Virus record (IMG/VR): IMGVR_UViG_3300037842_000032
Coordinates: 1-31,992 of that record
DNA: 31,992 nucleotides
Origin: a virus
Reading direction: 5' to 3' (one strand)
Shown: one piece after another, positions 1-31,992 of the stretch
How the letters are laid out: the number at the start of each line of letters is the position of its first letter
How positions within the stretch are numbered: position 1 is the first letter of the stretch
Position numbers and translations under genes: made by a program
Notes under the pieces: model-generated
The model's input: only the letters and a program-made list of their open reading frames with translations
The model's database searches: none
What the model was told of the DNA's origin: nothing

Positions 1-332
1 GTTTTTCTGCTGCTTTTTCATCCTTACAAATACAAGTATCAAGTTTATCGTCACAATCACATTCAGAAAATTTATTAGGCTCGTTAGGTCTTTCTAGTTT
101 ATCAGCAAAATAGCCTTCTATTGAAAACCCTTTTACTTTTCCTGTTTTAATATAGTTCTCCCATACATCATCATTGTCTACTTTCATTGAAACCATCCAT
201 GTACCTATTGGCACATCCATGTCGTATAATCTAGTCTTGTCTTCTTCTCCTTCTACTATCCAACTCTCTACAACTGTTAATCCTTGTAGTGATGCTTCGT
301 GTTCTAATGTAGATCTATGTTGTTTAGCTCTT
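1..332. repeat. Terminal direct repeat, left copy (assembly overlap of a circular map)
   Basis: Positions 1-332 match 31661-31992 base for base except at 128, 221 and 224. All three differences are transitions at third codon positions of the protease gene and are synonymous. Joining the ends restores one intact 215-codon reading frame. This is what a circular or circularly permuted genome gives when it is assembled from a mixed population. A physical terminal repeat would be expected to be identical at its two ends. Confidence 0.95.
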
Positions 333-601
333 TGCAAGAATAACTCACTTGCTTTTCTTACTGTATTTCTTGAGAAGTATATATAATACTCTTTTTCACC
401 GCTTTTTCTATAAATTGGTTTATTAGGTATTAATGCTGGTCCTAGTAAAAGTCTTTTTTCTTTATCTAGTTCAGCTAATTTAAACTCTTGGTTCTTTAAA
501 AAGACAAAGTCCTCTTGAATTGCTGGGTTTTCTACTATACTTATTGCGTCAATTCCTGAAACACTATCCTCTTCGTCTATAAATAATTCTATGATGTCCA
601 T
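1..601 (-). CDS. Prohead protease, XkdF-like (5' part, runs off the left edge)
   Basis: This is the N-terminal 200 codons of a 215-aa protein whose last residues lie at 31614-31660. The start ATG at 601-599 follows an ATTGTTATAATATG leader. The sequence resembles the XkdF/Peptidase_S78_2 family of capsid maturation proteases: a SGIDAISIVENPAI opening, a conserved His in STLEHE (residue 101), a PIGTWMVSMKV strand, and a Ser in VKGFSIEG (residue 160) that are the likely catalytic His and Ser. Family role: cleaves scaffold and the capsid N-terminus during head maturation. It lies just upstream of scaffold and capsid once the circle is closed, as expected. The C-terminal tail carries a short Cys cluster (ECDCDDKLDTCIC). 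Confidence 0.85.
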   Translation of the reverse strand, partial: MDIIELFIDEEDSVSGIDAISIVENPAIQEDFVFLKNQEFKLAELDKEKRLLLGPALIPNKPIYRKSGEKEYYIYFSRNTVRKASELFLQRAKQHRSTLEHEASLQGLTVVESWIVEGEEDKTRLYDMDVPIGTWMVSMKVDNDDVWENYIKTGKVKGFSIEGYFADKLERPNEPNKFSECDCDDKLDTCICKDEKAAEK

Positions 602-613
602 ATTATAACAATA
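599..613 (-). promoter_or_regulatory. Shared late-gene start leader, copy 1
   Basis: On the minus strand this reads TATTGTTATAATATG, ending in the protease start codon. It is one of five copies of the pattern ATTGTnATA(A/G)TATG at the heads of structural genes. It may be a translation-initiation context or part of a late promoter; no Shine-Dalgarno is present. Confidence 0.4.
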
Positions 614-639
614 TTAATTTTATTATTTTGTTTTAGTTT

Positions 640-2388
640 CTAAAAACCACCTTGAACATTTGCTCTAGCATTTTTTGCTCTTCCTAATGTTGCTTGGTTA
701 GCTGTTTTTCTATCTAGGGCTTGTTGAGTACTTACATCTGTACTTACCACATAAGCTCTTACTGGTTTTTGTTGTGCTCCTGCTATTGTTTGTGCAAGTT
801 GGCTTGTTTCTGTTGCTCCCACTACATTGAATGCTGGTGGAGTTGATATTGCTGGAGTTGGTACTGATCCTCCTGCTCCTCCTGTTGCAAAGCTAGGTGG
901 TGCTGGTTCTTTAGTTGATGTTATTTTTTTAATATTAGCAAAACCTGCAGCAAGGACTGATGCTGCTCCAACGAATCCAAATACTCCACCTTGACCAAAA
1001 GCTTTAGTAGCACCAGCATAAGTGTCTATTATCGCTTGTGTTATAGCTATTGCTTTTCCAAATCTACTATTCTCACCAACTAAACTAGCTAATGAACCTA
1101 GTGCTCCAGTAATTGCTGAAACCTTTGCGTCTGCTATTTCTTTGTCTCTTTTCTTTTCAGCTGCATCAGATTCAGCTTTAAACTTATTTAATTCATTTTG
1201 AGCATCTATAAAGGCTTGTGTTCCTACCTTAAAACTATCTATTCTTGTTTGTAAAGTTTTCTCTATCTCTAATCTTTCCTCTGCTTCTATTTCTTTTAAC
1301 TTTTCTAATCTTAAAACTTCATTGTCTATTAATTCTGCATTTGCTAATTTTGTTATTTGTGCTACTTCTTGAATTCCTTGTGCTTTTGAAGTCTCTAAAT
1401 CAATTAATTCTTTTTCTAATGCTGCTTCATTTGTTAATTGTTCTGATCTTTGTCCAGATATTCTTGCTCTTATAGCTGCTAATTCATTTAATGCATCTTT
1501 TTTTCTAACTTGTGCATCAATATTATCTTCATCTAATGCTAATTCTGCTTGTGCTGCATCTACTGCTATTTGAGCATTTTCTAATAGTTTTTTCTCTTGG
1601 TCATCTAGTATTGTAGCTAGTTTTTGATTTGCAGCAATTCTTTCTGTAACTGCAAGCCTTGTGTCATCTCTTAATTGTCTTTGTTGTTCTGCTTGTCTAT
1701 CATATTGTTCTATTAAACCTCTATTTATTGCCTGTGTTACTTTGTAATCATTGTTTAATTTTGTAATGTTTTTGGCTTGGTCTATTGTTGCTTTAGTATA
1801 TTCTGTTGTTGCTTCTATAACTTTTTTAGTTGTTTCTACAACTTTATCCACTGTGTTATCTACTCCTGTTAATACATCTGCATATTCTTTTCCTGCTTCT
1901 TTAACAGAATCAAAAGCTCCTTTAAAATCACCTTGAAACACTTTAACTACCGCATCACTTAAATATCCTAAAACTTCTAATGCAGAATTAAATCTTTCAA
2001 TAAGATTATCTTTTATTGCCTGCCCAAAAGCCTTTAAACTTTCTACTGGATTTTCAAATATATCTTTAAAGAAACTAACTACCGTTCCTATATTAGCTTC
2101 TATAAATTTAAATAAATCATTAAAAACTAACTTTAATGCTGTAGTAGCTGTAGCAAATGTGTCTACAACTTTTTGATTAGACATAAATGTATCTTTAAGA
2201 ATATTTAATACAGCACTAAATACTTTTATAGCAACATTAGCTTTAAAAATATTATTTAAACTAAACACTGCTTTACCTGCTACTTTTGCTCCTTCTTGTA
2301 TACCTTTTAAACCGACACCTACTTTTTGTAAGTTTTTTTCAGCATCTTTAGCTTTTACATTAATATCAATATCTATTTCTTTAGCCAT
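640..2388 (-). CDS. Tail tape measure protein
   Basis: A 582-aa protein that fits a short tape measure protein, which sets tail length and is threaded inside the tail tube. Residues 1-180 mix amphipathic and hydrophobic helices. Residues about 180-420 are a long Glu/Lys/Gln-rich coiled coil (for example EALRLEKLKEIEAEERLEIE-like heptads). Residues about 425-500 are Ala/Gly-rich and hydrophobic (ITGALGSLASLVG, TYAGATKAFGQGG), typical of tape measure C-termini. At about 1.5 angstrom per residue it would give a tail near 90 nm (inference). Its ATG overlaps the stop of the preceding small ORF (TAATG), indicating coupling. No lytic domain is visible. Confidence 0.85.
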   Translation of the reverse strand: MAKEIDIDINVKAKDAEKNLQKVGVGLKGIQEGAKVAGKAVFSLNNIFKANVAIKVFSAVLNILKDTFMSNQKVVDTFATATTALKLVFNDLFKFIEANIGTVVSFFKDIFENPVESLKAFGQAIKDNLIERFNSALEVLGYLSDAVVKVFQGDFKGAFDSVKEAGKEYADVLTGVDNTVDKVVETTKKVIEATTEYTKATIDQAKNITKLNNDYKVTQAINRGLIEQYDRQAEQQRQLRDDTRLAVTERIAANQKLATILDDQEKKLLENAQIAVDAAQAELALDEDNIDAQVRKKDALNELAAIRARISGQRSEQLTNEAALEKELIDLETSKAQGIQEVAQITKLANAELIDNEVLRLEKLKEIEAEERLEIEKTLQTRIDSFKVGTQAFIDAQNELNKFKAESDAAEKKRDKEIADAKVSAITGALGSLASLVGENSRFGKAIAITQAIIDTYAGATKAFGQGGVFGFVGAASVLAAGFANIKKITSTKEPAPPSFATGGAGGSVPTPAISTPPAFNVVGATETSQLAQTIAGAQQKPVRAYVVSTDVSTQQALDRKTANQATLGRAKNARANVQGGF

Positions 2389-2528
2389 TACTTGTTCTTT
2401 TTAAATTGTTCGTATGCTTCTTTTATTGTTTCTGGCATTTTATTTTTACCTAATGCTATATCTATATACTTGCCAGATATTTTCTCTTGCTTTGCTAATC
2501 TTAATAATTCTAGTACGTTTCCTAACAT
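2388..2528 (-). CDS. Small protein between glycosyltransferase and tape measure
   Basis: A 46-aa ORF beginning MLGNVLELLRLAKQEK. It overlaps the end of the glycosyltransferase gene by 7 nt (ACATGTTAG) and shares TAATG with the tape measure start, so it is tightly embedded in the tail operon. It is predicted to be helical and Lys-rich, without a membrane segment. Position suggests a role linked to the tape measure, such as a small tail assembly factor, but no family is recognised. Confidence 0.65.
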   Translation of the reverse strand: MLGNVLELLRLAKQEKISGKYIDIALGKNKMPETIKEAYEQFKKNK

Positions 2529-3406
2529 GTTGCTTCTAATACTTGCTTATAATAATAATAACTACAATGGGTTTTTGTTATATTGAGATCTGATGGTGGA
2601 TTTTCATTTTGCCAATTAGATTTTCTAAAAAATCCATCATGTTTATCTAAAACTCCTGCATTATGTAAAATTCTTTTATTCCCCATTGTTTCTATTTTGT
2701 CTGTAGACCAGGAAAATTCTAAACGTTTTGATATTTCCGTTTTCATTCCTTTTTTCCAGAACATCCATAATGTTGCCCACATTTCAGCTGTCCACGCTTG
2801 AATAGGATGCGTTCCTTTGTATTTATCCTTGTGTGTTTGATTGTATTCCCTCATAGCTCTATAAAGTGCGTTAGAGACAACATAAACGTCTTTCCAAAAC
2901 TTACTGTCTGTTCCTGTAAAAATGTATTGTGCTCCTCCTGATGATTCTTTTTTATTCTCAATTATTCTTTTATCTATTTTTGCTGCTTCGCACATAATGT
3001 CTAAAATTTCTTTTCCTTTTGAAGCTATGTAATCATAACCGATATAACTTCTAGTATCTGATAACCAAACTTTATCTTTTGTGAATTCACCTAAAGGTTT
3101 TAAAAGTACAGTATCAGCATCTGCATAATAATACTGATGTCCTGCTGTACACCCACAACTTCCAAAATACTTACTCATTAAGTAAGGTTTTATAGCTGGT
3201 GCATAAACTTCTTGCTTATAAGGGTAACTTATAAAGTTTACGTGAGTATACTTTGTTCTCAATTTATTAAACTTATACTCACCTGTGTCACCTAATAAAA
3301 TAATAATATCAAAAGGACTAACTCCGTTTTTTAAATATGAATTAATCATAGTGTCTACTTGCCACTCATAATATTTTAATTCTGGTTGTGCTGATATATA
3401 TTTCAT
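2522..3406 (-). CDS. GT-A fold glycosyltransferase-like protein
   Basis: A 294-aa protein with the look of a nucleotide-sugar glycosyltransferase: an N-terminal Rossmann-like strand (PFDIIILLGD, residues 31-40), a DxD-type metal/sugar-nucleotide motif in YYYADADTVLL (D96-A-D98), a GGAQYIFTGT segment, an AEMWATLWMF helix, and a late HNAGV (candidate metal-binding His). It starts 1 nt after the 1668-aa tail protein's stop and precedes the tape measure, so it belongs to the virion-assembly operon rather than a host-surface cluster. The acceptor is unknown; the Thr-rich linkers of the adjacent tail protein are a plausible target (inference). No signal peptide. Confidence 0.7.
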   Translation of the reverse strand: MKYISAQPELKYYEWQVDTMINSYLKNGVSPFDIIILLGDTGEYKFNKLRTKYTHVNFISYPYKQEVYAPAIKPYLMSKYFGSCGCTAGHQYYYADADTVLLKPLGEFTKDKVWLSDTRSYIGYDYIASKGKEILDIMCEAAKIDKRIIENKKESSGGAQYIFTGTDSKFWKDVYVVSNALYRAMREYNQTHKDKYKGTHPIQAWTAEMWATLWMFWKKGMKTEISKRLEFSWSTDKIETMGNKRILHNAGVLDKHDGFFRKSNWQNENPPSDLNITKTHCSYYYYKQVLEATC

Positions 3407-3407
3407 A

Positions 3408-6400
3408 TTATGGACATGCTGGACAAGCTGTTGGTCCTGTTAATGAGCTTCCACTCCAGTAGTAATATTCGCCAAAGCTTGCTGTATACCATGAAGGTGT
3501 TGTTCTTAAATCACTACATGTATCATCAGTATATATTTCGGTTGCAGTAGATACATCATTGCTATTCATGTAGGTTATCACAGTTTTAGTTGTGTTACAA
3601 CAAACATTTTCTGCGTCTATAATAGATCTATATAATACTTGACTTCCACAAGTTAAAGTAGTTGTTGTTGTAGTGGTTGTTGTTGTTGTACAAGAACCAG
3701 TAATAGTTCCATAAGAAGTAGGGTTAGCTACATAATCCGTTCCTATTATATCATAACAATTTGCTCCATCTGTTGATATAGTAATGTTTGTGTTACCTAT
3801 CTGATACCCTGCATCTAATTGTACATAAGTTGTCTGTGTGTCGCTTTGTCTTTCTACAACAAATACGTTGTCATCTGGAACTACTGATGGACATCCTGTT
3901 TCACCTGTGTCTGTAACCGTTCCAGCACTTGGTACATTATCTGCTACTTGCCCTGTTACTCTATAAAGAGCTCCACTAGCATCTTGAACTCTAGCGTTTG
4001 GTGCAAAACTCGCACCTAAAGCACCAGTATCTTGTGCTGACCTATATATTTTATTTATATTTGGTTCTTCACACTTTGTTAATTCCCAATAATACGTTCC
4101 AGTACATTCTAAACAGCTTCCATACCACGTATAGTCTCTAACTAAATTATCTTGAGCATCACAACTTTGTGCATCAATCCATAGATCACTTTGACTACCA
4201 GTTATTGCAACTGGATTAGAATAACAATCACCATTGTATTCAACTGTGTCTGGGAAACTGTCTACGCTGTTACCAAATGTAATAAGAGCATCTAATCCTC
4301 CTGTTGCACAATCCCCATATCTTCTCCATATATTTAAAGTCGGTTTAGTTGGAGCTACACATTCTGGTTCAGGTCTAACTGGACATCCACTTACACTTTC
4401 CCAAACCTGCAAACTAGTTGGTTCGTAATATCTATATATGTTTAAATCTGTATAGAATCCTTGTGGTGCTCTATTTGGTGTTCCAATATTAGCTGCACTA
4501 GTATACATGTGTTCGGATGATGTTGCAGATAATAATGTTTTATTGTTATCAAAGTAGTAAAATCCTTGCACTCCACCTTCATCACAGAAGTTTTGTAATG
4601 GATTAAAACCTTCCCCTAAATAAAATAATACATTTGCATCTACACATGTTGTACAAACACTAAAGGTTGTTCCGTTCCAATATCTTCTTTTTGTGTTATC
4701 TGAATCTAATGAATAATAACCTGCAGCAGCTAGAGTTACCGTACAGGTTCCTGTATTTGTAGGTCCTACATAATTCCATAATTGTGTTGCAGCACAAAAA
4801 ATAGACTGTGTTACTGGATCATTTCCTTGTGGATCTATATAGTAAAAGTTTTTACTTTGGTGATTTTCACAAACATCATTAGAAGAACTATATCTTAAAT
4901 AAGCTACACTTTTAGTTTCTAAACAAGTATCTACTAATGGTGCTGTTTGTGTACAAGTTTCACATCCTACTCCTTCTGGAGCTCCCACTGTTACACCGTT
5001 ATTTGAAGCCCAATCACTTTCAAAAGCTGTGGCACTAGAATAATAACATTGACCATCTATTTCTATGTAAGAACCTGTTGTGGTATTACCGACTGTAAAT
5101 GTATCTCTTGACCTTATGTATCTTGTTTGTCCTACTACTGTTGTTTCTGGACACCCTGTTGTTATGTAATAATTGTAAACTATTAATTGAACTTCTCCTG
5201 TTCCAAATACAGTTGTTACTGTTTGACTTGTACTAAATGTTCCTCCTGCATTAGCTACTGTGGGTTTAGTTCCTACCCATTCAAATCCACTATTTAACTC
5301 AACATCTGAACTAAAATTAAATACAGTTCCAGCATTTTGAGATTTAATTAAACCAGCTTGGTCTCCAGTAATAACATAACCGCTTGATGAACCGCTTATA
5401 TTAGACGTATCTATAGCTAAAGTTATATCAATAAGAGTTGTATCTGTCCATTGAATTGTATGTGTTCCTGATGCAGTTATAGTACCATCAGAAGCTGTAC
5501 AAGTATAAATATATGTATCAGCCACTGTTTCTGTAAATGTAATTGTTTGAGTAGAACCACTTGCAGAACCACCAGACCATGCATAACTTGTAGGTGTAAA
5601 TCCAGAAGCTGTTGCTGTTAATGATACATTGTTATTTGTTGTTTTAGCAGTTGGACCACTAATAGTCACAAATTCTGATGTTGCTTGGACCGTTCCTGAT
5701 AAAGTAGTGTCTACTACCAAGTTACTTGTTCCTACTGTTCCTTGTGCATCAACTATAACTGGTCCTGATGTAAATTGATAACCACTATTTGCGTTTACTT
5801 GTGTTGAAAATGAATAAGTTTCTCCTTCTTGTAAGAATAATTGTTTCCCATCTTGATCCCCTGTAATGTTATAAGCTGCTGTAGTAGGTGATGAAATACT
5901 ATTAACTATATTTAATTCTATAGTATATAATTTAGGTGTCCAAAGAATTACGTGAGTATCTTCAAATTCTGCACTATCATCACTATCTGTAGCTGTACAA
6001 GTATATGTTACGTTTCCTGTTGTTGCGTTTGTTACACTTACGCTTTGTGTTATTTCTCCTGCTGCATCTCCTCCTGCCCATAAATAGCTTGCTGTTCCTC
6101 TGAAATTATTTGGAGTAGCTGTTAGTGTTACTGTCTCTGTTTGTTCTTTAGTTGTTTCTCCTGTAATGGTTACACTTCTACCTACGTCACAAGTCTTATC
6201 AGCTGTAGGAGTTAAACTATCTACAGAACATAATGTAGAGTCAGCACTACACTCTGTACATTCATCTTCTGGGTCTACTGTTGTAGTAGTTGTAATTGGA
6301 GTAGAACCTCCTATAGAAACTGTTAACTCATTAATTAATTCTAATTTACTTCTTCCTGTATTAAAGTCTGTTTCTATTTCATTAATTGTATAGTTCCTGT

Positions 6401-8414
6401 CAAATATTGCTATTGTGTCAGCAAGAATAAACTCTTGTAGCATTTTAATAGGCAAATAAGCATAAACAGTAGTTAATCTTCTGTTGTTCTGAAATACTTG
6501 AGCTACGTAATTTTGATAATAAACTTTAAATAATGTTTCGTCAAAGTCTGTGTTGTTTGTGTATTCATTAATCTCATTTTTAAAATTAATGTTAGCTTGT
6601 GATTCATCTTTGTCTATATCGAAACTATTTGACGGAATATTATAATTAGTTATATCAATATAATTTGCTGGTGTTGTATCTGGTGATCCTCCAGTTTCAG
6701 TAACTAAAAATCTTATTGCATTTCCTGCTGTTTGTCTATATCTATAAAATAATAAAGGATTTCCAAAATAAGGAGAGTTATCATCACTTACAAACCACCC
6801 TACTTGTGCTGTTGTTGGATTACTCACATCATACATTCTTTCAAACTTCATGTGTTCAAATGGAAGGTTTACTGTGTATGTTTCTGGATTAGCATCATAG
6901 TAATCATCACCACTATATTCTTCTGTTGCCCAACTAATGTTGCTCAATTGTTCATGTTGCGTTGCTAGTTTTGTACCAAGACCTTCATATTTAAATTCAA
7001 CTTCTTTATAAGGTAAAGCCACATTTACACTTCCTTCACCTTGATCTACATCATTTGTGATATCCCACACGGTATCTGAATCACTGTAATACGAGTCTAG
7101 TGTTTTGACAATAATGGTTCCATTGTCTGTATAAGCTGTTAAATTAAACATCTTAAATATACCAGTTAAAAAGTCTATTACTTTCATCTCTGGTATTTGT
7201 TGTGATATTATAAACCTTCTAACATTGTTAAAAGTATACGTGCTTGTTAAATTATATTCGTAGCTCGTGTCTGGTACGTATGACGCTGTTAAAGTTAATC
7301 CAGTCTGAACGTTTAAATCAAAAGTAGTAGCAGAGGATGTCATAAATATAGTATATGTACCATTTGACAATGTGCCTGATAAGTTTCTAGAGTTGCTGGT
7401 TATAGTCTTTTGGTCAAATAATTCATTACCATTTCTATATATAGATATAGTAGCGTCTATACTTGTATCTGCTTGAATATCTAAAGAATATTCTAAATAC
7501 CCACCATCTGGAACACCTGTTACTTGAAACCTATCTCCATAAGATGTTACTTGTTGAATCTCACTATTATAATTAATATAAAATCCTGTAACTTGTTTTC
7601 TTATTTCTGTTTCTTCAAATACTTTTCCTTTCTTCCTATGAAGCCACATATACAAACCATAATAAGTCTCATTAGTTGTATTAAAGAAATCATTACTAAA
7701 AGTTAAACCATATCTATCTTCTATAGCTTTTACTATTGCATCTATCTGTATTGCATATTTTAACTCCTCCCAATAAACTCCTGAATGTACAGGGTTTGTT
7801 GATATATCTGATTTAGGTTTTAGATCTCCTCCGTTTGAATCTGGATAAGCTGTTTCTCCTGTGCCTTCGTAATAAAGTCTTGTAGTATGTGATATTAAAG
7901 GAACTACTATACCAGATGGATATATTATTGTTGAACCATCTGTTCTATTATATGTTATAGTTTTTTTATCCTCTAATGCTGCTTTTATATTAGTTGAGTC
8001 GTAATCTACATCAAAGTCTGATAAGTCTAATGAACTTAAATCATCATCTCCTAATAAGTCATTTAAATCAATAGTATTTCCAAAAAAAGTTATTCTATAT
8101 GTGTGTGGTATTCCATCTTTTAGATCTACTCCATCAAGTTTTATTTTACCAGTTTTAAATGGTCTTGAATTTAATTCTAACGTTGATTCTTTTTTTAATC
8201 TTGCATCAAATCCATTTGTAATAGAGTAGTTGTAATAATGCAGGAATATTTTATTGTTATTTTTTGAAGCAGGTATAGAAAAAGTCCTAGTAAAATCTAC
8301 AAATATTTTAGAGATATCTTTAACGTTCTGAATAGATTGAACAATATTTACAGACTCATCACTAAATAAATCAACTCTATTTCCTTCTATATATAACTGT
8401 AAAGTGTTTCTCAT
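3408..8414 (-). CDS. Giant baseplate/adhesin tail protein with Ig-like and Cys-rich repeats
   Basis: A 1668-aa structural protein, the largest in the genome. Residues 1 to about 700 are soluble beta-rich sequence resembling Bacteroidetes-phage baseplate or tail-tip proteins (start MRNTLQLYIEGNRVDLFSDE). Near residue 708 is a short poly-Thr linker (ITTTTTVDPED). Residues about 730-1090 hold PKD/Ig-like repeats with TVTLTATPNNF and SLTATASGFTPTSYAW motifs. From about 1090 to the end come Cys-rich repeats with recurring YYW/RYW-NG-x-C elements, broken near residue 1580 by 11 consecutive Thr. It ends in YYYWSGSSLTGPTACPACP. Likely role: tail tip plus host receptor binding. Its ATG overlaps the upstream stop, and the glycosyltransferase follows immediately. 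Confidence 0.8.
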   Translation of the reverse strand: MRNTLQLYIEGNRVDLFSDESVNIVQSIQNVKDISKIFVDFTRTFSIPASKNNNKIFLHYYNYSITNGFDARLKKESTLELNSRPFKTGKIKLDGVDLKDGIPHTYRITFFGNTIDLNDLLGDDDLSSLDLSDFDVDYDSTNIKAALEDKKTITYNRTDGSTIIYPSGIVVPLISHTTRLYYEGTGETAYPDSNGGDLKPKSDISTNPVHSGVYWEELKYAIQIDAIVKAIEDRYGLTFSNDFFNTTNETYYGLYMWLHRKKGKVFEETEIRKQVTGFYINYNSEIQQVTSYGDRFQVTGVPDGGYLEYSLDIQADTSIDATISIYRNGNELFDQKTITSNSRNLSGTLSNGTYTIFMTSSATTFDLNVQTGLTLTASYVPDTSYEYNLTSTYTFNNVRRFIISQQIPEMKVIDFLTGIFKMFNLTAYTDNGTIIVKTLDSYYSDSDTVWDITNDVDQGEGSVNVALPYKEVEFKYEGLGTKLATQHEQLSNISWATEEYSGDDYYDANPETYTVNLPFEHMKFERMYDVSNPTTAQVGWFVSDDNSPYFGNPLLFYRYRQTAGNAIRFLVTETGGSPDTTPANYIDITNYNIPSNSFDIDKDESQANINFKNEINEYTNNTDFDETLFKVYYQNYVAQVFQNNRRLTTVYAYLPIKMLQEFILADTIAIFDRNYTINEIETDFNTGRSKLELINELTVSIGGSTPITTTTTVDPEDECTECSADSTLCSVDSLTPTADKTCDVGRSVTITGETTKEQTETVTLTATPNNFRGTASYLWAGGDAAGEITQSVSVTNATTGNVTYTCTATDSDDSAEFEDTHVILWTPKLYTIELNIVNSISSPTTAAYNITGDQDGKQLFLQEGETYSFSTQVNANSGYQFTSGPVIVDAQGTVGTSNLVVDTTLSGTVQATSEFVTISGPTAKTTNNNVSLTATASGFTPTSYAWSGGSASGSTQTITFTETVADTYIYTCTASDGTITASGTHTIQWTDTTLIDITLAIDTSNISGSSSGYVITGDQAGLIKSQNAGTVFNFSSDVELNSGFEWVGTKPTVANAGGTFSTSQTVTTVFGTGEVQLIVYNYYITTGCPETTVVGQTRYIRSRDTFTVGNTTTGSYIEIDGQCYYSSATAFESDWASNNGVTVGAPEGVGCETCTQTAPLVDTCLETKSVAYLRYSSSNDVCENHQSKNFYYIDPQGNDPVTQSIFCAATQLWNYVGPTNTGTCTVTLAAAGYYSLDSDNTKRRYWNGTTFSVCTTCVDANVLFYLGEGFNPLQNFCDEGGVQGFYYFDNNKTLLSATSSEHMYTSAANIGTPNRAPQGFYTDLNIYRYYEPTSLQVWESVSGCPVRPEPECVAPTKPTLNIWRRYGDCATGGLDALITFGNSVDSFPDTVEYNGDCYSNPVAITGSQSDLWIDAQSCDAQDNLVRDYTWYGSCLECTGTYYWELTKCEEPNINKIYRSAQDTGALGASFAPNARVQDASGALYRVTGQVADNVPSAGTVTDTGETGCPSVVPDDNVFVVERQSDTQTTYVQLDAGYQIGNTNITISTDGANCYDIIGTDYVANPTSYGTITGSCTTTTTTTTTTTLTCGSQVLYRSIIDAENVCCNTTKTVITYMNSNDVSTATEIYTDDTCSDLRTTPSWYTASFGEYYYWSGSSLTGPTACPACP
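3658..3690 (-). repeat. ACA/ACT trinucleotide run encoding 11 Thr
   Basis: A near-perfect ACN triplet run within the giant tail protein gene that encodes 11 consecutive threonines between two Cys residues. Such a run can change copy number by slippage and would then alter linker length without changing frame. Confidence 0.85.
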
Positions 8415-9355
8415 TATCTTACTCTATCAATATGCTCATGTGCATGTTCAGCTTCAAGTGTATAATTAATTAATTTATCATTAACCTTTGTTTTTACTGT
8501 TAATGAATTTGTTGCTATATCTATTGGATGAATTTCTGATCCCATATGCATCCACACTTGTTCTGACAACATTAATTGTTTCATTGGCTCATTCATTCCT
8601 TCATCTACAAATCCAGTGTTTAATGTCATTTTTTCTCGTCCTGTTTTTATTAATGTTCTAAATTGATGTGCTGTTCTAGAGTATGTTCCAGCAGTAGTTA
8701 AATTGCTGTTTTTATATTTTTCTGATGTAGTTGTTAATGTTTCTACACTCTTTTTATCAAAGTAAATATCTTGTAATGCTCCATATTTGTTTATAAAAGT
8801 AATTTTCATAGGCATATACTTTGAGCACTCTATTCTTTGTACTGTAATTGTAACCGCTGGATTAGCTACAGCAAGAGAAGTAGTAGTACCTGTAAATGAT
8901 ACATAATTAATAGAACCTGCTGTCATAACTGGTATAAACCCTCCAGAGTTTTCTGGTACATACATAATAGTATTGTCTTGCATTAAACAAGAATCCCCAG
9001 TAGTTGGACAAAAGGTTTTAGTTGTTGATGTGTTCCAATAATCCCAATACCCATCAAAACCATTATGCGTGAAGTTTACTGGACTACCTATTGTGCTTCC
9101 CCCTGCGTTTGCGGCATCATAAAATGTTATCTCTCCTGCTATTGTAACCTTTTGGTTTGAATAAGAACCTGCATAAGTAATATCTAGGTAGTCTCTTGCT
9201 AGTTCTGCTATTTCAAATGTTACTGATGTTGTTGGTGTGTCTTTTATAATTGTATACCTTAATGTTCCATCAATCTCTAGTTTTAGTTTTGCTGATTGTG
9301 CAGCAGCTCTAGTTTGATTAATATAAAAAGGACTTCTTAATAATATATTTGCCAT
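8414..9355 (-). CDS. Tail/baseplate structural protein
   Basis: A 313-aa beta-rich protein opening MANILLRSPFYINQTR and ending YTLEAEHAHEHIDRVR. Proteins of this layout sit directly before the large tail-tip protein in Bacteroidetes phages, so a distal-tail or baseplate function is likely, but I recognise no enzymatic motif. Its stop overlaps the giant protein's ATG by one base, and its start is 3 nt past the preceding gene, so the genes are translationally coupled. Three Cys (CPTTGDSC and ECSKY) fall in the central domain. Confidence 0.7.
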   Translation of the reverse strand: MANILLRSPFYINQTRAAAQSAKLKLEIDGTLRYTIIKDTPTTSVTFEIAELARDYLDITYAGSYSNQKVTIAGEITFYDAANAGGSTIGSPVNFTHNGFDGYWDYWNTSTTKTFCPTTGDSCLMQDNTIMYVPENSGGFIPVMTAGSINYVSFTGTTTSLAVANPAVTITVQRIECSKYMPMKITFINKYGALQDIYFDKKSVETLTTTSEKYKNSNLTTAGTYSRTAHQFRTLIKTGREKMTLNTGFVDEGMNEPMKQLMLSEQVWMHMGSEIHPIDIATNSLTVKTKVNDKLINYTLEAEHAHEHIDRVR

Positions 9356-9358
9356 GTT

Positions 9359-9889
9359 CTATTGTTTTATTGTATAATCTAAAAATTCTTCTACGTCTAA
9401 TCCGTATGCTTCTAATAATTCCTGTGGTAATCTTTTAAATCCTTTCTCAAAAGGTTTAGTAAAGAATAAGCTTGCTTTGATTCCTTTGTTCCATATTGAT
9501 CTGGAAATAATATAAGCTGTAGATTCATAACTTGTAAACTTTCCTTTAGCATCTCTAAATTGAAATCTTCTTGCTTCTACCCATTTCTTAATACCTCCAG
9601 ACAATCCACCTTTCTTTCCTGATCCTGTTCCAAACTTAAATGGACTATTAGTGCTTTCTGGATATGTGCTTGTTGCTCCTTTAACTCCTTCGTCTTGGAA
9701 CTTACCATAATCTTCCATCTCAAACTTTAAGCTAAATGAATTAGGCATAACATCTATTATACCTTTAAGAGAATTATACAGCTGTTTAGATACGTTCTTA
9801 TTCTTTTTAGTTAGGTTAGCTCTAGACTGACTAATTACATAATCCTTAAATGCTTCTAATGCTTTTCTTGTGTTCTCTTTTTCTAACAT
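9359..9889 (-). CDS. Tail completion protein, HK97 gp10-like (putative)
   Basis: A 176-aa protein with the usual features of head-tail/tail completion proteins of the gp10 type: an N-terminal helix (TRKALEAFKDYVISQSRANL), a central YGKFQDEGVKG segment close to the family's Y-x(n)-E-x-G strand, a Gly-rich basic loop (TGSGKKGGLSGGIKKWVEAR), and a C-terminal helix. It overlaps the preceding gene by 7 nt. Position between a tail-terminator-like gene and baseplate genes agrees. Assignment rests on pattern and context. Confidence 0.6.
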   Translation of the reverse strand: MLEKENTRKALEAFKDYVISQSRANLTKKNKNVSKQLYNSLKGIIDVMPNSFSLKFEMEDYGKFQDEGVKGATSTYPESTNSPFKFGTGSGKKGGLSGGIKKWVEARRFQFRDAKGKFTSYESTAYIISRSIWNKGIKASLFFTKPFEKGFKRLPQELLEAYGLDVEEFLDYTIKQ

Positions 9890-10338
9890 ATCGTCATGTC
9901 GTTTTGTATCTGTACATCAAATGTTGCCACCCATCCAGCTAACTTGTTTTCAAATCTATCTACAAAAGGCTCACAAGCTACATCTGCATCTACTTGATAT
10001 TTTTCTGTATATAAATCTCCTCTTTGTAGTAATGCCATTAATCTGTCTAACACTCCTAGTTGTGTGTTTAATACATCTTGCTCATTGTCATTACCTAAAA
10101 ACAAATCTGTTGTTTCTTCTTTGCTTACATCTACTATATCCATACACATAACAGAAATATTAAATGTAAGTACTTTAGTGTTTATTGTACATTGATTAAC
10201 CATTACGTGAGATAAAGGAAATATAGTCTGCTTATTTAAATCTACATTATCAAAGCTTCCATATGATACATTGTTTACAAATGGTTCTGCTTCTAGTGTT
10301 TCTTTTATTTTGTTTGTTAAATCGTAAAATCCTGTCAT
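9883..10338 (-). CDS. Putative tail terminator/neck protein
   Basis: A 151-aa protein (MTGFYDLTNKIKETLEAEPF...) of the size and composition of tail terminator or neck proteins: an N-terminal helix that places the protein at a ring, then alternating beta strands (HVMVNQCTIN, LTFNISVMCMD) and a final strand (GWVATFDVQIQND). The start codon overlaps the stop of the -1 frame of the upstream chaperone gene (ATGA), which is one of the main arguments that the frameshifted frame is real. Confidence 0.6.
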   Translation of the reverse strand: MTGFYDLTNKIKETLEAEPFVNNVSYGSFDNVDLNKQTIFPLSHVMVNQCTINTKVLTFNISVMCMDIVDVSKEETTDLFLGNDNEQDVLNTQLGVLDRLMALLQRGDLYTEKYQVDADVACEPFVDRFENKLAGWVATFDVQIQNDMTIC

Positions 10339-11083
10339 CTTGTTTTCTGTTTGATTAAATTTCTTTCTGTTTGTAATTTGTCTTGCTCATATGCTAAATA
10401 AAATAAAGCTGAATGTACATTTAATTCACTGACAGATTCAATTTTGGTTGCATCTGATCCAGCCAATCTATATAGCGAGTTATACCATCCCCACTTCCTA
10501 GTAAATCCTCCCTCTGTTGAATAGTCATCCCCTTGATCACCTCTTGATTCAAAGAGTTCAGGATAGTTTTCAGTAATTCGTTCTTTAAATTGTAAAAAAA
10601 AAGTATAGAACCCATAACTATATCAAGTGGCATCTGTTTGTATTTTTCAGATTCTTCTGATCCTTTATAGTCTTCTATTAGGTATTTATCTTTTAGTGTG
10701 TCTTTTATTGGTCTGTATAATACTGCCATAGCTTTGTGCATGTTGCTCCAATCTCCTAGTGTAGTATCAAGGTCTATATATTCACCTAATGTTATTTTAT
10801 CTAAATCTGGAACAAAGCCATAAGCTATTCCATCCATTGTAAAAGTAGGTACAAGTTTAGCATCTTTATTAAACATATCATTTATAATTCTTACAACTTC
10901 CATTACACTATTAAACTCTACTTTAATTACATTCTGTAAATTTAGATTACAAAATATTTCTACTGTCTTATGTAACAAGAAATTGGAGTTCTGATTAGCA
11001 TCTGTGTTTATCTTGTTGTACTTCTGATATTGCTCTAAACTTATCTCTCTTAAAGATTCTGGTACTTGTATCTTAACTTTCAT
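10335..11083 (-). CDS. Tail assembly chaperone, -1 frameshift product (about 249 aa)
   Basis: Read in frame zero from ATG 11083 to codon 163, then -1 from position 10595 to TGA at 10337-10335. The -1 frame opens only after a TGA near 10627 and contains no Met codon, so it cannot start on its own. It encodes a plausible conserved domain, including FKERITENYPELFE, RKWGWYNSLYRLAGSDATKI and VHSALFYLAYEQDKLQ. Its stop overlaps the next gene's ATG (ATGA). A T9 run lies exactly where the shift is needed. This matches the lambda G/GT strategy in which a minority extended chaperone loads tail tube protein on the tape measure. Function is inferred from this architecture; the tape measure gene lies further downstream than usual. 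Confidence 0.75.
10421..11083 (-). CDS. Tail assembly chaperone, zero-frame product (220 aa)
   Basis: The unshifted product begins MKVKIQVPESLREISLEQYQ. The upstream ATG at 11131 lies inside a terminator hairpin and was rejected. Residues 1-160 are a folded alpha/beta domain with GIAYGFVPDLDKITLGEYIDL-type features common in phage chaperones of this class. The zero frame continues past the slippery site for 57 residues (LLGSGDGITRYIDWLDQM...) and overlaps the -1 frame for about 175 nt, so this DNA codes in two frames. The start follows a copy of the late leader (ATTGTAATAATATG). Confidence 0.8.
   Translation of the reverse strand: MKVKIQVPESLREISLEQYQKYNKINTDANQNSNFLLHKTVEIFCNLNLQNVIKVEFNSVMEVVRIINDMFNKDAKLVPTFTMDGIAYGFVPDLDKITLGEYIDLDTTLGDWSNMHKAMAVLYRPIKDTLKDKYLIEDYKGSEESEKYKQMPLDIVMGSILFFYNLKNELLKTILNSLNQEVIKGMTIQQREDLLGSGDGITRYIDWLDQMQPKLNLSVN
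10595..10601 (-). promoter_or_regulatory. Slippery heptamer T TTT TTT for -1 frameshifting
   Basis: A nine-T run (10602-10594) gives, in frame zero, CTT TTT TTT TAC, containing a perfect X XXY YYZ heptamer (all T) at codons 162-163. A -1 slip here joins the 163-codon head to the open -1 frame. A stimulatory RNA structure was not computed. Confidence 0.75.
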
Positions 11084-11096
11084 ATTATTACAATAG
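11081..11096 (-). promoter_or_regulatory. Shared late-gene start leader, copy 2
   Basis: Minus-strand CTATTGTAATAATATG ends in the chaperone start codon. It shares 17 identical bases, counting the A after ATG, with the copy at 26382. It lies just downstream of a terminator, so it could contain the signal that restarts expression. Confidence 0.4.
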
Positions 11097-11115
11097 TTAT
11101 TTGGGTTTTTTGTAT

Positions 11116-11142
11116 AAAAAAAGGGAACCATTTCTGATTCCC
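11116..11142 (-). terminator. Rho-independent terminator upstream of the tail block
   Basis: On the minus strand GGGAATCA pairs with TGGTTCCC across a GAAA tetraloop (8 bp, one G-T), followed by seven T. It ends the unit of small genes (11834-11171) before the chaperone gene. Confidence 0.85.
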
Positions 11143-11170
11143 CAAAACTAACTAAATGAAAAAAGTTTAA

Positions 11171-11419
11171 TTATGTACTATTGTCTCTCTTTATCTGTTG
11201 CTGTCTTTGTAGTGCATTAAGAGCTCTATCATATGCCCACTCATATACCTCTGCTATCTTTTGTTCTAACTGTTGAGTTCCTTGTGAGAACACCTCTGAT
11301 CCTTTTTTAATTTGTCCTTTATAATCTAGAACAAGTATTACTGGTGGTTTCTTACCTAGTCTTGTTGGTTCTCGATAAACTCTTATATCGTTTTTAATAC
11401 ACCATTTGAAGATCTTCAT
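11171..11419 (-). CDS. Hypothetical 82-aa protein
   Basis: Start chosen at MKIFKWCIKNDIRV (11419), giving a 26-nt overlap with the upstream gene. The longer frame from 11479 adds 20 Lys-rich residues and would overlap it by 86 nt. The body has REPTRLGKKPPVILVLDYKG, a likely beta hairpin, followed by a C-terminal Gln-rich helix (QQLEQKIAEVYEWAYDRALN). The family is unknown; it sits just before the terminator closing this unit. Confidence 0.65.
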   Translation of the reverse strand: MKIFKWCIKNDIRVYREPTRLGKKPPVILVLDYKGQIKKGSEVFSQGTQQLEQKIAEVYEWAYDRALNALQRQQQIKRDNST

Positions 11420-11594
11420 CTCCTTCTCGTATTGCTCTTTCGTTTTCAGCTTTAGCGATTTCGCTTTCGATTTCTTCAACTACCTTTAAAAGTTTTTTAG
11501 TTATTCTTATTGATGATCCTTGTGTTAAACCTCCATGATGAAACAGCTCACGATTGATTAATAGTAATTTGTTTCTAGCTTCCTCTAATGACAT
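11394..11594 (-). CDS. Hypothetical 66-aa helical protein
   Basis: MSLEEARNKLLLINRELFHH... is predicted to be two helices, the second being Glu/Lys-rich and coiled-coil-like (LLKVVEEIESEIAKAENERA). It overlaps its upstream neighbour by 20 nt and the downstream one by 26 nt. Its size and position between membrane peptides and tail genes give no firm function. Confidence 0.65.
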   Translation of the reverse strand: MSLEEARNKLLLINRELFHHGGLTQGSSIRITKKLLKVVEEIESEIAKAENERAIREGDEDLQMVY

Positions 11595-11736
11595 AAAATA
11601 AAAAATTAATTGTAAAAATCATTATTACAGTCCAGATACCTAAACCCCAAAAGAAGTTTTTAAGTATTATCCTCTGTAGTTTTTTATCTACAGGCATATT
11701 AATGTCTTGTTGTGTTGCTTTGTATACTGTCTTCAT
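11575..11736 (-). CDS. Small membrane protein (53 aa)
   Basis: MKTVYKATQQDINMPVDKKL... has a soluble basic N-terminus of about 27 residues and one transmembrane helix (FFWGLGIWTVIMIFTINFLF). Its ATG shares TAATG with the stop of the preceding 32-aa membrane peptide, so the two are coupled. Small single-pass proteins can be holin-like, spanin-like or exclusion proteins; nothing here decides. Confidence 0.6.
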   Translation of the reverse strand: MKTVYKATQQDINMPVDKKLQRIILKNFFWGLGIWTVIMIFTINFLFYVIRGS

Positions 11737-11834
11737 TATGGTAGGTAATAAGTTAATGTTCCTATAATTCCTAAAAAACTAAATACTACAAAGTAGATAA
11801 TAAAAGCCCATTTAATCATTTCTTTTTTATTCAT
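11736..11834 (-). CDS. Small membrane peptide (32 aa)
   Basis: MNKKEMIKWAFIIYFVVFSF... has a short basic N-terminus followed by one transmembrane segment. Stop and next start overlap (TAATG), supporting real translation. It is the first gene after the structured intergenic region. Function unknown. Confidence 0.55.
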   Translation of the reverse strand: MNKKEMIKWAFIIYFVVFSFLGIIGTLTYYLP

Positions 11835-11850
11835 ATGTTAATTTTAAAAA

Positions 11851-11953
11851 GGTGTTAACTTTTTCTGATTAAATTTCTACTGACTTCTCACTACCAATCA
11901 TAATCGGCTTCGTATATTGAACTCTGCGTTTTTAACTTACTAGGGTTAACACC
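11851..11953 (-). other. Stem-loop element B (long loop)
   Basis: A perfect 9-bp inverted repeat, GGTGTTAAC at 11851-11859 and GTTAACACC at 11945-11953, encloses 85 nt. On the minus strand it opens ATATAGGTG and closes CACCTTTTT. The same ends occur in element A, 26 nt away. It could be a structured RNA, a terminator-like end or an operator pair. Confidence 0.5.
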
Positions 11954-11979
11954 TATATTATTTATTCTATGTTTTAAAA

Positions 11980-12024
11980 GGTGCTGCCCTTTCGGCTCGA
12001 GTTCCTATATGGGTTATCAGCACC
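11980..12024 (-). other. Stem-loop element A (compact hairpin)
   Basis: On the minus strand GGTGCTG pairs with CAGCACC, then an ATAA bulge, then CCC pairs with GGG, for a 10-bp stem. The inner loop contains CCGAAAGG, a GNRA-type mini-hairpin. It opens ATATAGGTG and closes CACCTTTT like element B. The weak T4 tail makes simple termination only one possibility. Confidence 0.5.
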
Positions 12025-12113
12025 TATATTGTTTTTAATTATAATGCTAATATATAAACATTTTTTTAACAATCAAAGTTTTTTGATAACTTTTTTTTAA
12101 TTATATTTACAAT

Positions 12114-12233
12114 ATGATATATGATTTAAACAAAATGACAACTTCTCAGGTCAAAGGTGAAATCGAATATGCTGCAAAGTTTATACAAGCAGCTATGGAG
12201 GAACTAAGAGAAAGAGAAGCGTCTAACGAATAG
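12114..12233 (+). CDS. Possible plus-strand 39-aa ORF
   Basis: This is the only reasonable plus-strand frame in the genome. It encodes MIYDLNKMTTSQVKGEIEYA followed by a charged amphipathic helix (AMEELREREASNE). It occupies the gene-poor gap below the terminase, with an AT-rich upstream and a weak promoter-like TATATTTA at 12102-12109. It overlaps the terminase relict by 11 nt at its end. Composition is protein-like, but the ORF is too short to exclude chance. Confidence 0.35.
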   Translation: MIYDLNKMTTSQVKGEIEYAAKFIQAAMEELREREASNE

Positions 12234-12330
12234 CATACTTACCATAGTTAGGTTTGCTCATTAGAGAATAGGTTGCGTACCTAGTTGCGTCAGGAATATG
12301 ATCGTTACCATCTTGTGGTATGTTTGTTAA
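12223..12330 (-). pseudogene. Relict C-terminus of a second terminase large subunit
   Basis: Directly after the terL stop a 35-codon open frame without a start codon reads NIPQDGNDHIPDATRYATYS, then ends NYGKYAIR. This reproduces the family's C-terminal DH-x-x-DA-x-RY motif, which the intact gene also has as GDHSIDAARYALTS. The two are clearly divergent in DNA, so this is not a recent tandem copy. It is best read as the tail of an older terminase left behind when terL was replaced by recombination. Confidence 0.6.
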
Positions 12331-12336
12331 TTATTT

Positions 12337-13509
12337 TTACCAGATATGATATTCTCCTTTGTTAGGATCTTGTAGTTGTGAGGTTAACGCATATCTAGCT
12401 GCATCAATACTATGGTCTCCAGACATAGGGTTAGGCTTTTGTAGTGTGTTACCTTGCTTGTCTTTCATCCAGACATAACCCTGAAGCTCTTTAATTAAGT
12501 TCTTTGATCTTTGTGTAACAAATATACTGTTTTGGTTTATTAGATTAATACCATACACTATACTATCTCTTCCTTTTGTAACTGGGAATACTTGATGTCC
12601 ATATGTATTTAATTCTGCTATTGATTTAGGCTCTGCACTATCTGCCCATAAGCTTCCTAGTATCTGATTGTTTTTTAAGTATTGACTTATGTGTGAGTTT
12701 AACATTCCTTTTCTATAGAGTACTTCATCAAATATATATGCATCATCTAGTTTGTATAGTGCTACTAATGCTGCTTCGTCTACCGAATAACCAAAGTCTA
12801 ATCCATGACACAATAACCTGGCATGAGGTGGTATTACACTTATTTGTTTCCAATCAGGAATACACGCTCCTTCAAGTGTTCCTATCTCACCTAATCCATA
12901 AACCCTCCACCAATTAGCCCAATAAGAGCTTTTAGATGCCTTTAGACGAGCTTTCTCTATTTCCTTGATAATACTATTAGGAAGTTCATTATTGTCCTTG
13001 TAAGTTAACGTAATGAAGTCTGTGTCTTCTGTATTGATTAATTCTTTATCTACCCAGAATAAATTAGTAGGGTTATAATCTAACCATACCTCCCCAGATG
13101 TCCTTATTGATAATTGCTGGTAAGCTTCAAAGCTAACATTATTACACTCATTAATAAATAGATCTGTTCTTCTAGAACCTCTTAACTTGTCTGGTTGATC
13201 TGTAGAAAAGAATTCTATATAACTTCCATTAGAGAATGTGTACTTTAAATTTGTTTTATTGTATTTGTCTTCGTAGTATCTATTTAATCCTTTTAAGATA
13301 TTCAGGAAGTCTTTTAATGCTCCTCTTCTTAAATGAGGTACTGATTCTGATACTACACTTATCTCGCTTCCTGCATTTCGTATTGCTTGGTCTATTAATA
13401 TAGATAGTATACAAATAGTTTTACCAGCTGAAGTTCCACCTCTTACAATCTTAACTCTTTTGTTTAGTTTAAGAAGTTTGTCAAACGCTGTTGTTTTTTT
13501 TACTCGCAT
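12337..13509 (-). CDS. terL: Terminase large subunit
   Basis: A 390-aa DNA-packaging motor. N-terminal ATPase: Walker A GGTSAGKT (residues 24-31), Walker B-like DLFINECN (about 130) with an acidic catalytic residue, and a preceding GSRRTD loop. C-terminal RNase H-like nuclease: acidic positions in HGLDFGYS, LWADSAEPKSI and GDHSIDAARYAL. The start overlaps the methyltransferase gene by 29 nt. It cuts concatemeric phage DNA and drives it into the prohead through the portal. The length is normal to slightly short. The DNA immediately downstream carries a relict of another TerL. Confidence 0.95.
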   Translation of the reverse strand: MRVKKTTAFDKLLKLNKRVKIVRGGTSAGKTICILSILIDQAIRNAGSEISVVSESVPHLRRGALKDFLNILKGLNRYYEDKYNKTNLKYTFSNGSYIEFFSTDQPDKLRGSRRTDLFINECNNVSFEAYQQLSIRTSGEVWLDYNPTNLFWVDKELINTEDTDFITLTYKDNNELPNSIIKEIEKARLKASKSSYWANWWRVYGLGEIGTLEGACIPDWKQISVIPPHARLLCHGLDFGYSVDEAALVALYKLDDAYIFDEVLYRKGMLNSHISQYLKNNQILGSLWADSAEPKSIAELNTYGHQVFPVTKGRDSIVYGINLINQNSIFVTQRSKNLIKELQGYVWMKDKQGNTLQKPNPMSGDHSIDAARYALTSQLQDPNKGEYHIW

Positions 13510-13942
13510 GTGGATTAAATATACATATCATTGAATCGTGTTTACCTGTTTTTGATGTTACATACTTACCGTTTGTGTTTATTCCTTTAAATTTAATTCT
13601 ACCTTTTACAAATCTAATTTCTGCGTTTGGATATATTATTTCATGGAATTGTTTTGTGCTTGTTGCAACAGGTAATAACATAACTACTAACTTATCTTTC
13701 TTATATTCTTCAAAAGCTTTAGTTATAAACTTCGGTTTATCTATTCTGTTATAAGGAGGGTTTACAAAATTTCTTTTACCCCAATCAACCTTCAGACCAT
13801 CCCATAAATCTATATTATGATCTATTGGACATGGATCAAAATCAAAGTTAAACTCATCATTAAGTTTATTATAAATATATTCTGGTGTAGCCCAAGAATC
13901 GTTATTTACTAATCCATCTCTGTTTATTGTTTCTTTGTTCAT
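13481..13942 (-). CDS. Dam-like DNA N6-adenine methyltransferase (phage type)
   Basis: A 153-aa protein of the phage N-6-adenine-methyltransferase family (PF05869 type). Visible motifs are SWATPEYIYNKLN at the N-terminus, FDFDPCPID, and the catalytic NPPY (residues 61-64), followed by a LVVMLLPVATST strand and a RFVKGRIKF segment. It probably methylates adenine in phage DNA, either to resist host restriction or to mark DNA for packaging. It lies between the two terminase genes and overlaps terL by 29 nt. The target site cannot be read from sequence. Confidence 0.85.
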   Translation of the reverse strand: MNKETINRDGLVNNDSWATPEYIYNKLNDEFNFDFDPCPIDHNIDLWDGLKVDWGKRNFVNPPYNRIDKPKFITKAFEEYKKDKLVVMLLPVATSTKQFHEIIYPNAEIRFVKGRIKFKGINTNGKYVTSKTGKHDSMICIFNPHASKKNNSV

Positions 13943-13962
13943 AAAACAAATATAAAGAATTT

Positions 13963-14193
13963 TTAATCAATAAATAATGGTGTGTCTTCGTTTATATGTA
14001 TGTCTTTTGTTTCTCTTGGTTTACCTGCGTAGTAATTATAGAACAGCTGAACATACTTAAAGTCTCCTTTTTCTACTCCTGCTTTTAAAGCTTGGTATGC
14101 AGCATCTTCTAATGGAGTTAGTTTCTCTATTAGATTAAGCTCATCTGCTTTTGCTTTTCTACCTGCTCCTTGTCTTTTTCCTCCGTGTGCCAT
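13963..14193 (-). CDS. terS: Terminase small subunit (putative)
   Basis: A 76-aa protein opening MAHGGKRQGAGRKAKADELN, the Gly/Lys/Arg-rich start common in phage small terminases and DNA-binding homologues, then a helical body (EDAAYQALKAGVEKGDFKYV) and the YYAGKPRETKDIHI tail often seen in this family. Family role: recognises the packaging site and loads the large subunit. It is separated from terL only by the methyltransferase. It is short for the family, so it may be a minimal DNA-binding form. Confidence 0.75.
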   Translation of the reverse strand: MAHGGKRQGAGRKAKADELNLIEKLTPLEDAAYQALKAGVEKGDFKYVQLFYNYYAGKPRETKDIHINEDTPLFID

Positions 14194-14206
14194 AACTTGA
14201 ATTAAC

Positions 14207-14218
14207 TTGATTAATCAA
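14207..14218. promoter_or_regulatory. 12-bp perfect palindrome upstream of terS
   Basis: TTGATTAATCAA lies 14 nt before the terS start in a 45-nt gap. It could be an operator half-site pair or part of a packaging recognition site; in AT-rich DNA such a palindrome can also arise by chance. Confidence 0.3.
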
Positions 14219-14238
14219 TAATACAATAAAAAATGTTA

Positions 14239-14421
14239 TTATTTGTTAATTCCACATGATGTAGTTATTAAATAAATAACTTCACTTACACACTCTTCGT
14301 TGTCTGCATAGGTGTTACATTTTTTAACAGCATACGCTTCAATTGTTTTTAAGTCACAATTAAATTCTGGTTTACTACAGTTTGTTAAAGCTAACAATAA
14401 CAAAACACAAAGTGCTCTCAT
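14239..14421 (-). CDS. Small putative lipoprotein
   Basis: A 60-aa protein with a classic short signal: MRALCVLLLLALTNC, with a lipobox-like LTNC (Cys15) after a hydrophobic stretch. The mature part is about 45 residues with four further Cys (NCD, KKC, EEC, SCG). Such small lipoproteins in phages can block superinfection at the receptor, as T5 Llp does, or contribute to lysis as spanins. It lies alone between replication and packaging genes, away from the lysis cassette, which favours exclusion (inference). Asn at the -1 position of the lipobox is unusual. Confidence 0.6.
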   Translation of the reverse strand: MRALCVLLLLALTNCSKPEFNCDLKTIEAYAVKKCNTYADNEECVSEVIYLITTSCGINK

Positions 14422-14429
14422 AGTCTAGA

Positions 14430-14837
14430 TCATTTGTTAATTTCTTTTACGCGTTCCTGTAATATTTCATATTGTTTCTTTAGATCCAAGTAGTTTTCAA
14501 ATAGTCTCTCTAAATTGTATTCTAGTTTTTTATCTACCTTTTCGTATCCAAGATAATCACTAAACTTTTGTTTTACTTTAGTATACACGTTTAATAATCC
14601 TTCATCTTGCTTTGTCCACCAATCAAAAGAATTACACGCATGTAAAACTGTTGCATGATTCTTGTTTACAGACTTACCTATTTTAGAATAAGTCATGTTA
14701 GTGTATTTACGTAGTAGTTTATAATACATGGCTCTTGCCTCTGTAAAATCTCTTTCTCTACAATTTAAGGTTTTTTCATTATCTAGATCAATACTAGTCT
14801 CTACCTTTATTATATTTTTTAATTCTGATGTTATCAT
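14430..14837 (-). CDS. DnaA domain IV-like DNA-binding protein
   Basis: A 135-aa protein. Residues 33-75 match the DnaA C-terminal domain: an EARAMYYKLLRKYTN helix, then YSKIGKSVNKNHATVLHACN (residues 50-69), corresponding to the bacterial EIGxxFGxRDHTTVLHA signature whose HTH contacts DnaA boxes. It has no AAA+ ATPase domain. Instead there is a C-terminal coiled coil (DKKLEYNLERLFENYLDLKK). It probably binds a DnaA-box-like site, as a phage origin protein or as a competitor of host DnaA. It overlaps the upstream gene by 44 nt. The domain call is firm; the role is inferred. Confidence 0.8.
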   Translation of the reverse strand: MITSELKNIIKVETSIDLDNEKTLNCRERDFTEARAMYYKLLRKYTNMTYSKIGKSVNKNHATVLHACNSFDWWTKQDEGLLNVYTKVKQKFSDYLGYEKVDKKLEYNLERLFENYLDLKKQYEILQERVKEINK

Positions 14838-15003
14838 ATTTATAGTATTTGTTTTCGTTTATTGCTTTTAATATTCCAGCACATGCTTCATAATTCTCTA
14901 AAGTTTCATAAAGCTTTATAGTATTTTCTAGTTCATTTACACCTGAACCAGCAGCTAAATCCATTAAGGCCATTAGATAATACTTTTCAATTTCTTCATT
15001 CAT
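14794..15003 (-). CDS. Hypothetical 69-aa protein
   Basis: MNEEIEKYYLMALMDLAAGS... is acidic-helical in the first half and basic at the end (KYYKYDNIRIKKYNKGRD). Its start shares TAATG with the exonuclease stop, and its end overlaps the DnaA-like gene by 44 nt. It was translated as part of the replication operon; no family is recognised. Confidence 0.7.
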   Translation of the reverse strand: MNEEIEKYYLMALMDLAAGSGVNELENTIKLYETLENYEACAGILKAINENKYYKYDNIRIKKYNKGRD

Positions 15004-16031
15004 TACGCAAGCGTATCACGTATAACGTATTCGTTTAACTCTTCTTCTTTATTTATAAAATATCTTTCAAATATTCTAATGCCATATTCTAGTTTTTGTT
15101 TTCCTGACTCATAAAATGATTCTTCACAGTCGTATATTCCTAAATCTCCTGAACCTTTATCTATCACAAAGAAATAAAAATTTTTGTAATCTACTTTAAA
15201 TAAATTACAATAAATATAAAATTGTACATCATATGAGTATTTTTTAGCTGAATATTTAAACGCTTTAAGATCTGAAGTTGTTTTTAAATCAGCAACAAAA
15301 TCTTTACCTAATATATCCGCTTTGGCTCTAAAAGGATAACCATGTAATATGTCAAAAGCTGGTTTTTCAAATTCTGCTTTTCTAGTTAAGTCTTGCCATA
15401 GATCGTTTTGTTGAAGTGAGTCTACTACATACATAGCTTTATCATATTCTTTTCTTGTAAACACAAAATCCCCTGATCCTATTTCTTTAACTTTATCTTT
15501 AAATTTTTTAGTGACAGCTGATTGCACTTCTACTACGTGACACAGTGTGTTTAGTTTTTCTGGTTCTAGTGCCGCTAAATGTATGAGTCTACCCGTTTTA
15601 AAAGCGGGACTATCTGATTTATAATTTAAACTTCTTGCGTAGCTTTTAGGTGAATCAATTAGATTTTTTATAGAACTTGAACTTAAAGCGTATTTACCTA
15701 GCTCTCCATAATAAAAGCTATCGTCGTACATTTTATCTAAAAGTTTATCCTTGTCCCATATCTGCCCATTTAATAGTTTTATTTGCTCAGCTCTTTTCTT
15801 TTTTGCGTGTATGCTTTTCATTTCATTAACCGGTATAAAACAAGTGCTATCTGAATTAAACGAAGGAGTTACGTTTGTAAATAAAGCTTCAATTTCGTGT
15901 GGTTCTTGAAATTCAAAAACTTCTTTATTTATTTTTATTTGCACCCCGCTTTCTGCCCAATTTAAAAAATTAATCTTGGGTGTCATAAATGTGATATGTT
16001 TCCAATTTGGATTTTTATTTACTGTTTTCAT
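15003..16031 (-). CDS. PD-(D/E)XK exonuclease (RecE/Exo VIII-like, DUF3799 type)
   Basis: A 342-aa protein. Residues about 115-310 carry the nuclease core: LSSSSIKNLIDSPKSYAR, the GRLIH helix (residues 147-151), catalytic Asp in FRAKADIL (D239) and ADLKTT (D248-x-K250), and the Gln of YDVQFYIYC (Q270). This is the order of the Exo VIII/DUF3799 group. It probably resects dsDNA ends for recombination or digests host DNA. No single-strand annealing protein is seen nearby. The first 100 residues are an extra, unassigned domain. It overlaps the MazG gene by 17 nt. Confidence 0.85.
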   Translation of the reverse strand: MKTVNKNPNWKHITFMTPKINFLNWAESGVQIKINKEVFEFQEPHEIEALFTNVTPSFNSDSTCFIPVNEMKSIHAKKKRAEQIKLLNGQIWDKDKLLDKMYDDSFYYGELGKYALSSSSIKNLIDSPKSYARSLNYKSDSPAFKTGRLIHLAALEPEKLNTLCHVVEVQSAVTKKFKDKVKEIGSGDFVFTRKEYDKAMYVVDSLQQNDLWQDLTRKAEFEKPAFDILHGYPFRAKADILGKDFVADLKTTSDLKAFKYSAKKYSYDVQFYIYCNLFKVDYKNFYFFVIDKGSGDLGIYDCEESFYESGKQKLEYGIRIFERYFINKEEELNEYVIRDTLA

Positions 16032-16317
16032 CTTTTACAAAAGTATTATTTATCATTTTGCCTTTTCTTGTTTTTATAACATTGTACGCGCTGTCAATAC
16101 AATCTTCCACCTTAAGATCATAAAAATAACAAAGATTAGTTAAAACCACAATCATATCGCCTACCGCATCCTCTATCTCTGGTATATCATTTTTTAATAC
16201 TGCTTGTGCTAGCTCACCTTGCTCTTCAACTAGTTTTATTAATTGTGTTTTAGAATCACCTTTGCTAAAAATTCCTTTTTCTTTAGCCCAAGATCTTATT
16301 AATGTAAATCTATCCAT
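16015..16317 (-). CDS. mazG: MazG-like nucleoside triphosphate pyrophosphohydrolase
   Basis: A 100-aa single-domain MazG family protein. The metal-binding EExxE motif is EEQGELAQAV (residues 31-40), followed by the acidic EIEDAVGDMIVVL (47-59). The family hydrolyses (d)NTPs to the monophosphate; phage versions cleanse nucleotide pools or affect the stringent response. It overlaps both the thymidylate-synthase-like gene and the exonuclease gene, making a nucleotide-metabolism cluster. Confidence 0.85.
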   Translation of the reverse strand: MDRFTLIRSWAKEKGIFSKGDSKTQLIKLVEEQGELAQAVLKNDIPEIEDAVGDMIVVLTNLCYFYDLKVEDCIDSAYNVIKTRKGKMINNTFVKDENSK

Positions 16318-16945
16318 CTTTATTTAAAAATTTATTATATATATGTAAGTTCTGTGAAAAGTGATAATAATAACCTAAATTTAACTTAAGTCTCTTACCT
16401 ATTTCATCTTGCAATTTGCTGAAGCAATATTGGTCGTTACAAAAACCAAACCATAAATCGTTTGATCTCATAAGTACACTCATGTTCAACTTATTGTTTA
16501 ATATACTAAAATTTATAGCATATGTACATGGTGTATCGTTTTCAAAATTATATCTATTTTTAGCGTCGTATATACTTATACTAGCTCTTCTACTTTCTGG
16601 ATTGTGTTTTAATTCTTCTACTATGTAATCTAATTGATTTGATTGTTGCCAATGATAACCATAGTTTGAATTAACTTCTCCATTTTTATCCATACAAGAT
16701 TTCCAGATTTTAGCTTTCTCTGCGATTAACTCTGCATTTGGGTTTGCTGATAAATACCATTGCCATTCGTACTCTGCGTACTTACCACTCCAGTTTCTCC
16801 ATTTTTCTGTAATAGATCTTTTTCTAGGGTTCGTTAAATAGAAACCTATATTTAATATACACTTTGTGTCTTGTTGATCTATACCTTCTTCATGAATTTT
16901 CTTATATAAAGATATAAAAGCTTTGTTTGCGCTATCAAATTTCAT
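16310..16945 (-). CDS. Thymidylate synthase-like pyrimidine methylase/hydroxymethylase
   Basis: A 211-aa protein of the ThyA superfamily. Visible landmarks are the catalytic Cys in DTPCTYAINF (C140), the phosphate-binding Arg pair ESRRASISIYD (R119-R120), RSNDLWFGFCND (160-171) and the terminal HFSQNLHIY (compare ThyA HIY). It is shorter than ThyA (about 264 aa). In ThyA the Asn of the FN-IAxY segment reads the uracil; here the segment is FCNDQY, so N170 may keep dUMP specificity, but a hydroxymethylase cannot be excluded. It would supply dTMP, or a modified base, for phage DNA. It overlaps both neighbours by 8-11 nt. Confidence 0.75.
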   Translation of the reverse strand: MKFDSANKAFISLYKKIHEEGIDQQDTKCILNIGFYLTNPRKRSITEKWRNWSGKYAEYEWQWYLSANPNAELIAEKAKIWKSCMDKNGEVNSNYGYHWQQSNQLDYIVEELKHNPESRRASISIYDAKNRYNFENDTPCTYAINFSILNNKLNMSVLMRSNDLWFGFCNDQYCFSKLQDEIGKRLKLNLGYYYHFSQNLHIYNKFLNKDG

Positions 16946-17210
16946 TTTTGTTTTTTTGCTCTAAGTTGTTTAATGAAGCAATATAAGCTACTGCGTCTAA
17001 TAAATTATCTTCTTTATAGTTATATGCTTCTCTAGCTAATTTCATTGCTACCATACACAAATGCATGTCTCTACTTGTTATTTCTTTTCCACACATACTA
17101 GAAGCTAAATCAGCAGATCTTTGCATTGTTTCTAACATTGGACCATACATTCTCTCTTTCTCTTCTCCTCTTGCGTTTATAATTTCATCTGCTTTTTTAA
17201 GTATATTCAT
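16935..17210 (-). CDS. DUF6378-like small protein
   Basis: A 91-aa helical protein (MNILKKADEIINARGEEKER...). The arrangement RMYGPMLETMQRSADLASSM, then a conserved MCGKEITSRDMHLCMVAMK and KEDNLLDAVAYIASL is familiar from phage DUF6378 proteins, which often lie beside nucleotide-metabolism genes. Biochemical role unknown. It overlaps the ThyA-like gene by 11 nt. Confidence 0.7.
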   Translation of the reverse strand: MNILKKADEIINARGEEKERMYGPMLETMQRSADLASSMCGKEITSRDMHLCMVAMKLAREAYNYKEDNLLDAVAYIASLNNLEQKNKNEI

Positions 17211-17244
17211 TTTAACATTGTTTAAATATTGTTAAAGATAATAA

Positions 17245-17559
17245 TTATAATCCTAAATCTTTTCCTTTGTTATACTTAATTACTATCTTGTTAGCTTCAT
17301 CAAGTTCTGTTTCAACTCTTCTTGCTCTTTGTAAAGCTCTTATCTTATCTGATCTATATGAGTCTATAGTTTTTTCATATGTTCTTCTCTCATATTCCAG
17401 ATGTGCAACATATATTCCTATCTCTGCTAAAGATTCTTTACAAAGCTTTATGTCTTTGTTTTCAGAGCTCTTACCCCACTTCATTAATTTATTTCCTAAA
17501 GTCTCGTAGTTTGTAATATATTCTAGTTCTTTGATTAATTCCATTTTATTTGTACTCAT
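17245..17559 (-). CDS. Hypothetical coiled-coil protein (104 aa)
   Basis: MSTNKMELIKELEYITNYET... is nearly all helix, with heptad-like stretches in AHLEYERRTYEKTIDSYRSD and RALQRARRVETELDEANKIV, and ends basic. It overlaps the preceding gene by 14 nt and so belongs to the replication operon. No catalytic motif. Confidence 0.65.
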   Translation of the reverse strand: MSTNKMELIKELEYITNYETLGNKLMKWGKSSENKDIKLCKESLAEIGIYVAHLEYERRTYEKTIDSYRSDKIRALQRARRVETELDEANKIVIKYNKGKDLGL

Positions 17560-17950
17560 TGTAAATTGCTTCTAGTTTATTATACACTTGTCCAACAAAG
17601 CAAGGACTACAGTTAGTAAGTTGTTTTTTTTCTTTAAAAACTCTATTGTATATCTCTAACATTCTTGGTGCGTATTTTGTTATATCGTTCTTTTTTTCTA
17701 TGAATATATCTTGAAGATACAAAAATTCCTGTTCTGTAAATAACTCTGGCATCCTATAAGGAAATAACTCATTAAGTTTCTTTTTTCTTTTATCACATCC
17801 ACAGTCTGCATCTAGTGCTTCAGCTACAGTATCTACTACTTTTTTTATTCCTGTTGCTTTGGTTATTTTTTCGATTGTATCGCCAAAACCTTTCACTGCA
17901 ACTTTTTGTTGATATTCAAAATTGGCTTTAAATTTATTGTAATCGTTCAT
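17546..17950 (-). CDS. Conserved flavophage-type hypothetical protein with DCGC motif
   Basis: A 134-aa protein. Key segments are GFGDTIEKITKATGIKKVVD, ADCGCDKRKKKLNELFPYR (Cys pair) and a C-terminal CSPCF pair. Four Cys could bind one metal ion. This type occurs in Bacteroidetes phages without a known function. It overlaps the sigma-like gene by 17 nt. Confidence 0.7.
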   Translation of the reverse strand: MNDYNKFKANFEYQQKVAVKGFGDTIEKITKATGIKKVVDTVAEALDADCGCDKRKKKLNELFPYRMPELFTEQEFLYLQDIFIEKKNDITKYAPRMLEIYNRVFKEKKQLTNCSPCFVGQVYNKLEAIYNEYK

Positions 17951-18476
17951 AATCTTCGTTTTTGTAATCTTCGTAATCTTCTTTTAATTTATCTTTAATT
18001 ATATTTTTAGCGTTCTTCAATGTATTAAATATACTTACCCAACTTATTTTAGTCTCTCCTGCAATTTTTCTAATACTCATGTTTGTGTCTCTGTATAATG
18101 TAAAAAGCTTTTTGTCATACCAATGCCAATTATTTATTTCATCATCTATTTTTTCGCATATTAAATTATAAGCTTCCTGTTCTCTTAAATCTGTGTTGTC
18201 TTCTAGCTGAAGTAATCCATCATCAATAGAAACTTTCCTAACTTTATACTTTGCATTGTAATATAAGTAGTAAGTAGTACGTAAAGTAAAATACATATAA
18301 CCCCTACGAATAACACCGTTCTCAATAACCTTTTCTGGTTTAGCATATTTATATAATATTAAATAACTCTCCTGTACAATGTCTTCAGCATAATCGTATT
18401 CACCAAAGCCATTTACTATTCTAATCCATTCTTTATGTTGCTTCGCTACTAATCCAAGCCAGTCTGCTGTTCCCAT
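17934..18476 (-). CDS. Sigma-70 family-like factor
   Basis: Start chosen at MGTADWLGLVAKQHKEW (18476). A longer frame from 18509 would overlap the upstream gene by 61 nt. Region 2-like: EYDYAEDIVQESYLILYKYA. Region 4-like HTH: LFTLYRDTNMSIRKIAGETK followed by ISWVSIFNTLKNAKNIIKDK. Regions 1 and 3 are absent, as in ECF-type factors. It may redirect host RNA polymerase to late phage promoters; the leader shared by five structural genes is a candidate target (inference). It sits in the replication operon, which suits a middle-time regulator of late genes. Confidence 0.75.
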   Translation of the reverse strand: MGTADWLGLVAKQHKEWIRIVNGFGEYDYAEDIVQESYLILYKYAKPEKVIENGVIRRGYMYFTLRTTYYLYYNAKYKVRKVSIDDGLLQLEDNTDLREQEAYNLICEKIDDEINNWHWYDKKLFTLYRDTNMSIRKIAGETKISWVSIFNTLKNAKNIIKDKLKEDYEDYKNEDYERLQ

Positions 18477-18670
18477 TTCACTGTAACATTTATAAATCCT
18501 ATTAAACACTGTAAAGTGTATTCATCAAATCCGTCATCATATTGTTCTTTGTGAAATAGTGCTCCGATCATAAAACCTTTTATTAATGCAATATAAATAT
18601 CAGCATTATTAAATTGTCCTATCATCAGAAAAAAAGTTGTTATTATTAGTAATATTATTAGTATTGTCAA
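18449..18670 (-). CDS. Small membrane protein (73 aa)
   Basis: MTILIILLIITTFFLMIGQF is a strong N-terminal transmembrane segment. A second, weaker hydrophobic stretch follows (IYIALIKGFMIGALF), then a soluble acidic end (DDGFDEYTLQ). Its ATG overlaps the helicase stop by 4 nt. Its role is unknown; a membrane peptide between helicase and sigma factor is unexpected. Confidence 0.65.
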   Translation of the reverse strand: MTILIILLIITTFFLMIGQFNNADIYIALIKGFMIGALFHKEQYDDGFDEYTLQCLIGFINVTVKWEQQTGLD

Positions 18671-19572
18671 AATAGTAAATGTTTTTTTTGTTTATCTAAA
18701 AGGTCTTTATCCATAAATGTAAAACCTATATTATTTTTTTCCATTCTTAATTTAATTGGCTCATCAAAAGGTGTACATCTTCCTCCTGTTTCCATTTCTT
18801 TAATTTTTAAAACAAATAGATTTGAGTATATCCAATCAGTAGGATGAGATGTGTAACGGTGAATGCATATCAGATCATCACAACGGTTTCCCCATTTTCC
18901 TCCTCCTTCAACGCTTGCCATACTTAAAGGCATTGCCAATCCTTCATACTCGTGTCCTTTAGGATGTGATCTACGTAATGCTTCTGTTACTCCATGAGCA
19001 TTTAAATATAATGTAATGTTATTTTTTTTAGCAAACAATCTAAATTCTGTACTAACTTGATAGTCGTATTCGTGACCTCCTACTTCTTTATATAATTGTT
19101 TGTCTTTTACTAAAGAGTTATATGGATCTATAAGTATTGCGTCATAATCCCAAGCATCTTTAATTGCTTTTGCTTCTTCTAGTAATTGTTTATATGTGTA
19201 GAGCTCTTCAACATCTATTATTTTAAAATATTGATCAGACCATTCTAATGCGTCTTTTATCTCTGCATCCTCTGCCTTTGTGATAGGCTTACGCATTTTA
19301 AACTCTACTATTTTTCTTTGAATTGATTGAGGTGTATTTTCTGAAGACCAAATTAAAAACCTCTTTTTGTGTTTAAGAGCCCATATGACGAATAAATACA
19401 TTATAACAGTTGTTTTACCAACATTAGCATGACCAATTAATAAATTAAAATTGCCTTGCTTGTAACGTAAGTACTCGTCTATATCTGGTACTCCTATTTT
19501 TAAACCCTCCTTTACTCTTCCGTGTTTTATATCTAATAACTTTTTAAATATATTAGAAGAGCTAACTATCAT
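18667..19572 (-). CDS. DnaB-like helicase/RecA-fold ATPase
   Basis: A 301-aa protein matching the C-terminal RecA-like domain of DnaB. Walker A is GHANVGKTT (residues 47-55), a WSSENTP segment follows, Walker B is AILIDPYN (145-152), and LNAHGVTEALRR supplies the expected sensor-type His. The N-terminal primase-interaction domain of full-length DnaB is missing. A late HRYTSHPTDW fits an arginine-finger region. It likely unwinds the phage replication fork. It follows the SSB-like gene with a one-base TAATG overlap. Confidence 0.85.
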   Translation of the reverse strand: MIVSSSNIFKKLLDIKHGRVKEGLKIGVPDIDEYLRYKQGNFNLLIGHANVGKTTVIMYLFVIWALKHKKRFLIWSSENTPQSIQRKIVEFKMRKPITKAEDAEIKDALEWSDQYFKIIDVEELYTYKQLLEEAKAIKDAWDYDAILIDPYNSLVKDKQLYKEVGGHEYDYQVSTEFRLFAKKNNITLYLNAHGVTEALRRSHPKGHEYEGLAMPLSMASVEGGGKWGNRCDDLICIHRYTSHPTDWIYSNLFVLKIKEMETGGRCTPFDEPIKLRMEKNNIGFTFMDKDLLDKQKKHLLF

Positions 19573-19883
19573 TAGAACGGAAGGTTGTCGTTTACGTCTG
19601 GCATTTGTGCATTTGATGTTGTTTCAGCAACAGCACTTATTACTTTCCATCCAGTAACGTTTATATAATACTTGCCTTTATATTCGTTTGATCTTAAATT
19701 GATACCTAAATTAATTGTCTGACCAACTTTTAAGTCATTTACCAAATCTATTTTATCATTTAAAAATTCGACTGGTATTGTTTGAGGAAATTTACTTTGT
19801 GTTTCTACTAATACAGTTTTTTTCTTTAACTGTTTAATAGTTTCTAAATCTCCTATTGATTTAATTGTACCTAATAATTCCAT
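19572..19883 (-). CDS. DUF3127 SSB-like protein
   Basis: A 103-aa protein of the Bacteroidetes DUF3127 family, an OB-fold ssDNA-binding type. Motifs are MELLGTIKSIGDLETI, VLVETQSKFPQTIPVEF, LKVGQTINLGINLRSNEYKG and YYINVTGWKV. It ends in an acidic amphipathic tip, DVNDNLPF, like the SSB C-terminal peptide that recruits replication and repair partners. It is the first recognisable gene of the replication set and is coupled to the helicase. Confidence 0.8.
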   Translation of the reverse strand: MELLGTIKSIGDLETIKQLKKKTVLVETQSKFPQTIPVEFLNDKIDLVNDLKVGQTINLGINLRSNEYKGKYYINVTGWKVISAVAETTSNAQMPDVNDNLPF

Positions 19884-19896
19884 TATTATTTTTTAT

Positions 19897-20145
19897 TTAT
19901 TTATTTTTATTATCTAAATTATATAACATTTTATAATCCTCTGTTGTTGGCAACAAATTCTTCTCGAAGTAGAGATACTTTCCTATTAAACTAATGTCTC
20001 CTAATATTTGTTGTTTCTCTATATCGGTAGCCTTTCTCCATATAGGATTAAGTGCTATTTCAGTAGCTCTATCTACAGCTCCTTGTTTACTTATAGAATC
20101 TTGTGTTGTATTAATTCTATTTAGTTTATTGTTGTTCTGTGTCAT
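19897..20145 (-). CDS. Hypothetical 82-aa protein
   Basis: MTQNNNKLNRINTTQDSISK is polar and probably disordered, followed by a helical region (AVDRATEIALNPIWRKATDI, KQQILGDISLIGKYLYFEKN). The upstream small ORF overlaps it by 20 nt. It belongs to the replication operon. Function unknown. Confidence 0.65.
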   Translation of the reverse strand: MTQNNNKLNRINTTQDSISKQGAVDRATEIALNPIWRKATDIEKQQILGDISLIGKYLYFEKNLLPTTEDYKMLYNLDNKNK

Positions 20146-20284
20146 TAAAAAAGTTGTTTATTATTAATTGTTTATCTTCTTTACTTAAATATTTAGATTG
20201 TATTATTTCAAATAAAGTAGTTCTTAATTTATCTATTTCTTCTTGCTTTTGTTTTAGCAAATTAATATAATGTATTTCAATCAT
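20126..20284 (-). CDS. Small coiled-coil ORF (52 aa)
   Basis: MIEIHYINLLKQKQEEIDKL... encodes 52 aa, largely one amphipathic helix with a basic end. It is the first frame after the terminator at 20343 and overlaps the next gene by 20 nt. The one-mismatch promoter element TAACTTTA just upstream (20287-20294) could drive it. Real expression is likely but not proven. Confidence 0.55.
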   Translation of the reverse strand: MIEIHYINLLKQKQEEIDKLRTTLFEIIQSKYLSKEDKQLIINNFFNDTEQQ

Positions 20285-20342
20285 TTCATAAAGTTAAACA
20301 AAATAATTTAATATTATAATAAATTGTTAATAAAATTAACTC

Positions 20343-20371
20343 AAAAAAAAAGAGGGAAAATTAATCCCCTC
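20343..20371 (-). terminator. Rho-independent terminator after the NinG-like gene
   Basis: On the minus strand GAGGG pairs with CCCTC (with further G-T and A-T pairs inside) and nine T follow. It ends the short early unit (21035-20407) and lies 36 nt past the NinG-like stop. The rest of the 20285-20406 gap is AT-rich without a gene. Confidence 0.85.
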
Positions 20372-20406
20372 CTTTAAACAAAGAACAATAAAAACTAGAA
20401 ATAAAA

Positions 20407-20799
20407 TTACGTACTAAAAGAAAAATCTTTTATTCTTTCATTATAATCGTCTATCATTTCAGTTATTTCTATATCTGTAAATTTAGCAATTAACCTGCTT
20501 TTATCATATAATTCTTTTGACAAGTTATCACCAATATATAAACTAAACTTGTATTGTTCGCCATATCGAAATACATTGCAAGCTACACATTGAGCATGTA
20601 CATTCTCTTCATCCCACCTTGTCGAGTAATGTTTTCTAGATATAAAGTGTCCTGCTTGTATTTTAGTCCAATGATGGACTTCTCCACATGTAGCACATCT
20701 ACAATATCCTTCTGGATCAGAGTCTCGTAATCTTATGTATTTAGAAAATACAGCATCTAGTTTTTTTATTAAGTTCTTTCGTTTAGGTTTTCTTGGCAT
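20407..20799 (-). CDS. ninG: NinG-like recombination nuclease
   Basis: A 130-aa protein of the NinG/Rap family, a zinc-binding HNH-type structure-specific nuclease of phage recombination. The basic N-terminus is followed by CRCATCGEVHHWTKIQAGHF (Cys33, Cys35, Cys38, His51) and RWDEENVHAQCVACNVFRYG (Cys71, Cys74), the expected metal-binding and catalytic set. It probably resolves branched DNA with the PD-(D/E)XK exonuclease. It is slightly shorter than lambda NinG. It closes the early unit before a strong terminator. Confidence 0.85.
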   Translation of the reverse strand: MPRKPKRKNLIKKLDAVFSKYIRLRDSDPEGYCRCATCGEVHHWTKIQAGHFISRKHYSTRWDEENVHAQCVACNVFRYGEQYKFSLYIGDNLSKELYDKSRLIAKFTDIEITEMIDDYNERIKDFSFST

Positions 20800-20804
20800 A
20801 ATTA

Positions 20805-21035
20805 TTAATCCATACTTGTTATAAGATGTTTACCTGTTTCAGGATCTATGTCTTGTATTTTTTTATAGATATATTTAGAATTAGCTTTTACTTCGTTCTT
20901 TTCTGTTTTTTTAGAGTCTAGACCAAGATTAGTATATTGTATTGCATCTAGTTTTAATAGTTCATCTGTTCTGTCTCTTACAGTTAAATTAAAATCATTT
21001 ATTATTTTGTCAGCTAATCTTCTTATATCATCCAT
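20805..21035 (-). CDS. Hypothetical early protein (76 aa)
   Basis: MDDIRRLADKIINDFNLTVR is helical, followed by a Lys-rich stretch (NEVKANSKYIYKKIQDIDPE). It is the first gene behind the clear promoter at 21097-21127, so it is among the earliest expressed. It lies 5 nt before the NinG-like gene. No family. Confidence 0.7.
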   Translation of the reverse strand: MDDIRRLADKIINDFNLTVRDRTDELLKLDAIQYTNLGLDSKKTEKNEVKANSKYIYKKIQDIDPETGKHLITSMD

Positions 21036-21096
21036 ATTTAAATATTAATTTATTAATTTATTAAAAATTGTTATACATTATTTACCACTAACCCAC

Positions 21097-21127
21097 CAAA
21101 GTTATAGACTTTTTTTAAAAAAGTAAA
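21097..21127 (-). promoter_or_regulatory. Bacteroidetes-type promoter
   Basis: On the minus strand TTTA (21127-21124), a 19-nt spacer, then TAACTTTG (21104-21097), an exact match to the Bacteroidetes -7 element TAnnTTTG with an acceptable -33 element. I found no other exact copy in the intergenic gaps. It drives 21035-20407. The remaining 21128-21200 holds no gene. Confidence 0.7.
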
Positions 21128-21200
21128 TAGTTAGGTTGATTTTCTTTTCAACTGTAAATGTTAATAATCTATTCTCTTGCTTTGGTAAATATAGGACTAA

Positions 21201-21404
21201 CTATACTTTAACGTTCCTTTTCTCGAGCTCATTAACAATTAAATGTTTTTTTCTGCTATATGAAGAACTACTATGCATTGTCTTTAATTCTTCTGTTTTA
21301 AAACTACAAGGTGGATAATGTTGCCAAGTGTATTGTTTTCCAATTATCTTGCCTTTTGAATCTCTTTTGTATTCCTTTGTAGATGGTTTTAATTTTACTG
21401 ACAT
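21201..21404 (-). CDS. Hypothetical basic protein (67 aa)
   Basis: MSVKLKPSTKEYKRDSKGKI is strongly Lys-rich; the middle has YTWQHYPPCSFKTEEL and the end a basic helix (SYSRKKHLIVNELEKR). It starts 1 nt past the holin stop and is the last gene of the late lysis unit. No family is recognised. Confidence 0.65.
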   Translation of the reverse strand: MSVKLKPSTKEYKRDSKGKIIGKQYTWQHYPPCSFKTEELKTMHSSSSYSRKKHLIVNELEKRNVKV

Positions 21405-21405
21405 A

Positions 21406-21777
21406 TTAGTTAGACTTGTCTTTTAGTTTCTCAAAAGTTCTCATTCCTCCTAGTCCTAACATACCTATTAATACTGTCATTAAATGTTCCATCTGTAGAG
21501 CTGGAGGTACTTGTTCAGGTCCAATAAACCATATTAGTAAATCTCTTAATACAAAGTTGTATGCTAAAGCTACACCACAAACCCATCCAATAAAAGGTCT
21601 CCATCCAGCTACAAAGATTGTTCTGTGCTGTGCTTCTACTTTGTTTATCTCTCCTTGCAGTTCAATTAACTTCTGTGGGTCTATTTCTTTTCCCTTTATA
21701 AGTTCTCTTATTTCTAGTCCTAAACCAGAACCACCATTACCTCTTAATCCTAATAAAGCTTTTAATATCTTAATCAT
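21406..21777 (-). CDS. 3-TM holin
   Basis: A 123-aa protein of the three-transmembrane holin type (compare PF11351). A soluble Gly-rich N-terminus and an amphipathic helix (EIDPQKLIELQGEINKVEAQ) are followed by the family hallmark AGWRPFIGWVCGVALAYNF and further hydrophobic helices (LRDLLIWFIG, LMTVLIGMLGLGGMR). It forms inner-membrane holes that start lysis. It overlaps the endolysin by 8 nt, as expected for a lysis cassette. Confidence 0.85.
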   Translation of the reverse strand: MIKILKALLGLRGNGGSGLGLEIRELIKGKEIDPQKLIELQGEINKVEAQHRTIFVAGWRPFIGWVCGVALAYNFVLRDLLIWFIGPEQVPPALQMEHLMTVLIGMLGLGGMRTFEKLKDKSN

Positions 21778-22129
21778 ATGTCCATATTACTTTTTGTATT
21801 TTATTAGGATCTGCATCTACATGTATAAATGTGTTTGCTATTCCTATCCTATAGAATCCAGCTTTGATAAGTGCTGATAATATTTCGTATCTTGCTGTAC
21901 TGGATGTTGCATGTATATCGGCAGCGAATCCATGTAAATGTGATGAATTCTCCGATCCTCCCACTTTTGCATTATGTTCTGTAGTTCTGAATCCTGAATT
22001 AATCCTGAATGGTATCCCTGCAATTTGACGTGCATAGTTGAGCATGCGTAAAAAGGTTGGATCCATATTATAACCACTATCAGGAAAGTCAGGCGAGTCA
22101 AATTCACTATATCTAAAATATGATTTCAT
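21770..22129 (-). CDS. Endolysin, peptidase M15 (D,D-carboxypeptidase-like)
   Basis: A 119-aa Peptidase_M15_3-type zinc enzyme. The zinc site is S-x-H-x-x-G-x-A-x-D in SSHLHGFAADIHA (His64, Asp71) with a second His in FIHVDAD (His103). INSGFRTTEHNAKVGG is the conserved substrate-loop region. It cleaves the peptide cross-links of peptidoglycan. No signal peptide is present, so export depends on the holin that overlaps it. Confidence 0.9.
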   Translation of the reverse strand: MKSYFRYSEFDSPDFPDSGYNMDPTFLRMLNYARQIAGIPFRINSGFRTTEHNAKVGGSENSSHLHGFAADIHATSSTARYEILSALIKAGFYRIGIANTFIHVDADPNKIQKVIWTYD

Positions 22130-22139
22130 TAGACATAAA

Positions 22140-22238
22140 TTACATTTTTATTTTACCAAGCCATCTATTCCAGCCTTTAGCGACTGCAATATTAAATTTT
22201 TCTAATTTAATTGCTATGTATCTTAATATTCTTACCAT
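22140..22238 (-). CDS. Small amphipathic peptide (32 aa)
   Basis: MVRILRYIAIKLEKFNIAVA... is basic and amphipathic without a clear transmembrane helix. It sits between the small membrane protein and the endolysin with only short gaps. It may assist lysis, but it is too short to be certain. Confidence 0.45.
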   Translation of the reverse strand: MVRILRYIAIKLEKFNIAVAKGWNRWLGKIKM

Positions 22239-22241
22239 AAT

Positions 22242-22403
22242 TTATTTTTTATCGAATTTATCTAAAAGTTGTATTGTCTTAATTACTGTATAAACCAATG
22301 TAGCTACTATTAATAATGCTTGTAATACTTCATTTAATTGTGTCATAGATATTATATAAACTGCTATTCCAATTAATGTGGGTTTGAAGCTAATGTAAGT
22401 CAT
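22242..22403 (-). CDS. Small membrane protein (53 aa), holin-like
   Basis: A 53-aa ORF with one hydrophobic start (TLIGIAVYIISM) and a transmembrane helix (LNEVLQALLIVATLVYTVIK), ending DKFDKK. It follows the tail fibre by 4 nt and precedes the endolysin, so a lysis role such as a second holin or antiholin is plausible. An internal ATG would give a shorter 34-aa form, reminiscent of dual-start holins. Confidence 0.55.
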   Translation of the reverse strand: MTYISFKPTLIGIAVYIISMTQLNEVLQALLIVATLVYTVIKTIQLLDKFDKK

Positions 22404-22407
22404 ATCA

Positions 22408-25134
22408 TTAATTTATTTTTATTGCCATATATATAAAATCTCTACCTGAATTATTATATGATGTTCCAGTTAACTTAAATCCTGTAGATAAAAAGTCAAC
22501 AGCAGTATAAGGACTTACTTCTGCACCATCTGATTCTGCTAATAAGTAAGCATCACCTCTCACACTATCTACTATAACCCATTCACTTGCTATATTTGTA
22601 CATTTTAAAATTATCCAATCTGGCTGAAATCCTGTTGTAATTGTTTGCCCACTACCACTTCCATTTCCAGAGTAACCCCCAAGTTTTTGGTATCCTGATA
22701 CTGAATGGAAACAGTAAGCAATATAACTATCAGATGTACTTGCTGATAATGTAGTACCAACATTTATTACAGTAGATGACGGACTTGTTGAATTCCAAAT
22801 ACTACCTCCTGATGAAGCATTGACTATTTCAGCATCACTTGAATTTAATTTAATAAAATTATAAGCAGGATTTGTTCCACTATTTAAATCTTTATGATAA
22901 GTGTACCAATCCCCTGCGCTATTTAATCTTTTTGTAATTATCATTTCAGGAGCAGCTGATAATCCGTGAGGAACTTTACCTGCACTACCAGTCCCTGTCC
23001 ATTTAACAACACTAAATCCTGCATTAGCATTTGCACTAACTATTGATTCTGTTACTGTAAATAAACCTTTAGTTGCATTATAATTACCAAGCACTTCTCC
23101 TGCACTTAAAGCATCACTATATAATCTTACCTGTCCTAAACTTCCATTAAAATCTCTCCCCCCTGCTAACCAACCTGCTAATCTTATTATTTGGTTTGGG
23201 TTTTCTAATGTTGCACTACTTGCAGTCCAACTATTACCTGCAACACCATCTTCATATACTTGCACACTTGTTCCACTTTTTACAATAGCAATATGTGTCC
23301 ATTTATCAGTTGTTAATTCAAATATTTCTCCATCACTATTTGACTGATAACCTGAACCATCATAATAAACAAAGTAAAAACTATTTTGATTTGCTCCTCT
23401 CATTTGAATCGCCCAACCCTGTCCTGATGAACCAGCTACTGCAGTTCCATGATTAGCATCCATAATATCAGCATAAGATGGTTGAGAACCACTTTCCGAC
23501 CTAACCCAAAATTCTATTGTTATATCATTACCTGTTGTTGTTGCTATTGAGGAATCTGAATCTGCATAATCTCCACTACCATCAAAATCTATATAATAAC
23601 CACCATAACCCTCATTTACAGAAGCATTAGTTACTGTAAAATCTTCCTCTGCAGAAGATAAATCTTCTATTGCACTACCACTTCCTGAATATGAACCTGC
23701 TGCTAAATTTAAGTTTAATGTTAAATTAGTTGATTTAATATCAGCAACTGTTTGATTTGGCGGAAAGATTGTCGGTTCGTTATCATCAGCTTTCCACGCC
23801 CAACCTACATAAGTATTATTTGTATTATTCATTAACCCATTTGCACCCATAGTCCAACCATCATCATTAAATGAACTAACACCATTTGTAGTAGTTTGCT
23901 CTGCACTTGCTAAATCTGAATATAGGTGTTTTAATGGTCCACTTACTATATTTACTAAAGCGTGTTCTTGAGCAGTATCCCTTCTTTTCATCCAAATTAA
24001 TCCAGGCTTAAATCCTAAACCAGTAATACTATTTGAACTACCATTACCTGTATAAGTTTTTATATTAAAACTATCTGCAAGTGTTGGTGCTTCTGTGTCA
24101 GGGTCTGCAGCAAATGCCATATAGATAAAGTTAGAAGTATTTTGATTTAATGAACCATCAGTTGTTATTACTTGAAATCCATTAGAAAGAAAATCAAATT
24201 GGTCATATTGACATTCTTCTGCATTAGAATTATTAGCACTTAAATAACAATTTCTTGGATTGCTTGTATTTCTTTTATTATCTAAAATTCTCCAATCTTG
24301 TCCACTTGATGTAGTATTTTTAACCATTATAAAAGCAGGTTCGAATCCTGTTTCTACAATCGGTCCATTTGCTGAACCATTACCTGTGTACGAGCCAAAC
24401 TTTGAAAAGGAATCGACATTTTTAAAGGCATATACTATTTTAGTACCACCGCCCTCTGTATTCCACGCTCCTAAATTAATATTTGTAGAGTCAACTTGTG
24501 TCCACATATTATTATTACTTCCTTGAGCAGCAGTTGAATTTAATATTATGTACGAATTTCCTGCTGATAAACCATTGTGCCAAACATACCAATCTTGTGT
24601 ACCACCTGTTCTCTTAACAATATACATATCAGGAGTTCCACTTAAACCGTGAGGTACAGCACTTGTACCACTTGAACCCTCTGTAAATTGTGTTATACTA
24701 AAATCTATATCTGTATTTACTTGTTGTGTTGCACTTGAAATATTTGTACCTGTAACTGATGTTGTTGTTCCTCCGTTTGCTTTCCAGCACCAAGCTACAA
24801 AATCTCCTCCACTTGCATTTACTCCAATTCCAGTTCCTACAGTAAATCCATCTGTATCAAAAGAACCTAAAGATGTACCTGCAGTTTCTTGCGAAGCTGC
24901 TCCTGTACTATTACTAAATAAAACATTTTCTACACCTCTTGTTGAATCATACCAATTTTGACCTCTAACTGCATCTCTTTGTTTTATCCAAACAAAATCA
25001 GGCTGAAAACCAACGCCTGTAATTGCTTGAGTTCCACCATTACCTGTATATAAAACTGCCTTAAAGTTTTCACTTGGAGTTAATGCACCACTTGCTGTAG
25101 CACCTGCACCAATTAATCTTTTATTTAAACCCAT
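22408..25134 (-). CDS. Tail fibre/adhesin with repeated DUF7483-like modules and a LamG-like domain
   Basis: A 908-aa protein built of repeated modules recognisable by GNG-rich turns and GFQPDFVWIK or GFEPAFIMVK strands followed by a late WCWKA, YAFK or FIYMAF strand; I count about five. Between residues about 480 and 690 is a concanavalin/LamG-like domain (YYIDFDGSGDYADSDSS, ITIEFWVRS, WTHIAIVKSGTSVQVYEDGV). The C-terminus repeats the module (GFQPDWIILK, FIYMAIKIN). It is probably the carbohydrate-binding host-recognition fibre. Its start is 3 nt past the preceding gene. Confidence 0.75.
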   Translation of the reverse strand: MGLNKRLIGAGATASGALTPSENFKAVLYTGNGGTQAITGVGFQPDFVWIKQRDAVRGQNWYDSTRGVENVLFSNSTGAASQETAGTSLGSFDTDGFTVGTGIGVNASGGDFVAWCWKANGGTTTSVTGTNISSATQQVNTDIDFSITQFTEGSSGTSAVPHGLSGTPDMYIVKRTGGTQDWYVWHNGLSAGNSYIILNSTAAQGSNNNMWTQVDSTNINLGAWNTEGGGTKIVYAFKNVDSFSKFGSYTGNGSANGPIVETGFEPAFIMVKNTTSSGQDWRILDNKRNTSNPRNCYLSANNSNAEECQYDQFDFLSNGFQVITTDGSLNQNTSNFIYMAFAADPDTEAPTLADSFNIKTYTGNGSSNSITGLGFKPGLIWMKRRDTAQEHALVNIVSGPLKHLYSDLASAEQTTTNGVSSFNDDGWTMGANGLMNNTNNTYVGWAWKADDNEPTIFPPNQTVADIKSTNLTLNLNLAAGSYSGSGSAIEDLSSAEEDFTVTNASVNEGYGGYYIDFDGSGDYADSDSSIATTTGNDITIEFWVRSESGSQPSYADIMDANHGTAVAGSSGQGWAIQMRGANQNSFYFVYYDGSGYQSNSDGEIFELTTDKWTHIAIVKSGTSVQVYEDGVAGNSWTASSATLENPNQIIRLAGWLAGGRDFNGSLGQVRLYSDALSAGEVLGNYNATKGLFTVTESIVSANANAGFSVVKWTGTGSAGKVPHGLSAAPEMIITKRLNSAGDWYTYHKDLNSGTNPAYNFIKLNSSDAEIVNASSGGSIWNSTSPSSTVINVGTTLSASTSDSYIAYCFHSVSGYQKLGGYSGNGSGSGQTITTGFQPDWIILKCTNIASEWVIVDSVRGDAYLLAESDGAEVSPYTAVDFLSTGFKLTGTSYNNSGRDFIYMAIKIN

Positions 25135-25137
25135 TTA

Positions 25138-25617
25138 TTAAATGTTTGGGAAATCGTATGTAATAACTTTTGCTTTAGTAGTTAGTGCATTTATTTCCGA
25201 TTCAACTGTATCTGATAATTCTCTTAAAGCTACTCTTGCATCTACAATATCTGCAGGTACATCAACACCATTATCCATTTCTCTTATTATATACCAATCT
25301 GTTTTTGCAAGTTCACCACCAATTCTACTTTTAAAGTTGCTAATTGATTGCTCTTTTAATTCGCTTACTGATTTATCAAATGACTTATTAGATTTGTCTT
25401 TTCTAAATACTGTTGCTCCTGTGTCCCAATATATTTCACCTAAATCGTGTATTCTTGAATCATAACTATCATCTATGATTACATCAAAAAGTCCATTGTC
25501 TTTCATATCTTGACTTGACCAACCTTTTACGTTTAAATGTAAACCAGTTGATGACCTAAATGAATTTGGTACTGACTGATAAAATGTTATAATTCCTGCG
25601 TTATTTACTGCTTTCAT
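25138..25617 (-). CDS. Putative fibre-associated or tail protein (159 aa)
   Basis: MKAVNNAGIITFYQSVPNSF... has a beta-type first half and a helical second half (ARVALRELSDTVESEINALT). Its position between two fibre genes (2-3 nt gaps) suggests a fibre assembly factor or connector. The helical end resembles small fibre chaperones, but I recognise no family with confidence. Confidence 0.55.
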   Translation of the reverse strand: MKAVNNAGIITFYQSVPNSFRSSTGLHLNVKGWSSQDMKDNGLFDVIIDDSYDSRIHDLGEIYWDTGATVFRKDKSNKSFDKSVSELKEQSISNFKSRIGGELAKTDWYIIREMDNGVDVPADIVDARVALRELSDTVESEINALTTKAKVITYDFPNI

Positions 25618-25619
25618 AA

Positions 25620-26213
25620 TTATGCTACTTTATTTATTGTTGCGAATTGCTCTGTGTTTCCATTTGTAGAAACTATACTTATTAAATTTTCTCCACTTCC
25701 ATCATACGTTGAAGCATTTGTAAGTTCTTTTACACTTGTTGGTAAAGTTAAAGTGTAATCACCACTAATAACTAAATTAACTTGCATTCCAGTCGAAACA
25801 TTAGCAAATGTCAATGTTGTATCTGCTCCTAATGTTTTAGTAAATGTTGTAGCAGTTGCCCAATCTACTTCAGTACCACTTAATGCTGCTGCTGTTGTGA
25901 ATTCTGCACCTAATTTTGCATAAGTTACATTATCATCAGCAATTTTAGCCGTAGTAATATTTGAATCTACTATAGAAGCTGTTACTACAGCACTTGCTGC
26001 TAATTGATCTGCACCTACCGCATCATCTGAAATTTTAGCTTGAGTTACTGCATCTGCTGCTATTTTAGCAGTAGTTACTGCGTCATCAGCCACACCTCCA
26101 GCTCCTGCATATAACTCTGTAAAGTTATCATTTGATTTGTCAAATGCGGATCTTATTGGATCACCTGTTCCGTCATTTGCTGTTGTTCCTATATTAATTG
26201 TTTGTTTTGCCAT
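25620..26213 (-). CDS. Phage fibre-like protein with AKI repeats
   Basis: A 197-aa protein. The N-terminus MAKQTINIGTTANDGTGDPI is the common attachment segment of many marine phage fibre-type proteins (NIGTTANDGTGDPxRxAFxKxNxNFTELY). Residues about 40-110 are repeats of the form D-AVTTAKIAADAVTQAKIS, a collagen-free trimeric stem. The C-terminal part is beta-rich (LTLPTSVKEL). It is likely trimeric and part of the tail fibre assembly. Confidence 0.7.
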   Translation of the reverse strand: MAKQTINIGTTANDGTGDPIRSAFDKSNDNFTELYAGAGGVADDAVTTAKIAADAVTQAKISDDAVGADQLAASAVVTASIVDSNITTAKIADDNVTYAKLGAEFTTAAALSGTEVDWATATTFTKTLGADTTLTFANVSTGMQVNLVISGDYTLTLPTSVKELTNASTYDGSGENLISIVSTNGNTEQFATINKVA

Positions 26214-26216
26214 TTT

Positions 26217-26384
26217 TTAAAATATTGTTTGATCTCCTGTATAATTTGTTGTGTCTGCCAATACTAATGTTGTATCTGCTCTAAAATTAGATCCATCTGC
26301 ATCAAAAGGGTATATGTTACCCCAACCATTTGATTCATTTGTTAATCCCCACCAAGATACGTCATATATCGAACCGAAACTCAT
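26217..26384 (-). CDS. Small conserved phage protein (55 aa)
   Basis: A 55-aa ORF, MSFGSIYDVSWWGLTNESNG followed by WGNIYPFDADGS. Similar MSFGSIY-x-x-SWWG openings are common near fibre genes of Bacteroidetes phages. Its start uses the leader ATTGTAATAATATG and its end lies 3 nt before the fibre gene. Function unknown. Confidence 0.7.
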   Translation of the reverse strand: MSFGSIYDVSWWGLTNESNGWGNIYPFDADGSNFRADTTLVLADTTNYTGDQTIF

Positions 26385-26397
26385 ATTATTACAATAG
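26382..26397 (-). promoter_or_regulatory. Shared late-gene start leader, copy 3
   Basis: Minus-strand CTATTGTAATAATATG ends in the start codon of the 55-aa gene, matching the copy at 11081. It overlaps the last codons of the preceding 36-aa ORF. Confidence 0.4.
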
Positions 26398-26499
26398 GTT
26401 TTTTAATTTTTTGTTATTCTTTTTCAGGTCTATAATGAATTTTTTTAATCTTTCCAAGTTATAGGCTTTAGGTTTATACTTTTTCTTTATAATACCCAT
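26389..26499 (-). CDS. Small basic ORF (36 aa)
   Basis: MGIIKKKYKPKAYNLERLKK... is very Lys-rich and ends KNLL. It overlaps the connector stop by 13 nt and ends within the leader of the next gene. Coding is plausible given the tight fit, but the peptide is too short to be sure. Confidence 0.45.
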   Translation of the reverse strand: MGIIKKKYKPKAYNLERLKKFIIDLKKNNKKLKNLL

Positions 26500-26987
26500 C
26501 CCTCAAAACTTGCGTCTTTATCAGGATATACATCCTCATTAGAATTGCTATTATACTCTGTAAAGGAGCTACTATTGTAACTCATATAGCTGATAAATCT
26601 ATCAGTATAGTACTGCGCTAGGTTTCTTTCTTTCTCAATCAGAAAATCTATTTCAGTTTTATCTACATTAGAAGCGTTTTCGCTTGTATGTTTGTAGACT
26701 CCTTTATTGGCAACCGTGTAGGCAGCAAAAGGAAGATACTCAACCATTGCCCAATGAACAAGCATTGGTTTTACATAATCACTAACTAAACTTAAATAAC
26801 TTCCTGTTAAAGTGCCTGCAATTATATCTGCTTCAATTTTATTTAACAAGTCTGATCCCAAATAATTTTGTATATGAATGTCTTGTGCAATTTTAATAAA
26901 CTGAATAAACTTATCAGTATCAACATTACCATTCATTGCTGTGAACTTTACTATATCTTTTCTACTAATTAATAATGCCTGTGCCAT
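26487..26987 (-). CDS. Head-tail connector/adaptor, DUF6712-like
   Basis: A 166-aa helical protein directly after the portal, the usual site of the head-completion adaptor. Features in order are MAQALLISRKDIVKFTAMNG, DTDKFIQFIKIAQDIHIQNY, YLGSDLLNKIEADI, and a long helix ending ERNLAQYYTDRFISYM. The pattern is that of the Bacteroidetes phage DUF6712 adaptors, which form a ring under the portal. It starts 2 nt past the portal gene. Confidence 0.7.
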   Translation of the reverse strand: MAQALLISRKDIVKFTAMNGNVDTDKFIQFIKIAQDIHIQNYLGSDLLNKIEADIIAGTLTGSYLSLVSDYVKPMLVHWAMVEYLPFAAYTVANKGVYKHTSENASNVDKTEIDFLIEKERNLAQYYTDRFISYMSYNSSSFTEYNSNSNEDVYPDKDASFEGWVL

Positions 26988-26989
26988 TT

Positions 26990-28744
26990 TTATCTAGGTT
27001 TTTTGTATCCGTTATTAGGCATATCTTTAGGAGCTATTGCTGCTTTTTTATGCCCTGCTGGTCTTGGTTTATATGATTTAGGAATACTATCAACTTCTTT
27101 GCTACTAGCTAAAGATTTATCTTCATAGTATTCTCCATCATTTTTCTTTTTTAATTTATAAAGTCTTTCTTCCCACAAATGCCCACAGTTAGGTCCTCCT
27201 TTATATTTAAATAGATCATAAGATTGTCCTTTATGTCCAAATGACTTGTTTATTCCTGCTCTAGAAGCTTTATCAATGTCTTCTAATCTATATACAACAC
27301 CATTTCTTGTTCTTTTCATCATAGTAGAACAAAACTTTCTTGATTGTCCGCTAGTGTATTTTTCTTCGTAAGCATATCTTACTTTATATACACTTTTGTC
27401 TAAAACACTTTCATCTGATGGTTTAGACTTAATTGATTCTAATTCTAAATCACCGTCTATTACTTTTTGCTTCCACTGTTCTAAACCTTCATTTTCTTCT
27501 GAATATTCTCTTTTTCCTATAAGGTCATACTCATCCATTATCTCACCTTCTAGCTGTGAAAGAAAATCTTCTCCCATTTCATCTGTAAGGTCTGGTTTTT
27601 CTTCTGCTAATTTAACTCCTGTCTCTTCTTCTCTTGCTTCGTCTGTAACAGCATTATCTGTTTCTATAAAAGCAAGCGGCTGAAGCGTTTTAAAGTACAA
27701 ATTAAGGCTTATCTCGTTTACTGCGAGTATAGAGTCTATACAACCTATTAAAAGCTCCTGATAAGGCTTTATTGTAACGTTGTCAAATAACAAAGAAGCT
27801 GTCTTTATTTCATCAGAGTTTGATCCTAGTCCATTATTTTCTGTTCTTATACCTAAAAGCAATGGTGATGTTACTCTATGTCCTATAATTAGTTTATTAG
27901 AACACTCTGTAGATAAATACTGATAGTGTGCTGGTGCATCTACTAATGGTACGTCATCTATTGTTGTTTTACTTTCTGCGTTGTTGTTAAATGCTATAAT
28001 TACTTTCTCTCCTCTTGCTCCTGTTAATTTATTCATGACATCATTCTTTACCTGCATTTGTTTTTCTCTATCAGGCACCCCATTATTAAAATTAACAACT
28101 TTAGTTCCTGAAAAACCGTTTTGTACATCATTAATTAAGTAGTCAGATATTTCTGATTCTAATTCAGCATAAGATAAAGCTCCTTGATAATCTACTGGAC
28201 AATAATAATCATATCCACTTACATATCTTTTTACAATTTTAATCTCTGGCTCTTTACCATTACCAAATCCAAAAGCAGCTATTCTTTTAGGTTTACTATT
28301 TGCTTTTATTTTTGTCCAATCATGAAAATAATAATAAGCTTCAATTTCTCCATCATCATTACATTTTTCTGCTCTTAATGTTTGTCTTGGAAAGTGTTCT
28401 GCTTTTACTACTTTTTTATCTTGGTATAATACTTGAAAACTTCCTTCTCCTAATAACTTTAAATCTAATATTACATTTCTTAAATCTTCATCTCTAAATA
28501 TAGATTTCATTGCAGCATATTCATCTGGCTTTTGTGAACTATCTGTTGCATCTAGTCCCTTACCATATACTAATTGAGATATTCCTTGAATAATTGCATT
28601 GTTAGTTGCAGAATTAATAAATAACTTTATTAAATAAGAATAATAATCATTATCCTCTCCATAATTAACCCACTCCTTATGTTTATCTTCAGATATTTTA
28701 GGTCTATTATATTCTGATAAGTTTACTATGTGTAAATTGTCCAT
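26990..28744 (-). CDS. Portal protein with an extra C-terminal domain
   Basis: A 584-aa portal-type protein. Residues 1 to about 400 show the portal pattern: YNRPKISEDKHKEWVNYGED, repeated interface segments, and VPLVDAPAHYQYLSTECSNK followed by HRVTSPLLLGI, common in portals. An acidic linker follows (DEMGEDFLSQLEGEIMDEYD). From about 465, GQSRKFCSTMMKRTRNGVVY, YRLEDI and GGPNCGHLWEERLY form a Cys/His-containing unit resembling the C-terminal end of minor head proteins of the Mu F/gp7 type. It is probably a portal-minor head fusion (inference). Its ATG follows the upstream stop after one base. Confidence 0.8.
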   Translation of the reverse strand: MDNLHIVNLSEYNRPKISEDKHKEWVNYGEDNDYYSYLIKLFINSATNNAIIQGISQLVYGKGLDATDSSQKPDEYAAMKSIFRDEDLRNVILDLKLLGEGSFQVLYQDKKVVKAEHFPRQTLRAEKCNDDGEIEAYYYFHDWTKIKANSKPKRIAAFGFGNGKEPEIKIVKRYVSGYDYYCPVDYQGALSYAELESEISDYLINDVQNGFSGTKVVNFNNGVPDREKQMQVKNDVMNKLTGARGEKVIIAFNNNAESKTTIDDVPLVDAPAHYQYLSTECSNKLIIGHRVTSPLLLGIRTENNGLGSNSDEIKTASLLFDNVTIKPYQELLIGCIDSILAVNEISLNLYFKTLQPLAFIETDNAVTDEAREEETGVKLAEEKPDLTDEMGEDFLSQLEGEIMDEYDLIGKREYSEENEGLEQWKQKVIDGDLELESIKSKPSDESVLDKSVYKVRYAYEEKYTSGQSRKFCSTMMKRTRNGVVYRLEDIDKASRAGINKSFGHKGQSYDLFKYKGGPNCGHLWEERLYKLKKKNDGEYYEDKSLASSKEVDSIPKSYKPRPAGHKKAAIAPKDMPNNGYKKPR

Positions 28745-28745
28745 A

Positions 28746-29093
28746 TTATAATACTATAAATTCGTTTGTTGTTTCTTGCTCGTCATATTCATTATTGTTT
28801 ACTGAATAATTTGTAACAGTTTGATTTGTACAGAATATTTTATCTTTATAAATAATACTGCCACTTTTTTTAATTGTCATCGTGTAAAACGTGTCTTCTA
28901 CTAATGTAAACACAGCTGAATATTGATAATAATAATCATTTAATGTAAATACATTTGTGTCTTCATCATATACTGACTTATTTGTTGTTTCATTTATAAT
29001 TGATATGTTATAAATGTTGCTGTCAGATGCTTCGTATTCTCTTGGAATAAAATTTATCGTTTGAGAACTAGAACTGTTCTGTAATATTATCAT
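28746..29093 (-). CDS. Small structural protein (115 aa)
   Basis: MIILQNSSSSQTINFIPREY... is beta-rich with strands INETTNKSVYDEDTN and YQYSAVFTLVEDTFYTMTIK. It sits between the terminator after the tail-tube-like gene and the portal, and starts with the late leader. It could be a head decoration or joining protein; no family is recognised. Confidence 0.6.
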   Translation of the reverse strand: MIILQNSSSSQTINFIPREYEASDSNIYNISIINETTNKSVYDEDTNVFTLNDYYYQYSAVFTLVEDTFYTMTIKKSGSIIYKDKIFCTNQTVTNYSVNNNEYDEQETTNEFIVL

Positions 29094-29105
29094 ATTATAA
29101 CAATA
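29091..29105 (-). promoter_or_regulatory. Shared late-gene start leader, copy 4
   Basis: Minus-strand TATTGTTATAATATG ends in the ATG of the 115-aa gene. It follows the terminator at 29138-29162 by about 30 nt, so expression must restart or read through here. Confidence 0.4.
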
Positions 29106-29137
29106 AAATAAATGTTATTTTGTTAATTATTAAGCAT

Positions 29138-29162
29138 AAAAAAAGGCACCAATTAGTGCCTT
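29138..29162 (-). terminator. Rho-independent terminator after the tail-tube-like gene
   Basis: On the minus strand AAGGCAC pairs with GTGCCTT around TAATTG, followed by T7. It ends the tail-tube-like gene and precedes the portal-side unit. Read-through would set the level of the portal genes below that of capsid and tube. Confidence 0.85.
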
Positions 29163-29185
29163 CTTTATCAAGTTTTAAGGAATTA

Positions 29186-29740
29186 TTAAGAGTTAGTTCC
29201 TTCAGTTGGAGTAGCAAACCCAGCATTAGTTAATGCAGTATCTACATCTGCAGCTGATTCTATAAAGTTTGCTGGAACTTTTTCCTGTGCAGTGAACGTT
29301 AATGTATAACCTGAAAGGTCACCCATTGCTGCTCCTGTTACTATTGTTCCTCCACTTACATCCGCTCCGTTTTCTAATCCCATTATAAATAGGTTTTCAT
29401 TATAATCTTCAACAACAACGTGAGGTCTACCATAAGCTAATAATTTTAACTCTTTGTTATCCTCTTTTGTAAGTTTTTTAAGTGTAAGATTTAATGTTTG
29501 CTCAAAGAAAGTTGTTCCGTTTTCTCTAGAAGCATTTACTGTTTGTTCAAATGAAGAATTTCCTTTTACTTCGTATTTAAAACTAGCAACTGATGTTCCT
29601 ACGCTATCTACTACATCTGTATCAGTAGTATCGTAAGTAACAGCTGTATAGTCACCGAAATCAGAAATATAAATATTTTTAATTCCACCTACTACGTCTT
29701 TACAAGGTTCTTTTCTTCCTTTAGTTAAATCACAAGCCAT
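29186..29740 (-). CDS. Putative major tail tube protein
   Basis: A 184-aa beta-rich protein, MACDLTKGRKEPCKDVVGGI..., with conserved-looking NASRENGTTFFEQTLNLTLK, LAYGRPHVVVEDYNENLF and GAAMGDLSGYTLTFTAQEKV. Proteins of this type follow the capsid gene in many flavophages. Its own terminators on both sides suggest a high-copy product, which fits a tail tube. An alternative is a head decoration protein. Confidence 0.6.
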   Translation of the reverse strand: MACDLTKGRKEPCKDVVGGIKNIYISDFGDYTAVTYDTTDTDVVDSVGTSVASFKYEVKGNSSFEQTVNASRENGTTFFEQTLNLTLKKLTKEDNKELKLLAYGRPHVVVEDYNENLFIMGLENGADVSGGTIVTGAAMGDLSGYTLTFTAQEKVPANFIESAADVDTALTNAGFATPTEGTNS

Positions 29741-29754
29741 ATTATTTTTATTTT

Positions 29755-29786
29755 AAAAAAAAAGGTAGGCAGTTTAGCTACCTACC
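29755..29786 (-). terminator. Rho-independent terminator after the capsid gene
   Basis: On the minus strand GGTAGG pairs with CCTACC across an 11-nt loop, followed by T9. It lies 25 nt after the capsid stop and would insulate the very abundant capsid message. Confidence 0.85.
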
Positions 29787-29811
29787 CTTTCTTATGTTAT
29801 ACAATCTTTAA

Positions 29812-30756
29812 TTACGCTGTTGCGTATAATACAATGTCAGATCCGATTGCATGCTGAATACCAGCAGTAAACCTCATAACGATTCTTACGTTTTGAGAAC
29901 CATCTAGATCAGCCATATCTAATACTTTTACTTCGTTGTGATCTGATAATAGACCTGTACCAAAGAATAAGTTTGATTTTTCAGCAGCAACTGCGTCACT
30001 ACTTGATAAACCTTGTGCTAATACAACTGGAATACCATCAAACTGAAGACCTGCTCCTTTTGAATACCACTGTGTACCTTGATTGTTTGTACCTGCAGCT
30101 CCTAAACCAGATGCTCCAAATCCACCTAATGCTCTTACGTAGTTTCTATACATATTAGAAGGTAAGTAGATAGTCATATCTTCTGAACCATATGCTGCAG
30201 AAGGAATAGCGTCAGCTATCTTACCAAGCTCTGTAATAATGTTTGCCGCTGTTGATGCTGTACCTGTTACATCATTTACGTCTGCGTCAGCACCTAATGT
30301 AGTTATAAATCCATCGAATTCGCCATCTGTTGCGTTAGTTCCAGTCCAGATATTATTTTCGATTTTTTGAGCAACTTTAGCTGATACATGTCCGATTAAG
30401 AAATCAGAAAATGATGGAGGTAAAGTTTCATTTATAGTAGAATATCCCATTTGAACTGCTTCCCAATCTTGAACGTAGTCTTTTTTACAAAGCTCTAAAT
30501 TCACTTGGAATTCTTCTGGTGCTAATATTCTTTCTGTTAAAGTTAAAACGTCTGATTGACCTGAAAAGTCACATGCTCCGTTTTTAACAATACTTGTAGA
30601 AGCAACTTTTTTCATTACTTCTTTGAGTTTCACGTTTGGCTTAACAGTTATTAAGTTGTTAGCCAGCGTATTTCCACTTAAAAGAGCTGCAGAAACATAT
30701 TTTCCTGCAAATTCTCCTGCGTAAGTAGTAGTTATTGATGTTGTGCTATTTGCCAT
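29812..30756 (-). CDS. Major capsid protein (HK97-like)
   Basis: A 314-aa protein preceded by protease and scaffold-like genes, as in HK97-type head modules. Features are MANSTTSITTTYAGEFAGKY at the N-terminus, an FQVNLELCKKDYVQDWEAVQ helix region, KVAQKIENNIWTGTN (E-loop/spine helix area) and GFGASGLGAAGTN in the A-domain. It ends in the strand-rich RIVMRFTAGIQHAIGSDIVL. The length is typical. Cys62 and Cys91 could be close in space. It is followed by a strong terminator. Confidence 0.85.
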   Translation of the reverse strand: MANSTTSITTTYAGEFAGKYVSAALLSGNTLANNLITVKPNVKLKEVMKKVASTSIVKNGACDFSGQSDVLTLTERILAPEEFQVNLELCKKDYVQDWEAVQMGYSTINETLPPSFSDFLIGHVSAKVAQKIENNIWTGTNATDGEFDGFITTLGADADVNDVTGTASTAANIITELGKIADAIPSAAYGSEDMTIYLPSNMYRNYVRALGGFGASGLGAAGTNNQGTQWYSKGAGLQFDGIPVVLAQGLSSSDAVAAEKSNLFFGTGLLSDHNEVKVLDMADLDGSQNVRIVMRFTAGIQHAIGSDIVLYATA

Positions 30757-30767
30757 TTTTTATTATT

Positions 30768-31415
30768 TTAATTAAAATTTGATATTGTTTGCATTACTCT
30801 ATCTAAAGTATTCATAGGTCTAGAATTTGAAGGAATGTTTAATTGTGTTTTTTCTTCACTTTCTGGATTGTGTTTTACTTTTTCTACTTCAGATAAGATT
30901 TCTTTTGTTGGTTCTTCAGATAATTCTGCTTTAACTTCTTCAGAAGCCATTTCTTCGTCTTTTTTACCATAACCTAATTCTTCAATCATAGCTACAATAT
31001 CTTCGACTGCTTTTCTTACTTCTGCTAAATCTTCTTTTGTAGCGTAATCTGTTGCTGCTTCCACTTCTTCAGTTTCTTCAGTTTCAGCTTCGCCAATAGA
31101 AGCAATTATACCTTCTTCCTCTACAACTAATTCTGTAGAATCTTCAAGTGTATAACTTCCAACTGGTAGAGCAACTTTTTCGTCTTCAGTAACAATAAAG
31201 ATCTCGTTACCAGCTTCAAAAGCTTCTGCTTCTACTGTTGTACCATTTTCAAGCTGCATAGTTGCAAGCTCTACTTTTGTTTCTTCTACTTGATCTGTAG
31301 CTAAAGTTTCCTCTTTAGTCGCTTCAAGATTTATATCTTGCTCTTCTAAATTTACTTCTGCAGCGTTCATACCTAGTAGGTCTTTTACTTGTTTTAACAT
31401 TTCTGTCGCTTTCAT
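30768..31415 (-). CDS. Scaffold-like protein
   Basis: A 215-aa very acidic protein. An N-terminal helix (MKATEMLKQVKDLLGM) is followed by Glu-rich repeats (EATKEETLATDQVEETKVEL, EAETEETEEVEAATDY), a central strand segment (LPVGSYTLEDSTELVVEEEG) and a coiled coil (LAEVRKAVEDIVAMIEELGY). Position between protease and capsid, acidity and helical content agree with an internal scaffold cleaved by the XkdF-like protease. Its start carries leader copy 5. Confidence 0.75.
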   Translation of the reverse strand: MKATEMLKQVKDLLGMNAAEVNLEEQDINLEATKEETLATDQVEETKVELATMQLENGTTVEAEAFEAGNEIFIVTEDEKVALPVGSYTLEDSTELVVEEEGIIASIGEAETEETEEVEAATDYATKEDLAEVRKAVEDIVAMIEELGYGKKDEEMASEEVKAELSEEPTKEILSEVEKVKHNPESEEKTQLNIPSNSRPMNTLDRVMQTISNFN

Positions 31416-31427
31416 ACTATTACAATT
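31413..31427 (-). promoter_or_regulatory. Shared late-gene start leader, copy 5
   Basis: Minus-strand AATTGTAATAGTATG ends in the scaffold start codon, with one change (G for A) from the other copies. The gap 31416-31474 is otherwise AT-rich with no gene. Confidence 0.35.
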
Positions 31428-31474
31428 AAATTAATTTGTGTTTGTTATATTTTTAAAATATAGTTTTTTTACTA

Positions 31475-31621
31475 CTATTCACTATCTGTTCCGGTAATGT
31501 TTCCAATACCCTGTCTCATATAGTCTTGATCGTCACAACACTCTATAGAATATGTGTCTTTATCTCTACATAAACACGCTCTCGTTCCTGATGTAGGAAC
31601 TGTGTATTTTATTCTACTCAT
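31475..31621 (-). CDS. Small Cys-rich protein (48 aa)
   Basis: A 48-aa ORF, MSRIKYTVPTSGTRACLCRD followed by KDTYSIECCDDQ and QGIGNI. Four Cys in a C-x-C...CC layout suggest one metal site. Similar GTRACLCRD/CC/QGIG peptides recur in Bacteroidetes phages near structural genes. Its ATG overlaps the protease stop by 8 nt. Confidence 0.7.
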   Translation of the reverse strand: MSRIKYTVPTSGTRACLCRDKDTYSIECCDDQDYMRQGIGNITGTDSE

Positions 31622-31992
31622 CTATATTTTGTTTGACTATTGACTTTACAGCACTTAATAGTTTTTCTGCTGCTTTTTCATCCTTACAAATACAAGTATC
31701 AAGTTTATCGTCACAATCACATTCAGAAAATTTATTAGGCTCGTTAGGTCTTTCTAGTTTATCAGCAAAATAGCCTTCTATTGAAAATCCTTTTACTTTT
31801 CCTGTTTTAATATAGTTCTCCCATACATCATCATTGTCTACTTTCATTGAAACCATCCATGTACCTATTGGCACATCCATATCATATAATCTAGTCTTGT
31901 CTTCTTCTCCTTCTACTATCCAACTCTCTACAACTGTTAATCCTTGTAGTGATGCTTCGTGTTCTAATGTAGATCTATGTTGTTTAGCTCTT
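31614..31992 (-). CDS. Prohead protease, XkdF-like (3' part, runs off the right edge)
   Basis: This holds the C-terminal part of the protease, including MDVPIGTWMVSMKV, VKGFSIEGYF (catalytic Ser region) and the acidic/Cys tail ending KSIVKQNIDE. Positions 31661-31992 duplicate 1-332. The unique 31614-31660 supplies the last 15 residues and the stop missing from the left copy. The combined length is 215 aa. Confidence 0.85.
   Translation of the reverse strand, partial: RAKQHRSTLEHEASLQGLTVVESWIVEGEEDKTRLYDMDVPIGTWMVSMKVDNDDVWENYIKTGKVKGFSIEGYFADKLERPNEPNKFSECDCDDKLDTCICKDEKAAEKLLSAVKSIVKQNIDE
31661..31992. repeat. Terminal direct repeat, right copy
   Basis: This is the partner of positions 1-332, with 329 of 332 identical bases. 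The three differences do not change the protein, so these are two natural versions of the same locus rather than sequencing noise. Confidence 0.95.

Follow-up and report, generated by a model that had tools for sequence, protein, structure and literature searches.

Where a run of nine T's joins two overlapping reading frames in a tailed-phage gene, is the change of frame made by the ribosome or by the RNA polymerase? Tail-chaperone frameshifting is textbook ribosomal recoding, and Xu, Hendrix and Duda are said to have described in 2004 conserved frameshifts in phage tail-chaperone genes. The locus that raises the question lies on the minus strand of the window, the whole 31,992-nucleotide stretch analysed here (positions 1 to 31,992 of IMG/VR virus record IMGVR_UViG_3300037842_000032).

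The 0-frame gene (10421..11083, minus strand) runs from an ATG at 11083 to a TAA at 10421, and its predicted 220-aa, G-like product matches phrog_32199 (E 4e-19); an in-frame ATG also lies upstream at 11131, and homologues begin at 11083. Its T9 run (10594..10602, minus strand) reads CTT TTT TTT TAC in the 0 frame, and CTTTTTTTTTAC at the slip site is the sole occurrence in the whole record. The -1-frame extension (10335..10595, minus strand) would add a T-like domain of 86 aa bearing a KWGWY motif (phrog_38404), its frame being open from about 10622 to a TGA at 10337-10335, with 86 codons past the slip and no Met among them. That stop overlaps, as ATGA, the ATG at 10338 of the next gene (9883..10338, minus strand; 151 aa, phrog_30964). 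The 0 frame continues for 57 codons beyond the slip, and the stretch in which both frames are open and constrained (10421..10593, minus strand) is thus dual-coded; the predicted G-T fusion, about 249 aa long, has residues 1-163 in common with the 0-frame product, whose residues 164-220 form the dual-coded tail. An earlier note had read the locus in this way, and its T9 run with an embedded T_TTT_TTT (now placed at 10602-10594), its Met-free open -1 frame stopping at 10335 within an ATGA shared with the next gene and its 0 frame of about 57 further codons all agree with the present coordinates. The window has two more 9-base A runs, at 20343-20351 and 29755-29763; they read T9 on the coding strand and fall between minus-strand ORFs.

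Whether this arrangement is an accident of one genome can be judged from its relatives, of which a search of IMG/VR (P0001) returned 45 and a later profile search at least 600. Relatives were sampled with the G-like protein and also with the T-like domain, which makes the second sampling independent of the slip site, and the layout is identical in every relative from both samplings. Among the T-based loci, 77/77 have T9 or T10 ahead of the domain and an open upstream 0 frame, and an in-frame T_TTT_TTT is present in 191/191 G-based sequences. Detection that did not depend on run length gave 403 loci, 316 of them unique, with T9 in 226, T10 in 90 and no other length; the -1 frame is kept in all 316. 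The third (+1) frame hits a stop two codons after the run in 187/191 G-based sequences. A collection of bacterial and archaeal genomes gave a single confirmed match, a Bacteroidetes MAG contig that also carries T9. The programmed change to the -1 frame that had been proposed, with its predicted C-terminally extended product, is therefore borne out at the sequence level by the conservation of the T-run, without exception in 316/316, and of the -1 frame.

Selection acts on both frames downstream of the slip, as the earlier note had suspected. When the -1 protein was randomly recoded with synonymous codons in 75 divergent representatives, the 0 frame stayed open for a median of at most 7 codons in nearly all of them; the observed 0-frame tails are 51-82 codons long in all but the clade of Nonlabens phage P12024 (25 and 16), with a median P of 0.004. 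Third-position changes in the -1 frame point the same way, at 22.9 per column in the overlap and 31.8 outside it, with 42.9 for G before the slip. Constraint peaks over roughly 15 codons directly past the slip, and conservation of the -1 frame begins at the T-run itself. Since conservation of the 0-frame 'SGDGI' is largely forced by the -1-frame KWGWY, the 0-frame tail was given its own test for selection. Nearly all sampled lineages thus have a long dual-coded tail, while the P12024 clade has only 16-25 codons. Relatives L141 and L188 have unusually long 0-frame tails, of 82 and 78 codons past the slip, which shows that dual coding can take in nearly all of the T-like domain.

The run itself is conserved as nucleotides. 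On a tree of the 191 unique sequences, whose length is about 48 substitutions per site, 0 third-position changes fall in the two Phe codons of the run, as against 28, 32, 17 and 10 at four other conserved Phe columns; the two cases of TTC in this set are extra-codon forms with T10. Likewise, where Val precedes the run it is invariably encoded by GTT, whereas all four Val codons occur at another conserved Val column. Given that T9 or T10 is found in all 316 relatives and that third positions in the run never change where other Phe columns change 10-32 times, the run is conserved beyond chance. When 2.9 million viral contigs were searched for forms with TTC in the second Phe position (TTYTTCTAYMATTTAGGRA), 101 stretches came up, all of them family members, and 101/101 of these carry an extra Phe codon that gives T10 before the C, with T7C in 0; most T10C members were retrieved with this TTC-requiring pattern, so that their share is not a frequency, although the absence of T7C within the pattern is unbiased. 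GTT TTT TTC TAC, the T7C form that would be silent in both frames, was accordingly absent from the TTC scan. Searches of the viral contigs with a T8 pattern, or with a non-T wobble base ahead of the Phe codons, brought up only unrelated sequences and no family member; all the scans for exceptions, the TTC scan included, covered one common downstream context, TAY MAT TTA GGR A.

The run is limited in the other direction as well. Variants with three Phe codons are always T10, either as NTT TTT TTT TTC or as CTC/ATG TTT TTT TTT, and none of the 316 unique relatives has T11 or T12, a following TTC or a preceding CTC or ATG interrupting the T's. Forms with two and three Phe codons have interchanged about 12 times on the tree, and the clamp on the run is for this reason not one inherited accident. 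Evolution, as read from these sequences, holds the run at exactly 9-10 T in this family of marine phages, a nucleotide-level length clamp that is a new point relative to the earlier note. Comparison of the relatives, then, establishes the arrangement, the clamp and the selection on both frames as properties of the family's sequences.

Programmed slippage of RNA polymerase at T9/T10 is, on balance, the somewhat better fit to these patterns than classical ribosomal -1 frameshifting. Unslipped mRNA would give the 220-aa G-like protein. Slips of the host RNA polymerase on the T9 template would leave a minor fraction of the mRNAs with one extra U (or two too few), and ordinary translation of these slipped mRNAs would enter the -1 frame and yield the fusion of about 249 aa with its T-like domain. 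The length of the run would set the G:GT ratio, and selection would keep it at 9-10 T. More broadly, a large family of Bacteroidetes-type tailed phages may have replaced the ribosomal G/GT frameshift by RNA-polymerase slippage, with the 9-10 T's as a dial of chaperone stoichiometry; we put the probability of this reading at about 0.57. Programmed transcriptional realignment at poly-A/T runs has precedents in Shigella mxiE and spa13 and in Citrobacter tssM1, the last on A11. Like these, the phage locus has a homopolymer of at least 9 A or T, lacks stimulatory RNA elements and would draw a longer product from a shifted frame; it differs in that the setting is phages and a probable tail assembly gene, with exactly 9-10 T's maintained across a large virus family. 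Transcriptional realignment is marked by a homopolymer of A or T, about 9 or longer, that evolution retains, and such a run is present in the 316 unique relatives. In bacteria, slippage is described at runs of 9 A or T (PMC5009743) and at T runs longer than 8 (PMC3711429), and at mxiE, the T9 precedent, it amounts to 20-30% (PMC4256274).

The strongest alternative, though we hold it the less probable by some way, is a classical ribosomal slip of the lambda G/GT kind: tRNA-Phe would slip in tandem on U_UUU_UUU, and the length of T9 would be owed partly to the flanking residues. Indeed, T_TTT_TTT stands in frame in 191/191, constraint on the neighbouring residues (V/L/I ahead of the run, Y/W/C behind it) could account for its outer T's, and the G/GT cases cited in PMC5009743 are all ribosomal, as befits the established mechanism. 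U_UUU_UUY motifs are efficient in E. coli, where U_UUU_UUC, measured in that species and not in Flavobacteriia, is at least comparable in slipperiness to U_UUU_UUU (PMC4066793). For that very reason a ribosomal site should tolerate U_UUU_UUC, and the relatives do the opposite: 0/101 TTC-bearing members rely on T7C, this change never substitutes although silent in both frames, and TTC occurs only where an added TTT codon restores T10. Runs of 11-12 T are avoided too. As the heptamer is all that ribosomal slippage needs, it offers no reason to restore T10 beside TTC or to avoid T12. The heptamer named in the earlier note is thus present throughout, yet its standing as the working unit is in question, the conserved feature being the homopolymer of 9-10 T. 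Ribosomal -1 sites commonly, though not necessarily, have a downstream stimulatory structure. None was found here above shuffled controls, either upstream of the run or downstream of it, where the earlier note had suggested folding the RNA (75 representatives, mean z about 0.15, pseudoknot-free folding), and Rfam gave no match. Shine-Dalgarno sequences, moreover, are rarely used by Flavobacterium (PMC8710568).

We infer from the clamp that the polymerase rather than the ribosome is the slipping machine; it is possible that both mechanisms act together. The two make opposite, easily measured predictions, and the T9/T10 family amounts to a natural experiment in the length of T-run required. The lambda G:GT ratio is about 30:1 and lambda, likewise, operates at low efficiency, which suits a ribosomal reading; set against the 20-30% of T9 polymerase slippage, it means that the G:GT ratio under polymerase slippage would differ. 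That the conserved element is a homopolymer of fixed length suggests that transcription offers another route to the same pair of products. In a literature of incomplete coverage, transcriptional slippage was nowhere found reported for a phage tail-chaperone gene, which is weak evidence of novelty, and there the terms 'tail assembly chaperone' and 'transcriptional slippage' occurred together only in reviews and prediction papers.

What the two products do is a separate matter. They are probably a pair of tail assembly chaperones akin to lambda G/GT, a function that we assign on account of the two-product architecture, the position after the terminase and a weak structural match to a named tail assembly chaperone. 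As in lambda, a short product and a -1-frame, C-terminally extended one can be read from the sequence, and the genes sit among the structural genes of dsDNA tailed phages. In contrast to lambda, the slip site is a T9-T10 homopolymer of held length, the 51-82-codon tail is dual-coded in nearly all sampled lineages, and the tape measure gene is several kilobases away, so that the pair does not lie directly upstream of it; there is no detectable sequence homology, and membership of the class would rest on architecture and position. The terminase large subunit (12337..13509, minus strand) is upstream of the chaperone-like pair, immediately so in phage P12024L. The tape-measure-like protein (640..2388, minus strand; phrog_3336 E 1.6e-11, phrog_21537 E 2e-28) confirms the earlier placing of this gene about 8 kb downstream, and in several relatives it lies roughly 5-8 kb downstream. 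Between the pair and the tape-measure-like gene is a 1668-aa ORF (3408-8414) whose N-terminus matches phrog_38559, of unknown function, and which has Thr-rich stretches further on.

A programmed slippage pair might instead serve another function, for example as another virion protein or a regulatory protein. Searches of Pfam, PDB sequences and PDB folds gave no match to known chaperones, and the tape measure gene is not adjacent; against this, the pair lies downstream of the terminase among structural genes, has the two-product -1 architecture and, by predicted structure, has one weak hit in BFVD to a named tail assembly chaperone (E 0.049). We consider another function unlikely. Of the lambda G/GT-type assignment made in the earlier note, architecture and position are accordingly well supported, while homology in sequence or solved structure was not found in these searches.

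The nearest cultured relatives, at about 30% identity, are genes 40/41 of Nonlabens phage P12024L (locus L047 12001-12695) and genes 38/39 of P12024S (locus L048 3001-3695). They have the identical T9, the same register and the KWGWY -1 frame, with one residue different in P12024S; they differ in being annotated as two hypothetical genes, in having a -1-frame ATG and in a dual-coded tail of 25 codons (16-25 in the clade). This annotation, in which the ATG of P12024L_41 overlaps the stop of G, was the one counter-example found to the earlier claim, and it would suit a reading of G and T as two separately initiated proteins. That reading is highly improbable: 306/316 unique relatives have no -1-frame ATG before KWGWY, -1-frame conservation starts at the T-run, and T9 is retained in P12024L and P12024S too. 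Each pair of hypothetical genes in these isolate genomes is thus probably one slippage pair, and the second gene may have been annotated with a wrong start. Least credible of all is a sequencing or assembly error, a pseudogene or a phase-variable homopolymer, for although long homopolymers are error-prone and able to phase-vary, no frame-breaking indel occurs among the 316 unique sequences, drawn from many metagenomes, or the two isolate genomes, the T10 forms are products of substitution or whole-codon change, and both frames are conserved.

Flavobacterium phage 6H gene 10 was considered as a further relative on a weak fold match and set aside, as its frames are not a clean -1 pair. The region (L324 10000-10927) takes in this gene, whose end reads TGT TTT TTC TAT, and the unannotated open stretch that follows; it is possibly a diverged or mis-sequenced relative.
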